Positions 1 through 64,000 of a stretch of 64,000 nt of DNA are shown here, in pieces. The stretch spans positions 151,124 through 215,123 of the forward strand of contig JAHEAQ010000002.1 in the NCBI GenBank assembly GCA_024642705.1. Reading direction: 5' to 3'. The notes beneath the pieces were generated by a model. The model was not told where the DNA came from, did not search any database, and worked only from the letters and a program-made list of their open reading frames with translations. The position numbers and the translations under genes were made by a program. Every line of letters starts with the position of its first letter. The stretch's first letter is position 1. This stretch comes from Bacteroidota bacterium. GTDB taxonomy: Bacteria > Bacteroidota > Bacteroidia > Chitinophagales > Saprospiraceae.

Positions 1-572
1 ATTCCACCACTTACTTTTTCACCGTTTTTATATTCATATTTAAGAATTATTGCACCATCATCATCATATTGGATAATTTCACCATGCAATTTTCCTTGTT
101 TGTAAGAAGTTTGTTTAATCAATTTACCTCTATCATTGTATTCTTTGGAAATACCATCAAGTGTGCCGTTGTCATACATAAATTCTTTGGAAGGTCTTCC
201 AAATTTGAATTCTGAATAAAGACCATGAATCTTATTGTTAATGTAAGTGATTCTTTTTTCTATTTGGCCTCTATTGTTCATTTCAATATAAGGACCGTTC
301 ATAGTTCCATTAACATAGTTAGAAATGGATTGTACTTTGTTTTCTTCATCAGGAAAATAAGTAAGCCACATTCCATTTTGAACACCGTTAGTAAGCATAC
401 CTTCTGAGGCCATGGACCCATTGATTCCCAACTGAAATCCATATTGCACTTCTGAGCCATCAATATCACTTAATTTATAACCACTTAAATTTAATGCTCC
501 AGCAGGCGGTAGAGGTTTTTCTGTACAAGAAATAGCAGAAAATAACAATAAGTATAAAAGTATTTTTTTCAT
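1..572 (-). CDS. MORN/YwqK-like repeat lipoprotein, 3' end cut by window edge
   Basis: Reading leftward from ATG at 572 the frame stays open to base 1, so about 190 codons are visible and the C-terminus is missing. The start encodes a lipoprotein signal (MKKILLYLLLFSAISC), with the lipobox Cys at residue 16. The rest consists of short repeats of the form 'NG-x-x-x-G-x-Y-x-x-x-x' (for example NGTMNGPYIEM, NNKIHGLYSEF, NGTLDGISKEY, QGKLHGEIIQY). This is the MORN-like pattern of the YwqK family, whose members are often auto-annotated as antitoxins without functional proof. A surface or periplasmic location is inferred from the lipobox. Function is unknown. Confidence 0.8.
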   Translation of the reverse strand, partial: MKKILLYLLLFSAISCTEKPLPPAGALNLSGYKLSDIDGSEVQYGFQLGINGSMASEGMLTNGVQNGMWLTYFPDEENKVQSISNYVNGTMNGPYIEMNNRGQIEKRITYINNKIHGLYSEFKFGRPSKEFMYDNGTLDGISKEYNDRGKLIKQTSYKQGKLHGEIIQYDDDGAIILKYEYKNGEKVSGG

Positions 573-629
573 TTTTTAAAATGTTAAGATCAAATGCAAA
601 TTTATATTTTCAAGAATTATTTCCAAAGT

Positions 630-794
630 TCATTCAGAAATTTCTAGGTCTTTTTTTAGCTTCAATTCATAAACATCCAATGCTTTCATTAAGATTTGAC
701 TTTTATAATAATCTGTTTTGCAGGGATCTTCATGGAATAGTTTAGCAAATGTTTTTTTCGCTTCTTCGTATTCTTCTGTTGAATTTATTTCCAT
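630..794 (-). CDS. small 54-aa ORF resembling the N-terminal helix region of HigA-type antitoxins
   Basis: ATG at 794 and TGA at 630-632 give 54 codons of acidic/basic helical sequence. It contains EEYEEAKKTFAKLF and, further on, KALDVYELK. The pattern 'xxEYExAxxxxxxLFxxxP...LxxALxxYExK' is what I recall from the start of HigA-like antitoxins, but the HTH domain that should follow is absent. It stands alone, 57 bp upstream of the lipoprotein start on the same strand. It could be an intact small protein, the remnant of an antitoxin, or a chance frame. No toxin-like neighbour is seen. Confidence 0.45.
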   Translation of the reverse strand: MEINSTEEYEEAKKTFAKLFHEDPCKTDYYKSQILMKALDVYELKLKKDLEISE

Positions 795-874
795 ATTATA
801 ATTTGAAAGTAAAGATTAAATTTATAATTAGACTTCGACTAATAATAAACAATTTTCTTTATGAAAGGGTTCTA

Positions 875-903
875 TTTGTAAAGTAAAAATAAAGTTAGAT
901 TTG
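875..903 (+). promoter_or_regulatory. Bacteroidota-type promoter for the ABC exporter
   Basis: A TTTG element at 875-878 and TAGATTTG at 896-903 match the phylum's minus-33 and minus-7 (TAnnTTTG) boxes with a 17-bp spacer. The ATG follows 25 bp after the box. Confidence 0.6.
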
Positions 904-928
904 TATTTTTAAATAATTTCAAAATAAG

Positions 929-2719
929 ATGGAAGAAAAAGAAGTCAAAAAGAAATTGACAAGGGAGCAGCTCAAAGAAGCTTGGGTAATGTTGGGATTT
1001 ATTAAACCTTATAAATGGTATTTTATTTCTGGTTTGGTATTATTATCGATTTCAAGTCTCTTAGTAATGGTTTTTCCTTGGTTAACCGGACAAATGGCTG
1101 ATATTGCGACTGGAAATGCGAAATATGGACTAGATTTCAATAAAGTAGCGATAATTCTTTTGATTTTGCTAGTAGTTCAGGGCATCGTATCCTATCTAAG
1201 GGTAATATTTTTTGCTCAAGTGAGTGAGCGGGGAATGGCAGATGTTCGAAAAAACTTATATCGAAAATTGATTACTCTTCCTGTTTATTTTTTTGAAGAA
1301 AATAGAGTAGGGGAGTTAATGAGCAGAATTTCATCTGATGTGGATCAATTACAACAGCTATTTTCTGTAACTTTAGCAGAATTTCTTAGACAGATTTTTA
1401 TACTTATTGTAGGCATTGCTTACATCGTTTATTCTGCTCCACAACTTTCACTCGTCATGCTTGGTTCGTTTCCATTTATCGTCGTAGGAGCAGTATTTTT
1501 TGGGCGATTTGTAAGAAGATTATCTAAGAAAAGACAAGAAGAACTTGCACAAACAAACATTGTTGTGGAAGAATCATTACAAGGAATAAGAACTGTTAAG
1601 GCGTTTACCAATGAATTTTTTGAATTTTCAAGATATTCTAAAAAAATACTAAATCTCGTTGGAATATCATTGGAGCTTGCAAAATACAGAGCACTTTTCT
1701 CTACTTTTATTATTGTTGTTTTATTTGGAGGTATATTTTCTATTTTATGGTATGGTTTCAAAATGGTGGATAGTGGTAGTATGACCATTGGTGAATTGAT
1801 AACATTCATAACATTTATGGCATTTATAGGAGGTTCGTTAGGAAGTTTAGGTACTTTTTATACACAAATATTATCGACTTTAGGAGGCACGGAGCGAATC
1901 CGAGAGATTCTTAATACTGCAGGAGAATTTGATATAGATACCGAATTGGAGCAACCGCAGATTTCACCTTTGGATCTTACTGGGCACATTAAATACGAGA
2001 ATGTGGAGTTTTCTTATCCAGCAAGACCAGATCTTCCAGTACTAAAAAGCATCAATCTTGAAGTGAAACCGGGTCAAAAGATAGCACTTGTCGGGCAGAG
2101 TGGGTCGGGAAAAAGTACAATCGTGCAATTGTTTTTAAGATTGTACAAATTGAATAATGGAAGAATCACGATCGATGGAAAAAATATAAATGAATTCGAT
2201 TTAACAGCATTCAGATCCCTCATTTCGATGGTTCCTCAAGATGTTTTGCTTTTTGGAGGCACTATAAAAGAAAATATTTCATACGGAAAAACTGGGGCGA
2301 CAGAAGAGGAAATTATTATGGCAGCTAAGCAGGCAAATGCTTACGAATTTATTGAAAGATTTCCTGAGCAATTAGAAACGATGATTGGGGAAAGAGGAAT
2401 AAAACTTTCCGGAGGACAAAAACAACGGATTGCCATTGCAAGAGCTATATTAAATAATCCAAAAATTTTAATTCTAGATGAGGCAACTTCTTCTTTAGAT
2501 TCAGAATCTGAAAAATTGGTCCAAGATGCGATGAATAAATTGATGGTTGGCAGAACTTCAATCATTATTGCACACAGGCTTTCAACCATATTGGATGTGG
2601 ACCAAATTTATGTTCTTGAAGGAGGAAATATAGTAGAACAAGGTACCCATTCTGAATTGGCCAAAAAGGTTGATGGCGCATATTCGAGCTTAGCAAAATT
2701 GCAATTTCAAAATACTTAG
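929..2719 (+). CDS. ABC exporter, fused permease and ATPase (MsbA/BmrA-like)
   Basis: A 596-residue half-transporter that should dimerise in the inner membrane and export a lipid or drug. Residues about 25-330 form the six-helix type-1 exporter membrane domain, with the usual coupling region ending VEESLQGIRTVKAF. The C-terminal nucleotide-binding domain has Walker A GQSGSGKST (residues 389-397), the signature LSGGQKQR (from 493), Walker B LILDEATS (D517, E518) and the H-loop IIAHRLST. Length is normal for the family. The start is the first ATG after a good promoter. MsbA-like lipid A export is possible, but the substrate cannot be read from sequence and no neighbour specifies it. Confidence 0.93.
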   Translation: MEEKEVKKKLTREQLKEAWVMLGFIKPYKWYFISGLVLLSISSLLVMVFPWLTGQMADIATGNAKYGLDFNKVAIILLILLVVQGIVSYLRVIFFAQVSERGMADVRKNLYRKLITLPVYFFEENRVGELMSRISSDVDQLQQLFSVTLAEFLRQIFILIVGIAYIVYSAPQLSLVMLGSFPFIVVGAVFFGRFVRRLSKKRQEELAQTNIVVEESLQGIRTVKAFTNEFFEFSRYSKKILNLVGISLELAKYRALFSTFIIVVLFGGIFSILWYGFKMVDSGSMTIGELITFITFMAFIGGSLGSLGTFYTQILSTLGGTERIREILNTAGEFDIDTELEQPQISPLDLTGHIKYENVEFSYPARPDLPVLKSINLEVKPGQKIALVGQSGSGKSTIVQLFLRLYKLNNGRITIDGKNINEFDLTAFRSLISMVPQDVLLFGGTIKENISYGKTGATEEEIIMAAKQANAYEFIERFPEQLETMIGERGIKLSGGQKQRIAIARAILNNPKILILDEATSSLDSESEKLVQDAMNKLMVGRTSIIIAHRLSTILDVDQIYVLEGGNIVEQGTHSELAKKVDGAYSSLAKLQFQNT

Positions 2720-2856
2720 TGCAACTTATTTAATTTACATTCGTCTTTTTTGTATAGTGATTTTTAGAACAAAGTTTCATGAGAATTTATTAAATAATTA
2801 TTTTTTACTTAATTTTTCTCATGGGTTATAAAAACAATCGAAACAAAATTAGAAAA

Positions 2857-3483
2857 ATGAAAAAAAATCTACTTATAGCTGCTCTTTTTCTTGCATTTAC
2901 AATTGCTGCAAAAGCACAAATCGGATTTGGTTTTGTAGGTGGCAATGATATTTATCAAAGATATACCAATCCTGAAGATGGTTCAGAGTCACGCTCGGCA
3001 GGTAATGCTATTTTGAATCTGCATTTTGGTCCCAAAATATGGGTCGGAGGACAAACATTTTCGGTGTCTGTTGAGACATATGCAAATTGGGGATCTACCG
3101 CTTTAAGCTTAAAAGATTATAAAGGTATGGGAGCTGCCGCATTTCCATTAATGGCAAAATTAAATTTTGGAGGGAACAGTGGATTTAATTCTGAATTGAC
3201 TTCTGGTTGGTCTATTGGAGGCGGATATCAAATTTCAAAAACAGAATTATACGGGCTAAATGAATTTTCTGCCCAGGAGGGTTTTGTCAGAGATTTTTAT
3301 CCTGTAATGATAGGTGAAATTTCATATGGTTATGGTATTTCTGGGTTTGTAACTGAAGTATTTGCTAGATATGGATGGAACACAGAAACTCATGCAACTA
3401 CATTAAACGTTGGAGTCAGTTATAATCTAAATATTATTGGCTTGAAAAAATTAGTGCGAAAGTTAGAGAAATTTGACAATTAA
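2857..3483 (+). CDS. exported protein, probably small outer-membrane or periplasmic beta-rich protein
   Basis: The ATG at 2857 is preferred over one at 2821 because it opens directly with a signal peptide (MKKNLLIAALFLAFTIAAKA, cleavage before Q). The mature part, about 190 residues, is rich in Gly, aromatic and alternating hydrophobic residues (IGFGFVGG, FGPKIWVGGQTFSVSVETYA, GGGYQISKTELYG, TTLNVGVSYNL). This suggests a small beta-barrel or beta-sandwich. The terminal KKLVRKLEKFDN is atypical, because outer-membrane barrels normally end in an aromatic residue. I do not recognise the family. It lies between the ABC exporter and murB, with its own gap on both sides. Confidence 0.8.
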   Translation: MKKNLLIAALFLAFTIAAKAQIGFGFVGGNDIYQRYTNPEDGSESRSAGNAILNLHFGPKIWVGGQTFSVSVETYANWGSTALSLKDYKGMGAAAFPLMAKLNFGGNSGFNSELTSGWSIGGGYQISKTELYGLNEFSAQEGFVRDFYPVMIGEISYGYGISGFVTEVFARYGWNTETHATTLNVGVSYNLNIIGLKKLVRKLEKFDN

Positions 3484-3689
3484 AAATATTGAGTCCGATT
3501 TTTCTCCTGATTTGCTGACATTGAAATTATTTATACTTTCACATTTTGAATCAAGATTGGGAATTTAAATTTGAGATGCTGTAATTTTATAAATTTCAGA
3601 ATTACTATTATTTGGCAGTACTCAGACGACGTATTTTAAATCTCCTAAAAAATATATTACAATAATTAATAATGTATATTCTTAAAGCT

Positions 3690-3697
3690 TACATTTG
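3690..3697 (+). promoter_or_regulatory. minus-7 box (TACATTTG) upstream of murB
   Basis: A perfect TAnnTTTG, 22 bp before the murB ATG. No clear TTTG minus-33 element was found at the usual distance. Confidence 0.5.
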
Positions 3698-3719
3698 TAT
3701 TTATTGAAATTGAATCAAA

Positions 3720-4730
3720 ATGCTTCGTTTAGAGAACCACAGCTTAAAAGATTACAATACATTTGGTATTGATGCTAAATGTACAATTCTTTACAAAATT
3801 AATTCAGTCGCAGATCTTTTGACTGTTTTAAATACTACCAACGGACCTTATTTTATTCTGGGCGGCGGATCTAATTTGTTGATATCAAAAGACCAGGAAT
3901 TAACCATTTTGAAAAATGAAATTCGTGGAATTGAAATTATTTCAAGGTCGTTAAATGAAATATTGGTTAGGGTAGGAGGAGGTGAAAACTGGCACCAATT
4001 TGTAATGTGGGCATTAAAAAATGACTTTGGAGGAATTGAAAATTTATCCTTGATTCCTGGGACTGTTGGCGCATCACCGATTCAAAATATTGGAGCTTAC
4101 GGTGTAGAATTGAATCAAGTATTTCAAAGTTTAGAAGCATTTAATTTGGAAACATTACAAATTGAATATTTCAATAACGAAGATTGTCAGTTTGGTTATA
4201 GAGATTCTATTTTTAAACACGATAAAAAAGGGAAATACTTTATTACAAATGTTACTTTTAGGTTAACTCACCACCACCATAATATCAATATTTCATATGG
4301 TCCAGTTTCTGAATATCTTATCACAAAAAATATAGCCATTCCCAAAATTCAAGATGTCAGTGATGCAATTATTGATATTCGAAAGAGCAAACTTCCCGAT
4401 CCGGATGAAATTGGCAATTCTGGTAGCTTTTTCAAAAACCCTATAATAAGCATTGAGCTTTTTCAAAATTTGAAAGTTTTATTTCCTTCAATTCCAAGTT
4501 ATCATGTAAATGAAAATGAAGTGAAGATACCTGCGGGCTGGCTCATTGAAGCTTCTGGTTGGAAAGGCAAACGAATTGGTGATGCTGGATGCTATAAAAA
4601 CCAAGCTTTGGTCCTAGTAAATTTTGGAAATGCAAGTGGAGAGGACATTTTGAATCTTGCAAATAAAATTATTGCGGACGTATTCGAAATGTTTAAAATT
4701 GAATTAGTACCAGAAGTAAATATAATTTAG
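3720..4730 (+). CDS. murB: UDP-N-acetylenolpyruvoylglucosamine reductase MurB
   Basis: Cytoplasmic flavoenzyme that reduces UDP-GlcNAc-enolpyruvate to UDP-N-acetylmuramate with NADPH, the second committed step of peptidoglycan synthesis. At 336 residues it is a type I (E. coli-like) MurB. Visible motifs are NTFGIDAKC at the N-terminus, the FAD-binding FILGGGSNLLIS, GTVGASPIQNIGAYGVEL, the type-I YRDSIFK loop, and GNSGSFFKNP carrying the catalytic serine (about residue 237). The C-terminal substrate region reads PAGWLIEASGWKGKRIGDAG, and the final PEV supplies the conserved glutamate. It is transcribed alone from a minus-7 box at 3690. Confidence 0.97.
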   Translation: MLRLENHSLKDYNTFGIDAKCTILYKINSVADLLTVLNTTNGPYFILGGGSNLLISKDQELTILKNEIRGIEIISRSLNEILVRVGGGENWHQFVMWALKNDFGGIENLSLIPGTVGASPIQNIGAYGVELNQVFQSLEAFNLETLQIEYFNNEDCQFGYRDSIFKHDKKGKYFITNVTFRLTHHHHNINISYGPVSEYLITKNIAIPKIQDVSDAIIDIRKSKLPDPDEIGNSGSFFKNPIISIELFQNLKVLFPSIPSYHVNENEVKIPAGWLIEASGWKGKRIGDAGCYKNQALVLVNFGNASGEDILNLANKIIADVFEMFKIELVPEVNII

Positions 4731-4852
4731 TAATTTTTCTATTATCTAATTTAAACTTCTGAGATTAAAAATTGTCTTAGTGTTAATGATTTGTGAATCT
4801 TGATAAATTGTCATTTTAAAATACCTATTTTAGCCTTTACTAAATAAGTCTT

Positions 4853-5929
4853 ATGCGTCCACTTTTAATAATTTTTTTCGTAATAATAACGCTCATTATT
4901 TTAAAGATTTTTGTCCTAGATTCTAATAAATCTGAACAAAACCCAAAAACTACTTCGGATAATTCTGCGCAAATTAGAAGGAATCCCTCAAAATTGCCAG
5001 TTGACATTTATATTGCTAATGAAGAACTCAATAAAAATGTTGTATTTGCATCAGGGACACTTGTTCCTAATGAAGAAGTTGAAATAAAAAGTGAAGTTTC
5101 AGGTCGATTAATGAAGTTGAATATAAAAGAAGGAAGCTATGTTAAAAGGGGAGAATTAATTGCCAAATTGAATGATCAAGATCTTATTTCTCAACTTAAA
5201 AGGTTAAAATTTGAAGAAGAACTTGCGACGCAAATTGAAGCAAGACAAAACAAACTTTTAGCCATTAATGCTATAAGTAAGGAAGAATATGATATGGCTG
5301 TAAACAAAGTTAATACATTGAGTGCAGACAAAGAATTTCTTGAAATCCAATTGGAAAAGACCAATGTAAGAGCACCTTTTAGTGGAAAAATGGGTTTGAA
5401 AAATATTAGTGTAGGAGCATATATTACTCCTGCAGTTGTTATAGGAACAATGGTGCAGACAAACCCAATAAAATTAGATTTTAGTATTCCTGAGAAATAT
5501 TCCAGCAAAATCAAAGTCGGGCAATTGGTGTTATTTTCTATAGATGGGGATGATAAAGTGATGGAATCAAATGTTATAGCGGTAGATCCAAAAATTGATG
5601 AAGATTTGAGAACTTTAAAAATAAGGTCTAAATCTAATAATAGTGACGGCAGTCTTTTGCCAGGGATGTTTGTAAGAGTTGAGGTGCCTCTCGGAAATGA
5701 AAATTTAATAATGATACCATCTCAAGCTATTGTCCCAATACTAAAAGGGAAAAAAGTTTATGTGATGAGAAATGGTAAAGCAACGGAAGTTGAAATAACT
5801 ACTGGATTAAGAACAGATGAAAAAGTGCAAGTTGAATCTGGTTTATCTATTGGAGATTCTCTGATTGTTAGTGCTCTTATGTCACTCAAAGAAAATCTAC
5901 CAGTTACAGTTAGAAATGTTATCCCATAG
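4853..5929 (+). CDS. RND efflux periplasmic adaptor (AcrA/HlyD-type membrane fusion protein)
   Basis: A 358-residue adaptor that links the inner-membrane pump to the outer-membrane channel. An N-terminal membrane anchor (residues about 2-22) has no lipobox cysteine, so anchoring is by the helix. Next come the half-lipoyl motif (EVEIKSEVSGRLMKLNIKEG), a short alpha-hairpin, the second lipoyl half (VRAPFSGKMGLKNISVGAYI) and beta-barrel segments (VGQLVLFSIDG, LLPGMFVRVEVPL). It is the first gene of a three-gene operon, with 45 bp before the pump gene. The substrate is unknown and no local regulator is present. Confidence 0.94.
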   Translation: MRPLLIIFFVIITLIILKIFVLDSNKSEQNPKTTSDNSAQIRRNPSKLPVDIYIANEELNKNVVFASGTLVPNEEVEIKSEVSGRLMKLNIKEGSYVKRGELIAKLNDQDLISQLKRLKFEEELATQIEARQNKLLAINAISKEEYDMAVNKVNTLSADKEFLEIQLEKTNVRAPFSGKMGLKNISVGAYITPAVVIGTMVQTNPIKLDFSIPEKYSSKIKVGQLVLFSIDGDDKVMESNVIAVDPKIDEDLRTLKIRSKSNNSDGSLLPGMFVRVEVPLGNENLIMIPSQAIVPILKGKKVYVMRNGKATEVEITTGLRTDEKVQVESGLSIGDSLIVSALMSLKENLPVTVRNVIP

Positions 5930-5974
5930 ATGGCAGAAAATATTTTTTAAAAGGAAAAATTAATAGAAGCATAC

Positions 5975-8900
5975 ATGTCATTATCCACATTATCCATTAA
6001 AAGACCAGTTCTTGCTATTGTAATGAACCTAATGATTTTATTATTTGGGTTGATTAGTTTTTTCTTTCTTGGAGTAAGAGAATATCCATCCATAGATCCG
6101 CCCATAGTATCTGTGAGGACAAATTATCCTGGAGCTAATTCTGACATTATTGAATCGCAGATTACAGAACCTTTAGAAAAGGCGATTAATAGTGTGCCAG
6201 GGATTCGTACAATTAGTTCGTCCAGTAATCAGGGTTCAAGTTCCATAACTATAGAATTCAACTTGGATGTGGATATGGAACAGGCTGCTAACGATGTGAG
6301 AGACAAGGTTTCCCAAGCGACGAGGTCACTTCCTAGAGATATGGATGGCCAACCGACAGTCAGCAAAGCAGATGCAGATTCAGAATCTATTGTCGTGATG
6401 AGTTTGAGAAGTTCTGAACGCGGCCTTATAGAATTGAGTGATTATGCTGAAAACGTTATTACACCTAGATTTGAGACTATAAGTAATGTTAGTGGAATAA
6501 GAATTTGGGGGCAAAAAAGACCTGCAATGAGAATCTGGATGCAACCAGATAAAATGGCAGCGCAAGGTATCACTACGCAAGATATTAAAGTTGCTCTTGA
6601 TAGAGAAAATGTAGAATTGCCAAGTGGAAAACTTCAAGGGGATAATACCGAATTAACTGTTAAAACAGTTGGAAGATTTGAATCTGAGGATGATTTTAAC
6701 AATCTGATTGTAAAAACTGATGGAGCAAGAATTATTAGGCTCAAAGACGTTGGATATGCAGTATTAGGTCCAGAAAATGAAGAAGGGCAATTGAGAATAG
6801 ATGGTGTCCCCCAACTAGGAATTGCTATTAATCCTCAACCAGGTGCTAATTATCTGGATATTGCTAAAGATGTAAAGGAAAGATTGGAGTTGGTAAGAAT
6901 GGATTTGCCGGATGATTTAAGTTTGGACTTATTCATGGATAATACCATATTCATAGAAAAATCTATTTCAGAAGTTAAGGAAACACTTTTGATTGCAGTA
7001 ATTCTGGTAATTTTTATCATTTTCTTCTTTTTTAGAGATTGGATTTTGGCAATTAGACCCTTGATAGATATTCCAGTTTCATTGATTGGTACATTTTTTA
7101 TAATGTATCTTTTTGGTTTCTCAATAAATGTATTGACTTTGCTTGCAATAGTTCTGGCGACAGGATTAGTGGTTGATGATGGAATTGTAGTAACAGAAAA
7201 TATATTTAAAAAATTAGAAGAAGGGTGCTCGCCGATAGAAGCTGCAATAAAAGGGTCAAATGAAATATTTTTTGCAATAATTTCAACTTCAATATCATTG
7301 GCTGCAGTATTCCTTCCAGTAATTTTTATGGAAGGTTTCGTAGGACAATTGTTTAAAGAATTCGGTATTGTACTGGCATCAGCTGTGCTTATATCTGCCT
7401 TTGTTTCATTATCACTAACACCAGTTCTTAATGCTTTTTTAATTCGAAAAAAAGAGAAACACAACCGTTTTTATGAATGGACGGAGCCCTTTTTTCGAAA
7501 TATGGAAGAAGGATATAGAAGTGGGTTAACCAAATTCATAAAAAGAAGATGGTTGGCATTTCCAATATTTGGGATTGTCGGATTTATGATATATTTTTTT
7601 GGAATACAATTGAAATCTGAATTAGCACCTTTGGATGATAGAAGTGTTTTGAGAGCGTCCATGTTAACACCTGAAGGCTCGTCCTATGAATATATGGATG
7701 ATTATGTAATGCGAGCCTATGATTTAGTAAGCGATTCTATTGACGAAGCTAAAGGAATTCTAACTTATACTGCTCCTGGTTTTAGTGGCTCGGGAGGCGC
7801 CAATACTGCTTTTTTCAGAATGACCTTAGTGGAAAGTAATGAAAGAGAAAAATCGCAAACTGAATTAAAAGATTATATAAATAGTTTATTCAAAACTTTA
7901 CCTGATGGTAGAGCTTTTGCAAGCGAACAACAAACAATAGCCTTGAATAAGAGGGGAGGACTTCCTGTTCAATATGTAATACAGGCTCCTGATTTGGAGC
8001 ATTTAAGGGACTACATTCCTAAGTTTATGGCTGAAATTGAAGATGACCCTACATTCGTTATAACAGATTTAGATTTGAAATTCAACAAGCCAGAATTAAA
8101 TATAAATATAGATAGATCTAAAGCTAAAAGTATGGGAATTTCGGTTGCCGATGTGGCAACAACAATGCAACTCGCATTTTCCGGCCAAAGATTTTCATAC
8201 TTTACAAAAGAAGGCAGGCAGTATCAAGTAATTGGTCAATTCGATAGACAAAACAGAGATGAACCTTTGGATTTGAAAACATTATACGTTAAAAACAATC
8301 AAGGGAAATTGATTCAATTGGACAATATAGTTGAGGCAGTTGAGGAAAGTAGTCCACCACAATTATATCATTACAACAGATTTCTAAGTGCTACTGTATC
8401 GGCTGGACTTGCTCCTGGAAAGACAATTCAGGATGGGATTATTGCAATGGATAATGCAAAAGAAAAATTGAATGACCCACAAATTAGAACTGAATTGACG
8501 GGTAATTCCCGAGATTTCTTAGAAAGTTCTAACAGCACTCTTTTCTCATTTGTTTTAGCTTTATTATTGGTGTACTTGATTTTAGCAGCTCAATTTGAAA
8601 GTTTCATTGATCCTTTTATAATTATGCTGACAGTACCTTTAGCAGTAGCTGGGGCTGTCTTCTCATTGTGGTTTTTTGATCAGACATTGAATATCTTCAG
8701 CCAAATTGGAATTATTATGTTAATTGGGCTAGTAACCAAAAATGGGATACTTATTGTAGAGTTTGCCAACCAATTAAGAGAAAAAGGTGCCAGTGTAAAA
8801 GATGCAGCAATTAAAGCCGCAACATTAAGGATGAGACCAATAATCATGACCACTTTGGCAACGGTTTTTGGTGCAACTCCTATCGCATTAGCTTTAGGAG

Positions 8901-9094
8901 CAGCTGGAAAGAGCCGAATGGCAATGGGAATAGTTGTAATGGGTGGATTGTTATTTTCATTAGCATTGACACTTTATGTGATACCAGTCATGTACACCTA
9001 TTTAGCACGAAAGAAAGATTATACAAGAATGCGAAGAATAGAAAGAATTGCCAGAGAATCTGATATTCCTGAATTGGAACCAGCAGAATTATAA
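5975..9094 (+). CDS. RND multidrug efflux pump, inner-membrane permease (AcrB/MdtB family)
   Basis: A 1039-residue resistance-nodulation-division transporter driven by the proton gradient. It has the usual two-fold layout of TM1, a large periplasmic loop, TM2-6, then TM7, a second loop and TM8-12. The proton-relay residues are present: the Asp pair in TM4 (GLVVDDGIVVTENIF, about residue 400) and the TM10 lysine (GLVTKNGILIVEF, about residue 920). The N-terminus (SIKRPVLAIVMNLMILLFG) and the PGANSDIIESQITEPLEKAI loop are typical of the hydrophobe/amphiphile efflux branch rather than the heavy-metal CusA branch. Purine-rich AAAAGGAAAA lies upstream of the ATG. Confidence 0.96.
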   Translation: MSLSTLSIKRPVLAIVMNLMILLFGLISFFFLGVREYPSIDPPIVSVRTNYPGANSDIIESQITEPLEKAINSVPGIRTISSSSNQGSSSITIEFNLDVDMEQAANDVRDKVSQATRSLPRDMDGQPTVSKADADSESIVVMSLRSSERGLIELSDYAENVITPRFETISNVSGIRIWGQKRPAMRIWMQPDKMAAQGITTQDIKVALDRENVELPSGKLQGDNTELTVKTVGRFESEDDFNNLIVKTDGARIIRLKDVGYAVLGPENEEGQLRIDGVPQLGIAINPQPGANYLDIAKDVKERLELVRMDLPDDLSLDLFMDNTIFIEKSISEVKETLLIAVILVIFIIFFFFRDWILAIRPLIDIPVSLIGTFFIMYLFGFSINVLTLLAIVLATGLVVDDGIVVTENIFKKLEEGCSPIEAAIKGSNEIFFAIISTSISLAAVFLPVIFMEGFVGQLFKEFGIVLASAVLISAFVSLSLTPVLNAFLIRKKEKHNRFYEWTEPFFRNMEEGYRSGLTKFIKRRWLAFPIFGIVGFMIYFFGIQLKSELAPLDDRSVLRASMLTPEGSSYEYMDDYVMRAYDLVSDSIDEAKGILTYTAPGFSGSGGANTAFFRMTLVESNEREKSQTELKDYINSLFKTLPDGRAFASEQQTIALNKRGGLPVQYVIQAPDLEHLRDYIPKFMAEIEDDPTFVITDLDLKFNKPELNINIDRSKAKSMGISVADVATTMQLAFSGQRFSYFTKEGRQYQVIGQFDRQNRDEPLDLKTLYVKNNQGKLIQLDNIVEAVEESSPPQLYHYNRFLSATVSAGLAPGKTIQDGIIAMDNAKEKLNDPQIRTELTGNSRDFLESSNSTLFSFVLALLLVYLILAAQFESFIDPFIIMLTVPLAVAGAVFSLWFFDQTLNIFSQIGIIMLIGLVTKNGILIVEFANQLREKGASVKDAAIKAATLRMRPIIMTTLATVFGATPIALALGAAGKSRMAMGIVVMGGLLFSLALTLYVIPVMYTYLARKKDYTRMRRIERIARESDIPELEPAEL

Positions 9095-9124
9095 ATCAGT
9101 TCTTTTTTAAGACAAAATTTTGAT

Positions 9125-10420
9125 ATGAAAATTAGCTTCATTTATATTTTATTTTTATTTCCAGTTATAGTTTGGTCCCAAGATGTATTAACATTGAATA
9201 AAGCTATTGAAATTGCTCTAGCCCAAAATTATGGGATTCAAATATCGGAACTTGAGCAAAAAGCAGATTTGATGCAAGTATATAAGTCAAATGCAGGATT
9301 TGGTCCGACTGTTGATTGGAATGCTAATATTGGAGTGACTGGCAATAGGGTGAATCAGCAATTTTTAGATGGTAGAATTTTAAATAGATTTGGAAGATCT
9401 TTATCTCCAGGAACAAATATTTCTGCTGGAATAACAATTTTGGACGGAGGAAGAAGGCAAGCAATTTTGGATCGATTATCACTTCTAGGGCAATATAGCG
9501 CAATAGAAGGTAAAATAATTCTTCAGAACACTATAGTTGATGTGATGCAAGCATACTATGATATTACACGAAATGAAGAAACCTTATCTTATTTAGAAAC
9601 CATTATTAAATATTATGAAGAAAGACTCAAAATAACTGAGCAAAGATGGCAAGTTGGGAAAGGTTCAAAGTTAGATTTTCTTCAATCACAGATAGATTTA
9701 AATGCTCAATTATCAGGGTTAGTAAATTCAAAAAATAATATTAGAAACGGAAAAGTAGTGCTTAATGGCATTCTTAATAGAGATTTGGCTACAGAATTTG
9801 AAATTGAAAAAATTGAAAACATCAATTCAGAATATGATCTAAATTCTTTGATGGAAAAAGTTAAAGTTTCCAATCAGGATCTTGTTTTAATGCAAAAAGC
9901 AATTGATATCAATCTCAAAAGGGAAAAGGAACTTGAAGCTACATTGAAACCTCAAGTCGATTTATCGGGGAGCTTTAGCTATTCTTATAACAATTCAAAC
10001 ACTGGTTTTTTATCTTCAAGCCAGAGTTTAGCTATACCATTAGGAGTTTCAGCGCGATACAATATTTATGATGGAAAGAATAGGAAGAACCAAATTGCAA
10101 TTTCTAAGGTGAATACAGACATCGTAAGAAAACAACAACTCAGTTTGGCAGCTCAAATAGAAATTGATTTGACCTTGGCTTACAACCAATATATTTCAGA
10201 CAAAGAATTGCTTAGCTTTGAAGAAAAAAATACCATTATTGCTGAAGAAAATCTTTCTATTTCACTTGATAAGTTTCGTCTTGGGGGTTCTACTATTTTG
10301 GAGTTGAATGAAGCACAAAGAGCTTATGATACTTCGCTGAATAGATTGGTCACAGCTCAATATAATGTTAAAATTTCAGAATTGGATCTTTTAAGACTTA
10401 CCGGGTCGTTATTAGATTAA
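9125..10420 (+). CDS. TolC-family outer-membrane efflux channel
   Basis: A 431-residue protein with a signal peptide (cleavage after WS, before Q at about residue 19). It then shows the two-repeat helical pattern of TolC/OprM: LTLNKAIEIALAQNYGIQISE at the start of repeat one, and helices with LDFLQSQIDLNAQ and, in repeat two, LRLGGSTILELNEAQRAYD-type sequence. It forms the outer-membrane and trans-periplasmic duct of the pump encoded just upstream (30-bp gap). It completes an adaptor-pump-channel operon and converges on the adenine deaminase gene. Confidence 0.94.
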   Translation: MKISFIYILFLFPVIVWSQDVLTLNKAIEIALAQNYGIQISELEQKADLMQVYKSNAGFGPTVDWNANIGVTGNRVNQQFLDGRILNRFGRSLSPGTNISAGITILDGGRRQAILDRLSLLGQYSAIEGKIILQNTIVDVMQAYYDITRNEETLSYLETIIKYYEERLKITEQRWQVGKGSKLDFLQSQIDLNAQLSGLVNSKNNIRNGKVVLNGILNRDLATEFEIEKIENINSEYDLNSLMEKVKVSNQDLVLMQKAIDINLKREKELEATLKPQVDLSGSFSYSYNNSNTGFLSSSQSLAIPLGVSARYNIYDGKNRKNQIAISKVNTDIVRKQQLSLAAQIEIDLTLAYNQYISDKELLSFEEKNTIIAEENLSISLDKFRLGGSTILELNEAQRAYDTSLNRLVTAQYNVKISELDLLRLTGSLLD

Positions 10421-10488
10421 TAATCAATTTCGAATTTGAATTTTCTGATATTCAAAAAAGTGCAATTCTCGGACCAATTTGTATTTCG

Positions 10489-12114
10489 TTAATCAAGGTA
10501 TAAGCTTGTTAATTGAAAATTCTTACCATCAAACAATCCTAGATCGCTTAATTTTAATTCAGGAATTACCAATAATGCACAGAATGAAAGTGTCATAAAA
10601 GGAGACGAGAGTTTAGAACCAAGCTCTTTGGCCGTTGCATCTATTTTTTGATATTCTTCTGCTACTTCATAGCCATCTTTTTGTGACATTATTCCAGCAA
10701 CTGGAAGTGGTAAAATTTGTTGAATTTTCCCTGCGGATAGAGAAACTCCTCCTTTCGATTCAATGATTAAATTTATGGCTTTACAAATGTCATCATCATT
10801 TGTGCCGACTGCAACAATATTATGACTATCGTGAGCAACACAAGAAGCTATTGCTCCTTTTTTCAAGCCCATATTGCTAACAAATCCAATCGATATTTTT
10901 GATGGAGAGTATCTGTTAACAATCACTATTTTTAAAATATCATTTTTAATATCAATTTGAAGTAGTCCATTTATTGCATGAAGAATCGCAGTTTTTTCTT
11001 TTGTAATGAGTTGACCATCTTCGATTTCAATAACTTTTACTTTTTTAGATTTGTCAATTACTTGTAATTGCTCTTGAGAAATTGGGGTGCAATTAAAATT
11101 ATTTATTGGTTCCTCTTTTACAGATTTGATGAATGAAAGGCCTTGTTCAGAAACTTTGTTTCCGTCAATATATGTTTCAATAACCTTGAAATCCGTTAAA
11201 TTATTAACTATGCAAAAGTCAGCAGGATCGCCATTTTGAATTAGTCCTACTTTCAAATTGTAATGTTGAATTGGATTAAATGAGCAAGCCCTCAAAACGT
11301 TCATCGGATCGCATCCTTTGAGAATTGCTCGATGTGCCAAAGCATTAATATGGCTTTTAACTAAGTCATTAGGGTGTTTGTCATCTGAACAAAACATAAT
11401 TTGATCAGGGTATTCATCAATTAATTCCCATAAAGCTTCAAAATTTTTAGCGGCGCTTCCTTCTCTAATTATAATTTTCATCCCGAAAAGAAGTTTTTCT
11501 AAAGCTTCTTCCTTAGTAAAACATTCATGATCGGTAGAAATTCCTTGTTGAATATAATTCTTGGCATCCTTACCTTTTAAACCTGGGGCATGGCCATCAA
11601 TTTTTTTATCTAATTTTTTAGCTACTGCAATTTTAGCCATAACATCAGGATCACTATTTAACACTCCTGGGAAATTCATCATTTCTGCAAGATAATGCAC
11701 ATTTGGCCAAGAAAAGATTTCCTCAATATCCGATGTAGTAATTTCGGATCCCGCAGTTTCAAATTTTGTTGCAGGTACACAAGATGGGGCACCAAAATAA
11801 AATTTGAATGGTGTTTTAAGGCCATTATTTATCATAAAACGAACACCGTCTTTTCCTAATACATTTCCAATTTCATGCGGATCCGAAACAGTTGCAACCG
11901 TTCCATGGCAGACTGCTAATCTTGCAAATTCTGAGGGAATAAGCATTGAGCTCTCTATGTGGACATGAGCATCAATAAATCCTGGAATGATGAAATGAGG
12001 AGGTCCGGAATCTAATCTATTAACAGAGTGGATAATTCCATTTTCAATAATTAACTCACCAGGAAAAATATTTTTAGAGACGACATCTACAATTTGGCCT
12101 TGAATAATTATCAT
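10489..12114 (-). CDS. ade: adenine deaminase
   Basis: A 541-residue amidohydrolase converting adenine to hypoxanthine and ammonia in purine salvage. The N-terminal small beta-sandwich (IIIQGQIVDVVSKNIFPGEL) leads into the metal site (PGFIDAHVHIESSM) and the family hallmarks TVATVSDPHEIGNVLG, EMMNFPGVL and DGHAPGLKGKDAKNYIQQGISTDHE, then FCSDDKHPNDL. The C-terminal half (SHNIVAVGTNDDDICKAIN, LPLPVAGIMS) is specific to adenine deaminase rather than other amidohydrolases. It stands alone with no purine neighbours. The ATG at 12114 gives the usual N-terminus. Confidence 0.96.
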   Translation of the reverse strand: MIIIQGQIVDVVSKNIFPGELIIENGIIHSVNRLDSGPPHFIIPGFIDAHVHIESSMLIPSEFARLAVCHGTVATVSDPHEIGNVLGKDGVRFMINNGLKTPFKFYFGAPSCVPATKFETAGSEITTSDIEEIFSWPNVHYLAEMMNFPGVLNSDPDVMAKIAVAKKLDKKIDGHAPGLKGKDAKNYIQQGISTDHECFTKEEALEKLLFGMKIIIREGSAAKNFEALWELIDEYPDQIMFCSDDKHPNDLVKSHINALAHRAILKGCDPMNVLRACSFNPIQHYNLKVGLIQNGDPADFCIVNNLTDFKVIETYIDGNKVSEQGLSFIKSVKEEPINNFNCTPISQEQLQVIDKSKKVKVIEIEDGQLITKEKTAILHAINGLLQIDIKNDILKIVIVNRYSPSKISIGFVSNMGLKKGAIASCVAHDSHNIVAVGTNDDDICKAINLIIESKGGVSLSAGKIQQILPLPVAGIMSQKDGYEVAEEYQKIDATAKELGSKLSSPFMTLSFCALLVIPELKLSDLGLFDGKNFQLTSLYLD

Positions 12115-12617
12115 TATGAAATATAAACATATTTACGAAAATATGAAACCATATAAGTTTAAATTAAATCCTTTATAGAGGGTAATTATTTATTCATCTA
12201 ATAATTCTTGAATCTATTGAATATGGATTAATTGAAAAGGAAAATATCGTTGAAGGCTATAAATTTGTTTGCATGCCATTGATTCCAAATTAAACCAATT
12301 TGCTGGTTTTTGATATGGTAAAATATAAAAAATAAAGAATTCCATTTTAGCTGGAACAAGTATTTATTTTTAATACAATGATATGTTATTGAAAAATCAG
12401 GAGCTGTTTCTTGGTCCAATAGTTAATTTGGTAAAAAAAACATCCATAATATTTTTCCATTTTGAAAGTGGTGACAAAAATTAAATTCTATAATTAACCC
12501 AGTCTATCAGTGCACATAGTTTTTATCTTAACTTAAGCTAATTTAATTTATCTAACTTTCATTAAAAATAGTCCTGATTCAAAACCAAAAATAAACCTCC
12601 ATACTTAAATATTAAAA
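12115..12617. other. 503-bp intergenic region without a recognisable gene
   Basis: Strongly AT-rich. It lies between the ade start and the stop of the MCE gene. I see no conserved ORF, no TAnnTTTG box facing ade and no terminator-like hairpin with a T-run. The only longer frame (12228-12419, minus strand) looks random in composition. Confidence 0.5.
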
Positions 12618-13688
12618 TTAATTATTTGCAGGATCATCTTCTGGTAACACAAATTCTTTCTGCTTTTTCCCAAAAACAGAAACATTAATATATCTCTTAG
12701 GATTCAATCTTAAATCTTGCAATAAAAGGTCTAAATTTTTACTTGTGCTTTCTAGGTTGTTGTACAATCCTTCGTCATTTAATAATGCAGTAAGTGAACC
12801 ATCTCCGTTTTCAACTTTCGAAATCAGTTTATTGATGTTGTCAATTGCATCTTCTGCACTTTTAACTGTACCTTGAATTGTTGTCAAGCTCATTTTTACT
12901 TCATTTATTGCTCCTTCGGCAGCTTTTACTGTTTTATCAATTTCAGCATTTTTCAAGTCAGTACTTACTGCATCTAGATTGCCAATGATATTATCAATTT
13001 TGGCATTTGAATTTTTTAAAGTATTTGATAATTCAGCCACATTAGCCAGGGTCTGGTCAAAATTTTTGTAAGATTTTGCAAGCATTAAATTTAATTTGTT
13101 GCTTATACCAGAAAGGTTTTTAATGGTAGCTTGAAATTCAGCAATTGATTGACTAAGACTTTCATCTGAAGCCATTCCAGAGTCTTCGGTCAAAGTATCA
13201 ATCAAATTTTTGACATTATATTTTAATTTTTCAAAATAAACATCTACTTCTTTAGGGTCAACCATTGAATTTAATAAACCTTGAGTAGATCCCTCGATAA
13301 ATGATTTGTTCTTTAAAATTGGATTCGTCATATCTTCATTACTATAACTTAAAAGTATAGCTTTTCCTCCCATGATGCCTGAAGAACTAAGAATAGCTTT
13401 AGCAGAATTAGGTATTTGAATTGCTCCATCCACTTCTACAGTCACAAGAACACTCTCCACATTGTCTGGTTTCAAAGAGACACCTGTGACTGTCCCAATT
13501 TTGAAGCCATTAATAAAAACGGGAGCAGATGTGCTAAGTTCATCCACATTAGGATAGGTAATATAATACGTGTTAGAGTTATCTAACAAATTTTTACCTT
13601 TCAAAAACCGATAGCCCCAAATTAATACAGTGATTGTAATTAGAGCAAGTATTCCCAGTTTTGTTTCGTTTGAAATTTTTAGAGCCAT
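12618..13688 (-). CDS. MCE/MlaD-domain protein, putative lipid-transport substrate-binding subunit
   Basis: A 356-residue protein anchored by one N-terminal transmembrane helix (residues about 11-28). It is followed by one MCE domain (about 35-115, with YPNVDELSTSAPVFINGFKIGTVTGV and PDNVESVLVTVEVDGAIQIP). A long helical tail rich in Asn, Leu and Lys comes next (TLANVAELSNTLKNSNAKIDN and similar), probably a coiled coil crossing the periplasm. The family binds phospholipids between inner and outer membrane. No MlaE permease or MlaF ATPase gene is adjacent, so its partners must lie elsewhere. It is downstream of the amidase on the same strand, with a 153-bp gap. Confidence 0.9.
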   Translation of the reverse strand: MALKISNETKLGILALITITVLIWGYRFLKGKNLLDNSNTYYITYPNVDELSTSAPVFINGFKIGTVTGVSLKPDNVESVLVTVEVDGAIQIPNSAKAILSSSGIMGGKAILLSYSNEDMTNPILKNKSFIEGSTQGLLNSMVDPKEVDVYFEKLKYNVKNLIDTLTEDSGMASDESLSQSIAEFQATIKNLSGISNKLNLMLAKSYKNFDQTLANVAELSNTLKNSNAKIDNIIGNLDAVSTDLKNAEIDKTVKAAEGAINEVKMSLTTIQGTVKSAEDAIDNINKLISKVENGDGSLTALLNDEGLYNNLESTSKNLDLLLQDLRLNPKRYINVSVFGKKQKEFVLPEDDPANN

Positions 13689-13841
13689 AGTATTAAATTA
13701 AATCACTTCCTTGTTTAAATACAAACGAAGCGACGCTAATGTTTATTCAATTGATTTATTAAAAATAATGCAAGAATACGAAGGAATTAATTGTAGTCCC
13801 AATATTTGGAGCCAAATGTCGATTATTTATCGAACTGATAT

Positions 13842-14672
13842 TCATTGTTCTCTATAAAATTCAATGTAATTTTCAATACTTTCTGCAATCGAATTGGCAA
13901 TTTTATTTTTTTCTATTTCAGAACCCAATAAATCTGCGTCTTTTGGGTTCGATATAAATCCAGCTTCAATTAATATACTTGGCACAATTACTTTTCTTAA
14001 AACTACAAATCCTGCTTGCTTTACGCCTCGATTCCTAAAAATAGTGTTCTTAGCTAAATTCTCTTGCGTGAAATTTGCCAATTGAATACTTTTTTCTAAA
14101 GTATTTTGTTGCATCATTGCCAAAATAATGTGTCCTTCTGAGGAATATGGATCGAAACCACCATTTGGCCCATAATTTTCCTCAAGCAGGACAACATCGT
14201 TCTCTCGTTTTGCAATCTCCATGTTTTCTGAACTAGTATGCAAGCCCATTACATAAGATTCGATACCATTGGCGCTAGAATCACTTAATGAGTTGCAATG
14301 AATAGAAATAAATAAATCTACGTCTGGACTATTGGCAATTTCTACTCTTTTGTACAATGGAATAAAAGAATCATCACTCCTTGTAATTCTAACCTCAATT
14401 TCGGGATAAATTTCGTTTATTCGTAATTGAATTTTTATTGCTAAATCTAAAACAATATCTTTTTCTTTTAAATTGCGACTATTGCAACCTGTATCTTTGC
14501 CGCCGTGACCAGGATCGATCACAATAACATCAACAGGATCGATAGCATTTTCAATAATTTCTGTTATATTTTTAACGTTAGTTTCTGAAGAAGCTAAAAG
14601 CCTTTTGTAAAGCGGCACTATCAAAAAATAGAACGTTAGAAGTATTAACTTATATTTGCCTGATGAATTCAT
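13842..14672 (-). CDS. N-acetylmuramoyl-L-alanine amidase (Amidase_3, AmiC-like)
   Basis: Zinc hydrolase that cuts the amide between MurNAc and L-Ala in peptidoglycan. A hydrophobic N-terminal segment (about residues 8-22) directs export. The zinc ligands of the family are visible: His in VIVIDPGHGGKDTG, Glu in LKEKDIVLDLA and His in LFISIHCNSLSD. The catalytic Glu is in PSILIEAGFISNPKDADLL. At 276 residues it has no extra binding domain. It is divergent from lptD, with 60 bp between the starts, and sits upstream of the MCE gene. This grouping suggests shared roles in envelope upkeep. Confidence 0.94.
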   Translation of the reverse strand: MNSSGKYKLILLTFYFLIVPLYKRLLASSETNVKNITEIIENAIDPVDVIVIDPGHGGKDTGCNSRNLKEKDIVLDLAIKIQLRINEIYPEIEVRITRSDDSFIPLYKRVEIANSPDVDLFISIHCNSLSDSSANGIESYVMGLHTSSENMEIAKRENDVVLLEENYGPNGGFDPYSSEGHIILAMMQQNTLEKSIQLANFTQENLAKNTIFRNRGVKQAGFVVLRKVIVPSILIEAGFISNPKDADLLGSEIEKNKIANSIAESIENYIEFYREQ

Positions 14673-14732
14673 ATTATATTAAAGAAAATTATAATATGAA
14701 GATAGCTAAAGTTTATTAACATCACAATTTTA

Positions 14733-17474
14733 ATGCTGAGAATTTATCTAAACATTATTTTTTTACTTCTTTTGGGATTTGTCAATGTAAATGGGCAAAA
14801 AGAAACCCAATTGAAACAAAAGGATAGAAATTTAGTAGAAATAAAGGATTCTTCCAGTCAAATGCTTGATACCATTCCAGTTCCAAATGATTCATTACCT
14901 CTAAATTTTGGAAATAGGTCTACTAAAAATGTTAAATTCTCTACTAGTTCTCCGGAAACCGAAATAGTTTATGGTGCAAAAGATAAAAAATGGTTTGATC
15001 TGCAAAATAACTTGGTGCATTTGTATGGCGAAGCATTCGTCGAATACGGTACTTTAAAATTAAAAGCTGGATACATCGTTTTTGATTTTAAAAATAATAT
15101 TGCTACTGCTGAGGGTGTTCTTGATAGTGTAGGTAATGACGTCCAAAAACCAACTTTTAAGGATGGTGACAATGAATTTAGTTATAAAAAATTAAGGTAT
15201 AATTTCAAAACTAAAAAAGGTTTTGTTTATACCACTTATACAAAGGAAGGTGATTTATTTGTTCAAGGCGTTGAAACAAAATTTATTAGCAAAGAATCTG
15301 ATAGTACTTTGTTGTATGACCAAATTTTTAATAAAAATGCAATAATAACGAGCTGTGAATTGGATCATCCACATTTTGGAATCAGAGCCCAAAAGTTAAA
15401 AGTTGTGCCAAGCCAATTGGCAGTATTGGGTCCTGCAAGGTTAGAAATTGCGGATATTCCAACACCATTAATTTTACCTTTTGGATTTTTCCCTTTAGTA
15501 CAGGGAAAAAGTTCTGGGTTGATATTTCCAGACAATTACGAATATTCTGATCAATGGGGTTTTGGATTACAGAATATAGGGTATTATTTTGGGATCAATG
15601 ATTATATAGATATGAAAGTGACTGGCGATATTTATTTAAGAGGAAGTTGGGGACTAGGTGTAGAAACAAATTATACCAAAAGATATAAATATAGAGGAGG
15701 ATTAACATTGGCCTATTCATCAAGGCTTAATGAAGTGGTTAATCAATTAGAAAAAGCAAAAGCAACTTCTTTTGCCATTAGATGGAATCATAATCAGGAC
15801 GCTAAAGCTCACCCTTATTTTACCATTGGGGGATCCGTTAATATGGAATTTGGCGGATATACTGATCTTAATAACCCTAGTTTTAATTCAAGAGCGAATA
15901 ACAATACCCAAAGGTCAAACTTAAGTTTAAGTCATTCTCTACCTGGAACTCCTTTTTCAGCAAGTGCAAGTTTCAACCATTCTCAGAATTTGAGTACAGG
16001 AACTGTGACCATGACTTTTCCAAATTTACAACTTAGAATGAATCAAATTTATCCATTTAAAAGAAAGAAAATTCAAGGAGGTCAAAAATGGTATGAAAAT
16101 ATTACGCTTAATTATAGTTCTGAGGCCAAAAATTATGTTCAGGCAAATGATTCCACTTTTTTTTCCAGAGCTACATTGGACAAGCTTCAATATGGAGTAA
16201 AACACCAAGCAAGTTCAGGTACTTCAGTAAAAGTGCTCAAATACTTTAATTTTAATCCTAGTGTGAATTACGATGAAACTTGGTATTTTCGAAGAAATGA
16301 AAAGTCATTGCTCAATGAAACTATTTTAGATTCTACTCAAATAGATCTTTCTCCAAATGGAGAAGCTATATATAGAGTAGATACAACCTATGGCAGGCAA
16401 TTAGATACTGTTATTACTGCTTTTGTACCTTATCGAAATTTTAATGCTTCTGCAAGTATGTCAACCACCATTTTTGGAACAAAAAAGTTTTCTAAAGGAA
16501 AAATAAGAGGGATCAGACATGTTATAAAACCAAGCGCATCGCTCAATTACCAACCATTGAATAGAAATAGATATATTGATTATGTTGATTCAGATTATAG
16601 AGCAGCATACAACGTTCCCGAAGAATATGAAATTATTCCTTCTGGAGTTTTTGGTGCACCTAATCTTAACAATCTTGGTGCTTTTAATGTGAGTTATCAA
16701 TTGAAAAATGATTTGGAGGGGAAATATTTATCAAAAAAGGATTCAACGGTTAAAAATATCAAAATTTTTAATAACTGGAATATTTCTGGTAATTATAACT
16801 TGAATGCAGATTCCTTGAATTTTAGTAAAGTTAGTTTTACTACCGGGAACACTTCCTTTCTCAAAGGAATCATCGGATTAGGATTCAACATGAGTTTAGA
16901 TCCATATGCGATTAATGAAAAAGGTCAAAGAATAAACGAATTTTATTTTAATTCAACTAAAAACCCACTTCGATTTGATCAATTGAATTTAACGGTAAAT
17001 ACCAATTTTACAATAAAGCAAATTAGAGGAATGATTGCTGGAATTGGCGGTGATGAAGAAACTGGCACTAAATCAGAGGAAGACAAGGAAAAGGAGAAAC
17101 TGAAACAACAAGAAACATTTTTGGATTTATTTAATGATTTTAGCATATCACACAGTTTCCGCTATACTGGTGTTGATATGGGCGCAAAAGATACTTTTTT
17201 TATTTCCACTAATACTATAAGTTTAAGGGGAAATGTGAAGCTTACGGAAAATTGGAGAATAAGGGTCGGGAACTTTGGTTACGATTTTAAAAATAAAGGT
17301 TTCACCTACCCAGATTTTGGCTTTGAAAGACAATTGCATTGTTGGAAAATGAATTTCAATTGGCAACCTAGATATGGAACATATACATTTTTTATCGGAG
17401 TTTCTTCTTCCACTTTAAATTTTATTAAAGCGAATTACAACCAAAATACTGGTGATGCACGGTCACGTAGGTGA
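14733..17474 (+). CDS. lptD: LPS-assembly outer-membrane protein LptD (OstA-like)
   Basis: A 913-residue protein with a signal peptide (MLRIYLNIIFLLLLGFVNVNG, then Q). An N-terminal OstA/LptA-like jelly-roll region (about 55-230; LVHLYGEAFVEYGTLKLKAGYI, IATAEGVLDS) would receive LPS from the LptA bridge. The remainder is a large beta-barrel containing the LptD-typical stretch IPTPLILPFGFFPLVQGKSSG and many amphipathic strands. It is longer than proteobacterial LptD, as is usual in Bacteroidota. LptD inserts LPS into the outer leaflet. The C-terminus converges on the next gene. Confidence 0.93.
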   Translation: MLRIYLNIIFLLLLGFVNVNGQKETQLKQKDRNLVEIKDSSSQMLDTIPVPNDSLPLNFGNRSTKNVKFSTSSPETEIVYGAKDKKWFDLQNNLVHLYGEAFVEYGTLKLKAGYIVFDFKNNIATAEGVLDSVGNDVQKPTFKDGDNEFSYKKLRYNFKTKKGFVYTTYTKEGDLFVQGVETKFISKESDSTLLYDQIFNKNAIITSCELDHPHFGIRAQKLKVVPSQLAVLGPARLEIADIPTPLILPFGFFPLVQGKSSGLIFPDNYEYSDQWGFGLQNIGYYFGINDYIDMKVTGDIYLRGSWGLGVETNYTKRYKYRGGLTLAYSSRLNEVVNQLEKAKATSFAIRWNHNQDAKAHPYFTIGGSVNMEFGGYTDLNNPSFNSRANNNTQRSNLSLSHSLPGTPFSASASFNHSQNLSTGTVTMTFPNLQLRMNQIYPFKRKKIQGGQKWYENITLNYSSEAKNYVQANDSTFFSRATLDKLQYGVKHQASSGTSVKVLKYFNFNPSVNYDETWYFRRNEKSLLNETILDSTQIDLSPNGEAIYRVDTTYGRQLDTVITAFVPYRNFNASASMSTTIFGTKKFSKGKIRGIRHVIKPSASLNYQPLNRNRYIDYVDSDYRAAYNVPEEYEIIPSGVFGAPNLNNLGAFNVSYQLKNDLEGKYLSKKDSTVKNIKIFNNWNISGNYNLNADSLNFSKVSFTTGNTSFLKGIIGLGFNMSLDPYAINEKGQRINEFYFNSTKNPLRFDQLNLTVNTNFTIKQIRGMIAGIGGDEETGTKSEEDKEKEKLKQQETFLDLFNDFSISHSFRYTGVDMGAKDTFFISTNTISLRGNVKLTENWRIRVGNFGYDFKNKGFTYPDFGFERQLHCWKMNFNWQPRYGTYTFFIGVSSSTLNFIKANYNQNTGDARSRR

Positions 17475-17510
17475 TAGGAGAATTTAAAATGATTCTTCGA
17501 GAACAAGAAT

Positions 17511-17560
17511 AAAGTAGAAATTTATTTAAAATATAAGTTTAACGCATTTCTACTTTTTTA
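17511..17560 (+). terminator. possible terminator between lptD and the convergent DUF6438-type gene
   Basis: AAAGTAGAAAT (17511-17521) and ATTTCTACTTT (17546-17556) are perfect 11-bp inverted repeats followed by a T-rich run. The loop is long (24 nt) and the right arm lies inside the last codons of the convergent gene, so strength is uncertain. Confidence 0.45.
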
Positions 17561-18249
17561 TTTTCTTCAGCGCTTTTCACATCGACATCCGCATTTAGCT
17601 GCTTCAAAAGCTTCCCTATTTGTATCGTTTTGGGATCAAAATGGACTAAATATAATGGTTGGTTAGGCGTGATTTGTTTGTTTAGTCTTAGTCCATATTT
17701 TGAGTATTTTTTAATCCAATTCTCAATGATTGTTTCTTCATTCAATTGCACAATAACCAATTTTTCAACCATTTCTTTTCTACCTAAATTTTTTTCAACT
17801 TCTTCTTCTCGAGTCCATTTGATTTTTTTATTCTTAGAGTCTTTCGTAAGGGATTGAAGGTAAGTTTCTGCTTTCATTAATTTTTTGGGCAACTCTATTT
17901 TAGACATTATTATTTTTTGCATTGTTGAATCTTTATAGGCAATGGTTGTCATTTGTACATCCATGATATCCATTCCATAATTGTCATCTAATTGGTTAAT
18001 TTTTGCTTGTTCGAATTTGCAAAGTAATTTTTTCATTTCTTTATCAGTAAGTTGAGTTTTATAAATGCCAATTTTCTCAACGTTCAATTTTCCATCATAC
18101 CTCAGCAATCCTTGATTATCAACTGAGATGCTATAAACAGGACATTTCCCCATACAAGCTCCTTTGTTGTAACTAATAATGATTTCAGTAGACTGAGAAT
18201 TTACATAAAAAGAAAAAAAAGTAAATAAACTTAAAGCTAAAAATTTCAT
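17539..18249 (-). CDS. exported DUF6438-type protein
   Basis: The ATG at 18249 is chosen because it opens with a signal peptide (MKFLALSLFTFFSFYVNS, then Q). Longer frames reaching 18348 add a non-signal leader. Residues about 24-130 match, from memory, the DUF6438 pattern: GACMGKCPVYSISVDNQG, LRYDGK, a conserved TDKEMKKL-type helix and YGMDIMDVQMTTIAYKD. The CxGxCP motif may bind metal or form a disulfide, which is inference. The C-terminal 100 residues (VEKLVIVQLNEETIIENWIKKY, LVHFDPKTIQIGKLLKQL) form a second alpha/beta domain that I do not recognise. Function is unknown. Confidence 0.82.
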   Translation of the reverse strand: MKFLALSLFTFFSFYVNSQSTEIIISYNKGACMGKCPVYSISVDNQGLLRYDGKLNVEKIGIYKTQLTDKEMKKLLCKFEQAKINQLDDNYGMDIMDVQMTTIAYKDSTMQKIIMSKIELPKKLMKAETYLQSLTKDSKNKKIKWTREEEVEKNLGRKEMVEKLVIVQLNEETIIENWIKKYSKYGLRLNKQITPNQPLYLVHFDPKTIQIGKLLKQLNADVDVKSAEENKKVEMR

Positions 18250-18399
18250 AATTAAGTGATTTTGTTTACCATATCTATACAACATATGCTGTATTACAAG
18301 TTCTATTTTGTTAACAAATTCAATTTTAGATAATTCCAATTTGTACAAAATGAAACAAATAATTTTTTGAATATGACCTAAAATTGAAAGTGCGACTTT

Positions 18400-19326
18400 C
18401 TAATTGTGCCGCAAAAGTTGCATTATTTGATCTAGTTTTGGAGAAAGTATGATCTCTGTTCTTCTGTTCTTACTTTTGTTATCCTCTGAATCATTCTCAA
18501 CTAATGGATCATAAAATGCTCTGCCAGATGCTGTTAAATTTTCAGGAGATACACCAGATTTCTGAAGAAGTTTAACAATAGTCGTTGCTCTTTTTGTGCT
18601 GAGATCCCAGTTTTTTTCGGGTGTTCCATCAGGATCTGTATGACCTTCAACCATCACATTTATATCATTTCTTTCTTTTAAAACGGCAGCCAATTTTTCG
18701 AGTGCATTTTTTCCATTTGCATCTAAAGCATCAGAGCCTTTCGAAAACAAAAGTTTTTGACTTAATGAAACATAAATCTTTCCTTCTTTTTGATAGACAC
18801 TCAAGTCTGATGGTCCAAATACAAACAGTGCATTGCTAATGCTTGTTTGCAAACTATCCATTTTTGATCTTTCATTATTCAACAGCTCTTCAAGAGATGC
18901 TATTTTAGCTTCGCTTTTTTTAATACTTTCAAGTCTATCAGCCAATAATTTTTCTTGTTTGTTTAATTCTTCAGTTTTTTTAGACAACAACAAATTCAAA
19001 TCTGATTTTTCTTTAGAAGTTACATCGAGTAGTTCTGCATTTTGCAATAAAGTTTCTTCGTAAGCTTTTTCTAATAGATTATAAGATTCCTGAAGAGCAT
19101 CATTTTTTGAATGCAATTCTGAAAGGCTTAGTTCAGTTCCATTTAGGAGTTCCTGAGTTTTTTTAAGCTCAGCAGCAGAAATTTCTCCTTTTTCTTGAGC
19201 AATCTTGAGTTTGGATATGGTATTGGATTGACTTGAATTTTCAGCTTCTAATATTTTGTATTTTTTAGTAGAAACACAGGAAAAAGCTAATCCACAAATT
19301 GATATTAAGAGTAATTTTTTAAGCAT
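18400..19326 (-). CDS. OmpA-family peptidoglycan-binding lipoprotein with coiled coil
   Basis: The start is set at ATG 19326, which gives a lipoprotein signal MLKKLLLISICGLAFSC with lipobox LAFSC (Cys17). Residues about 25-170 are heptad-like, rich in Leu, Glu, Lys and Ser, and probably form a long coiled coil. The C-terminal OmpA domain (about 185-300) has LLFSKGSDALDANGKNALEKL, VEGHTDPDGTP and the peptidoglycan-binding end SKNRRTEIIL. It should tether the outer membrane to the cell wall. It resembles Pal/OmpA-type 'YiaD' lipoproteins of Bacteroidota and has no operon partner. Confidence 0.92.
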   Translation of the reverse strand: MLKKLLLISICGLAFSCVSTKKYKILEAENSSQSNTISKLKIAQEKGEISAAELKKTQELLNGTELSLSELHSKNDALQESYNLLEKAYEETLLQNAELLDVTSKEKSDLNLLLSKKTEELNKQEKLLADRLESIKKSEAKIASLEELLNNERSKMDSLQTSISNALFVFGPSDLSVYQKEGKIYVSLSQKLLFSKGSDALDANGKNALEKLAAVLKERNDINVMVEGHTDPDGTPEKNWDLSTKRATTIVKLLQKSGVSPENLTASGRAFYDPLVENDSEDNKSKNRRTEIILSPKLDQIMQLLRHN

Positions 19327-19380
19327 ATGATATGTTCTTAACAAAAAGTCCGCTAAGATACAAATTCTATTGAACCTGCA

Positions 19381-20448
19381 TCAAGCAATTTCACCACCGC
19401 AGGAACTTCCTGCTCCTGCAGTACATCCATAACAATGTTGATTAACAACTATCGATCTATTTAATAATGCGTCAAAATCGAATTCAGCAATATGCTTTGA
19501 ATGACTTTGAACTTTCAAATCTAGCATCTGATTAAAATCACAATCGTAAATAAAACCATCCCAACTTACTGAAATCATGTTCCTGCACATTAATCCATTG
19601 ATAGTGTGAGGATTAAAAGCTTCAATTAATTTTTCCATATATTCCTTATAATTTCCTGACTCTAAAAGATAATCTAGAAATCTCGATATTGGAAGATTGG
19701 TAATTGCAAATAAATTATTGAAATCAATATCAAATTTTCTTTTCAATTGACGTTTGAATTCTTGTTCTAATTGGTGCTGATCTGACGGGAGAAAAGCACC
19801 TGAAGGATTATAAACTAAATCAAGTTGCAATCCGGATTCTGGTTTTCCATAGCCAACCTCATTCAACATTCGAAGAGATTTTATTGAATCTTCGAAAACT
19901 CCATCGCCTCGCTGGCTATCTGTTCTGGATTTTGAAAAATAAGGTAGTGAAGACACTACTTTTACTTTGTTAGCTGCAAAAAAATCAGGTAGATCTCTAT
20001 ATTTTGGATTTGCCTGTATTATGGTGAGATTGCATCTGTCAATGACTTGAGCACCTAAATTTGAACATTTCTCAACAAACCATTTGAAATTTGGATTCAT
20101 TTCTGGAGCGCCTCCAGTAATATCGACGGTTTTGAATTCATATTTTTTGATGATATCAAGACATAACTCTAATGTCTCTCTATTCATATTTTCTAATTTC
20201 CTGTCAGGCCCTGCATCGACATGACAATGAGCACAAGTTTGGTTGCATAATTTTCCAATATTGAGTTGGAAAATATCTAATGCAAATGGCTTCAATGCTT
20301 GAATATCCAGTGCTTTCAATTGATTTGAAAAAGGCATAAATTCATTGCTCATCAAATCAGAATCATTTAATACTTTCAATTGGAAAAATGAATCTGTTAA
20401 TTCATTTCCACTTGCTTTAAGAGATTTCCCTTTTTGTTTAATTGACAT
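19381..20448 (-). CDS. arsS: radical SAM/Cys-rich protein ArsS, arsenosugar biosynthesis
   Basis: Radical SAM enzyme with the 4Fe-4S cluster motif C68-x3-C72-x2-C75 (CNQTCAHCHVDAG). The following GGAPEMNP matches the SAM-binding segment. The C-terminus carries the Cys-rich tail HCYGCTAGAGSSCGGEIA that defines the ArsS (TIGR04167) family. Some members have selenocysteine there; this one uses Cys with no in-frame UGA. The family is proposed to attach the deoxyadenosyl group of SAM to dimethylarsinous acid on the way to arsenosugars. It lies 8 bp downstream of the peroxidase-like gene on the same strand, clearly an operon. The methyltransferase ArsM is not in the window. Confidence 0.92.
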   Translation of the reverse strand: MSIKQKGKSLKASGNELTDSFFQLKVLNDSDLMSNEFMPFSNQLKALDIQALKPFALDIFQLNIGKLCNQTCAHCHVDAGPDRKLENMNRETLELCLDIIKKYEFKTVDITGGAPEMNPNFKWFVEKCSNLGAQVIDRCNLTIIQANPKYRDLPDFFAANKVKVVSSLPYFSKSRTDSQRGDGVFEDSIKSLRMLNEVGYGKPESGLQLDLVYNPSGAFLPSDQHQLEQEFKRQLKRKFDIDFNNLFAITNLPISRFLDYLLESGNYKEYMEKLIEAFNPHTINGLMCRNMISVSWDGFIYDCDFNQMLDLKVQSHSKHIAEFDFDALLNRSIVVNQHCYGCTAGAGSSCGGEIA

Positions 20449-20456
20449 ATGAAGGT

Positions 20457-20792
20457 TTACATTGACATTTTTTTAACATGGCGCATCATTTGAGTACTAA
20501 AAACTAATGCAGCGCCACTTTTAATGGCTGCAGCAACGTGAACAGCCTCCATCATTTGCTCTTCATCTGCTCCCTTTTCGAGGCATGAGCTTGAATAGGC
20601 ATCTATACAGTATGGGCATTGTACAGTATGAGCTACGGCAAGAGCAATTAAGGATTTTTCTCTTTGAGTTAAAGCACCTTCTTTAAATACCTCATTGTAA
20701 TAACTGAAAAATTTTTTTCCCAATTCTTCTGAAAACTCAGTGATTTTTCCAAAATTCTTTAAATCGTCGTCGTGAAAGTATTTTTCACTCAT
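20457..20792 (-). CDS. arsenosugar-associated peroxidase-like protein (carboxymuconolactone decarboxylase/AhpD fold)
   Basis: A 111-residue AhpD-like helical protein. The redox pair is C59-PY-C62 (VQCPYCIDAYSSSCLEKG), with the downstream His-containing helix EQMMEAVHVAAAIKSGAALVF. This matches the small peroxidase-like family (TIGR04169) repeatedly found beside ArsS. It is the first gene of the two-gene operon. It probably reduces a thiol or arsenical intermediate, but its reaction is not established. The C-terminus RHVKKMSM is basic. Confidence 0.9.
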   Translation of the reverse strand: MSEKYFHDDDLKNFGKITEFSEELGKKFFSYYNEVFKEGALTQREKSLIALAVAHTVQCPYCIDAYSSSCLEKGADEEQMMEAVHVAAAIKSGAALVFSTQMMRHVKKMSM

Positions 20793-20938
20793 TTTTTAAT
20801 TTTTATTAAATATTTAAAATAAATATCTTGCCTTTATTAGTTTACTTTCTAGTAATTAATGCTTTTGTTTACATAATGTTTTCAAATTACAGCAACTTCA
20901 ATATTAAATTGTTTGTTTACGGACAAAAATATGCTTTT

Positions 20939-21481
20939 ATGAGTTCAAATATACGTTGTATAAGTAAAATAGCTGGTTTAATTGTAATATTCATATTATT
21001 AATTGGAACTTTTTCTTCGTGCAAAAATTCCAGAATATCCAAGTTAAGCGAAAGAGAAAGCAAATACGTCGTAAATATAGAAACAAGTGCTGGAGATGAT
21101 ATAGATTACGCCCAGAATGATACTTTGAACTTTATGGCCTTTCCGATGAATGTTGGAGTTTTTAAAGGAAATAAAAATAGAGAGAAAAAAGTATTTATTA
21201 TAGGAAAGAGTATTAAGAAAGGTGAAAAAATTGGTTTTAAACCTTTTGCTTTAGTACAATATGAAGATAGGGATCTTGGTGAATTAACTATCGTTATAGC
21301 GCGCCCTTTAGATTCGGGGTTGGTTACTGCTAAAATTGATAGTTACTTTGAGTTTATAAGTGCATTTTATGGCGTTCAACAAGTTCTTGAAACCTGGATT
21401 AAAAATAGTAAAGGTTATGGTTCAGTTTCTAATATTACTTGGGAAAATGAAATTAAAGCCTTAGATTTTTTAGAAATGTAA
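20939..21481 (+). CDS. lipoprotein related to family I inorganic pyrophosphatase but lacking metal-binding aspartates
   Basis: The start is placed at ATG 20939, giving a lipoprotein signal with lipobox FSSC (Cys28). A non-ATG frame from 20828 only adds a leader. Residues 61-180 follow the order of Bacteroidota lipoprotein pyrophosphatases. NFMAFPMNVGVFKG stands for the family's NYLPYPxNYGFxPxT, KVFIIGKSIKKGEKIGFKPFA for DVFVLGxSxxxGxxVxVKxIG, and VLETWIKNSKGYG with KALDFLE for the final helix region. The catalytic DGDPxD site aligns with KNREKK (79-84), so metal binding and catalysis are probably lost. I infer a non-enzymatic periplasmic or surface pseudoenzyme. Homology is judged by eye only. 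Confidence 0.62.
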   Translation: MSSNIRCISKIAGLIVIFILLIGTFSSCKNSRISKLSERESKYVVNIETSAGDDIDYAQNDTLNFMAFPMNVGVFKGNKNREKKVFIIGKSIKKGEKIGFKPFALVQYEDRDLGELTIVIARPLDSGLVTAKIDSYFEFISAFYGVQQVLETWIKNSKGYGSVSNITWENEIKALDFLEM

Positions 21482-21488
21482 TCTTTTT

Positions 21489-22763
21489 ATGATTTTCTGT
21501 GTTAATTCCTTTATGAATTCAATTATTCAGAAAATACATTGTGTGGATAGTCCAAAATCGGTGATAGAAAAAGAACAATTAAAAACAGATTTTAATTCAG
21601 TTATTACCTACAAGGCTTTCAAAAATCTGGACGTCATTCGCAGTGAATGGAGAGTATTAACTAATGGACTTTCTATTTTTTTTTCTTACGAGTTTTTAAA
21701 AGCTGTTGAAAATTGTCCTCCCTCCGGCTTGCAAAATCGATACTTAATTTGTTACAAGAATGATATTCCGTATGGTATATTGTGTATTCAGCTGAAGGCT
21801 TTTCGAGCACAAGAAAGCATACAATTCAAGAAAAAATCAGGTGTTTTTAATAGTGTTTCGAACTCTATAAAAGGAGGTTTTTCTAAACTCATTAATTTAG
21901 AAGGTTTAGTTTGTGGCTCCGTTCTTTTGACAGGGAATTACGCATATCATTTTTTAGATGACACGATTACTCACAAAGATTCATTTCTCCTTGCGGAAAA
22001 ATTAATAGAAGATTATAGACAGGAACTGAATCAAAATGGTCATAATATTAATATTACTTTCCTTAAGGATTTCTACGCAAATAAAAAGTTAGAAAATCAC
22101 AATATCAACGAAAGTAAATTCAAAGAATTTTCAGTTCAACCAAATATGATTCTTAAGATCAAACCTGAATGGAAAAAATATGAAGATTATTTAAATGCAT
22201 TTCAATCTAAATATAGAGTAAGGGCAAAAAGAGCAAGAAAAAAATTGGAGGGGATCGAAAGAAAAGAGCTAGATTTTGTCGATATCAAAAAATATAATGT
22301 TGAAATTTATAATTTATATAGAAATATAGTTGATAATATAAACTTCAATTTGTTTTTACTTAATGAAGATTATTTCAGTGAATTGAAAAAGCAGTTAAAA
22401 GAAAAGTTTAGGTTGTTCGCCTATTTTAAAGATGACAGGATGATTGCTTTTTATACATGTATTGACAATGATACGGAAATGAATGCACATTTTTTGGGAT
22501 ATAACCCTTCTGAGAATCAAGAACATCAGTTGTATCTTAATAGTTTGTATGATATGGTAGAATTGTCCTTAATGTATAATTTCAAAACAATCAATTTTTC
22601 AAGAACTGCTATGGAAATAAAAAGTTCTGTCGGTGCAGAACCTCAGGATATGTATTGTTATTTGAAACACCAGAATAAAATTGTCAATTTAGGAGTTGCA
22701 AAAATAGTAGATGTGCTGAATCCTACAGAAGAATGGACACCAAGAAATCCGTTTAAAGATTAA
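21489..22763 (+). CDS. GNAT-fold acyltransferase of the FemAB/peptidogalycan-like group
   Basis: About 424 residues, or 416 if ATG 21513 is used; no signal decides between them. There is no signal peptide. The N-terminal part includes FSYEFLKAVENCPP. The C-terminal half carries the typical features of this superfamily: SKYRVRAKRARKK, NIVDNINFNLFLLNEDYF, LFAYFKDDRMIAFYTCID, NAHFLGYNPSENQEHQLYLN and TINFSRTAMEIKSSVGAEP. Relatives transfer amino acids or acyl groups, but the substrate here is unknown. It starts 7 bp after the pyrophosphatase-like gene, probably as an operon. Its stop codon overlaps the stop of the convergent putative anti-sigma gene (shared bases 22760-22763). Confidence 0.75.
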   Translation: MIFCVNSFMNSIIQKIHCVDSPKSVIEKEQLKTDFNSVITYKAFKNLDVIRSEWRVLTNGLSIFFSYEFLKAVENCPPSGLQNRYLICYKNDIPYGILCIQLKAFRAQESIQFKKKSGVFNSVSNSIKGGFSKLINLEGLVCGSVLLTGNYAYHFLDDTITHKDSFLLAEKLIEDYRQELNQNGHNINITFLKDFYANKKLENHNINESKFKEFSVQPNMILKIKPEWKKYEDYLNAFQSKYRVRAKRARKKLEGIERKELDFVDIKKYNVEIYNLYRNIVDNINFNLFLLNEDYFSELKKQLKEKFRLFAYFKDDRMIAFYTCIDNDTEMNAHFLGYNPSENQEHQLYLNSLYDMVELSLMYNFKTINFSRTAMEIKSSVGAEPQDMYCYLKHQNKIVNLGVAKIVDVLNPTEEWTPRNPFKD

Positions 22764-23386
22764 ATTTCAGAAATCTTTTTGAAAAAAGAATTTTTGTATT
22801 CGGAAAGAAAATTTGAATTAGTTAATTGCAACCCTTTTTCATCAAGATTTAATTCTAAAGATTTTCCTTCCATAGATTTAAATTCTAAAGCAGTACCGTT
22901 GGTGGATTCTAGAATAAAATTTGGAGAACTTTCCAAATCAAAAATCAACATATATTGATAGTTCTCAAATAATATATTAAAATTGATAATGCCATCTGGT
23001 GACTGATAGTTTCCAACAATATTGACAAGGTTTTTTGAGGTTGGAGTTTTGTGGTAAGCCTTATTTATGGTATATAAACTCGATGTATTAAAGAATTTGT
23101 TTCCGTCATTTTGTAAATCTTCTAAAATAAAAGATGAAAAGCTTTCATTTGATACAAATCGATCAGGAACATGGTTTGTAAGATAATGATTCAGAAATGA
23201 AACCACGCTTACCAATATAATACCAATGGCTGCAACAGAAACATATTTGTACCATTGGAGTTTTTTCACTTTTTTACGGTGATCCATTCTTTCTTCTAAG
23301 ATATACCACAAATTATCTTTTGGCTCTTCATCGAAAAGATCCTTATTTTCCTGAAATTGAGTAAATAATTCTTTCTTATTTTCCAT
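22760..23386 (-). CDS. putative anti-sigma factor / single-pass membrane protein partner of the ECF sigma factor
   Basis: A 208-residue protein with a soluble N-terminus (about 1-42, including DEEPKDNLWYILEERMDHRKK), one transmembrane helix (about 45-68) and an extracytoplasmic remainder that includes FNILFENYQYMLIFDLESSPNF. It begins 2 bp after the sigma-factor stop. This position and topology are typical of anti-sigma factors in Bacteroidota. No zinc-binding HxxxCxxC (ZAS) motif is present and no FecR domain is evident. The regulatory role is inferred from context. Confidence 0.68.
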   Translation of the reverse strand: MENKKELFTQFQENKDLFDEEPKDNLWYILEERMDHRKKVKKLQWYKYVSVAAIGIILVSVVSFLNHYLTNHVPDRFVSNESFSSFILEDLQNDGNKFFNTSSLYTINKAYHKTPTSKNLVNIVGNYQSPDGIINFNILFENYQYMLIFDLESSPNFILESTNGTALEFKSMEGKSLELNLDEKGLQLTNSNFLSEYKNSFFKKISEI

Positions 23387-23388
23387 AT

Positions 23389-23934
23389 CTATGATACTTT
23401 TTCGTCAAAGTCTTTTTTTTTGAGATATTCCTGCATTTTCTTTTTTGCAAGAATTAATTGTGATTTTGATGTGTTTATGCTGATATTAAGCAAATCTGCA
23501 ATTTCTCTATGTTTATAACCTTCTAGTACGTAAAGATTGAAAATTGTCCTATAACCGGTTGGCAATTCTTCAATCATAAATTTCAACTCTTCAACAGCAA
23601 GCTGATCTAAAATTAATGGTTGCTCTGGTTGATCTAATTGAGTCCATTCCGCCATTAATTTTAGTTTTTTATGTTTTCTAATATGCATTAAAGCCTCATT
23701 CACCATGATTCTTTTCATCCAACCTTCGAAACTACCTTCACCCTTATAATTTTTGATATTATCAAAAATCTTAAACATTCCTTCAAGAAATACGTCTTCA
23801 GCATCTTGTTGATTAGATAAATATCTTTTGCAAATCCCTAATAGTAATGGACTATATTTATTATAAAGCGCTTTTTGCGCTTCCCTATTCCCGGATTTGC
23901 ATTGCTTTATAATATTATTTAAGTCCAAAGGCAT
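23389..23934 (-). CDS. ECF-type RNA polymerase sigma factor
   Basis: 181 residues, the usual ECF size. Region 2 contains AEDVFLEGMFKIFDNIKNYKGEGSF followed by GWMKRIMVNEALMHIRK, and region 4 contains LPTGYRTIFNLYVLEGYKHREIADLLNISINTSKSQLILAKKKM. It should direct RNA polymerase to an alternative set of promoters. It is followed directly by a single-pass membrane protein that is its likely anti-sigma. No SusC/FecA-type receptor is adjacent, so the signal is unknown. Confidence 0.94.
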   Translation of the reverse strand: MPLDLNNIIKQCKSGNREAQKALYNKYSPLLLGICKRYLSNQQDAEDVFLEGMFKIFDNIKNYKGEGSFEGWMKRIMVNEALMHIRKHKKLKLMAEWTQLDQPEQPLILDQLAVEELKFMIEELPTGYRTIFNLYVLEGYKHREIADLLNISINTSKSQLILAKKKMQEYLKKKDFDEKVS

Positions 23935-24053
23935 ATTTTGAAATTGTTAAATTGTCTAATCCACATTTCATGTTTAAAGATGCAAAATTTAACAAAAATG
24001 GTGGGCTAATGTTATATTTTCATCAATATTCATTTTTGAATACAATATTTACA

Positions 24054-24061
24054 TAAATTTG
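24054..24061 (+). promoter_or_regulatory. minus-7 box (TAAATTTG) upstream of lysA
   Basis: A TAnnTTTG match 19 bp before the lysA ATG. A TTTG lies at 24035-24038, giving a rather short 15-bp spacer. Confidence 0.5.
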
Positions 24062-24080
24062 TGCCCTAAAATAAAATTTG

Positions 24081-25310
24081 ATGGAGCTAATTGATGGAAA
24101 GTATTTGTTAAGTAATGGAATTGATCCTTTAGAACTTGGAAAAGAACATGGGTTGCCTCTTTATATCTATGATTCTGCTATTATTAAACGACAAATAGAT
24201 CGTTTCAATAATGCATTTTCTGTAAATAAAATGACTTTGAATTATGCTTGTAAGTCTTTAACCAATATAAACATATTGAAATTGATGCGCAATTGGGGAA
24301 TGGGACTAGATGCTGTCTCTATTCAAGAGGTCAGACTTGGGTTGCATGCTGGATTTAAGCCTCAAGAAATTTTGTATACACCAAACTGTGTTTCTTTGGA
24401 AGAAATTGCGCTAGCTGTAGACTTAGGTGTTAAAATTAACATTGACAATATTTCTATTTTAGAACAATTTGGCGACCATTATCCTAAATATCCTGTTTGT
24501 ATTAGATTGAACCCACATGTTATGGCAGGTGGTAACTCCAAAATAAGCACAGGCCATATAGATTCTAAATTTGGAATTTCTATCCATCAACTGCCTCACG
24601 TTCATAGAATTATTGAAACCTATAAATTAAATGTGGAAGGTTTGCATATGCATACAGGAAGTGAGATCCTTGATACAGAAGTTTATTTAAGAGTTGCAGA
24701 CATTCTTCTCGAAAAGGCTCGAGAATTCAAAGATTTAAAATTTATAGATTTTGGTTCTGGATTCAAAGTTTCGTACAAAAATGATGGAATTGAAACGGAT
24801 ATGGAGGAATTAGGGCAGGAGCTAAGTTTGAAGTTTAATGATTTTTGTAAATCTTATGGCAGAGATTTAACTTTAGTTTTTGAACCTGGAAAATTCTTAG
24901 TTAGCGAATGTGGGTATTTTTTAACTAGAGTGAATGTTGTCAAACAGACTACTTCAAATGTTTTTGCAGGAGTAGATTCTGGATTAAATCACTTGATAAG
25001 ACCGATGTTTTATCAAGCATACCATAATATAACAAATATTTCTAAAACAGAAGGTCGCAAGAGAATTTATACGGTAGTTGGATATATTTGTGAAACCGAT
25101 ACTTTTGGGGTGAATCGAAAAATGACAGAAATTTCAGAAGGTGATGTTCTTTGTTTTCATAATGCAGGAGCCTATTGCTACATGATGTCATCAAATTATA
25201 ATTCTAGGTTTAGACCAGCTGAAGTTTTGGTTCATGAAGGTAAATCTTATTTGATAAGAGAACGTGAAACTATGGCCGATTTATTGAAAGGACAAATTAC
25301 TGCCATTTAA
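24081..25310 (+). CDS. lysA: diaminopimelate decarboxylase
   Basis: PLP-dependent decarboxylase of meso-diaminopimelate, the last step of lysine synthesis. Of two adjacent candidates (TTG 24078, ATG 24081) the ATG is taken, giving 409 residues. PLP-binding Lys58 lies in NYACKSLTNI. Next come the alanine-racemase-type barrel motifs GMGLDAVSIQEVRLGLHAGF, GLHMHTGSEI and FIDFGSGFKVSY, and then EPGKFLVSECGYFL. The C-terminal substrate loop has CETDTFG and GAYCYMMSSNYNSRFRPAEV. It is monocistronic. The call rests on the LysA-type C-terminus; carboxynorspermidine decarboxylase is a less likely alternative. Confidence 0.94.
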   Translation: MELIDGKYLLSNGIDPLELGKEHGLPLYIYDSAIIKRQIDRFNNAFSVNKMTLNYACKSLTNINILKLMRNWGMGLDAVSIQEVRLGLHAGFKPQEILYTPNCVSLEEIALAVDLGVKINIDNISILEQFGDHYPKYPVCIRLNPHVMAGGNSKISTGHIDSKFGISIHQLPHVHRIIETYKLNVEGLHMHTGSEILDTEVYLRVADILLEKAREFKDLKFIDFGSGFKVSYKNDGIETDMEELGQELSLKFNDFCKSYGRDLTLVFEPGKFLVSECGYFLTRVNVVKQTTSNVFAGVDSGLNHLIRPMFYQAYHNITNISKTEGRKRIYTVVGYICETDTFGVNRKMTEISEGDVLCFHNAGAYCYMMSSNYNSRFRPAEVLVHEGKSYLIRERETMADLLKGQITAI

Positions 25311-25624
25311 TAAAAGGAATTATTTTCTTTCTAGTCATTTTAAAGTGAAATATTCCTAAATTTCAGGTAATTATTTTTCTAATCAATACGAAAAGATCTA
25401 GTGACTTTCTTTTTTTATCATGCAGCAAAATGGAGTCATAGTTATTTTGTTAAAATTCGATTAATTGCAATTTTAATAATATAGATTTCATGCCTTCTAT
25501 TTTTATTTCTATCTACGTAAAAATGAAATAAACGCGTATTTTATTTGGTTCGTCTATCTATTTTGAATTCTTCCTTATATTTGCATCTTTTATTGATTTA
25601 TTTTCATTTAAAACACGAAAAAAC
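25311..25624. other. 314-bp intergenic region holding the valS promoter
   Basis: No ORF or RNA gene is recognisable. The only signal is a TATATTTG minus-7 box at 25576-25583. No T-box or other amino-acid leader was evident, and none is expected in Bacteroidota. Confidence 0.5.
25576..25583 (+). promoter_or_regulatory. minus-7 box (TATATTTG) upstream of valS
   Basis: A perfect TAnnTTTG, 41 bp before the GTG start. No well-spaced TTTG minus-33 element was found (the nearest, 25544-25547, is 28 bp away). Confidence 0.5.
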
Positions 25625-28261
25625 GTGAGCATATCATCTAGATACAATCCAGCAGAAACCGAGGATAAATGGTACAGTCATTGGGAGGAAAAAGGATATT
25701 TTCATTCTGTTCCTGACGACAGAGAACCTTTTTCAATTGTCATTCCACCTCCAAACGTTACTGGAGTACTTCATATGGGGCATATGTTGAACAACACGAT
25801 TCAAGATATTCTAATTAGAAAGGCAAAGCTGGATGGTAAAAATGCTTGTTGGGTTCCTGGAACTGATCATGCATCGATTGCAACTGAAGCGAAAGTTGTG
25901 AGGATGTTACGCGAGCAAGGTATTAAAAAATCTGATTTAACTAGAGATGAATTTCTAGGATATGCTTGGGAATGGAAAGAAAAATATGGAGGTATTATTT
26001 TAAAACAACTTAGAAAACTTGGAGCTTCATGTGATTGGGAAAGGACTGCATTTACAATGGACGAGGAGAGGTCTGAAGCAGTCATCAAAGTCTTTGTTGA
26101 TTTATACAAAAAAGGAAAATTATACCGAGGGCTCAGAATGGTAAATTGGGATCCAGAAGCCCAAACTGTGTTGTCTAATGAAGAAGTAATTTACAAAGAT
26201 GAAAATTCCCATATTTATCATATTCGTTATCAGATAGAAGGAACTCAAAATGAGTTTGTAACAATAGCCACAACTCGTCCTGAAACTATTTTAGGAGATT
26301 CAGCTATTGCTGTACATCCAGAAGATCCAAGATTTACGCAATTAAAAGGTAAAAAAGCTTTGGTCCCATTAATTAACAGATCTATTCCAATAATTTTCGA
26401 TGATTATGTGGAACGAGAATTTGGAACAGGAGCTCTAAAAGTAACCCCAGCGCACGATGTAAATGATTATGAAATAGGGAAACGTCATGGTTTAGAAGTA
26501 ATTGAAATATTGAATGATGATGCCACTTTGAATGAAAAGGGCGAACTGGACCACTATATTGGAATGAGTAGATTCAAAGTGAGAACTGAGATTATTAAGG
26601 AATTAGAAAATAGTGGAAATTTAGTTGAAATTAAAGATTATACCCATAATGTTGGTAGATCAGAAAGGACAAATTCAGTTGTTGAACCAAAACTTTCGCT
26701 TCAATGGTATGTAAATATGAAATCCATTGCAAAGCCTGCATTGGATGCTGTGGTAACGGATGAAATTGAATTCTTCCCGAAAAATCAAAAGAATATTTAC
26801 AAGCATTGGATGGAAAATATTCGGGATTGGTGTATTTCCAGGCAACTTTGGTGGGGACATAGAATTCCAGCATATTACATAGAAGACCAAGTATTTGTTG
26901 CTGAAACAGCTGATGAAGCGTTACAACAAGCACAAAAAGCGACGGGAAACAGCGCCCTGAAACTTGATGATTTGAAGCAAGATGAAGACGTTTTGGATAC
27001 TTGGTTCTCCTCTTGGTTATGGCCAATGTCTGTGTTTGATGAATTTTCAACCAAAAAGGAAATTGATTATTACTACCCAACCAGCGTATTAGTTACAGGT
27101 TGGGATATTATATTTCTTTGGGTAGCTCGAATGATTATGTCAGGTTATGAATGGAAAAATAAAAGGCCATTTGACCAGGTATATTTTACGGGGATGGTTA
27201 AAGATAAACAGAGAAGAAAAATGAGCAAGCAATTGGGTAATTCACCTGATGCTTTGAAACTTATTGAAGATTTTGGTGCTGATGGTGTAAGATATGGTAT
27301 GTTATCGAGTTCACCTGCTGGGGGCGATTTGTTATTTGATGAAAAATTGTGTGAACAAGGTAGGAATTTTAGCAATAAAATATGGAATGCATTAAGATTG
27401 TTGAAAAATCTTGAAGTTGACGACACACTGCCGACTCCTTTGGAGAATAAATTGGCCATTCAGTGGTTTGAACAAAAGAAATCTGCCATTCTAGTCGAAA
27501 TAAAAGAAAACTTTGCTCAATATAGATTATCAGAAGCATTGGTTACCATTTATAGTTTTATATGGAATGATTTCTGTTCTTGGTATTTGGAAATGATTAA
27601 GCCAGAATATGAGCAGGCAATTGATAAATTTACTTTAGATAAAACCATTGAAATATTTTCTGATTTATGTTTGATGTTACATCCGTTTATGCCATTTGTA
27701 ACAGAAGAAATTTGGCATCAATTGAAAGCCAGAAATGAAGGGGATGATTGTATGGCAGGACATTGGCCTAAAGCTGAAGATTTTGATGAAAATTTGATAG
27801 ACAAAGTTGAAAAAGCAAAAGATGTTATTACAAAAATAAGAGATGTAAGAAACAAGAATAGTATAAAAAATAAAGAAGAGCTATCGGTTTTAGTAGAAAA
27901 AGCAAAAGGTTCAGAAGAGTTATTCGCCTTAGAAGGAATAAAAGAAATCTGTATCAAAATGGCTAATCTATTAGATATAAAATGGTTAGAAGAGGAGCCT
28001 AAAAATAGCGTTTCCTTCTTATCAGGAACAGAAAAATATTACGTTGAAATTGACCAAGATATTGATATAGAAGCAGAGCGTGATAGGATTATGAAAGAGT
28101 TGGAATATGCCAAGGGTTTCATTATTTCTGTGGAGAAGAAATTAGGAAATGAAAGATTTGTTGGTAGTGCCCCAGCTCATGTCGTAGAAAATGAAAGGAA
28201 CAAATTAGAAGATGGAAAAGAAAGGATTAGGATATTGGAGGAGAGCCTTAATAATTTATAA
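25625..28261 (+). CDS. valS: valyl-tRNA synthetase
   Basis: Class I synthetase charging tRNA-Val, 878 residues. The start is GTG (SSRYNPAETEDKWYSHWEEKGYF is the conserved N-terminus). The class I HIGH motif reads HMGH in PPPNVTGVLHMGHMLN. The editing domain shows TTRPETILGDSAIAVHPEDPR and GTGALKVTPAHDVNDYEIG. The KMSKS loop reads KMSKQLGNSPD, a substitution I recall from other Bacteroidota. An anticodon-binding domain follows (about 610-750) and a C-terminal tRNA-binding coiled coil (about 805-875) ends the protein. It converges on the NUDIX gene. Confidence 0.97.
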   Translation: MSISSRYNPAETEDKWYSHWEEKGYFHSVPDDREPFSIVIPPPNVTGVLHMGHMLNNTIQDILIRKAKLDGKNACWVPGTDHASIATEAKVVRMLREQGIKKSDLTRDEFLGYAWEWKEKYGGIILKQLRKLGASCDWERTAFTMDEERSEAVIKVFVDLYKKGKLYRGLRMVNWDPEAQTVLSNEEVIYKDENSHIYHIRYQIEGTQNEFVTIATTRPETILGDSAIAVHPEDPRFTQLKGKKALVPLINRSIPIIFDDYVEREFGTGALKVTPAHDVNDYEIGKRHGLEVIEILNDDATLNEKGELDHYIGMSRFKVRTEIIKELENSGNLVEIKDYTHNVGRSERTNSVVEPKLSLQWYVNMKSIAKPALDAVVTDEIEFFPKNQKNIYKHWMENIRDWCISRQLWWGHRIPAYYIEDQVFVAETADEALQQAQKATGNSALKLDDLKQDEDVLDTWFSSWLWPMSVFDEFSTKKEIDYYYPTSVLVTGWDIIFLWVARMIMSGYEWKNKRPFDQVYFTGMVKDKQRRKMSKQLGNSPDALKLIEDFGADGVRYGMLSSSPAGGDLLFDEKLCEQGRNFSNKIWNALRLLKNLEVDDTLPTPLENKLAIQWFEQKKSAILVEIKENFAQYRLSEALVTIYSFIWNDFCSWYLEMIKPEYEQAIDKFTLDKTIEIFSDLCLMLHPFMPFVTEEIWHQLKARNEGDDCMAGHWPKAEDFDENLIDKVEKAKDVITKIRDVRNKNSIKNKEELSVLVEKAKGSEELFALEGIKEICIKMANLLDIKWLEEEPKNSVSFLSGTEKYYVEIDQDIDIEAERDRIMKELEYAKGFIISVEKKLGNERFVGSAPAHVVENERNKLEDGKERIRILEESLNNL

Positions 28262-28298
28262 TGATTAATATTAGAAGGGGTTTAGATCCAATGCACGT

Positions 28299-28850
28299 TT
28301 ATGATTTTTTATTGGAAATTGAATGCAATAATTTCCATAATGGAGCGGCATGCATGGCTTGAATAATTTCATTGTTGTTCAGCATTTTTTCAATTTCTTT
28401 GATGGTAAATAATTTAACATTAATATCTTCAGTTCGATCTAATTCTGGTTCACTTACAAATTCAACATCAGTTGCAAGAAAAGTGTAGCAGATATTTGTA
28501 TGGGTTCCCGGGTTTGGGGAAGATTTCATAAACAGTTCCCATTCGCCTTTTCCATACCCAGTTTCTTCAAGCAATTCACGTTTGGCACCATACATTGGAT
28601 TTGGGTCATCTGAGTCGATAACTCCAGCAGGTAATTCAATGCCAATTTCACCTAACGCATGGCGATATTGCTCCACCATAATTATCTTATTATCTTTTGT
28701 TATTGCTACAATGGTTGCCCAATTTGGGTATTCTAAGACATAATATTTTTCGAGTATTTCGCCATTTGGTAATTGAACTTTTTCTACTCTTGCAGTAAAC
28801 CAAGGAGGGTCTTTAGAAATATATTCACATGATAATACTTTCCATTTCAT
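28299..28850 (-). CDS. NUDIX hydrolase (ADP-ribose pyrophosphatase-like)
   Basis: 183 residues. The Nudix box is GVIDSDDPNPMYGAKRELLE then ETGY. It fits GX5EX7REUXEEXGU except that Asp-rich sequence replaces the first Glu. It is preceded by the typical EQYRHALGEIGIELPAG segment of the ADP-ribose/NDP-sugar branch. It probably hydrolyses ADP-ribose or a related nucleoside diphosphate sugar, but the exact substrate is not readable. A perfect minus-7 box lies only 4 nt upstream of the ATG, suggesting a leaderless mRNA. Confidence 0.92.
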   Translation of the reverse strand: MKWKVLSCEYISKDPPWFTARVEKVQLPNGEILEKYYVLEYPNWATIVAITKDNKIIMVEQYRHALGEIGIELPAGVIDSDDPNPMYGAKRELLEETGYGKGEWELFMKSSPNPGTHTNICYTFLATDVEFVSEPELDRTEDINVKLFTIKEIEKMLNNNEIIQAMHAAPLWKLLHSISNKKS

Positions 28851-28854
28851 TCTT

Positions 28855-28888
28855 CAAAAGTAAGCAACAATTATTTATAATGGCCAAA
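28855..28888 (-). promoter_or_regulatory. promoter of the NUDIX gene, start codon 4 nt from minus-7 box
   Basis: On the minus strand, TTTG (28888-28885), a 22-bp spacer and TACTTTTG (28862-28855) are followed after 4 nt by the ATG at 28850. Confidence 0.55.
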
Positions 28889-28937
28889 TTTGATATAATG
28901 TTTGCTTTTTAAAATTTATCTTTACAAAAAATTATCA

Positions 28938-30611
28938 ATGAAACAAAGGATCTTATTCAATTGCTTATTAACAATCTTATTGGTTTTTGTAAATCAGGAT
29001 TTTATCAATGGTCAAACTAGAGGTATAGATTTTGAATTTATTGTGAAATCACCTGCCTCAATTGCTGGCTCATATGGTTGGGATGGCACTACTGATTTCG
29101 GAGGCGGCTTGGAAGACGATTTATGTGGTGAACTTGTTTGGGCAGATGATATTGAAGAGCTTGGGTGTAGTCCATTAACTTCTGATTTAACTGGAAAGAT
29201 CGCTTTGATCAGACGCGGAAGTTGTTTTTTTTCGTTGAAAATTTATAATGCACAAGAGGCAGGGGCAAAAGCAGTAGTCGTAGTCAATCATAATCAAGAT
29301 TCTGAAATTGGATTGGATGGAACTTCAGGTATGGCAGCTGGAGATTCTGCAAGTGCAGTTACCATACCAGCTATTTTTGTTTCATACAATACTGGAGTTC
29401 AAATACTTTCTGCATTAAATTTAAGTCAGAAAGTAGAAGTTTGCTTTGAATTAGCAACTTTTAATTTGGATTTTGGCCCATATTCTTACTTTACACCGCA
29501 AAGCCAAATTGTCCCTTTAGATAATATGTCTATTAGATTAACCAATAGGACAATTTTGGATAAAGTTGGTTTGGAAACTAAAATTCAGATTACTGATCCA
29601 AATGGACAGGTACAAGAAATAGTTTCTACTAATGACTTGCCTGCTGGTGAATTTGTAGATGTTTTCTTTGATTCTTATGTTCCTGGACCAATAGGAGAAT
29701 ATAATATGAAATACATTAGTGGTTTAGATGCTAAAGAGTTGGAGCGAAAATTTGAAATTACTGAATTTACATGGGGCATGGACAATGGAGTGGTTGACAG
29801 AGCAATTGGGCCAAGCCCTGATCAATTTGCAAGTTCAAATTTCTTTTACCAGCATGGGAATCTTGTTTTGTCAGGAGCGGATGGGGTAGCCTCTTATGTA
29901 ACATTTGGGCTTGGAAATGGACCTGATTTATTCACTGGAGATCCTTCAGCAGATTTAGTATTAATTGCAATATACAATGGCGACAGGGACGGAGATCTTC
30001 AAATTGATGATTTCAGTAGTTTTGAAGACCTTGGTGATCCTATTGAAGTTGGATTTTATGAAATCAATGGAAACGAAACATTTGATCAACTGATTACAGT
30101 GCCTCTTGATAACCCAGTAGCACTAAAAAAAGATGGTATCTATTATGTCAGTATAGCCTATGACGGGATAAATGCTGGTACAGGAATTGGTCCCCTCTTC
30201 TCAGGAACCAGTGATGTAAATTATTTAAATTTCCCATCGACACCATTGCAATTGGATCAACTATATTCTGGTTGGGCCGGATCAGTTTTAGTGACAAGAT
30301 TGCAGTTAGAAGGATTTCCAACCAGTACACAAGATTTAAAACCATTGTCTGCGGATAAATTAAAAATTTTAAGCAACCCTATAATTAATAATAAGTTGAC
30401 TTTTGAACTAACTTTAGAAAATGTATCTAATCGAATTGAAATTTTGTTCAGAAATTTAGATGGGAAATTACTTAAAAGATTGAATTATACAAAAACTTCA
30501 AACTTGCTTGAAAGCATTGATGTAACTGGGCTTCCTACAGGAACCTACTTTTTGAATATTCTAACGGATGAAGGATTTAGGAGTGAAAAAGTTATGGTCG
30601 TACGACCATAA
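28938..30611 (+). CDS. secreted PA-domain protein with T9SS C-terminal sorting domain
   Basis: ATG 28938 is used because it opens a signal peptide (MKQRILFNCLLTILLVFVNQDFINGQ). A non-ATG frame from 28902 is less likely. Residues about 40-165 form a protease-associated (PA) domain: CGELVWADDI, TGKIALIRRGSCFFSLKIYNAQEAGAKAVVVVNH and TIPAIFVSYNTGVQIL. No protease catalytic motif is present. A central beta-rich region of about 300 residues is unrecognised. The last 80 residues (LKILSNPIINNKLTFEL, RIEILFRNLDGKLLKRL, LPTGTYFLNI) are a type A T9SS sorting domain, so the protein is exported and probably attached to the surface. Function is unknown. Confidence 0.86.
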   Translation: MKQRILFNCLLTILLVFVNQDFINGQTRGIDFEFIVKSPASIAGSYGWDGTTDFGGGLEDDLCGELVWADDIEELGCSPLTSDLTGKIALIRRGSCFFSLKIYNAQEAGAKAVVVVNHNQDSEIGLDGTSGMAAGDSASAVTIPAIFVSYNTGVQILSALNLSQKVEVCFELATFNLDFGPYSYFTPQSQIVPLDNMSIRLTNRTILDKVGLETKIQITDPNGQVQEIVSTNDLPAGEFVDVFFDSYVPGPIGEYNMKYISGLDAKELERKFEITEFTWGMDNGVVDRAIGPSPDQFASSNFFYQHGNLVLSGADGVASYVTFGLGNGPDLFTGDPSADLVLIAIYNGDRDGDLQIDDFSSFEDLGDPIEVGFYEINGNETFDQLITVPLDNPVALKKDGIYYVSIAYDGINAGTGIGPLFSGTSDVNYLNFPSTPLQLDQLYSGWAGSVLVTRLQLEGFPTSTQDLKPLSADKLKILSNPIINNKLTFELTLENVSNRIEILFRNLDGKLLKRLNYTKTSNLLESIDVTGLPTGTYFLNILTDEGFRSEKVMVVRP

Positions 30612-30755
30612 TTATTTCACATTCCATTTACATAAATTTAGATTCCACAATTGAAATAAAAAAAGATTACATCCAACAAATCTAATATAACATTTATTTG
30701 TAATAGGTATCATGTTAATCCATATTATAAGTGGTAAAATATTCACTAATCCTTT

Positions 30756-30763
30756 TATCTTTG
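30756..30763 (+). promoter_or_regulatory. minus-7 box (TATCTTTG) 4 nt upstream of the lepA ATG
   Basis: A perfect TAnnTTTG whose last base lies 4 nt before ATG 30768. Transcription should begin at or next to the start codon. No clear TTTG minus-33 element was seen. Confidence 0.55.
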
Positions 30764-30767
30764 CGCC

Positions 30768-32558
30768 ATGAAGAATATTCGAAATTTTTGTGTTATTGCG
30801 CATATTGACCATGGTAAATCTACTTTATCTGATAGGTTGTTAGAATTTACAAGCACAATTGCAATGCGAGATATGAAGGCTCAAGCTCTAGATAATATGG
30901 ATTTAGAGCGAGAACGTGGAATTACTATTAAGAGTCATGCTATCCAGATGCAGTACAATCATACTGATGGGGAAGTGTATACATTTAACATGATCGATAC
31001 ACCTGGTCATGTTGATTTTTCGTATGAAGTTTCAAGATCTATTGCAGCATGTGAAGGCGCCTTGTTGCTTGTGGATGCTTCGCAGGGCATTCAAGCACAA
31101 ACTATTTCAAACCTATACTTAGCAATTGAGCACGATTTAGAAATTATTCCAGTTCTAAATAAAGTAGATATGGAAAGTGCCATGGTTGAGGAAGTTTCAG
31201 ATCAAATTATTGATTTAATAGGTTGCGATAAAGAAGATATTATTTTAGCAAGTGGAAAAACTGGAATCGGTATACAAGATATAATGAATGCTGTTGTTGC
31301 CAGAGTTCCTCATCCTAAGGGTGATGAAAATGCACCTTTACAAGCTTTAATTTTTGATTCAATTTTCAATTCATATAGGGGTGTTATTGCATATTTCAGA
31401 ATCTTAAATGGGAGCATGAAAAAAGGGGATATGGTGCGTTTTGTAAATACCGAGAAGGAATATGAAGCAGACGAAATTGGTATTTTACAGATGGATATGA
31501 TGCCACGGAAAGAGCTGAAAGCAGGGAATGTTGGCTATATCATAACAGGGATAAAAATTTCAAAGGAAATTAAAGTAGGAGATACCATTACTCAAGTTAA
31601 TAACCCTTGCGCCGAAGCAATTCATGGATTTGAAGATGTAAAGCCAATGGTTTTTGCAGGAATTTTTCCAATAGAAAATGAAGATTTCGAAGATTTAAGA
31701 GATAGTTTAGAAAAATTGCAATTGAACGATGCAAGTTTGGTATTTGAGCCAGAAACTTCTGTTGCACTTGGATTTGGTTTTAGATGCGGATTCTTAGGAA
31801 TGCTGCATCTTGAGATTATACAGGAAAGGCTTTCAAGGGAATTTGAACAAGAAGTTATTACAACAATTCCGAACGTTTCATATTTTGCATATACCAAAAA
31901 ACAAGAAAAAATTACTATTCATACTCCAAATGATTTGCCCGACCTTACCACTCTTGATAGGGTAGAGGAACCTTATATCAGGGCACAAATCATAACAAAA
32001 CCAGAATATATAGGTTCTATTATGACATTGTGTATGGATAAACGAGGAGAATTAACAAAACAAACCTACCTTACTACAGAAAGAGTTGAATTGACTTTTG
32101 AATTGCCGCTTGCAGAAATCGTCTTTGATTTTTATGATAAGTTAAAATCGATTTCCAGAGGTTATGCATCTTTTGATTACATGCCTTTGGATTATAGAGC
32201 TTCAGATTTGGTAAAGTTAGACATGAAATTAAACGGAGAATCTGTGGATGCATTATCCGCTTTAGTGCACAAGGATAAAGCTGAAGCATTTGGCAGGAAA
32301 ATTTGCAAAAAATTAAGAGATCTTCTCCCGCGTCAACAATTTATGATTGCTATCCAAGCAGCCATTGGGGCAAAGATTATAGCTAGAGAAACTATATCAG
32401 CATTGAGAAAAGATGTAACTGCTAAATGCTACGGTGGAGATATAACTAGAAAACGTAAGTTGTTAGAAAAGCAGAAAAAAGGAAAGAAAAAAATGAGACA
32501 GATTGGAAGTGTTAGTGTGCCGCAAAAAGCATTTTTAGATGTGTTAAAACTTGACTAA
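30768..32558 (+). CDS. lepA: elongation factor 4 (LepA), back-translocating ribosomal GTPase
   Basis: 596 residues, full length. The translational GTPase domain has G1 AHIDHGKST (residues 10-18), a switch region with [13 protein letters not shown]3 DTPGHVDF and G4 NKVDM. Domain 2, the EF-G-like domains III and V and the LepA-specific C-terminal domain follow ([22 protein letters not shown]; the end [19 protein letters not shown] is diagnostic). EF-4 acts on stalled or mistranslocated ribosomes. The ATG is fixed by the conserved N-terminus [16 protein letters not shown] and lies just after a promoter box. Confidence 0.98.
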
Positions 32559-32601
32559 ACTCTTGATTTTATCCTTTATTTGCAACGAATTCCAATATTA
32601 G

Positions 32602-33135
32602 TTATTTTTTTGAAAAAACTGATTTTGTTAGTTGGAAAACAAGAAAAGTTAACAAACATGGAATAGCAATATAAAAAGCTTCGGATTTTAGGACTGCAAT
32701 TCCCCAATCACTGAAAAATTTAGTAACGCCTAACGGCGATACTAAAATCGGTCTCCAAGGAAAGAAAAATCTTGAATTATCAAACGGGGCAAAAAAAGCA
32801 ATACCTCTTCCCCCACTTGTCATTGCATCCAAAATACCATGACTTATGCCTGAAAGACTGAAAAGTACACCTAATATTAACCTCTTGTCTTTTTTTTTGA
32901 AAAACAAATAACTGATTCCAAATCCAAGAATTAAGCAAAAAAAGATGGAATGAAAGAAACCTCTGTGACCTAACCAATGTTCATACTGATACCCAAATTT
33001 GAACATAATCACATCAGCATCAGGAATTATTGAACAAAAAATAGCGATCCATAAAATAGATTTGCGTTTAGCTGAATAAGGAAATACCTTAAATAATGTA
33101 GATGATGCAATAGCGTGTCCAAAGATTGAAGCCAA
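32602..33135 (-). CDS. YdjM-like inner-membrane metal-dependent hydrolase
   Basis: 177 residues starting at TTG 33135; no ATG is available, as an in-frame stop lies 6 nt upstream. Motifs of the YdjM/DUF457 family are present: GHAIASSTL near the N-terminus, IPDADV, the HRGFFHSIFF histidine segment, and GISHGILDAMTSGGRGIAFFAPFDNSRF. Several hydrophobic segments indicate a multi-pass inner-membrane protein. The conserved His and Asp residues suggest metal binding, but the true substrate of this family is unknown. It converges on lepA. Confidence 0.88.
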   Translation of the reverse strand: MASIFGHAIASSTLFKVFPYSAKRKSILWIAIFCSIIPDADVIMFKFGYQYEHWLGHRGFFHSIFFCLILGFGISYLFFKKKDKRLILGVLFSLSGISHGILDAMTSGGRGIAFFAPFDNSRFFFPWRPILVSPLGVTKFFSDWGIAVLKSEAFYIAIPCLLTFLVFQLTKSVFSKK

Positions 33136-33230
33136 AATTTAAATTTTATAGGATATTTCGTAAAAAATCTTGATATAATTGCACTTCAAATAACCATAAG
33201 GGAAATATAAATAGGAAAAATTTAAAAGAA

Positions 33231-34070
33231 TTAAACACGGTTATTTTTTATATAATTAATCACTTTTCTGATAGTTTTCTTTCTAATTTGTTTTTCCAAG
33301 ACTCTATCATCATTCTTTTTGAGAATGTAAAAAAATTTTAAATTAAATGAATCTTTCTTAATATCCTCAACTCTCAGGAAATAGCTATCTGGTTCAATAA
33401 AATTACTAAATTCTAATATTTCATCTACTAGATTAGATTCTAAGGAATCAATAGTTCCTGGAAAGTTAAGAGGAAGTTCAAAATTGATTCCCACTTTTCT
33501 GGTATTCCCTTTGGTATAATTGGTGATTTCGCTGAAATATGCCTTTTCATTAGAAATGGCAATCAAATCATCGTCATCAGATAGTAACTTTAATTTAGTC
33601 AAATTAAGATCTACAATTTTTCCTTTTTGCTCCCCAATTTTCACGTAATCATTGATGCTCAACGTTTTTGATAATGCAATATGAAAACCTGCTATTACTG
33701 GTGAAATATATTCTTTTGTAACCACTGCAATCGCTGCTGCAACAATGCTTAATGTAGTAAATAATGTTCCGGCTTTTATTCCAGCTAAACTTAAAATTAA
33801 CCCAAGAAAGCTCAATGCTAAAATGAGGTAATAAATGTTTCTTGCCCCGAAAAGGATATTGTCAGCTTGTCTTCTTTTTAATTTTTTCCTCTTCTTGTAT
33901 ACAAAAACAAAAATCGAATAAGCAGAATTGAGAGTAATCAGGAAAATGATGTAGTTAAATATTTTATGGAAATGTGATTCTTCAAAATATCCATCTATGA
34001 TGCCATTATATTTGATATATACTAAGCCAATTAATATTACTGTTTTAATAAAAATATAAAATCCTTTCAT
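33231..34070 (-). CDS. small mechanosensitive channel (MscS family)
   Basis: 279 residues. Four hydrophobic stretches (about 7-23, 37-57, 80-100 and 104-122) precede the MscS pore-lining and beta domain: TLSIVAAAIAVVTKEYISPVIAGFH, then the SINDYVKIGEQKGKIVDLNLTKLKLL core. An alpha/beta C-terminal domain follows. It should act as a turgor safety valve or ion channel in the inner membrane. The transmembrane-3 glycine/alanine pattern is less strict than in E. coli MscS. The ATG is 4 nt downstream of a perfect minus-7 box. Confidence 0.9.
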   Translation of the reverse strand: MKGFYIFIKTVILIGLVYIKYNGIIDGYFEESHFHKIFNYIIFLITLNSAYSIFVFVYKKRKKLKRRQADNILFGARNIYYLILALSFLGLILSLAGIKAGTLFTTLSIVAAAIAVVTKEYISPVIAGFHIALSKTLSINDYVKIGEQKGKIVDLNLTKLKLLSDDDDLIAISNEKAYFSEITNYTKGNTRKVGINFELPLNFPGTIDSLESNLVDEILEFSNFIEPDSYFLRVEDIKKDSFNLKFFYILKKNDDRVLEKQIRKKTIRKVINYIKNNRV

Positions 34071-34074
34071 ACCA

Positions 34075-34082
34075 CAAATCTA
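34075..34082 (-). promoter_or_regulatory. minus-7 box (TAGATTTG) 4 nt upstream of the MscS-family ATG
   Basis: On the minus strand a perfect TAnnTTTG (34082-34075) is followed after 4 nt by the ATG at 34070. No convincing minus-33 TTTG was seen. Confidence 0.5.
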
Positions 34083-34117
34083 TATTGAAAAATTAAGAAA
34101 AAACTTAAATTGTAGAA

Positions 34118-34903
34118 CTAAAACTCAAGTCGTTTTTTTTGAAAAAAACCAATTCCAATAGTTAAAAGTAGCATAAGCGCTCCAAATGCCGCTGATAATG
34201 CAACAGTATCAGTATAACCTGAAATTCCGCTTCGCTTAATCACTATTCCTATAAATGCCCAAATTAATACTAATAAAAATGCATTATCTTTTCTCGCAGT
34301 ATGGATATTAAACCCAATAAAAGTGGCTATAAATATCATTATAACTGCCCAAATGCGCTCAGTGATTCCAAATCCATTCCAATTAAAATCTACTAAAACT
34401 GCAGTCACATTAGCTATCGTTGCTACTGTGATCCAACCCAAGTAAATACTGAAAGGAATATGCACTAGCCATTTTTTTTGATTGGGGACTTTTCTTTTTC
34501 CAATATCAAGGCGCAAGTATATAAGGATGAGACTGCCTAAGATAACCAACATCGTAAGCAATGAGAAAAGAATCATTTCATAATGCCAAAATAAAATCCA
34601 GGATACATTAGCTAAACAATTAAAAAAGAACAATAATGAAATTCTTGAGAGGAAATGTTGCTTTTTTATGGTTTTGAAATCTTGTTTTACAAACTGATAA
34701 ACAATAAAAGCAATTAAAAATCCATATATAATGCCCCAAATGCTGAAAGTAATGCCAGCAGGGACAAAAACATTTGGATAAGAATCAGATAATTCACCTG
34801 TTGTTAATCCATTAATTGGTAGAGCATTAGCTAAATAATTTATAAATAGGACTCCTAATAATCCTATTGTATTCAATATTGCAAGTAATTTGTAAATATT
34901 CAT
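34118..34903 (-). CDS. TspO/MBR-related membrane protein (tryptophan-rich sensory protein type)
   Basis: A 261-residue polytopic membrane protein with about seven or eight hydrophobic helices. The N-terminal segment (NYLANALPINGLTTGELSDSYPNVFVPAGITFSIWGIIYG) and the WILFWHYEMILFSLL, YLGWITVATIANVTAVLVDF and ERIWAVIMIF segments correspond to the longer Bacteroidota proteins annotated as tryptophan-rich sensory proteins. It is about 100 residues longer than classical TspO. The ligand is unknown (porphyrins or sterols in classical TspO). It starts 4 bp after the stop of the NTF2-like gene, so the two are probably co-transcribed. Confidence 0.83.
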   Translation of the reverse strand: MNIYKLLAILNTIGLLGVLFINYLANALPINGLTTGELSDSYPNVFVPAGITFSIWGIIYGFLIAFIVYQFVKQDFKTIKKQHFLSRISLLFFFNCLANVSWILFWHYEMILFSLLTMLVILGSLILIYLRLDIGKRKVPNQKKWLVHIPFSIYLGWITVATIANVTAVLVDFNWNGFGITERIWAVIMIFIATFIGFNIHTARKDNAFLLVLIWAFIGIVIKRSGISGYTDTVALSAAFGALMLLLTIGIGFFQKKRLEF

Positions 34904-34907
34904 AGTT

Positions 34908-35393
34908 CTATTTTGGTAAGTTACAATCTGATTGTTTTCTAGTATCTATGATTTGTATAATTTTCCACTTTCCATTTTCATTGATTAACTGAAATGCGTC
35001 TATACCGCAATGGCTAAATTTTTCACCTACAAAAAATCCGTATTCCGACCACACTTGTGCAATTCCCATATCTACCTTCACATCAGTATTCCAGATCTTC
35101 TCATCCCAAATTGCTTCATGCGGTGTGCCGATTGCATTTAAAAAACCTTTCAAATCGCCTTCTTTTGTTTCATTGAAGCCTTCTTTGTTCGTAAAATTCG
35201 TATACATCCTACAATCATCTGAAAATGTAGAATGCACCATGCTGCTGTCACCAGCTCTCATCCCATCAAAAAGAGTCAAAATGGTATTGTAAACTTCAGT
35301 TTGTACTTTGTCATAAGCCTGGGCATTTGTTGAAATATTTCCAAATAATATCAACACGAAAGAGGATAATATAGTTTTAAAAATAGATAGCAT
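34908..35393 (-). CDS. secreted NTF2-like (SnoaL/DUF4440-type) protein
   Basis: 161 residues with a signal peptide (about 1-24, ending TNAQA). The mature domain shows the cone-like NTF2 fold pattern: VQTEVYNTILTLFDGMRAGDSSMVHSTFSDDCRMYT, VDMGIAQVWSEYGFFVGEKFSHCGIDAFQLI and GKWKIIQIIDTRKQSDC. It carries three cysteines. This fold includes enzymes and binding proteins, so no specific role can be assigned. It is the upstream partner of the TspO-like gene. Confidence 0.85.
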   Translation of the reverse strand: MLSIFKTILSSFVLILFGNISTNAQAYDKVQTEVYNTILTLFDGMRAGDSSMVHSTFSDDCRMYTNFTNKEGFNETKEGDLKGFLNAIGTPHEAIWDEKIWNTDVKVDMGIAQVWSEYGFFVGEKFSHCGIDAFQLINENGKWKIIQIIDTRKQSDCNLPK

Positions 35394-35508
35394 AATTTTA
35401 TTTGTTATTAATCTTCAAGGTATGAATAATTTAGAATTTTATGTATATATGCGAAATTACAACCTCAAAAAATGTATTGTAAAAATTTGAAATGAGGTAT
35501 TCATAAGT

Positions 35509-37152
35509 CTAATTATAAATAATAATTTTTTTAGGAACTAAGTATATATCATCTTCGATTATGTTAATAAAATATATTCCTGGGACCCAAAGACTGATAT
35601 CCATATTAAATTTTATATCGTTGATTTTTTTAGTGAAAAATAATCTGCCATTTACATCATGAATTAAAAGGAACCTGGACGAAGAATGGTCGAACTTGAT
35701 AACAAGTTCATGGTTCTTATTTAATGGATTTGGAAAAATGGAATAATCATTTTCTAATTTATTTTCTTCTTTTATTGAGGTAGACAATGCATTAAGAGCT
35801 TGGAAAGCATTAAGTCTACCAGCTCCATGGTATTTATCCCAACCTGGAAGATCTTCTTCTGGTCTGCCTACTTCATCTTCTGCAGTAGTCCGTATAATAT
35901 CCTTTATAGACGAAACATCTATATTGGGGTTGTTCGCTAGCATGAGCGCAATAACTCCAGTAACGTGGGGTGCTGCCTGAGAAGTGCCTGACCAATAAGT
36001 TCCGAATACTTCATTATTATTATAGGCAAGGCCATAAATATAATTCCCTGGAGCCGAAAGGTCAATATGACTGCCATAATTGCTTCCTTTTGCGGCATTC
36101 CAAGGAAATGAATTTGACCTTGAATCATCCGGATTTGTTGAACCTACAGCAATAGTAGAGGAGTAAGCTGCAGGATAATAACTCGATTCATTGTTTTCAT
36201 TCATCATACATGCAACTATTGAAACATTTTTGCTGAATGCATAATTCACTGCAATTTCCATAGCAGCAGAATAACTGATTCCTCCAACTGACATATTGAT
36301 CACATTCGCTCCATTATCCACAGCATAATATATAGCTTCTATCCACCATGAATAGAAACCATTATTGCTATTGTCCAAAATTTTTAATGGCATTATTTTG
36401 CAATTCCAATCGATTCCTGCATATCCTATTAAATTATTTCCATTTGCAGCTACGATTCCTGCTACATTGGTTCCATGGCCATGATCATCTTTTGGATCAT
36501 TGTCAGCATTTGCGAAATCCCAACCATGAATATCTCCTATATAACCATTGTTGTCGCCATCGATTGTTGAATTAGATTCATCATTATTTTCCCATATTCT
36601 GTTTTTGAATTCTGAATGATCTAATTTTATTCCAGAGTCTAATATAGCAACAATAACATCTGAAGAACCTTGACTTAATTCCCATGAAGGTGTCATTTGG
36701 ATATCAGCTCCTATTTTAGAAGGCGACAATGAAAAAGTTCCATTGTTGTTCAAACTCCACTGCCTTCCAAAATATTGATCATTCGGGTCAAATGAAAAGT
36801 AAGTTTTTTGTCCCCCTCCCTGACCTATAAAGTCTAATTCTACAAATTCAAAATATGGAGTTAAATTATATTTTTTAGCAATTTCTTTAATGTCATTTCC
36901 TCCTTTAAAAACGAGCTTTAAAATGCTTTTATCATTTGATTTATTTAATGTGACAATTTCCTTAAGCCCAAATTTTACACCTAATGAATTTAATTCAGGA
37001 ATATTAAAATGGGATTTAGTAAATGAGATATGGTTGCGGTAATTTCCTTTAAGTTTCACAATTAAATTACTTTCACTATATAGAATATTTTCCTGCCCAA
37101 AAAGAGTTTTAAAAAAAAGAACACAGAGTATTATAAATACTTTAGATTTCAT
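35509..37152 (-). CDS. secreted subtilisin-like serine protease (S8) with T9SS sorting domain
   Basis: ATG 37152 opens a signal peptide (MKSKVFIILCVLFFKTLFGQ); a frame from 37173 adds only seven residues. The catalytic triad is complete: Asp172 in VIVAILDSGIKLDHSEF, His226 in DDHGHGTNVAG and Ser391 in SGTSQAAPHVTGV. Between the signal and the catalytic domain lies an inhibitor-like propeptide region (about 20-130). The C-terminal 80 residues (YSIFPNPLNKNHELVIKF, SRFLLIHDVNGRLFF, WVPGIYFINII) are a type A T9SS sorting domain. It should be an extracellular or surface endopeptidase for protein scavenging. Confidence 0.94.
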   Translation of the reverse strand: MKSKVFIILCVLFFKTLFGQENILYSESNLIVKLKGNYRNHISFTKSHFNIPELNSLGVKFGLKEIVTLNKSNDKSILKLVFKGGNDIKEIAKKYNLTPYFEFVELDFIGQGGGQKTYFSFDPNDQYFGRQWSLNNNGTFSLSPSKIGADIQMTPSWELSQGSSDVIVAILDSGIKLDHSEFKNRIWENNDESNSTIDGDNNGYIGDIHGWDFANADNDPKDDHGHGTNVAGIVAANGNNLIGYAGIDWNCKIMPLKILDNSNNGFYSWWIEAIYYAVDNGANVINMSVGGISYSAAMEIAVNYAFSKNVSIVACMMNENNESSYYPAAYSSTIAVGSTNPDDSRSNSFPWNAAKGSNYGSHIDLSAPGNYIYGLAYNNNEVFGTYWSGTSQAAPHVTGVIALMLANNPNIDVSSIKDIIRTTAEDEVGRPEEDLPGWDKYHGAGRLNAFQALNALSTSIKEENKLENDYSIFPNPLNKNHELVIKFDHSSSRFLLIHDVNGRLFFTKKINDIKFNMDISLWVPGIYFINIIEDDIYLVPKKIIIYN

Positions 37153-37282
37153 AATTAGTAATAATATTCCCATTTAAAGGTACAATAAATAATCTTTGAT
37201 TGGTTGTGATTGATTTAAACCAAGGCGGAAATATTATTTTATTACAATACAAATTTCATAATCCCATTTAAAAGGATATGTT

Positions 37283-37318
37283 TATTTTTGTATTTAAACA
37301 ATAAAATTTTGAAGGAGG
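37283..37318 (+). promoter_or_regulatory. minus-7 box and Shine-Dalgarno that fix the start of the GH13 gene
   Basis: TATTTTTG (37283-37290) is a perfect TAnnTTTG box and overlaps an apparent upstream TTG start, which therefore cannot be translated from this promoter. AAGGAGG (37312-37318) is a rare strong Shine-Dalgarno for this phylum and precedes GTG 37330 by 11 nt. Confidence 0.55.
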
Positions 37319-37329
37319 ATGATAAAAGT

Positions 37330-38835
37330 GTGCCAAATAAAAATGAAAGCGAAGTAATTTACCATGTTTTCCAGCGCAGCTTTTATGATAGCAATGGGGA
37401 TGGGCATGGAGATCTTAAAGGTCTTGAATTAAAGCTTGATTATTTAAATGAACTTGGAGTCAGTTCTATATTAATTTTACCTTTATACGATTCACCATTC
37501 TACCATAACTATTTTGCAAATAATTTTAGAAAAATTGATCCTACCTATGGGGGTTTAGAGGATTTTAAATCCTTAGTAAATGCAATACATGAAAGGGAAA
37601 TGAAAATTTATCTTGACATGGAAATACATTATGTTGCAGAAGATAACCACTGGTTTAAAGATTCATTTCAAAATCCAAATTCAATATATAGCAATCATAT
37701 TTTGTACAATGGACCAAATAATTGTGATCCAGAATCAATTATTTTTGATTTAACCTCACTCAAATCTTATAATGGTATTGAGAAAAAAGTTGCCAGCTTG
37801 AATCTAAAAAATCCAGTAATTAGGGATTTTATTTTTGAAGAATTTAAATTTTGGATTGACCCTTTTAACGATGGTAGTTTGAGGAGTGGGGTAGATGGTT
37901 TTAGAATTGATCACATGATGGATGATTTGGATTGGAAAGGCACGACAAAAGGTTTGTTGGCTAATTTTTGGAAACCTTTGTTTTCTAAATTGAAAACAAT
38001 AAATCCAAATGTTAAGTTTATGGGAGAGCAAGCAGATTGGGAATCCTTTGGTGTTGAATATTTTGTGGAATCAGATGTTGATTTTATGTTTGCCTTTCCA
38101 TTGAAATTTGCTATTGAAAGCTGGAACAAAGATAAAATAGTTCAAGTCATTGAATCTATGGAAAGAATGACGCCTGAGCAGAAATTCCAAATAATATTTA
38201 TTGAAAACCATGATACGAATAGATTTGCGACCGATGTTAACAATAATGAGCATAAATTAAGGATTGGGGCTGTGCTCAACTTATTATTAAAAGGAATACC
38301 TGCAATTTATTATGGCCAAGAGCTTGGAATGGAAGGTGCTGGTGGATTCAGTGCTTTTGGGCTCACGGATGGGAATGATATACCGAGAAGAGAGGCTTTC
38401 CCTTGGCAATCCGTAGTTGATTCGAGAGGGACAGCACTTTGGTATAAAGATACTGGTCCATGGTGGGATCAGACTATTTTAGCAGATCATAATGGAATTT
38501 CAGTAGAAGAACAAAAACATGATCCGAAATCATTGTATCATTTTTATAAAAATATTATTGGCATTAGAAATAAATATGAAAGTTTTTATAAAGGTGGAAT
38601 TTCAATTTTTGAAAATAATAACGACCAAATATTGAGCTTTCTACGATTCTGGAAAGAACAAACCTTTATCATACATTTAAATTTGTCATCTGAAACAAAT
38701 GAAATATCTAATTTAACAGAATCTCAAAAGATTAAAAATGGACAAATTATTTTTTCATATCCAACTGCGGTTCTAAATTCAAATAATATTTTATTGTTAG
38801 AACCATTTGGAATTCAAATTATACAATTATCCTAA
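37330..38835 (+). CDS. alpha-amylase family protein (GH13, trehalose synthase/oligo-glucosidase type), no signal peptide
   Basis: About 501 residues from GTG 37330. The GH13 regions are present: HVFQRSFYDSNGDGHGDLKGL (start of the barrel), YLDMEIHYVAEDN (region I), VDGFRIDHMM (region II with the nucleophile Asp), MGEQADW (region III with the acid Glu) and FIENHDTNRF (region IV). The GDGHGDLKGLE start is typical of trehalose synthase and oligo-1,6-glucosidase relatives. No signal peptide is seen, so it probably acts in the cytoplasm on maltose or short oligosaccharides. It converges on the PHP gene with only 3 bp between stops. The exact specificity is unclear. Confidence 0.88.
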   Translation: MPNKNESEVIYHVFQRSFYDSNGDGHGDLKGLELKLDYLNELGVSSILILPLYDSPFYHNYFANNFRKIDPTYGGLEDFKSLVNAIHEREMKIYLDMEIHYVAEDNHWFKDSFQNPNSIYSNHILYNGPNNCDPESIIFDLTSLKSYNGIEKKVASLNLKNPVIRDFIFEEFKFWIDPFNDGSLRSGVDGFRIDHMMDDLDWKGTTKGLLANFWKPLFSKLKTINPNVKFMGEQADWESFGVEYFVESDVDFMFAFPLKFAIESWNKDKIVQVIESMERMTPEQKFQIIFIENHDTNRFATDVNNNEHKLRIGAVLNLLLKGIPAIYYGQELGMEGAGGFSAFGLTDGNDIPRREAFPWQSVVDSRGTALWYKDTGPWWDQTILADHNGISVEEQKHDPKSLYHFYKNIIGIRNKYESFYKGGISIFENNNDQILSFLRFWKEQTFIIHLNLSSETNEISNLTESQKIKNGQIIFSYPTAVLNSNNILLLEPFGIQIIQLS

Positions 38836-38838
38836 AAA

Positions 38839-39948
38839 TTAATTTTGACTAACTTTAAATTTCATATTAGGGTGCACATTTCTGCTGATAATTGCATTTA
38901 AAATTTCAAAATCCAATTCAATTTCTCTTTTTTGCTCTAATACTCTCACATGTAACGTTTTTGTGGAATGAGGTTGAACCTCGATGACATCACTATTCAT
39001 TTGAAAACTAAACACAGAATTATTTTTTAAAAGATAAGCCGCATCAGAAGAATTGGTAACTTTCACTTTTAAGACAGAAGTTGGACCTATATAATCATCA
39101 AATTCAAAAGTTAAGGAAGAATTAATTAGTTTTTTCAGCCATTCTTCTCTTCCTACCAATAAATTATCAAACCAAGCGATGCATCTTCCATCAAATAAAG
39201 CTTCTTTTATTCCTTCTACAGTCCTTTCTTTAGCAAAAATTAGTGTAATAGGCCTATGTCCACCTTGCGCAATTCGATATTGGTAGTCAACTAATCCATG
39301 GATATCAGAAGTACCTAATGGAACAATTTGTTCATCAATCGAGATTTTTAGAGCCTCCTCTGAATAAGTCATATCATTCACTACCTCTATTCCATGAAGC
39401 AATTTTCTATCAATTAAAATTTGGTGCATATCTGTCATCTTTGCAACGCCATCTTCGCGTTGTCGAATCCAATCTGGATGGTTCCAAAAAACAAAAGCAC
39501 CTTGCCTATTAGCTTCTTCATATGCTTGGATAGGATCCTCAATAATTAATTGATTTGCATCTTGAATGAACAAAGCATTTGCATGTCCTGGTGGCATACT
39601 CCTGGTAATTTCAGCCCCATGAATGATCAGCAAATCATGCGGTTTTGCTATTTCACTCGCAATTATAAAGGATCTATTTCGATCAGGATGAGGAATGTCG
39701 TCTTTATGAGGTTGGTATTCTAGGTGTTCTGTCAAAGAAATGGCATCTAGACCATCCATTACTGCCTCCTCAACTCTAATATTGGGCCATACTGAACCAT
39801 CTGAAAAAACTGTATGGATATGCAAATCAGCTTTCAATGTGAGATATTCAGGGAGATCTGGGAATTGAATTTTCCGATCTGTATCTTGTCCATAGGCATA
39901 AATAATAATACTAAATGATATCAAAAAAAATTTTAGCCTCAATTTCAT
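38839..39948 (-). CDS. secreted PHP-domain phosphoesterase (Sb-PDE-like)
   Basis: The start at 39948 gives a signal peptide (MKLRLKFFLISFSIIIYAYG, then Q); a frame from 39990 adds an unlikely leader. The PHP metal-binding motifs are visible: KADLHIHTVFSDGSVWP, ISLTEHLEY, IIHGAEITRSMPPGHANALFI, FWNHPDW and LGTSDIHGL. The C-terminal 90 residues form a beta-rich domain (VQPHSTKTLHVRVLEQKR). The order fits the Sb-PDE group of exported phosphodiesterases. Its substrate is unknown, and cyclic nucleotides or phosphodiesters are only a possibility. Lone gene. Confidence 0.87.
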   Translation of the reverse strand: MKLRLKFFLISFSIIIYAYGQDTDRKIQFPDLPEYLTLKADLHIHTVFSDGSVWPNIRVEEAVMDGLDAISLTEHLEYQPHKDDIPHPDRNRSFIIASEIAKPHDLLIIHGAEITRSMPPGHANALFIQDANQLIIEDPIQAYEEANRQGAFVFWNHPDWIRQREDGVAKMTDMHQILIDRKLLHGIEVVNDMTYSEEALKISIDEQIVPLGTSDIHGLVDYQYRIAQGGHRPITLIFAKERTVEGIKEALFDGRCIAWFDNLLVGREEWLKKLINSSLTFEFDDYIGPTSVLKVKVTNSSDAAYLLKNNSVFSFQMNSDVIEVQPHSTKTLHVRVLEQKREIELDFEILNAIISRNVHPNMKFKVSQN

Positions 39949-40219
39949 GTTAGCTGATTTTGTGAATTTTTTGTTTAATGTTACAATCAAAAAGTGGTTT
40001 CAATTCATAGTTATTTTTCAAAACTGAGAAATGAAATTCTATTTTCAAATGTATATTGGTTAAAGTTTTATTGGCTTTAAGATACAATTTAAGATTAAGT
40101 TTTGCTGTCTGATTAAAAATATAAATCAAAATTTAATATTGACGTATGTTCCAAAAGTTAGTTTATATTATTAACTTAAATTTTCAATTATTTCAATAAA
40201 AAATAAAAAAGGATTTCAT

Positions 40220-41140
40220 ATGAAAAGAAGAAGTTTTATACAATCATCTGCATTGACAGCACCTTTCATAATAGGAGGATTTAAGAGTAAGTTTAGCGAG
40301 CAAAATTTGATTATTGAAGGGAAGAATAATTTTCAATTGAAATATGCACCGCATCTTGGAATGTTTAAAAATAGTGCTGGCGATGACCCAGTGGATCAGA
40401 TTAATTTTATGGCAGAAATGGGATTTCGAGCATTTGAAGACAACGGAATGATGAGCAGATCTATTGATGATCAAAATAGAATAGCAAAAGCATTAGAGAA
40501 AAATAATATGCAGATGGGTGTTTTTGTAGCGCATAAGATTTATTGGACTGAACCGAGTCTTACAAAAGGCAATAAAGAAATGGATGATGAATTTTTGGCA
40601 TCCATAAAAACTGCAGTGGATGTTGCTAAACGAGTGAATGCGAAATGGATGACTGTAGTACCTGGATTTGTAGATTTGCGCCAAGAAATGGGATATCAGA
40701 CTCAGAATGTTAAAAAAGTTCTAAAAAAAGCTTGTGATATATTGGAGCCGCATGGGCTGACAATGGTACTTGAGCCATTAAATTTTCGAGATCATCCGGG
40801 ATTGTTTTTGACTAAAGCTTCTCAAGGGTATGACATTTGTTCTAGTATTGGCAGTCCATCTTGTAAGATTTTATTTGATATTTATCACCAACAAATTTCT
40901 GAAGGAAACCTTATACCAAATATTGAGAAATCCTGGGATGAAATTGCTTATTTTCAGATAGGAGATAATCCAGGAAGAAAAGAACCGACAACTGGTGAAA
41001 TAAATTATAAAAATGTATTTAAATACATTCATTCCAGATCTTTTGAAGGAATTTTAGGCATGGAGCATGGTAATTTTAATGCAGGAAAAGAGGGAGAAGA
41101 GAAATTAATTAATGCTTATGTAGAATCAGATAAATTTTGA
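40220..41140 (+). CDS. sugar isomerase/epimerase-type TIM-barrel protein with Tat-like signal (hydroxypyruvate isomerase family)
   Basis: 306 residues. It begins MKRRSFIQSSALTAPFIIGG, a twin-arginine signal pattern (RRSFI, then a hydrophobic core). The body is an AP-endonuclease-2/xylose-isomerase-like barrel: MGFRAFEDNGMMSR, KWMTVVPGFVDLRQEMGYQTQNV, LVLEPLN-type Glu in MVLEPLNFRDHPGLFL, KILFDIYHQQISEGNLIPNI, FQIGDNPGRKEPTTGEINY and GILGMEHGNF. These resemble hydroxypyruvate isomerase (Hyi). Metal-dependent aldose-ketose isomerisation in the periplasm is inferred. A purine-rich AAAAAAGGA precedes the ATG by 6 nt. Confidence 0.87.
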   Translation: MKRRSFIQSSALTAPFIIGGFKSKFSEQNLIIEGKNNFQLKYAPHLGMFKNSAGDDPVDQINFMAEMGFRAFEDNGMMSRSIDDQNRIAKALEKNNMQMGVFVAHKIYWTEPSLTKGNKEMDDEFLASIKTAVDVAKRVNAKWMTVVPGFVDLRQEMGYQTQNVKKVLKKACDILEPHGLTMVLEPLNFRDHPGLFLTKASQGYDICSSIGSPSCKILFDIYHQQISEGNLIPNIEKSWDEIAYFQIGDNPGRKEPTTGEINYKNVFKYIHSRSFEGILGMEHGNFNAGKEGEEKLINAYVESDKF

Positions 41141-41552
41141 TATTTGGAGTAGTTCAGCTTAAATAATTTCTTATTGGTTTTTCTATTAAAAGAGTAATTA
41201 CATTTTGTACATATTCAAGCTTAATCTTATTGATATTAGTTTAAAGACTAAATTCGTGGCAAGAGGAGGCATATTTTGGGAAAATTATAATTCATTGCGA
41301 CATTTCCAGTATAAAATTTATTCTTCAGCAAAAGGGAAAGCATTAATTCCAGTCATTTATTTTAATATTGTATAATATTGAATTGGTATTTGCAAAAAGA
41401 AAATGTAAAAGATAGGAGAAAAGAAAAGCTGGTAATCAGACTTACTGAAGCCTTTTGTATAAAAATTGGGTGTCAAACGGCCCCCATTCTTCAGTGCTTT
41501 TGCATTGAAAAACGGAGAAACAAAAAAGACTGAAAACCAGCTATTTTCTTTA
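41141..41552. other. 412-bp intergenic region between convergent genes, with an imperfect hairpin
   Basis: No ORF is supported. The right half holds the nested inverted repeat annotated at 41424-41549. Nothing else was recognised. Confidence 0.5.
41424..41549. repeat. nested imperfect inverted repeat (possible terminator or mobile-element remnant)
   Basis: The outer arms AGCTGGT (41427-41433) and ACCAGCT (41536-41542) pair, extended by TCAG (41436-41439) with CTGA (41530-41533). An inner stem ACTGAAG (41444-41450) pairs with CTTCAGT (41489-41495). The outer right arm is followed by a T-rich stretch, so it could end transcription from the isomerase gene. Its size exceeds a normal terminator. 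Confidence 0.5.
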
Positions 41553-42923
41553 TTAATTGGAATAAATTATATATCCCCAAGGCTCAAGCGTAATCTGATT
41601 TTCTTTAATAACCATGTTCTCATCAGATTTTAAAATCATACTACCTGACCCTAAATCAAAATCTAAAATAAAACTTTTTTTCTTAGAAGTTAAATTTATA
41701 CAAATAATTAACATTTTGCCATCCTTTTCTCTTTTGAAAGCAAGCACGTCTTTATCTTCTAATAATCTTTCTGCTTTGCTGCCAAATTCTCCATTTCTTA
41801 ATGCTGGATATTCTTTTTTCAACTTTAATAATTGAGTATAAAAGTCCTTGTAAGCATAGTCTTTGAAACCTATATCATCTTTTTCGAAAAACTCTAACCT
41901 TCGCTTCAATGGTTCTTCTTGGCCTCCGTACACTAGGGGCATTCCTTCAAAAGTTGCGGCCAGAACAGCCATAGCTTTGTGAGCTTCACCCATTCTTTCG
42001 AATTCTGTTCCAGACCATGTATTTTCATCGTGATTAGAGGTGAAATTCATGTGGAAACCTTTGTTAAATTTTTCTTGGTCTGTTTTCACATAACTCCAAA
42101 TACTATCTACATTTGCTTCACCTTGAGCAATTTTATTCATAATATGGTGAAGGGTCCATCCATAATCTGCATGAAATCCACCTAGATTTCTTTGTTTTGG
42201 TACTTCACCTTCCGCTAAAAGGAAAATATCTCCTTCTGCTTTCAATTGCGCATTACAATCCATCCAGAAATCATCAGGAACACCGTGCGCAACATCCATT
42301 CTGAAGCCATCAATATTTCTTTCTTTTATCCAAAATTTCAAAGTCGAAATCATCTCTGCTCTCATTTCTTTATTGTCATAATTCAAATCTGCAACATCGG
42401 TCCATCCCCAAGATTTTCCAGTATTATAATCTATCGGATCAATAATTTCCCCTTTATCATTCTTAGTATACCATTCTGGATGCGCTGTAATCCATTTATT
42501 ATCCCAACCAGTATGATTCGGTACCCAATCAATAATTATTTTCATTCCAAGTTCATGGATTTTGTTAACCATTTTGTCAAAATCTTCTACCTTCCCATAT
42601 TCTGGATTTATGCCTTTATAATCTGCAACAGCATATGGCGATCCTAAAGAACCCTTTTTATTTTTCTCTGATATTGGGTTAATTGGCATCAACCAGATAA
42701 TATCTATGCCCATTTCTTTAATTCTTGGTAGATGAGAGGAAAAGGATTCAAATGTACCTTCTTTTGTAAACTGGCGCATGTTCACTTCATAAATTGTAGC
42801 ATCAATTGCCCACTCTGGCAAATCAGTAATTACTTGGTTGCTCTCAATTTGAGCAGGCTCAATATTTGAATTTTTACACGCAAAAATAGAAAGAATAAAA
42901 ATTAATAAAATTAGATGTCTCAT
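41553..42923 (-). CDS. alpha-amylase family lipoprotein (GH13)
   Basis: 456 residues with a lipoprotein signal (MRHLILLIFILSIFAC, Cys16). The GH13 barrel has WAIDATIYEVNMRQFTKEGTF at the start, then KIIIDWVPNHTGWDN (region I), IDGFRMDVAHGVP (region II, nucleophile Asp), LLAEGEVP (region III Glu) and NFTSNHDENTW (region IV). A C-terminal beta domain ends in ITLEPWGYIIYS. It should hydrolyse starch or maltodextrin at the periplasmic or outer-membrane face. It is the last gene of a three-gene minus-strand group (pgmB, GH65, GH13), with 40 bp after the GH65 stop. Confidence 0.93.
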   Translation of the reverse strand: MRHLILLIFILSIFACKNSNIEPAQIESNQVITDLPEWAIDATIYEVNMRQFTKEGTFESFSSHLPRIKEMGIDIIWLMPINPISEKNKKGSLGSPYAVADYKGINPEYGKVEDFDKMVNKIHELGMKIIIDWVPNHTGWDNKWITAHPEWYTKNDKGEIIDPIDYNTGKSWGWTDVADLNYDNKEMRAEMISTLKFWIKERNIDGFRMDVAHGVPDDFWMDCNAQLKAEGDIFLLAEGEVPKQRNLGGFHADYGWTLHHIMNKIAQGEANVDSIWSYVKTDQEKFNKGFHMNFTSNHDENTWSGTEFERMGEAHKAMAVLAATFEGMPLVYGGQEEPLKRRLEFFEKDDIGFKDYAYKDFYTQLLKLKKEYPALRNGEFGSKAERLLEDKDVLAFKREKDGKMLIICINLTSKKKSFILDFDLGSGSMILKSDENMVIKENQITLEPWGYIIYSN

Positions 42924-42963
42924 TGGTTGATTTATTGATTAATGAAAGGTTCGAAGATTCAAA

Positions 42964-45282
42964 TTATATATTTATGAGTTCTATAATTTCAAACGAATTG
43001 GCTTTTAAAAAATAAGAAGAATCTGAAATTAAGATTTGGATTTCTTTGCTACTCAAATTTTCTAATTTAATACCATTTTTATTTACAAATACTCGTATCA
43101 CACTATCTCTAAATTTAATTTTGAAATTGAAACTATCCCATTTTTCGGGCAATTTTGGATCAAAAAATAATTTGCCTTCCTTTACATTCATTCCGCCAAA
43201 ACCTTTGATTACACTCATCCAAGAACCTGCCATAGACGTGATATGAAGTCCATCTTCTGTATCATTATTGTAATCATCTAGATCTAATCTAGCAGTTCTT
43301 AAGTACATCTCATATGCTTTCGATGGCATATCTAATTTTGCAGCAAGTATAGCGTGGACACAAGGAGAAAGACTTGATTCGTGGACAGTTCTTTCTTCAT
43401 AAAAAAGAAAATTTCGTCGAATAGTTTCCATATCGAATTGATCCTGAAAGAAAAATAATCCTTGCAATACATCAGCCTGCTTTATAAAACATGACCTCAA
43501 AATCCGATCCCAAGACCAATTCTGATTCAATGGAAGATGCTTTTTATCTAGATCTTTAACCAATATTTGTTCCTTGTCGAGATAGTTATCTTGCTGAAGA
43601 ATAATACCTAATTCCTCATCATATGGCAAGTACATACAGTCAATTATTTCTTGCCATTTTGAAGTTTCAGCAACTTCTTCAAAATTTATTTTCTTTATAA
43701 GTTCTGAATATTTTTCAATATTTGATTTTTTCAATTTATGGATTGAATCAATCGTGAATCTTAAAGTCCAAATAGCAATATAATTTGTATACCAATTATT
43801 GTTAACATTATTTTCATATTCATTCGGGCCAGTAACTCCGAGCATCACATACTGGTTTTTCTTTGTAGAAAAATGAACCCTTTGTTCCCAAAATCTAGAT
43901 ATTCCAATTAAAACTTCCAGACCATATTTTTCTAAATAACTGTCTTTTCCTGTATATTTAATGTAATTGTGGATTGCATATGCTATTGCACCATTTCTAT
44001 GGATTTCTTCGAAAGTAATTTCCCATTCATTGTGACATTCTTCACCATTCATGGTAACCATAGGGTAGAGTGCTGCTCCATTTTTGAATCCCAGCATTTT
44101 AGCATTTTCGATTGCTTTTTGTAAATGCTTGTATCTATATATCAAAAGTGCCTCAGCTACAGATTCTTCTGCAGTACTCAGATAAAAAGGAATACAATAT
44201 GCTTCTGTATCCCAATATGTACTGCCTCCATATTTTTCTCCAGTAAATCCTTTAGGACCTATATTTAACCTAAAATCATCGCCAGAATAAGTTTGGTGAA
44301 GCTGAAAAATGTTAAACCTAATAGCTTGTTGTGCTGAATCGTCACCTATTATTTCAATATCTATATCCTGCCATTTTTTTTCCCAAATTTGTTTTTGAGC
44401 TTCTTTGAAGTGGTTATATCCTTTTTGATAAGATGATTTTGCCAATTGGACAGCATTTTCAATAAGTACTTTATCCTGGTGATTTAAAGAAGAAAGAATT
44501 GCGGCAAACTTAAATAATTGAATCGACTCACCTTCCACTAATGCAGAGGAGAAGGAACGTCCAACAGATTTTTCATTTACAAATTTATCATTGGCAATGA
44601 GCTCATTGGCTGTATTCTTATAACAAAAAACTTCTTGAGCAACAGCTACACCAAAATTAGTTTTCTTAGTGTTGGCAATTACAACACAGCTTTTTTGATC
44701 ACAAATAGAATTGAAATTGTACCAAAAATTTTCATTATAATTAGAATCCATATTACGAACATCAAAATCTACCATTGCATTTATTTTGATATTTGCCTTC
44801 CCTCGAATTAATTTGATGTTATAAGATATACATCCTAACTCTTTCTCTTTCAAAGAATTGAACCTTTCTGACTCTATTTTAATTACGCAACCATTTTCCA
44901 TTTCGACTTCGCATGTTCTTGATAATATTCCAGATTTCATGTCAAGTTCTCTTACAAAATGAGTTGTTTTTTGTTTTGCAAGGTCTAACCTTTCATTATT
45001 AATGTACACATCAATGAAATTCCAATTTGCTGAGTTGAGCACTTTTGCATAGTATTGTGGATAGCCATTTTTCCACCAACCAACCCGCGTTGTATCAGGA
45101 TAATATACGCCGCCAACATAATTACCAGGCAAACTATTGCCAGAAAAAAATTCTTCGAAATTAGCGCGTTGGCCTATTCTACCATTTCCTAGGCTAAAAA
45201 TACTTTCTGAAACTTTATTTTTATCAGGATGAAACCCTTCTTCGATAATTTTCCAAGGGTGAATTTTAAGATAATCCTTCAT
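42964..45282 (-). CDS. glycoside hydrolase family 65 phosphorylase (maltose phosphorylase type)
   Basis: 772 residues without a signal peptide. GH65 features are SESIFSLGNGRIGQRANFEEFF at the N-terminus, GEKYGGSTYWDTEAYCIPFYL in the (alpha/alpha)6 barrel, and ECHNEWEITFEEIHRNGAIAYAI (about residues 410-432) with the general-acid Glu of the family. MLGVTGPNEYENNVNNNWYTN and LSPCVHAILAA follow. Phosphorolysis of maltose would give glucose and beta-glucose-1-phosphate. Linkage specificity (maltose, trehalose, kojibiose) cannot be proven from sequence, but the neighbouring beta-phosphoglucomutase and amylase favour maltose. It starts 16 bp after the pgmB stop. Confidence 0.92.
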   Translation of the reverse strand: MKDYLKIHPWKIIEEGFHPDKNKVSESIFSLGNGRIGQRANFEEFFSGNSLPGNYVGGVYYPDTTRVGWWKNGYPQYYAKVLNSANWNFIDVYINNERLDLAKQKTTHFVRELDMKSGILSRTCEVEMENGCVIKIESERFNSLKEKELGCISYNIKLIRGKANIKINAMVDFDVRNMDSNYNENFWYNFNSICDQKSCVVIANTKKTNFGVAVAQEVFCYKNTANELIANDKFVNEKSVGRSFSSALVEGESIQLFKFAAILSSLNHQDKVLIENAVQLAKSSYQKGYNHFKEAQKQIWEKKWQDIDIEIIGDDSAQQAIRFNIFQLHQTYSGDDFRLNIGPKGFTGEKYGGSTYWDTEAYCIPFYLSTAEESVAEALLIYRYKHLQKAIENAKMLGFKNGAALYPMVTMNGEECHNEWEITFEEIHRNGAIAYAIHNYIKYTGKDSYLEKYGLEVLIGISRFWEQRVHFSTKKNQYVMLGVTGPNEYENNVNNNWYTNYIAIWTLRFTIDSIHKLKKSNIEKYSELIKKINFEEVAETSKWQEIIDCMYLPYDEELGIILQQDNYLDKEQILVKDLDKKHLPLNQNWSWDRILRSCFIKQADVLQGLFFFQDQFDMETIRRNFLFYEERTVHESSLSPCVHAILAAKLDMPSKAYEMYLRTARLDLDDYNNDTEDGLHITSMAGSWMSVIKGFGGMNVKEGKLFFDPKLPEKWDSFNFKIKFRDSVIRVFVNKNGIKLENLSSKEIQILISDSSYFLKANSFEIIELINI

Positions 45283-45298
45283 TTTGTTATGTAGCTTT

Positions 45299-45967
45299 CT
45301 ATTTTAATTTTGATAATATATTAATATCATTCTCACTCATATCTGCTAAATGGATTGTTGCATTATACAAAATAGATTTATCGCCAATGCCAATCGAATA
45401 AAAATTGCCATTTTGAGCAGCTTCAATACCCTTAAATGAATCTTCAATTACAACACATTCTTGTGGTTTCAAATTTAATTTTTCTGCCGCAAGCAAAAAT
45501 ACCTCAGGATCAGGTTTAGTTTTTGAAGTATTTGTACCATCGATGATAACATGAAATCTATCCATTAATTTAATAGCTTCTAAAATACCTCGGGCGTTTT
45601 TGCTTGCAGAGCCTAAAGCTATTTTTATCCCATATTGTTCACATTGATTCAACCAATTTATAACTCCGGGTAGGATGTTAGATTCATTTAAGTCTTTTAT
45701 CAATTCTAGATAATTGAAATTTTTACTTGCGGCTAATTTTAATTTGTCTTCATGGCTCATTGCTATTCCTCCAAGATTTAGAATAAAATCTAAGGATTCC
45801 ATTCTACTGATTCCTTTCAAATTTTCATTATCTGATTCTGAAAAATCTATTCCTAGTGAAATTGCTAAGTTTTTCCAAGCCAAGTAGTGGTAAATTGCTG
45901 TATCCACAATTACTCCATCTAAATCAAAAATAAGACATTTTATATTTTTCTTCCAGTCCATACACAT
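45299..45967 (-). CDS. pgmB: beta-phosphoglucomutase (HAD superfamily)
   Basis: 222 residues; starts at ATG 45967 or, two codons later, 45961. HAD motif I is FDLDGVIVDTA with nucleophile Asp15 and acid/base Asp17. The cap domain includes LAWKNLAISLGIDFSES and LKGISRMESLDFIL, typical of beta-PGM. Motif II is LGSASKNARGILEAI, motif III is KTKPDPEVFLLAAEKL and motif IV is VIEDSFKGIEAA. It converts beta-glucose-1-phosphate, the product of inverting maltose phosphorolysis, to glucose-6-phosphate. It is the first gene of the pgmB-GH65-GH13 operon. Confidence 0.95.
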   Translation of the reverse strand: MCMDWKKNIKCLIFDLDGVIVDTAIYHYLAWKNLAISLGIDFSESDNENLKGISRMESLDFILNLGGIAMSHEDKLKLAASKNFNYLELIKDLNESNILPGVINWLNQCEQYGIKIALGSASKNARGILEAIKLMDRFHVIIDGTNTSKTKPDPEVFLLAAEKLNLKPQECVVIEDSFKGIEAAQNGNFYSIGIGDKSILYNATIHLADMSENDINILSKLK

Positions 45968-46127
45968 TATTGCTTAGTGTAAAGTTAACACATTAGTCGG
46001 AAAACCAAAGACAAAGTGAAATTTTCAAAAAGGATAGTTTAAATTTAGTATAAGAATTCTTCAAAGAGTGGTTATAATTTAATTGGAATTGTTTTTGGAT
46101 ATATATTATTATAAAATATGAAGAGTT

Positions 46128-47813
46128 ATGAGTATTGAGCAAAATCTTTCAAGAGCCCAAATTTCCAGGTCAGCATTGCAGCGACTTTCATTGGCAATGC
46201 GACATCTTTTTGTGAGAGGAAGTTATAAACCTTTGGGAGTTTCTGGGGAATCAATGATTGATTCTATGTTGGCTTTAAATCCTGAAATTTATGGTTCAAT
46301 TAATGACCCAGAAAAAGTTGAACTTGATGGGCTTCTTTATATATTTCAGCGATTGCCCCAAGGAATAGAACAATGTAGATTTATTAAATTGATAAGTAGG
46401 GAAGGGCTTGAAGAAACTGATTTTATACCCTTAATTCCTAGTAAAAGAAGAAGGAACTGTTATCGAATTGATGAATCTCAAATGTATATTGAAATGACGA
46501 GAGGCAGCAGCGATGTATTCGATGTTTTAACCCATCTAACCTTCATGTATATTGAATCTGAGAAGATAAGGAAAAACAGCACGGATGCAAAAAATAGAAA
46601 AAACAGAACCTGGGCTATGTTAGAAGCTACTGTTAATGATTTACGTTCAGGAAAGGGCATAAAGGTTGAAGTTGGGTACACATATTTAAGTTCCATTTTA
46701 GGAAGGACTTTCAAGGAAATTTCAGTAGCAAGCAAGAAATTTGATGATTCTGAAGAGATAAATAGTTTGTTCGAAATAGTATATGATCTTGGGAGACTTA
46801 GTATGGATGAATATTTTCTAGAAAAGGACCGTGAAATAAGTTTTTCTTCTTCACTAAGGGAGAAATTAGGCCACCATTTTTATGGGGAGGAATGGGCTGA
46901 TAACATCAAAGAATTTTTATGGAACAAAGGATTGTTTAACAAAGAAATACATATTATAAGTGCTAATTTGCACAGTGTTATGAATACTTTGTATGCACAG
47001 GAAGCTTTAAAAGCAAAAATAAAAAGCAAACCATTAATTGAGATTGCTAAAATTCTTAGCGAAAGTAACGGTGAGTTTAGAAAGAAAGTAACAGATTTTG
47101 CTTTCCAATACGGGATGTATGAATTGAACAATCAAAGCGGAACTAATATTTCAGTTCAAATTATTGATTGTTCTAAAGTAAATCCGAATATTTTGTCCGG
47201 GGAATTTGGTGGTCATATTACTCAAGAAGCCTTGCAAAATAAGGTTTTAATAGTGATGGATTATGCTTTTGGAGAACAGGCATATGAAACGATGGATGAA
47301 TTATTAAAACCCTTTGATAAAGATGGGAAAAAGTTTAAAATGGATATCCATTCAATTAATATTATGGGGAAAGCTGGTATTCTTGAAGGAGGGAAAGGTG
47401 ATATAATGATCCCAACTGCACATGTTTTTGAGGGTAGTGCTGATAATTATCCTTTTGAAAATGATTTTAAAAAAGACGATTTTTCTGACAGTGGACTTGG
47501 AGTTTACGAAGGGACCATGATTACAGTGCTAGGTACATCTTTACAAAATAGGGATATATTGAGTTATTTCCTAAAATCTTCATGGGGTGCGATAGGAATT
47601 GAAATGGAGGGAGCTCATTATCAGAAAGCAATACAAACTGCTTCAAAAATTAGAATGAACATAAGATCTGATGTGAAATTAAGATATGCTTATTATGCTT
47701 CTGATAATCCTTTAGAATCTGGAAGTACATTAACTTCTGGGCCGCTAGGTATAGAGGGAGTAAAGCCAACCTATCTGATAACATCGAATATATTAAAGAG
47801 AATATTTACATAG
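46128..47813 (+). CDS. conserved Bacteroidota protein (DUF6909-like) with nucleoside-phosphorylase-like C-terminal motifs
   Basis: 561 residues, no signal or membrane segment. The N-terminal half (RSALQRLSLAMRHLFVRGSYKP, GVSGESMIDSMLALNPEIYGS, IPSKRRRNCYRIDESQMYIE) matches, from memory, a widespread uncharacterised Bacteroidota family. The C-terminal half has HSINIMGKAGILEGGKGD then IMIPTAHVFEG (about 409-437) and GAIGIEMEGAHYQKAI (about 486-501). These resemble the GxAGxLxxxxxGDxxxP and EMEGA segments of the phosphorylase/MTA-SAH nucleosidase superfamily. A nucleoside- or nucleotide-binding role is inferred only. It is followed after 5 bp by an AlkD-like gene. Confidence 0.72.
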   Translation: MSIEQNLSRAQISRSALQRLSLAMRHLFVRGSYKPLGVSGESMIDSMLALNPEIYGSINDPEKVELDGLLYIFQRLPQGIEQCRFIKLISREGLEETDFIPLIPSKRRRNCYRIDESQMYIEMTRGSSDVFDVLTHLTFMYIESEKIRKNSTDAKNRKNRTWAMLEATVNDLRSGKGIKVEVGYTYLSSILGRTFKEISVASKKFDDSEEINSLFEIVYDLGRLSMDEYFLEKDREISFSSSLREKLGHHFYGEEWADNIKEFLWNKGLFNKEIHIISANLHSVMNTLYAQEALKAKIKSKPLIEIAKILSESNGEFRKKVTDFAFQYGMYELNNQSGTNISVQIIDCSKVNPNILSGEFGGHITQEALQNKVLIVMDYAFGEQAYETMDELLKPFDKDGKKFKMDIHSINIMGKAGILEGGKGDIMIPTAHVFEGSADNYPFENDFKKDDFSDSGLGVYEGTMITVLGTSLQNRDILSYFLKSSWGAIGIEMEGAHYQKAIQTASKIRMNIRSDVKLRYAYYASDNPLESGSTLTSGPLGIEGVKPTYLITSNILKRIFT

Positions 47814-47818
47814 AAAAG

Positions 47819-48526
47819 ATGAATGTACAGGAAATAATGGTTGAATTGGAAAAATATGGAAATGAATCAACCAAAAGGGTATTAATGAATCATGGTGCTA
47901 AGGAGCCATTTTTCGGCGTAAAAGTGGCAGATTTAAAGAAAATTGTGAAAAAAGTTAAAACAAATCATGATTTAGCCATGGCACTTTACAAAACTGGAAA
48001 TTCTGACGCGATGTATCTGGCAGGGCTCATAGCTGATGAATCTCGGATGTCTAAGGAAGATATTCAAGAATGGGTGGAAGAAGCATATTGGTATATGCTG
48101 AGTGAATATACCGTTCCTTGGGTTGCATCTGAAAGTTTGTATGGCGAAGAATTAGCCGATGAATGGATTCAATCTGAAAATGAAAGAGTTGCATCTGCTG
48201 GTTGGGCAACATGGTCTAATTTAGTTCTGATTCGAAAGGACGAAGATTTAGAGATTAAGAAATTAAGACAACTTATGAAAAAAGCAGAGTCTGGAATTCA
48301 TATTGGTCAAAATAGGATAAATTACACAAAAAACGGATTTATTTTAGCCGCAGGCGCAGCCGTTAAAGAATTAACAAATGAAGCAATCCTTGCTGGTCAA
48401 AGAATCGGAATTGTAAAAGTTAATATGGGTCAAACAGCCTGTAAAGTCCCATATATTCCTGACTATTTGCACAAAATGATCAATATGAACAAAATTGGAA
48501 ATAAAAAGAAATCTGCAAAATGCTGA
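47819..48526 (+). CDS. DNA alkylation repair protein (AlkD-like HEAT-repeat glycosylase family)
   Basis: 235 residues, all-helical, with the AlkD family opening (KRVLMNHGAKEPFFGVKVADLKKI) and further repeats (WVEEAYWYMLSEYTVPWVASESLY, ASAGWATWSNLVL, GIHIGQNRINYTKNGFILAAGA). AlkD proteins excise bulky or cationic alkylated bases without base flipping. The Lys-rich C-terminal tail (NKIGNKKKSAKC) is unusual and may help DNA binding. It sits 5 bp after the phosphorylase-like gene, so the two are probably co-transcribed. Confidence 0.86.
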   Translation: MNVQEIMVELEKYGNESTKRVLMNHGAKEPFFGVKVADLKKIVKKVKTNHDLAMALYKTGNSDAMYLAGLIADESRMSKEDIQEWVEEAYWYMLSEYTVPWVASESLYGEELADEWIQSENERVASAGWATWSNLVLIRKDEDLEIKKLRQLMKKAESGIHIGQNRINYTKNGFILAAGAAVKELTNEAILAGQRIGIVKVNMGQTACKVPYIPDYLHKMINMNKIGNKKKSAKC

Positions 48527-48572
48527 TTCGATTAAGAAATATGTGCATCTTTTCAGAATTAAATCTAAAAAA

Positions 48573-50219
48573 TTAATGCTTTAACTCAGCGAAAATATTT
48601 TTTTTTGAGAATGCCGCAATACTTTGACTGATATATTCATCTGCTCTAAGTTTGACCTCTAACTCTGTTTTATTGCCGAAGTAAAGTTTTCCAATCTCTG
48701 CTTTTAAATGAATGGTCAGATAATTATCAAGCCAAGCGTAGTTTTCTCCATTAAAGCCTAAAAATTCTTTAAAATCGGCTAACAGTTCTTCTGGACAGTT
48801 CCATTCGCTTACGAAAGTTTTTGCATCTAATTGGATAGAAAATTCCCCTTTAATATATTTTTTAAAAATAAATTCAGCTACTTGATTTTGGGCTATGGCA
48901 TTCTCTTTAGATAATTGAAAGCTATCCATTGGAATATAAATATCAGGACTTATTCCACCTCCAGCATATACAGTTCTTTTTTCAATTTTGGTTTTGAACT
49001 GAGTAGAATCTGGAATTGGAAAAGGAGAATTTCCAGATAATTCACCACTTGAAATTCGGCTTGCAATATCACCTTCATAAACATCTAAATCAGCGTAAGA
49101 TTTCTGAATCAGCCTGCCACTTGGTGTAAAATATTCAGCTACTGTAAGCCTAAGTGCCCCGCCATTGCTTAGATCGTATTGTTCTTGAACCAACCCTTTT
49201 CCAAAGGTTCTTCTGCCTATTATAATACCGCGATCCCAATCTTGAATTGCCCCAGCTATTATTTCGCTTCCTGAAGCTGACCCTTCATCAACAAGTATTG
49301 CTACTTTTTCGATATTGTAAAAATTTTTTCCGGTAGTTTTGAATTCTGAAACTCGGTCACCTCGACCTTTTGTATATACTAGCAATTTGCCTTTCTCAGT
49401 AAAAATTTGATTCAAGATATTTGTTGCTTCAGGAAGAAATCCTCCTGGGTTACCTCGCAAGTCTAAAATTAAATTTTTAAAACCTCCTTCTTCGTGAATT
49501 TTTTCAAGACACTTCATGAATTCAATATAGGAGTCAGAGCTAAATCTGCTCAAACTAATAATTGCAATATCATCATCGAAAAGAAATCCTTCAGCTGACT
49601 TTACATCCACATCATCGATCTCGATGTTTACGTCCTTTATTGCTTTTGTTGCAAATTCTTTTATTTGAAGCTTGAAAATGGAGTGTTTTTCACCTTTCAA
49701 CATCTCCCGCATTTTTTTGAATTCAAATTGTCGTCCAGCGATTATGGAATCATTTATTGCTACGATTTGATCCCCAATTTTCAAACCAGACTTTGCAGCT
49801 GGCCCATCTATTATAACATGATTGACACGAAGTGTATCATTCAATAAAATGGATTCTATACCGATTCCTTCAAAACTGCCCCCCATCTGATCATTAATCA
49901 ATCTCATATCTTCAGGTTTGATATATACCGAATGTGGGTCTAGATGAGAAAGAATATTTTCAAAAGCATCCGTTAACAATTGATCACTGTTCACATCTTT
50001 TACATATCTGGATTCAACAAATCTTAATAATTCTTCCACCCGACCAAGTTGACCAGTTTTAAAATCATCCATTTCGATAACCATACTTTTTAATGAATCT
50101 TTTCCTGCCATTTTATAACCTCCTATCAATCCGATTATTGCAGCAAGAGAAAAAAGCAGTGGAAACCAAATTTTATATTTATGGTTTAAGCTCTCCGATT
50201 CTTTGTTTTTTACTTCCAC
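48573..50219 (-). CDS. carboxy-terminal processing protease (S41, CtpA/Prc-like) with PDZ domain
   Basis: 548 residues from GTG 50219. One N-terminal membrane anchor (about 15-35) places it in the periplasm. A helical segment with FVESRYVKDVNSDQLLTDAFENIL and LDPHSVYI leads into a PDZ domain (about 105-190; GSFEGIGIES, GPAAKSGLKIGDQIVAIND). The S41 core follows: LILDLRGNPGGFLPEA, the catalytic Ser in DEGSASGSEIIAGAI (about residue 315) and the Lys in GRRTFGKGLVQEQY (about 340). It trims or degrades periplasmic proteins. The C-terminal ~150 residues are the family tail. Confidence 0.94.
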   Translation of the reverse strand: MEVKNKESESLNHKYKIWFPLLFSLAAIIGLIGGYKMAGKDSLKSMVIEMDDFKTGQLGRVEELLRFVESRYVKDVNSDQLLTDAFENILSHLDPHSVYIKPEDMRLINDQMGGSFEGIGIESILLNDTLRVNHVIIDGPAAKSGLKIGDQIVAINDSIIAGRQFEFKKMREMLKGEKHSIFKLQIKEFATKAIKDVNIEIDDVDVKSAEGFLFDDDIAIISLSRFSSDSYIEFMKCLEKIHEEGGFKNLILDLRGNPGGFLPEATNILNQIFTEKGKLLVYTKGRGDRVSEFKTTGKNFYNIEKVAILVDEGSASGSEIIAGAIQDWDRGIIIGRRTFGKGLVQEQYDLSNGGALRLTVAEYFTPSGRLIQKSYADLDVYEGDIASRISSGELSGNSPFPIPDSTQFKTKIEKRTVYAGGGISPDIYIPMDSFQLSKENAIAQNQVAEFIFKKYIKGEFSIQLDAKTFVSEWNCPEELLADFKEFLGFNGENYAWLDNYLTIHLKAEIGKLYFGNKTELEVKLRADEYISQSIAAFSKKNIFAELKH

Positions 50220-50441
50220 TTAAAAGTATTTTTATGAGCAATTAATAATCAATATAATATCAAATGCTAAGATTAGTTTAAATATTCTACCAAAGTGTAA
50301 AAATAACATACTTTAAATTAAAATTAACCTTTGTTTTTTATTCGTACTATTTCAATAAAAGCAATCATAAATTCAAATTATTTCAAAAAAAATACCATAT
50401 TTCCTTATTTTGTTTAATCTTGTGAAAGAAAAGAGAACATA

Positions 50442-50909
50442 ATGAACAAAAAGCCATTGGACATTGATGAATTAGATTTGCAAATTCTTTCTGTATTAAT
50501 GGAAGATGCAAAAACTCCATACACTGAGATTGGGAAAAAATTGTTTGTTTCAGGCGGAACAATTCATGTAAGAATGAAAAAATTGCAAGATCTTGGAGTT
50601 GTAAAGGGCGCATATTTGAATATTGATCATGTGTTACTAGGTTATGATCTTAGTGCTTTTTTAGGAATTTATTTGGAAAAAAGTTCAATGTACGATGCAG
50701 TCATAGAAGGCTTACGACTTATTCCTGAAATTGTTTCCGCACATTACACAACTGGGGTCTATAGCATTTTTGCTAGAGTAATTTGTAAAGACACGGATCA
50801 TTTAAGGCAAGTTCTTTCTGGGAAAGTGCAAAAAATTGCAGGCATTCAGCGAACGGAAACATTTATTTCTTTAGAAGAAAGTATCCAACGACCTGTAAAC
50901 CTTTCATAA
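50442..50909 (+). CDS. Lrp/AsnC-family transcriptional regulator
   Basis: 155 residues. An N-terminal winged helix-turn-helix (about 10-60: IDELDLQILSVLMEDAKTPYTEIGKKL, SGGTIHVRMKKLQDLGVVKG) is followed by a RAM ligand-binding domain (AFLGIYLEKSSMYDAVIEGL, EIVSAHYTTGVYSIFARVICKD, IAGIQRTETFISLEES). Such proteins respond to amino acids and regulate metabolic genes. The close Bacteroidota relatives I recall are annotated AsnC-type. It shares a bidirectional terminator with the convergent primary sigma factor. The target is not apparent. Confidence 0.93.
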   Translation: MNKKPLDIDELDLQILSVLMEDAKTPYTEIGKKLFVSGGTIHVRMKKLQDLGVVKGAYLNIDHVLLGYDLSAFLGIYLEKSSMYDAVIEGLRLIPEIVSAHYTTGVYSIFARVICKDTDHLRQVLSGKVQKIAGIQRTETFISLEESIQRPVNLS

Positions 50910-50950
50910 AAAACTCGATTTTCAAAATCCTGAATTATTAATGATTGAAC

Positions 50951-50990
50951 AAAAAAAAGAGGAAACATTTCTGAATCCTCTCTAATTTTT
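50951..50990 (-). terminator. bidirectional hairpin terminator between the Lrp-type gene and the primary sigma gene
   Basis: AGAGGA (50958-50963) pairs with TCCTCT (50976-50981) around a 12-nt loop. Eight A lie on the left (a T-run for minus-strand transcription of the sigma gene) and CTAATTTTT on the right serves the plus-strand Lrp gene. Confidence 0.7.
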
Positions 50991-51008
50991 AAATTAATCA
51001 TGAGTTAT

Positions 51009-51878
51009 TTAAGCACCTAAGTAATGTTTTAACAACTTACTCCTAGAAGCACTTCTCAATTTATTAATTGCTTTATCCTTAATCTGTCTTACTCTTTCTC
51101 TGGTAAGTCCAAATTTCTCGCCTATGTCTTCAAGAGACATAGGGTGTTCAACGCCAATGCCGAAATATAATTTAATTACATCGCATTGCCTGTCCGTCAG
51201 AGTACTTAAAGACCTTTCAATTTCCCTTCTTAAAGATTCTCCATATTCTAATTTCGAATCGGTAAGTGGTGTTCCAGAATTTTCAAGTACATCGAGTAAT
51301 GAATTATCTTCACCTTCAACAAAAGGAGCATCCATAGACACATGTCTAGCGGCTACACCTAAAGTGGTTTCTACTTCTTCAGTAGGAATGTCTAAGAGTT
51401 CGGCTAACTCTTCAGACGATGGTTCACGTTCAAATTCTTGCTCCAGTTCTGAGAACGCTCGATTGATCTTGTTTAAGGAACCGACTTTGTTCAGCGGTAA
51501 CCTTACTATCCGAGATTGTTCTGCTAAAGCCTGAAGGATAGATTGACGAATCCACCATACAGCATAAGAAATAAATTTAAATCCTCTTGTTTCATCAAAC
51601 CGTTGTGCGGCTTTGATTAGACCTAAATTTCCTTCATTGATCAAATCACTCAATGATAAGCCTTGATTTTGATATTGTTTTGCCACCGATACTACGAATC
51701 TGAGGTTGGCCTTAGTTAATCTTTCAAGTGCTTCTTGATTACCTTCTTTGATCTGTTTTGCTAATTCTACCTCTTCTTCCGGAGTAAGTAAATCTACTTT
51801 TCCGATTTCTTGCAGGTATTTTTCAAGGGATTGACTCTCCCTATTTGTAATAGACTTCGTGATTTTAAGTTGCCTCAT
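51009..51878 (-). CDS. rpoD: primary RNA polymerase sigma factor (RpoD/SigA, short Bacteroidota form)
   Basis: 289 residues. It lacks region 1.1 and starts with region 1.2 ([25 protein letters not shown]). Region 2 has [35 protein letters not shown] and [15 protein letters not shown]; region 3 has [16 protein letters not shown]; and region 4 ends with [28 protein letters not shown]. This short form is the housekeeping sigma of Bacteroidota and recognises the TAnnTTTG promoters found across this window. Its own promoter is the best match in the window, and a hairpin terminator follows it. Confidence 0.96.
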
Positions 51879-51957
51879 TAATCTACTTTTGGTATTATTA
51901 GCTAATTAGAAAATATTGTACCAACTTTTATGTCAGCCCAATTTTTTTACGAAACCG

Positions 51958-51988
51958 CAAAATTAACATTATTTAATGCAGAATCAAA
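51958..51988 (-). promoter_or_regulatory. promoter of the primary sigma factor gene
   Basis: On the minus strand, TTTG (51988-51985), an exact 19-bp spacer and TAATTTTG (51965-51958) give the full Bacteroidota consensus. The ATG at 51878 implies a leader of roughly 70 nt. Confidence 0.7.
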
Positions 51989-52154
51989 ATAGAATTGTCA
52001 TTGTTTAACAACAAATACTTAACTATTAATTAAATCTCTCTAAAAAAAGTTCAAAATATTTGATAAAATGGAATATTTATTTTTAATTGCGCCTTATCGT
52101 GAAAATCTCCGATTGTTTTGATTAATAATTTACATCATAGATAATACTTTGAAA

Positions 52155-52532
52155 ATGAGTAGAATGCAAATAAGAATGGAGTTTATATTTAGAGCTTCTC
52201 CAGCCATTTTATATACCTTCCTTACAACGCCTTCCTGCCTAATCCGTTGGTTTTGCGATGAAGTAGATATCCAAAATGATATCTATACTTTTTCGTGGAA
52301 TGGAGCAGACGAAATTGCTGAACTTATTGATGATATAGAAGAAGAAAGACTAAAATTCCAATGGCAAGAAGCAGATTCAAATGAATATTTGGAATTTAAA
52401 ATGTATAAATCTGATGTCACCAATGAGACAATTCTTGAAATTCATGATTGGTGCGATGATGACGAAGAAAAAGAGATAAGAGATTTATGGGCTTCTCAGA
52501 TTAAAGCACTTAGACAAGAATGTGGCGGATAA
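52155..52532 (+). CDS. START/SRPBCC-like domain protein
   Basis: 125 residues from ATG 52155 (a TTG two codons earlier is possible). The sequence FIFRASPAILYTFLTTPSCLIRWFCDEVDI, YTFSWNGADEIAELIDDIEEERLKFQW and ETILEIHDWCDDDEEKEIRDLWASQIKAL matches the small AHSA1/START-like proteins conserved in Bacteroidota. It probably has a helix-grip fold that could bind a hydrophobic ligand or a protein partner. It is very acidic. The function is not established. It lies divergently from the primary sigma factor gene, with 276 bp between starts. Confidence 0.83.
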   Translation: MSRMQIRMEFIFRASPAILYTFLTTPSCLIRWFCDEVDIQNDIYTFSWNGADEIAELIDDIEEERLKFQWQEADSNEYLEFKMYKSDVTNETILEIHDWCDDDEEKEIRDLWASQIKALRQECGG

Positions 52533-52700
52533 ATATTTAATCTTTTTATTCTATGGAAATATGAATTTTAAAATATTCTTAGGTTCATTTTTGAATTAAC
52601 ATCATTTCCTCAATAATTTTGATAATTTTAGTATGCTCCTGATTTAGTTTGCTCCTGCTTTGGAATGAGTTTTGCTTTTGATTGTGGATGCTAACTTTTT

Positions 52701-53468
52701 TTACCTAAAATTGGCTTTTCTCTTTTCTAGAAATGCATTTATGCCTTCTTTTCCTTCGTCCGAAACCATCAATGAACCGAAGTTTTGCATTTCAAAATCA
52801 AAGCCATTAATTTTTTTATCGAAATAACTATTTATAGTTTTTATTGCAGTTGCCACAGCTTTTGGTCCGTTGCGTGCTATTTTGGCAATTAATTCTTTTG
52901 CTTTTATCAAGCATTGATCTGGGGTAACCACATGATTCACGAGACCAAGAGTTAATGCCGTTGGCGCATTAATCATGTCACCTGTTAATATATATTCTAA
53001 TGCTTTGGATTTACCAATCAATTGAACCAATCTTTGGGTTCCACCGTATCCTGGAATCAAACCTAATTTAACTTCTGGCATGCCAAATAAAGCGTTTTCA
53101 GAAGCAACTCGCATGTGGCATGCCATTGCTAACTCACAACCACCACCTAATGCAAAACCATTAACAGCAGCAATTACTGGTTTAGGATAATTTTCAATAT
53201 AATTAAATACATCATGACCTTCTTTTGACACGGCAATGCCTGCAGATTCAGTTAAATTAGGAAATCCTTTTATATCAGCTCCTGCTGCAAAAGCTTTTTC
53301 ACCGGTACCTGTTATTATAACACCATTTAATTCTTGGTTATTTGCTTGTTTTTTTAATGCTTCACCAATTTGTAGAATTAATTCTGGCTTTAGAGCATTC
53401 AATGCTTCTGGTCGATTAATGGAAATAATCAATATTTTATCATCTAATTCTGTCAAGATATATTCCAT
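52701..53468 (-). CDS. enoyl-CoA hydratase/isomerase (crotonase family)
   Basis: 255 residues. Crotonase features are INRPEALNALKPELI, the CoA/oxyanion segment GEKAFAAGADIKGF, NGFALGGGCELAMACHMRVASENALFGMPE (with Glu near the GGCE motif) and KLGLIPGYGGTQRL, carrying the second catalytic Glu region. Hydration of 2-enoyl-CoA in beta-oxidation or a related acyl-CoA pathway is expected. Single-domain crotonases vary in substrate, so no gene symbol is given. It stands alone, with a palindrome at its likely transcription start. Confidence 0.93.
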   Translation of the reverse strand: MEYILTELDDKILIISINRPEALNALKPELILQIGEALKKQANNQELNGVIITGTGEKAFAAGADIKGFPNLTESAGIAVSKEGHDVFNYIENYPKPVIAAVNGFALGGGCELAMACHMRVASENALFGMPEVKLGLIPGYGGTQRLVQLIGKSKALEYILTGDMINAPTALTLGLVNHVVTPDQCLIKAKELIAKIARNGPKAVATAIKTINSYFDKKINGFDFEMQNFGSLMVSDEGKEGINAFLEKRKANFR

Positions 53469-53531
53469 GTTGAATTTTAATTTAATAAGATAAATGAAGG
53501 ATTAAATTCTAAAATCTTAAAAATAATTTAT

Positions 53532-53564
53532 TTTGTACGTTTCAATGAACATTGTACAAAGTTA
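53532..53564 (-). promoter_or_regulatory. minus-7 box overlapped by a palindrome, candidate operator of the crotonase gene
   Basis: On the minus strand TAACTTTG (53564-53557) is a perfect TAnnTTTG box. It overlaps TTTGTAC...GTACAAA (53560-53554 and 53538-53532), whose centre also holds CAATG-AA-CATTG. The position at the start site suits a repressor, which is inference. Confidence 0.45.
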
Positions 53565-53565
53565 A

Positions 53566-54120
53566 TTAAACCGACTTTCGTTCACAGTAAACTATATAAA
53601 AACGGGGTGTGATTTTGCGAAGTAATGGCCTAAACCCTAAGCTTTGTTTGGTTTCGTCGATCCATTGCTCGGAATGAATAATTTGCCAACCTGCTTTTTC
53701 CAATAACATATCAAATTGCTTGGGTTCAAATTCATGATAATGTCTGTCAAATGGATCGTCTTTGTTCCAATAAGCATTTGCGAACCATAATTTTAACGGA
53801 ACTGAAGCAATAAGTTTTTCAGCTTTAGTCTCCTTTAATAATGGAAATGGAGAAACCAAATGCTCTAAAATTTCAAAAGCAGTCAAAATTTTGAAATCTT
53901 TGTTTTTAACAATTTCGAAATTTAAATCAAGATCAATCCCTGGTGGGCTATTGGTTACCTTATACCCATTTTTTTCCATCAAATAAGAAAGTGGATTTAT
54001 TGGGCCTAAATCTAAAATATGTTCCGAAGTGTCAACATAATTTTTTAGAAAATTAAATGTTTTTTTAAATCGCCAATCATGTACCGAAGCATAAATGCTA
54101 TCTTTATCTATTTCTTTCAT
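53566..54120 (-). CDS. SAM-dependent methyltransferase (class I)
   Basis: 184 residues. A Rossmann-like start SEHILDLGPINPLSYLMEKNGYKV (motif I, with GP in place of the usual GxG), a motif-II-like ILTAFEILEHLVSPFPLL, and HYHEFEPKQFDMLLEKAGWQII match methyltransferase type-11/25 proteins. The substrate is unknown. It is encoded on the opposite strand just before a glycosyltransferase and flippase block, so a role in modifying a surface glycan or lipid is possible but unproven. Confidence 0.82.
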   Translation of the reverse strand: MKEIDKDSIYASVHDWRFKKTFNFLKNYVDTSEHILDLGPINPLSYLMEKNGYKVTNSPPGIDLDLNFEIVKNKDFKILTAFEILEHLVSPFPLLKETKAEKLIASVPLKLWFANAYWNKDDPFDRHYHEFEPKQFDMLLEKAGWQIIHSEQWIDETKQSLGFRPLLRKITPRFYIVYCERKSV

Positions 54121-54318
54121 CCATTAAAAATTGGTCAAATGTTTTTTTCAAAAATACTATTATTTATTATGGCGGATAAAAATAGGTTAGATAAGCAACA
54201 GTTGAAAATTAATTGGTGGATAAATGAAGTAAATTGGTAATTTAATTTCTAAGAAGATTTATTGTCTAAATAGTAAAAAGATAATATAAACCCTCAATTA
54301 TTGATTAAATAGGTAACG

Positions 54319-55557
54319 ATGAAAATAGGAATGATCTTGGATAACGAATTTACTGGTGATATGAGAGTGGAGAATGAAGTTATATCACTGACAGAAGCTG
54401 GATTTCAAGTATTTGTATTGTGCTTTAACTACGGTAAGAAAGAATCTTATGAAACGTTTCATGGAGCTCATATCATTCGGATTAAAATTAATCCATTTAT
54501 TAAGAATAAAATGAAAGGGTTGGCAAATACAACCTTTAAATTTTATAGACAGTATTGGTCTAAAAAAATTATCCAATTTGTTGAACAAAATAATATTGAC
54601 GTACTTCATGTTCATGATTTATACCTTTTAGGCGGTGCATTCAAGGCAACCAAAAAAATTAAAAACAATATTCCTATAGTTTCTGATCTGCATGAAAATT
54701 ATCCAGAAGCTCTAAAATATTATAAGTTTAGCAATACTTTCCCAGGGAATTTGCTGATTTCAATACCAAAGTGGGAAAGAACCGAAATTGAATGGGTTAA
54801 CCAAGCAGACTATGTTATTACTGTTATAGAAGAAGCAGTAGAAAGATACGAGCAACTTGGGGTTGATACAAGTAAAATCTCCGTTGTTGCCAACTATGTC
54901 AATAGGGTTGAATTTTCAAATGATGTCATTGATAAAGAAATAGAAAAGAAATATAATGGCAATTTTACTATGTTGTACGTTGGCGGATTTGATACCCATA
55001 GAGGGTTGGAAAGTGTGTTAAAATCTCTACCGTTATTAAAGTATGAAATCCCAAATGTGAAGTTGATCTTGGTTGGCAAAGGAAGAAATGAGGATGATCT
55101 CAGGCAGTTGGCAATTGAATTAGGTGTTGTTGAAAATGTTGATTTTGAAGGATGGCAATTACCTGAAAAATTACCATCTTACATAAGAAGTAGTAATGTT
55201 TGTCTTATTCCACATTTAAAAACCGGTCATACAGATAATACCATACCCCACAAATTATTTCAATATATGTTTCTTCAAAAGCCAGTTATCTCCACAGATT
55301 GCAAACCTCTAAAAAGAATTATTAATTCTTCAAAAGCAGGCATAATATATAGTTCTGATAATGAAATAGAATTGGCATCAGCAGTCAAATTTCTTTATGA
55401 TAATCCTGAAGATGCTGCAATAATGGGAAGGAATGGTTTAAAAGCTGTAAATGAAACTTATAATTGGAAGCATACTGCAAAGAATTTAATTAAATTGTAT
55501 AAGCAAATTGAGGAATCATTTGACTTTCAAAACAATAAAAAATTTGATAAGCCTTAA
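54319..55557 (+). CDS. glycosyltransferase family 4 protein
   Basis: 412 residues, GT-B fold. The N-terminal domain has MILDNEFTGDMRVENEVISLTEAGF and DVLHVHDLYLLGGAFKATKK. The C-terminal nucleotide-sugar domain has MLYVGGFDTHRGLESVLKSLPLL, VKLILVGKGRNEDDLRQLA, VDFEGWQLPEKLPSYIRSSNVCLIPH and NTIPHKLFQYMFLQKPVISTDCKPLKRII. It should add a sugar to a lipid-linked glycan at the cytoplasmic membrane face. It begins a plus-strand run with the flippase and a second glycosyltransferase. Confidence 0.92.
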   Translation: MKIGMILDNEFTGDMRVENEVISLTEAGFQVFVLCFNYGKKESYETFHGAHIIRIKINPFIKNKMKGLANTTFKFYRQYWSKKIIQFVEQNNIDVLHVHDLYLLGGAFKATKKIKNNIPIVSDLHENYPEALKYYKFSNTFPGNLLISIPKWERTEIEWVNQADYVITVIEEAVERYEQLGVDTSKISVVANYVNRVEFSNDVIDKEIEKKYNGNFTMLYVGGFDTHRGLESVLKSLPLLKYEIPNVKLILVGKGRNEDDLRQLAIELGVVENVDFEGWQLPEKLPSYIRSSNVCLIPHLKTGHTDNTIPHKLFQYMFLQKPVISTDCKPLKRIINSSKAGIIYSSDNEIELASAVKFLYDNPEDAAIMGRNGLKAVNETYNWKHTAKNLIKLYKQIEESFDFQNNKKFDKP

Positions 55558-55673
55558 ATTCTTCCTTTGATATTGGTGTAGATTTGTTTTGGTGTTGTTT
55601 TTGTATTTTATTCATTAGCAGCGTCATTATTTAAAACCATTTGAATAGGATTAATAAAGACCACAACAAATAA

Positions 55674-57176
55674 ATGGGAATAATTAAGGATCAAAGTGTT
55701 AAAAACTCGATATTAAGTTATTTTGGAGTAGCTATAGGTGTGATAAGTGCTTTGTTGATCTATCCTTTAAATACAGAGGCATATGGTTTAGCACAATTTT
55801 TATATAGTACAGCTTTTTTTCTCCTTCCATTCGCTAGCTTTGGCATTACCTCTGGAATAATAAAGTTTTTCCCACGATTCAGAACAACTGATTCTAATGA
55901 GCATAATGGGTTCCTTTTTCTTATTTTATCCATTGGCTTATCAGGTTTTGTAGCTTTTCTAATTGTTTTTTTCTTATTTCAACCATATATTATATCCTTT
56001 CTGTCAAATCTTGGATTTGATCAGAATATCCTTGTTCCAAATATTCCTTACATTTTAAGTTTATTATTGTTATTGTTGTTGATTTTTATTTTCACTTTTT
56101 TTCTCAACAACATGAAGGAAATAGTAGTACCCAATTTCCTTCATTTGACATTGTATAAGATTTTTCTTCCAATAATTATATTTTTAAATTTCAAGCAAAT
56201 CATTGAAAATTCCACCTTTAGTTTATCTATTGTAATCTATTTCATTTTCGTTTTGATTGCTTTGATTATTTACACAATGTATCTCGGACAATTTAATTTA
56301 AAACCATTCTCGAAAGGATTCATTACAAAACCATTGCGTAGAGAAATCATAAGCTATTTGAGTTATTCGAATTTGAATATCATTGGAAATACTTTGGCGT
56401 TTAGAATTGATTTGATAATGGTCGCAATGATGCTTGGATTTCAAATGACAGGTACTTATGGAATTTTGTTCGCTTTAGCTGGTACGATTGACATTCCAAA
56501 TCAATCCATAATACAAATTGCTGCGCCAGTTATTTCTGATTCCTGGGAGAAAAATGATATCAAAGAAATTAACAACATTTATAGGAAGTCATCTATTACC
56601 TTAATTACTTTTGGAACGTTCTTGTTTTTGGGAACGTGGCTTTGCTTAGACAGTATTCTTGAACTATCCACAAATACAAAACTGCTTTCTAGTGTAAAAT
56701 ATATTTTCTTTTTTCTGGGACTAGCCAAGCTTATTGATATGGTAACTGGGGTGAATACTCAAATTATTATTTTTTCCAAATATTTTAAATACAACTTAAT
56801 TTTCATACTTATTTTGGGGATAGTCAATGTGGTTAGTAATTATTTTTTGATATTGGAATTTAATGTAGTTGGTGCTGCAATGGCAACTTTTGCAGCAATG
56901 CTCATTATAAACTTAGTGAAATTGTTATTTATTTATATAAAGGTTGGAATTCACCCTTTTTCCAAAAGTACAGGAATGCTTTTAATCATAGGGATGGTGT
57001 CTTATGCGATTGCATTTTACATTCCTAATTTGGAAAATCCATTTCTCAATATTTTTGTAAAGGGCAGTGTATTTTCAATCTTGTACATTCCGGCAATTTT
57101 ATTTTATAATATTTCACCTGAGATTAATTTATTAATCAATCAATATTACACTAAGGTAATGAATAGGTTAAAATGA
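55674..57176 (+). CDS. polysaccharide flippase (Wzx/MOP superfamily)
   Basis: 500 residues, almost entirely membrane-embedded with about 14 helices. The N-terminus (QSVKNSILSYFGVAIGVISALLIYPL, ASFGITSGIIKFFPRF) and the middle (LSYSNLNIIGNTLAFRIDLIMVAMMLG, NQSIIQIAAPVISDSWEKND) are typical of O-antigen/capsule lipid-linked repeat-unit translocases. It would flip the undecaprenyl-linked glycan built by the flanking glycosyltransferases. It lies between the two glycosyltransferase genes with modest gaps (116 and 66 bp). Confidence 0.92.
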   Translation: MGIIKDQSVKNSILSYFGVAIGVISALLIYPLNTEAYGLAQFLYSTAFFLLPFASFGITSGIIKFFPRFRTTDSNEHNGFLFLILSIGLSGFVAFLIVFFLFQPYIISFLSNLGFDQNILVPNIPYILSLLLLLLLIFIFTFFLNNMKEIVVPNFLHLTLYKIFLPIIIFLNFKQIIENSTFSLSIVIYFIFVLIALIIYTMYLGQFNLKPFSKGFITKPLRREIISYLSYSNLNIIGNTLAFRIDLIMVAMMLGFQMTGTYGILFALAGTIDIPNQSIIQIAAPVISDSWEKNDIKEINNIYRKSSITLITFGTFLFLGTWLCLDSILELSTNTKLLSSVKYIFFFLGLAKLIDMVTGVNTQIIIFSKYFKYNLIFILILGIVNVVSNYFLILEFNVVGAAMATFAAMLIINLVKLLFIYIKVGIHPFSKSTGMLLIIGMVSYAIAFYIPNLENPFLNIFVKGSVFSILYIPAILFYNISPEINLLINQYYTKVMNRLK

Positions 57177-57242
57177 TTTATTTCAATCCTATTTATTGTT
57201 TTGGGAGATTAAGCATTTTTTTATTTAAATAAAATTTAGTTT

Positions 57243-58547
57243 TTGAAACCTATTAAAACATTATTGATCTGTTACTATTGGCCTCCGACGAGTGGGGGTG
57301 GAGTAATGCGTTGGTTGAAGATGTCGAAATATTGGAATGATGAATGCAATGAGCTCATTGTGTACACACCAGAATTAGTTGAATTTCCTGCCTATGACGA
57401 AACTTTGCTAGCCCAAGTACCAAAAAATGTAAAAATTATCAAAAACAAAATATGGGAACCGTATAAGATTTATAAAAGATTTACAGGCAAAAAGAATACA
57501 TATTCAGGATTTATTAATGAAAAAGAAAAATCAAATTGGAAGGATAAATTATCCGTTTGGATTAGGAGCAATTTCTTTATTCCAGATGCTAGAACCTTTT
57601 GGATAAAACCAAGCATAAAATACCTTTATTCATACTTAAAAGAAAACCCAATCGATGTTATTATATCTACAGGTCCGCCGCACAGCATGCATCTCATAGC
57701 TCTAGGTCTGAAGAAAAAATTAAATATAAAATGGATTGCTGATTTTAGAGATCCTTGGACTGATATTGATTATGCAGATGAGTTAAAGCTAACAGATTTT
57801 GCGCAAAAAAAGCATGAAAAATTGGAAAGACAAGTGCTAGAAAATGCCGACAAAGTAGTCACAGTAAGTTGGTCCTGGCAAAAGGATCTAGGAGCATTAG
57901 GTTCGAGAACAGACATCGAATTGATCACCAATGGGTTCGATCCAGCTGATTTTATAGATTGTGATAGTACCTACAATGAGAAATTTAGTATTTGTCATTT
58001 GGGATCGATGAATTCAAAAAGAAATCCTGAAAATTTATGGGAAGTGATAAGTGCATTGTGTCTAGAAAATCAAGAATTCAAGCAACATTTGGAAATAAAA
58101 TTAATAGGACAAGTGGATGCATCCATTATTAAATCCATTGAAAATTTGGATCTAAATTCATATTTGCAGAAAATTGATTTTCTTCCGCACAAAAATGGTT
58201 TAATGGAATTAAATTCATCTTCTATTTTATTGCTTCCAATAAATTTAAAAGCTCATTCTGAAGGCATAATTCCAGGGAAAGTATACGAATACTTAGCGAC
58301 AGGTAAACCAATATTAGCAATAGGTTCAAAAGATTCCGACATCAAATATATTATTGAAAATTCTAAGAATGCTATTTTACTCGATTATCAAGATTCCGCT
58401 GAAATGAAGTCATTTATTTGGAATGAATTTATAAATTTCAAAAGCAACTCGGCTACGAACAAAACTGAAGCTAATAATCAGTATTCAAGAAAAGAATTGG
58501 CTAATAGGTACAAGCAACTCGTTAAAAATTTAACTCAGAAAATTTAA
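57243..58547 (+). CDS. glycosyltransferase (GT4-like) of the surface-glycan block
   Basis: 434 residues starting at TTG 57243; no in-frame ATG occurs before residue 22, which is already inside conserved sequence. Motifs are LLICYYWPPTSGGGVMRWLKMSKYW, IISTGPPHSMHLIALGLKKK, IADFRDPWTDIDY, VTVSWSWQKDLGALG and ITNGFDPADF, with a C-terminal IIPGKVYEYLATGKPILAIG. This is the pattern of the TGPPHS/DFRDPW group of Bacteroidota glycosyltransferases. The donor sugar is unknown. It is the third gene of the run. Confidence 0.92.
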   Translation: MKPIKTLLICYYWPPTSGGGVMRWLKMSKYWNDECNELIVYTPELVEFPAYDETLLAQVPKNVKIIKNKIWEPYKIYKRFTGKKNTYSGFINEKEKSNWKDKLSVWIRSNFFIPDARTFWIKPSIKYLYSYLKENPIDVIISTGPPHSMHLIALGLKKKLNIKWIADFRDPWTDIDYADELKLTDFAQKKHEKLERQVLENADKVVTVSWSWQKDLGALGSRTDIELITNGFDPADFIDCDSTYNEKFSICHLGSMNSKRNPENLWEVISALCLENQEFKQHLEIKLIGQVDASIIKSIENLDLNSYLQKIDFLPHKNGLMELNSSSILLLPINLKAHSEGIIPGKVYEYLATGKPILAIGSKDSDIKYIIENSKNAILLDYQDSAEMKSFIWNEFINFKSNSATNKTEANNQYSRKELANRYKQLVKNLTQKI

Positions 58548-58722
58548 AGTATAAGCATTTATAGCCCAAATTGCCTTCATTAAAGAAGTTTTCTAGATTT
58601 ATTTTGAAAATAAAATTCTGTTTACAAAATAAATATTGTTATTGATTTTAAAACCTCCATTCACTTTAATGAGCAGTTCGAAAAATTAATTAAATACTTT
58701 GAAGCAAAAAATTAATATGCTT

Positions 58723-61140
58723 TCAAACGGTTTTCTTTTTTCTGAATTTTTCAAAATAAATAAATAATCCTAACAAAAGAACTAGAATAACGGAACAAAT
58801 TAAAGAGATCAATTCACCTGTTTTATAAGTTTGAGGATCGAATTTGAATATTATTTCATGACTGCCAGCAGGAACTTTCATAGCTCTTAAAGCATAATTT
58901 ACTCGAATATGCTCAACAGGTTCGCCATCCAAATAAGCCTGCCAACCCTTATTAGGACCGTACCACATTTCGGAGAATACAGCGAATTTATTACCATTTC
59001 CTGTCGTTGTATAAGTTAATTTATTTGGAGCGTATTCAGTCAATTGAATTCGAGCATTCTCTGGCTTTTCAATGTTCCAACCATCGAAATATTTCTCGAA
59101 TTCTCTATTTACTAATGCTTTTGAACTTGGATCAAAACCAGAAAGTCCATTGATTTCTTCAAGATTGGTTTTTAATAAAATAACACTATCTACAAACCAA
59201 GCATTACCAAGAGCGTTTATGTTCACTTGGAAATTTAATTGACCTTCTTGATTTGAAGTAATAAAATACTTTGTGTTGAACATATTGAAAACACTAAGAT
59301 TCCCTTTGGAGAAATGATAATCTATCAAATCCTGAGCACGTTGTAATTTTGCTGGATTATAACCTCCGATTGTTTTATGAAAGTAAGAAGCAAAAGAAGA
59401 ATTAAAAGGATCGCCAGATACATCGTGCACCCGATAATGAATATCCGTATCTTTTAAAATTGCTTGATCCACATTTCTAGGCTGATAAGTTTGATTTATA
59501 GCTCTTTCGTCTTCAAAATCGTCAGAGTTTAAATATCTTTTGTCCACTCCCCATAAATCAATAAGAGTCAATATACTTAGACCAATGATAACATATATTT
59601 TGCCTATTTTATTTTTTAAATACATCCATATCAGGCCAGCAGATAGGGCGATAAATAAGAAAGATCGCAGAGAATCTTTAAACAAAAGGCTTTTTCTATC
59701 TTTTACTATAGCATCAACATCGTATCCCATTTGGCCATAACGAGCATCATTCGCACCATTAAAATCAAATATCGAAGAACCCAATACTGCAAAAACTAGG
59801 CATGTTGCTAACAAAACTCCACCAGCTATGTATAACTTTTGAATTAACCTTATTTTTTCTTGAGACTGAAATAATTGATGTAACCCCAAAATTCCCAGAA
59901 AAGGAATTAGTATTGAAGTAATACTAAGCACAGAATTTGGAGTTCTGAATTTATTGAACATTGGAAAATAATCAAAAAATAATTTGTTAAACCATTCTAG
60001 ATTTTTTCCCATTGAAAACATGAATGTTAAAATTACTGCTATCAAGAGCCACCATTTGACTCTATCGTTAACAGTGAAAAGTCCAAGAATAAATAGAAAA
60101 AACATCACCGCACCAAAATATATTGGGCCACTGGTACTTGGCAATCCACCCCAATACAAAGGACCTTTATCAATATTTGCCCTACCTTTTAAACTCTTAA
60201 CTAAAGCAGAATTTTTAGATATGGGTTCAGCACTACCTCCACCCACAAATCCAGGAATATAAGAAGAAAATAAATCTAAAATTCCATTGCTCCAATTCAT
60301 GGCATAATTGAATTCCAATCCATCCGTCTCACTGCTACTTGCAGCATCTGAGGATTTTGTTTCAATAATGGGTTTGCCCCTCATTGTGTCTGCTCCAAAT
60401 TCATAGGTTGTCAATAATTTGGATCCAGCTGTACCTGCAGCAATTAATGTGCATAAGATTAATAAACCAGAAGCGATTCCAAAATCTTTAATTCTTTTTT
60501 CTTTTATGTGTTGAACCAGTTCAAAAATGACATAAATTCCTAGGATTAAACCCAAATAAAAAGTCATTTGAAAGTGATTGGAATAAATGTTAATTGCTAA
60601 CCCAATTAAAAAGGTGGTAGCTCCCAACAAAAGTTGTTTTCGGTATGCAAGTATAGTTCCAGAAATGATTAATGAACTGACCATTAAAGCTCGGATTTTG
60701 CTCGTGTGACCTGCTTCAAACAAAACTAAATTGTTAGTTGTAAAACTGAATGCAATTGCACCGAGGATGCTCAACCATGGATTGACACCAAGCAAAATCA
60801 ATGCTATATAGAAAAAAACCATCCCAGAAATAAAATAACCAATTGGTCGTGCCATAAATAATTGGCTAATTTTCTCGAAGAATTTTGACACATTATTTTT
60901 TTGAGCAGCCCCAATTTGATACGTTGGCATTCCACCAAACATTGAATTCGTCCATAGAGTTTGCTCTCCTGTCTTTTTTGTAAATTCACTGGATTCATGG
61001 ACCATGCCCTCATAAGAAATAATATCTCCCATTGGTAATTTCTTCCCTTGCAATTGAGGGTTGAAATATATCGCAGAAAGTAAAATAAAGATTACTACCG
61101 CAGTAATGTGTGGTAAAATTTTACTCCAATCTATTTTCAT
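58723..61140 (-). CDS. YfhO-family polytopic membrane protein (putative GT-C-type glycosyltransferase)
   Basis: 805 residues from ATG 61140. An apparent upstream TTG start overlaps a minus-7 box at 61165-61172 and is rejected. About 12 transmembrane helices occupy residues 8-530, with a periplasmic loop near the start (PMGDIISYEGMVHESSEF, TLWTNSMFGGMPTYQIGA). A C-terminal soluble domain (about 560-770) contains VFSEMWYGPNKGWQAYLDGEPVEHIRVNYALRAMKVPAGSHEIIFKF, characteristic of YfhO proteins. In Firmicutes YfhO has been linked to glycosylation of lipoteichoic acid; here the role is unknown. It converges on the glycan block. Confidence 0.88.
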   Translation of the reverse strand: MKIDWSKILPHITAVVIFILLSAIYFNPQLQGKKLPMGDIISYEGMVHESSEFTKKTGEQTLWTNSMFGGMPTYQIGAAQKNNVSKFFEKISQLFMARPIGYFISGMVFFYIALILLGVNPWLSILGAIAFSFTTNNLVLFEAGHTSKIRALMVSSLIISGTILAYRKQLLLGATTFLIGLAINIYSNHFQMTFYLGLILGIYVIFELVQHIKEKRIKDFGIASGLLILCTLIAAGTAGSKLLTTYEFGADTMRGKPIIETKSSDAASSSETDGLEFNYAMNWSNGILDLFSSYIPGFVGGGSAEPISKNSALVKSLKGRANIDKGPLYWGGLPSTSGPIYFGAVMFFLFILGLFTVNDRVKWWLLIAVILTFMFSMGKNLEWFNKLFFDYFPMFNKFRTPNSVLSITSILIPFLGILGLHQLFQSQEKIRLIQKLYIAGGVLLATCLVFAVLGSSIFDFNGANDARYGQMGYDVDAIVKDRKSLLFKDSLRSFLFIALSAGLIWMYLKNKIGKIYVIIGLSILTLIDLWGVDKRYLNSDDFEDERAINQTYQPRNVDQAILKDTDIHYRVHDVSGDPFNSSFASYFHKTIGGYNPAKLQRAQDLIDYHFSKGNLSVFNMFNTKYFITSNQEGQLNFQVNINALGNAWFVDSVILLKTNLEEINGLSGFDPSSKALVNREFEKYFDGWNIEKPENARIQLTEYAPNKLTYTTTGNGNKFAVFSEMWYGPNKGWQAYLDGEPVEHIRVNYALRAMKVPAGSHEIIFKFDPQTYKTGELISLICSVILVLLLGLFIYFEKFRKKKTV

Positions 61141-61164
61141 ATTTAATATTTTCTTATTGATTGG

Positions 61165-61172
61165 CAAAGTTA
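61165..61172 (-). promoter_or_regulatory. minus-7 box (TAACTTTG) upstream of the YfhO-family gene
   Basis: A perfect TAnnTTTG on the minus strand, 24 nt before ATG 61140. It shows that the longer frame reaching 61167 is not translated. Confidence 0.5.
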
Positions 61173-61308
61173 ATTTTTTCTACCAAACAGGATTAAGAAT
61201 TATGAAGTAAAAACTTAGATACTTTTGATTTTGATATGTGGAATGGTATTAATTTTAAATATTGATTAATTTAGTGCAGCAATATATTAAAACTAAAATC
61301 TAAAAATA

Positions 61309-62571
61309 ATGGACACTTCTCGCCGAGTTTTTTTTAACAAGCTGACTATAGGTATTGCTGCTTCAACTATCATACCTAGGATAAATTTGCAGAGCGAGGA
61401 ACAAATATTTTTGAAAAATGGTGAGATTAATTGGGATGAAGTACGTAAAAATTTCCCCTTATCGAAAGAAAGAATTTATTTTAATAATGGCACATTTGGT
61501 CCTTCTCCAAATTCAGTTATCGAAAAAATGAAAAATCAAATTGATGAGATTAATGCAACAGGGGATTATGGCAGCACTTCTAGTACCATTAATTCTGTGG
61601 CACATTTCATTAATGCGGAAGAATCAGAAATAGCATTAACTCATAATACCACCGAAGGCATCAATATTATGGCTTTTGGAGTGAAAATGAAAGCTGATGA
61701 TGAAATTATTATGTGCAGTCATGAGCATGTTGGAAATGCAATGCCATGGTTAAATAGAGCAAAAAGAGATCATTTGAAAATTAGAGTTTTCGATCCTGGA
61801 AATACGAGAGAAGAAAATATTTCAGCAATTAAATCTTTAATCAATTCAAAAACAAGAGTTATTGCTATTCCCCATATTCCATGCACGACTGGTATTGTTT
61901 TTCCAATTGCAGAAATTGCAGAAATTGCGAGAGAAAAAAATATTATTACTGCAATTGATGGTGCACATGGAGTTGGTACATTTAATTTAGACATTCGTTC
62001 ACTTGGGGTCGATATGTACGCAAGTTGCTGTCATAAATGGTTACTAGGGCCGGCCGGGACTGGATTTGTTTTTATCAATAATGCCATTCTTCCAGATATT
62101 GAAGCAATTCATGTTGGTGCGTATTCGGATTCAGGATGGAAGTTGGACACGAAGGAACAAGAAATTCTAGGATTCAATCCAACTGCCCACCGATTTTTTT
62201 ATGGAACCCAAGGGAAAGCACATTTTAGTGGAGTAGATGCTGCTATTGATTTTCACCAAAATATTGGAAGTCAAGAAATTGAAGATAGAATAAGATTTCT
62301 TAACAATTACCTTTACCAAGGATTACAGCAGTTTCCAAAAAAGCTCGACATTCTAACTCCAAAAGAGTCTGTTTCAAGACTCGCGATGGTAAGTTTTAAA
62401 CCCAAAAATACCGACTATAAAGAGTTTGGTCATATATTAAATGAGGAAAAAATTCGCGTTAGACAAGTCCCAGAAAGTGGTCTTAATGCAATACGCATTT
62501 CTACACATATTTATAATTCAACGGAAGAAATCGATTATTTATTAAAAGTGATTGAAGATCGTCTTAAATAA
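61309..62571 (+). CDS. class-V aminotransferase/cysteine desulfurase-like PLP protein with Tat signal
   Basis: 420 residues. It starts MDTSRRVFFNKLTIGIAAST, a near-ideal twin-arginine signal (SRRxFxxK then a hydrophobic stretch). The fold-type I core has FNNGTFGPSPNSVIEKM, ITLTHNTTEGIN-type sequence (ALTHNTTEGINIMAFG), CSHEHVGNAMPWL, AIDGAHGVGTFNLDI and the PLP lysine in YASCCHKWLLGPAGTGF. The closest annotated relatives are isopenicillin-N-epimerase-like proteins. Export of a folded PLP enzyme fits Tat transport. The substrate is unknown. No Fe-S assembly partners are adjacent, so it is not a standard IscS/SufS. Confidence 0.9.
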   Translation: MDTSRRVFFNKLTIGIAASTIIPRINLQSEEQIFLKNGEINWDEVRKNFPLSKERIYFNNGTFGPSPNSVIEKMKNQIDEINATGDYGSTSSTINSVAHFINAEESEIALTHNTTEGINIMAFGVKMKADDEIIMCSHEHVGNAMPWLNRAKRDHLKIRVFDPGNTREENISAIKSLINSKTRVIAIPHIPCTTGIVFPIAEIAEIAREKNIITAIDGAHGVGTFNLDIRSLGVDMYASCCHKWLLGPAGTGFVFINNAILPDIEAIHVGAYSDSGWKLDTKEQEILGFNPTAHRFFYGTQGKAHFSGVDAAIDFHQNIGSQEIEDRIRFLNNYLYQGLQQFPKKLDILTPKESVSRLAMVSFKPKNTDYKEFGHILNEEKIRVRQVPESGLNAIRISTHIYNSTEEIDYLLKVIEDRLK

Positions 62572-62944
62572 AAGGTAGGACTAAAAATGATTTTTTAAAA
62601 TAGGCTGATATTTGTTAGTAATTATAGCTTAGTAGTAGCTTATTAAAAAATTGATGATAAAACCATTAATTGAATATTTCGAAAAGTTTCTTTCATTATA
62701 CGAAAAAGAAAAGTCACCCTTGAAAGTAATTTAAATTGATTTTACTTACCTAGAATTTATTTAAACCCGTATTTGCATTAGACATTCTATTTCTACTGGA
62801 AATGACTGCAAAATATACTGCTGCACTAAGTTTTTGTCATGCACCATAGTTGTAGCTATGATTTAGTCCAAAACTTCAGATTTTATTGCCATTTCAAGTC
62901 TCATTGCGAAGCCCCAATGCATAATGCTGGTTAAACCTAATTAT
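62572..62944. other. 373-bp intergenic region, half of it a long palindrome
   Basis: The first 180 bp show no ORF or RNA gene. The remainder is the inverted repeat annotated at 62751-62947. The flanking genes converge here. Confidence 0.6.
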
Positions 62945-62947
62945 CTA
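62751..62947. repeat. ~195-bp nested palindrome (MITE-like element or structured RNA)
   Basis: Four successive arm pairs face each other. The outer TAGA..TTTAAACC and TGCATT (62751-62780) pair with AATGCA..GGTTAAACCTAATTATCTA (62916-62947). GAAATG (62799-62804) pairs with CATTTC (62890-62895). AAGTTTTTG (62828-62836) pairs with CCAAAACTT (62868-62876). CATAG (62845-62849) pairs with CTATG (62856-62860) around a 6-nt loop. The right end includes the stop codon of the GNAT gene. Confidence 0.65.
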
Positions 62948-63508
62948 CAATATTTCATGGTAATTTTTCACAATAGAATAGAAATTGGTGTCTCGCAGTT
63001 TGTCTTCTTTTATAAAACTCGATTTGTGAATTCCTTCATAATTAAAGCCAGCGTTTAATAATGTTTTGGAAGAGGCTAAATTATTTGTAAATACATTGGC
63101 TTCTAATCTAAATAATGCTTTTTCTTCAAAACATATCTCAATAAATTTTTGAATGACCATTGTCATAATACCTTGATTTCGGTAATCTTTTCCGATCCAA
63201 TACCCGAATTCAGATTTATGTGATTCTACGCCATGATTGAATAATAGGCCTATTCCACCAATCATTTCTTCATTGTATCGTATTGCGTAGTTGCAAATTT
63301 GATGATTCATTTTTTCAAATTTTCTACAAATTGAAACAAAAATTTTTGCATCTTTTAATGTGTAGGGGAAAGGAATAGTTAGGGTGTTTTCATAAATCTC
63401 GCGATCATTAATATGGTTTACAATGGATTGGGCATCAGTAATTCTGACTTCGGTTATTGTTATATTTTGACTCAGTATGTAATTTGCTTTTAATTTTTTA
63501 CCCATCAT
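62945..63508 (-). CDS. GNAT-family N-acetyltransferase (RimJ/RimL-like)
   Basis: 187 residues; ATG 63508 or the next codon, 63505. The RimJ/RimL-type acetyltransferase pattern is seen: ITEVRITDAQSIVNHINDREIYENTLTIPFPYT, YAIRYNEEMIGGIGLL, and the acetyl-CoA-binding segment FGYWIGKDYRNQGIMTMVIQKFIEI. RLEANVFTNNLASSKTLLNAGFNYEG closes the domain. It may acetylate a small molecule or a protein N-terminus; the substrate is unknown. Its stop codon lies in the arm of the large palindrome. Confidence 0.9.
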   Translation of the reverse strand: MMGKKLKANYILSQNITITEVRITDAQSIVNHINDREIYENTLTIPFPYTLKDAKIFVSICRKFEKMNHQICNYAIRYNEEMIGGIGLLFNHGVESHKSEFGYWIGKDYRNQGIMTMVIQKFIEICFEEKALFRLEANVFTNNLASSKTLLNAGFNYEGIHKSSFIKEDKLRDTNFYSIVKNYHEIL

Positions 63509-63543
63509 TTATATTAATAACAGAATGATCAAAAGTGATGTGT

Positions 63544-64000
63544 TTATAGTCTATGGATAGTTTCCATTAACTCTTTTCCTTCATTATTAATGGATTCCAT
63601 TTTTTCAATTCCTAAAATTTTCTTTAATTTAAAAAAATTATAAATATTTTTAATATAATCATAACCTTTTAAGCCCAGCAGTCCGATGAATGGTACTAAA
63701 AACAACGAAAATGCCATTGTGCCTTTGAAAATAAGAAGTACAATAAATACCAAAAGAAAAATTAATATGTATGCACCCATAGATGCACCAACCAAAACGG
63801 ATCCCCAAAATTCATTTTGAGATACGTATTTATCTCTTATTTTTTTGCCTATTAAAGCTGGAATAATATTTATCACAAGAGCGAATACAGTTGGTATGAA
63901 AATTAAAAGTCCTATAATTATTTTAACAAATCCAGGTTTTGAAAAGGAGAATTCGTCCATGGATATTTTTTTTTCACTTAGTTTATCTTTTATATTTCTA
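63544..64000 (-). CDS. C-terminal part of a membrane protein, possibly a PlsC-type acyltransferase tail; cut by window edge
   Basis: An ATG at 63960 could start a 138-residue protein, but the same frame stays open upstream to base 64000 (reading ...IKDKLSEKKIS before that Met), so the gene probably begins outside the window. Three hydrophobic helices (about 11-33, 52-75 and 77-95 from the Met) surround IPALIGKKIRDKYVSQNEFWGSVLVG. The basic-loop pattern 'P-x-x-I-x-x-K-I-x-D-x-x-x-x-x-E-F-x-x-S' is what I recall from the C-terminal membrane region of Bacteroidota lysophospholipid acyltransferases. This assignment is tentative. Confidence 0.6.
   Translation of the reverse strand, partial: RNIKDKLSEKKISMDEFSFSKPGFVKIIIGLLIFIPTVFALVINIIPALIGKKIRDKYVSQNEFWGSVLVGASMGAYILIFLLVFIVLLIFKGTMAFSLFLVPFIGLLGLKGYDYIKNIYNFFKLKKILGIEKMESINNEGKELMETIHRL

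Follow-up and report, generated by a model that had tools for sequence, protein, structure and literature searches.

Two convergent genes enclose the feature described here. In the window, by which we mean the whole 64,000-nt stretch of Bacteroidota DNA that was analysed, a class-V aminotransferase gene (61309-62571, + strand) and a GNAT acetyltransferase gene (62945-63508, - strand) flank a 165-nt element at 62766-62930, which sits downstream of both stop codons. The element is a copy of a dispersed repeat with terminal inverted repeats (TIRs) of 16-17 nt, and it stands between two 5-bp target-site duplications without strand, TTAAA at 62761-62765 and TTAAA at 62931-62935, read from the sequence with the TTNAA rule supplied by the element sets. 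Comparison with alignments of other copies places the left TIR, CCCGTATTTGCATTAG, at 62766-62781 (+) and the right TIR, CCAATGCATAATGCTGG, at 62914-62930 (+). Relative to the consensus CCCGCATTATGCATTAG, the left TIR of this copy has lost one base and changed another, and its right TIR differs at the end from other copies, most of which finish in GCGGG. The interior (62782-62913, +) consists of conserved unpaired stretches beside the TIRs and of covarying inner stems, as delimited by alignment, covariation and covariance model. At its apex, sequence and fold prediction place the hairpin CATAG-TTGTAG-CTATG (62845-62860, +).

The element ends short of the neighbouring genes. An earlier note on this DNA had described a palindrome from 62751 to 62947 whose right arm supplies the GNAT stop codon; that interval extends past the left duplication by 10 nt and past the right one by 12 nt, and the stop codon (62945-62947, -) lies outside, nine bases (62936-62944) beyond the right duplication. 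Nor was the stop created by the element, since the GNAT homologue in the same-genus genome G002, which aligns over residues 2-182 of 187, ends within a few codons of this position. The GNAT domain in the window is complete (PF13302 positions 2-138 of 138). In G002 (L302, about 1430-3390) the GNAT homologue lies near a homologue of the window's 63544-63960 gene, the two being separated by a frame of 373 codons. Next to them the aminotransferase is absent, so that the neighbourhood is only partly conserved. G001 has no orthologous site, and the partly syntenic GNAT region of G002 holds no orthologous empty site. Reading the sequence for an intrinsic terminator, we found no T run directly after the stem, which is followed by TTAAACCTAATT on the + strand and TTTAAATAAATTC on the - strand. 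No Rfam family matched in the window at its gathering score, and among seven loci searched at E<=0.1 the sole match was Flavo-1, below its gathering score and mostly outside the element. This match (RF01705; L276, 1655-1795) scored 29.5 bits, the gathering score being 42, and overlaps the element end by 12 nt.

The fold is present, yet is unexceptional when taken alone. The nested arms around a 6-nt loop noticed earlier do run end to end through the element, but their folding energy is ordinary against 200 dinucleotide-preserving shuffles (z of -0.65 for DNA, +; -0.11 for RNA, +; -1.15 for RNA, -). The lone sequence would therefore not justify a finding; the excess comes from comparing copies. 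Within the window there is one copy only, as had been reported: the covariance model matches only 62766-62930 (E 5.1e-30, +), scoring the same interval on the - strand as expected of a palindrome, and the DNA search agrees, the part of contig C28 that the window covers giving one other match, with an E of about 1.

Elsewhere in the host genome (G000) we find about 30 copies or remnants. With a cut-off of E<=10, a DNA search returned 73 matches, of which many are weak or are pieces of one copy. The covariance model, built from 28 sequences that include three other copies of the host genome, matches 30 of 31 given host loci at E<=0.01 (the exception is L024), counting truncated copies such as L008, L019, L057 and L060. 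Contigs of this draft genome end at or close to some of the copies; L008, for example, runs to the end of contig C63. The short form (the window copy and L002-L004) measures 165-167 nt between duplications; most long-form copies have 236 nt, their apex being enlarged by about 70 nt. In the long form (L005-L022) these extra nucleotides hold two small hairpins, and the CCAAAACTT arm of short-form copies (L001, L003) is missing. A divergent subfamily (L023, L025, L026, L057) sits inside a second dispersed repeat. A profile with one host copy (L023) in its training set matches L002-L004 end to end (E 2e-31 to 1e-36). By eye, the flanks of short- and long-form copies are unrelated, and similarity stops at TTNAA-CCC...GGG-TTNAA. 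The copies are short (about 165-236 nt), non-coding, multiple and dispersed, with unrelated flanks except within the second repeat, as is characteristic of a miniature inverted-repeat element (MITE).

The flanking 5-mers are target-site duplications. Taken just outside CCC...GGG, they are identical in 66 of the 95 elements of a first set, left after 7 overlapping or spurious TIR pairings among 102 rows had been dropped before counting. Where TTNAA stands on both sides, the middle N is the same in 66 of 77 elements, against 30.4 expected and at most 46 in 20,000 permutations. This direct agreement counts for duplications, because the symmetry of the TIRs alone would not yield it. A second set of 46 model-found elements, none of them in the first, has 22 identical 5-mers, ten elements with non-matching ends (nine from G327, one from G467) being kept in the count; with TTNAA on both sides the N agrees in 20 of 22 (8.2 expected, at most 16 in 5,000 permutations). 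At those loci (L283, L298 and L317-L323 of G327; L285 of G467) the ends do not match the TIRs, one end being ATGGAA, and the interior matches the model. Host copies in the first set have identical 5-mers in 13 of 21 cases. The window copy is absent from that set owing to its shortened TIR, and its own flanks read TTAAA on both sides. Copies in the same genome and short target duplications, which the earlier note had proposed to look for, are thus both found.

A paralogous empty site is preserved in the second dispersed repeat. Copies of this repeat without the element hold a single TTAAA where L023 has the element between TTGAA copies: C98 reads GGAG-TTAAA-GTCGC and L023 reads GAGAG-TTGAA-[element]-T-TTGAA-TCGC, with one extra T. 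The second repeat, in which the divergent MITE subfamily has landed, occurs at about 18 host places (L023 1440-1800, L058, L059, L060, L066, L067, L069, L070, L072 and others), starts GTTTTTCAACAGCATA, has GGAAAAATGCCTTTGAAAAAC near its end, carries inverted repeats of its own and is sometimes in tandem. We rejected an insertion sequence or gene as its identity, the frames opened by its terminal AAGGA..ATG having at most 25 codons.

Relatives of the element are patchily distributed across Bacteroidota, and most are 166-168 nt long, carry the TIR CCCGCATTATGCATTAG and contain no gene. A right-TIR pattern occurs in at least 106 stretches of an 84,980-species collection. The 80 titled stretches among the matches listed are all Bacteroidota by name, with Saprospiraceae, Aquimarina, Winogradskyella, Algoriphagus, Echinicola, Labilibacter and others represented; viral contigs gave 0 matches to the TIR pattern. 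The covariance model detects the element in 19 of 295 genomes of the class, the host's own included. DNA search gave matches in 3 of 60 genomes (G000, the host itself, with G007 and G015), and two same-genus genomes had no DNA match to the element. Taking as genes mechanical non-overlapping ORFs of 80 or more codons, and after 7 TIR-only elements among the 95 were dropped, a gene lies on both sides of 73 of 88 elements in the first set and of 38 of 46 in the second; 4 of 134 elements fall within such an ORF (1 of 88 and 3 of 46, respectively).

The element is very probably a MITE moved by IS1380 transposases, given that the same TIR, at mostly TTNAA sites, ends IS1380-family transposase genes. 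This right TIR terminates such a gene in Algoriphagus chordae and in one Flavobacteriaceae genome. At the A. chordae right end the exact TIR lies on the transposase C-terminus (PF13701, E 1.6e-9, above cut-off); the 109-residue transposase fragment there matches NF033539 at E 6.7e-14, below the whole-protein cut-off. Among 13 insertion sequence (IS) right ends fetched, the 17-nt TIR is exact in nine and has one change in four, and ten stand at TTNAA. At L127, L132, L166 and L153 the transposase stop codon lies within the right TIR, gene and transposon end sharing bases. An IS1380 on a plasmid of Aliarcobacter cibarius, a campylobacterotan, is seen with both its ends, CCCGCATTATGCAATAG and CTATTGCATAATCTGGG, and is flanked by ATAAT as its 5-bp duplication; its TIR has one mismatch, at the left end. 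In Bacteroidota our searches recovered single IS1380 ends and no copy with both TIRs; some of these ends have three changes, such as those beside IS1380 genes of two other genomes (L254, L271).

In some genomes transposase and element occur together. The C-terminal transposase fragment is confined to 2 of 150 family genomes, each of which also has the element. A co-occurrence check was positive for seven of nine genomes or records, a figure without matched control, as five of the seven had been reached through TIR hits and the sensitivity of the search differs from that of the 295-genome survey. G061 has the IS right end and no element match, and the transposase fragment of G071 is 42% identical with an internal stop. 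Across 38 TIR-bearing genomes an IS1380 model matched at E<=0.001 in 13 and reached the family cut-off in one; such weak matches mean little, because the same search was positive in 6 of 14 control genomes. In the host, neither PF13701 nor the C-terminal fragment found a match (0 for each). This lowers the claim of present activity rather than that of origin, since the transposase could have been lost. Similarity to the insertion sequence seems, by eye, to end at the TIR, so that descent of the interior from it is not part of the claim.

Comparison of copies shows that the pairing is maintained. Alignment A1 comprises 28 sequences aligned by sequence alone, drawn from 31 listed non-redundant elements by leaving out L040, L141, L149, L156, L160 and L192 and adding L003, L034 and L218, three additions that make it not wholly non-redundant; L040 and L157 were turned round after a profile test. 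In A1, 84.1% of cells are standard pairs against 70.2% when shuffled, and 240 cells have changed on both sides against 80.1 (sd 7.2) in shuffles. Sliding the partners by 1-3 columns leaves 35-55, a control that is partly circular because the RNAalifold structure was lengthened by hand. Twenty-four sequences outside A1 gave 210 double-sided changes against 73.6 shuffled (maximum 93) and 46-71 slid; 19 of these sequences were model-found, a selection that leans towards pairing, and no fewer than four (L036, L157, L165, L168) come from A1 genomes. Helix 1, the TIR plus two pairs, has 87.9% of cells paired, one TIR end being ascertained since it served as the search pattern for many rows, and helix 7, the equivalent of the window's apical hairpin, has 94.6%. 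Variation in the interior is higher at paired sites (32%) than at unpaired sites (21%). Its more constant parts include columns 142-144 (13%) and the internal-loop stretches that adjoin the TIRs (11% and 17%). This pattern of variation belongs to a maintained structure. The earlier note had named single-copy status everywhere with no conserved pairing as evidence against its proposals, and neither is what we observe. Its proposal of a miniature inverted-repeat element is borne out by the dispersed copies, sharp TIRs and 5-bp duplications, and by an IS1380 transposase with the same TIR elsewhere; its suggestion of a structured RNA stands in part, as a structured nucleic acid, in that the fold is backed by covariation.

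We consider it likely that the window holds a decayed, non-autonomous MITE copy mobilised by IS1380 and probably now inert, and that the fold is a trait of the propagating lineage. An IS1380-family transposase, encoded by an element of its own with the same TIR and type of target site, would have moved the MITE in trans, and the window copy would have landed between the two convergent genes. There it is probably an inert relic, no IS1380 transposase being detected in the host genome. The fold may be kept because the folded strand helps the element to spread or to be tolerated on landing, and probably not for a service of each settled copy to the host.

Divergence among the host's own copies suggests where the constraint acts. 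In 16 long-form copies, paired sites diverge by 4.8% and unpaired sites by 3.4%, or by 4.3% and 4.0%, according to the fold used; the insert diverges by 3.1% and the TIRs slightly more, by 5.1% and 6.6%. These figures replace an unpaired rate calculated earlier for own copies, which was unreliable as the model leaves insert columns unaligned. Because paired and unpaired sites diverge alike, the constraint seems to fall on the propagating lineage and not on settled copies. Single changes against Watson-Crick double changes number 20 to 0 in G446, 13 to 0 in G327, 85 to 7 in G000, 9 to 2 in G015a, 12 to 1 in G015b, 28 to 5 in G477 and 7 to 1 in G503. In G253, which mixes subfamilies, there are 25 singles and 37 Watson-Crick doubles, with 16.6 doubles expected since changes are shared. 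Most simply, these counts mean that copies drift once settled and that the fold is kept by lineages still on the move. This contrast is one that we infer, as divergence times differ between the sets and the host's doubles exceed expectation (7 Watson-Crick doubles, against 2.6 of any type).

The same excess would suit an IS1380 MITE in which pairing is kept by mutation, template switching during replication copying one arm of the quasi-palindrome onto the other. Most double changes are indeed Watson-Crick, and some of the TIR changes that occur in just one or two copies have their match on the opposite arm (L007, L022, L041; L048 with L049). Yet the recent clusters in G446 and G327 show singles without doubles, and copying should erase the asymmetric internal loops, which persist and vary less than the interior pairs. 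We regard this explanation as unlikely.

A strand asymmetry in the mismatches bears on what kind of molecule folds. In the + strand interior of A1, A-C mismatches outnumber G-T pairs by 62 to 28. Over 49 non-redundant sequences the ratio is 97 to 44 (A-C higher in 30, lower in 4), over the 29 of these outside A1 it is 50 to 25, and in the 24-sequence set outside A1 it is 55 to 31. An RNA fold of the reverse strand, the GNAT sense here, with G-U wobble would fit this excess. The asymmetry is suggestive only, because an excess of A-C over G-T, at about 59 to 41, is already expected from column composition alone, and because own copies show none: their single changes give G-T 18 times and A-C 16 times, or 27 and 26 in another count. 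Over eight sets, single changes give A-C 50 times and G-T 42 times. A possible but tentative extension of our reading is that a folded single strand, either reverse-strand RNA or single-stranded DNA, is required for movement or protects it, with selection acting on the mobile lineage.

Alternatively, the element could be a structured RNA that serves the host at each site, as a 3'-UTR stabiliser, terminator or regulator, and that was spread by transposition and kept for its function. The strong covariation, the excess of A-C over G-T on the + strand and the mostly intergenic positions all agree with this. However, function at each site is hard to reconcile with the like divergence of paired and unpaired sites in host copies, with single changes in own copies that give G-T and A-C about equally, with an A-C bias that composition predicts, and with two same-genus genomes that lack a DNA match. 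In the first set reverse-strand genes were favoured by 28 to 14; the second set gave 11 to 14, so that the preference did not replicate. We think a host-serving RNA quite improbable.

Equally doubtful is a MITE moved by a transposase of another family that shares, by chance, a CCC-ended TIR and AT-rich 5-bp targets. Such a mover would account for the lack of an IS1380 transposase in the host and for the few convincing ones in other carriers, but it would leave to coincidence the match of the TIR to the A. chordae IS1380 end at 17 of 17 nt, the TTNAA sites of both, and the presence of the element in both family genomes that were found by transposase alone. A chance hairpin without biological history, for which only the unexceptional folding energy speaks, is refuted by the roughly 30 copies or remnants, the relatives across the phylum, the duplications and the covariation.

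The IS1380-mobilised MITE resembles several known systems and coincides with none of them. IS1380 insertion sequences (PF13701 / NF033539) share the TIR CCCGCATTATGCATTAG, the TTNAA preference and, where both ends are seen, the 5-bp duplication; the element differs in having no transposase gene, a length of about 167 nt and an interior that is unrelated by eye. Like ERIC/IRU/RU-1 of enterobacteria, it is short, dispersed, formed as a long stem-loop and present in a wide group of hosts (PMC2229807). There ERIC is 127 bp long, with TA termini and a 7-bp TIR in its table, and its effects on transcripts depend on its orientation (PMC2229807). In comparison with that account, our element has 165-168 nt, a 5-bp TTNAA duplication, a 17-nt TIR, hosts in Bacteroidota and an identifiable IS partner. 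We considered and rejected its assignment to ERIC on length and TTNAA flanks, which depart from 127 bp and TA; the two are set apart by the description of ERIC rather than by its sequence. Correia/NEMIS, CIR and other bacterial MITEs are likewise small and dispersed, and stable stem-loops are predicted for their transcripts; TIRs and duplications are described for Correia/NEMIS and, for CIR, a structure phylogenetically conserved between Caulobacter and Brucella (PMC2229807, PMC10969869). Their ends and targets differ from those of our element. PMC10969869 has no mention of IS1380 or of Bacteroid- or Flavobact- names.

Mobilisation by an insertion sequence has a parallel in the same phylum. 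Cardinium is a Bacteroidota endosymbiont. Its lineage-specific MITE of about 240 bp is derived from IS982, with the parental IS in the genome, according to PMC9769881. Like ours, it is a MITE tied to an IS; it differs in its IS982 parent, in being lineage-specific and in having that parent in the genome. The ends of piggyBac are also of CCC type. The target of piggyBac is TTAA (PMC7351741), and IS1380 has served as outgroup of piggyBac trees (PMC10813416). PiggyBac differs from our element in its TTAA as opposed to TTNAA, a 4-bp target, and in being eukaryotic, with transposases only distantly related.

Searches of the open-licence literature for IS1380 MITEs of Bacteroidetes and for the TIR strings returned no paper, and among the matches listed for similar topics none describes this element in its title or the opening of its abstract. 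New here are the element family, how far it has spread in Bacteroidota and the covariation along the full length of its fold. The phylum thereby gains a dispersed element in the style of ERIC whose IS partner can be identified, and the 141 copies over both duplication sets form a natural experiment in which the constraint on settled copies can be told apart from that on the lineage that propagates. If the reading of the fold is true, compensatory evolution proceeds between subfamilies while settled copies drift, and a mobile structured nucleic acid extends across Bacteroidota. Should mobility depend on the fold, the usual view that MITE hairpins simply follow from inverted ends would have to be revised.

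The TIR itself seems to carry several MITE types. Seven loci (L114, L149, L160, L182, L191, L202, L203; 173-281 nt) have the same TIR and little interior match to the profile. A TIR pair about 1,015 nt apart at L191 was considered as a single IS; by eye, the reading frame that it encloses was not recognised as a transposase, and the pair is taken as two separate elements. Bases 4-5 of the TIR vary between genomes and are mostly equal at both ends, giving CCCGC, CCCAG, CCCGG, CCCAC and CCCAA (L276, L281, L280, L291, L299 and others), variants that perhaps track different IS1380 variants.
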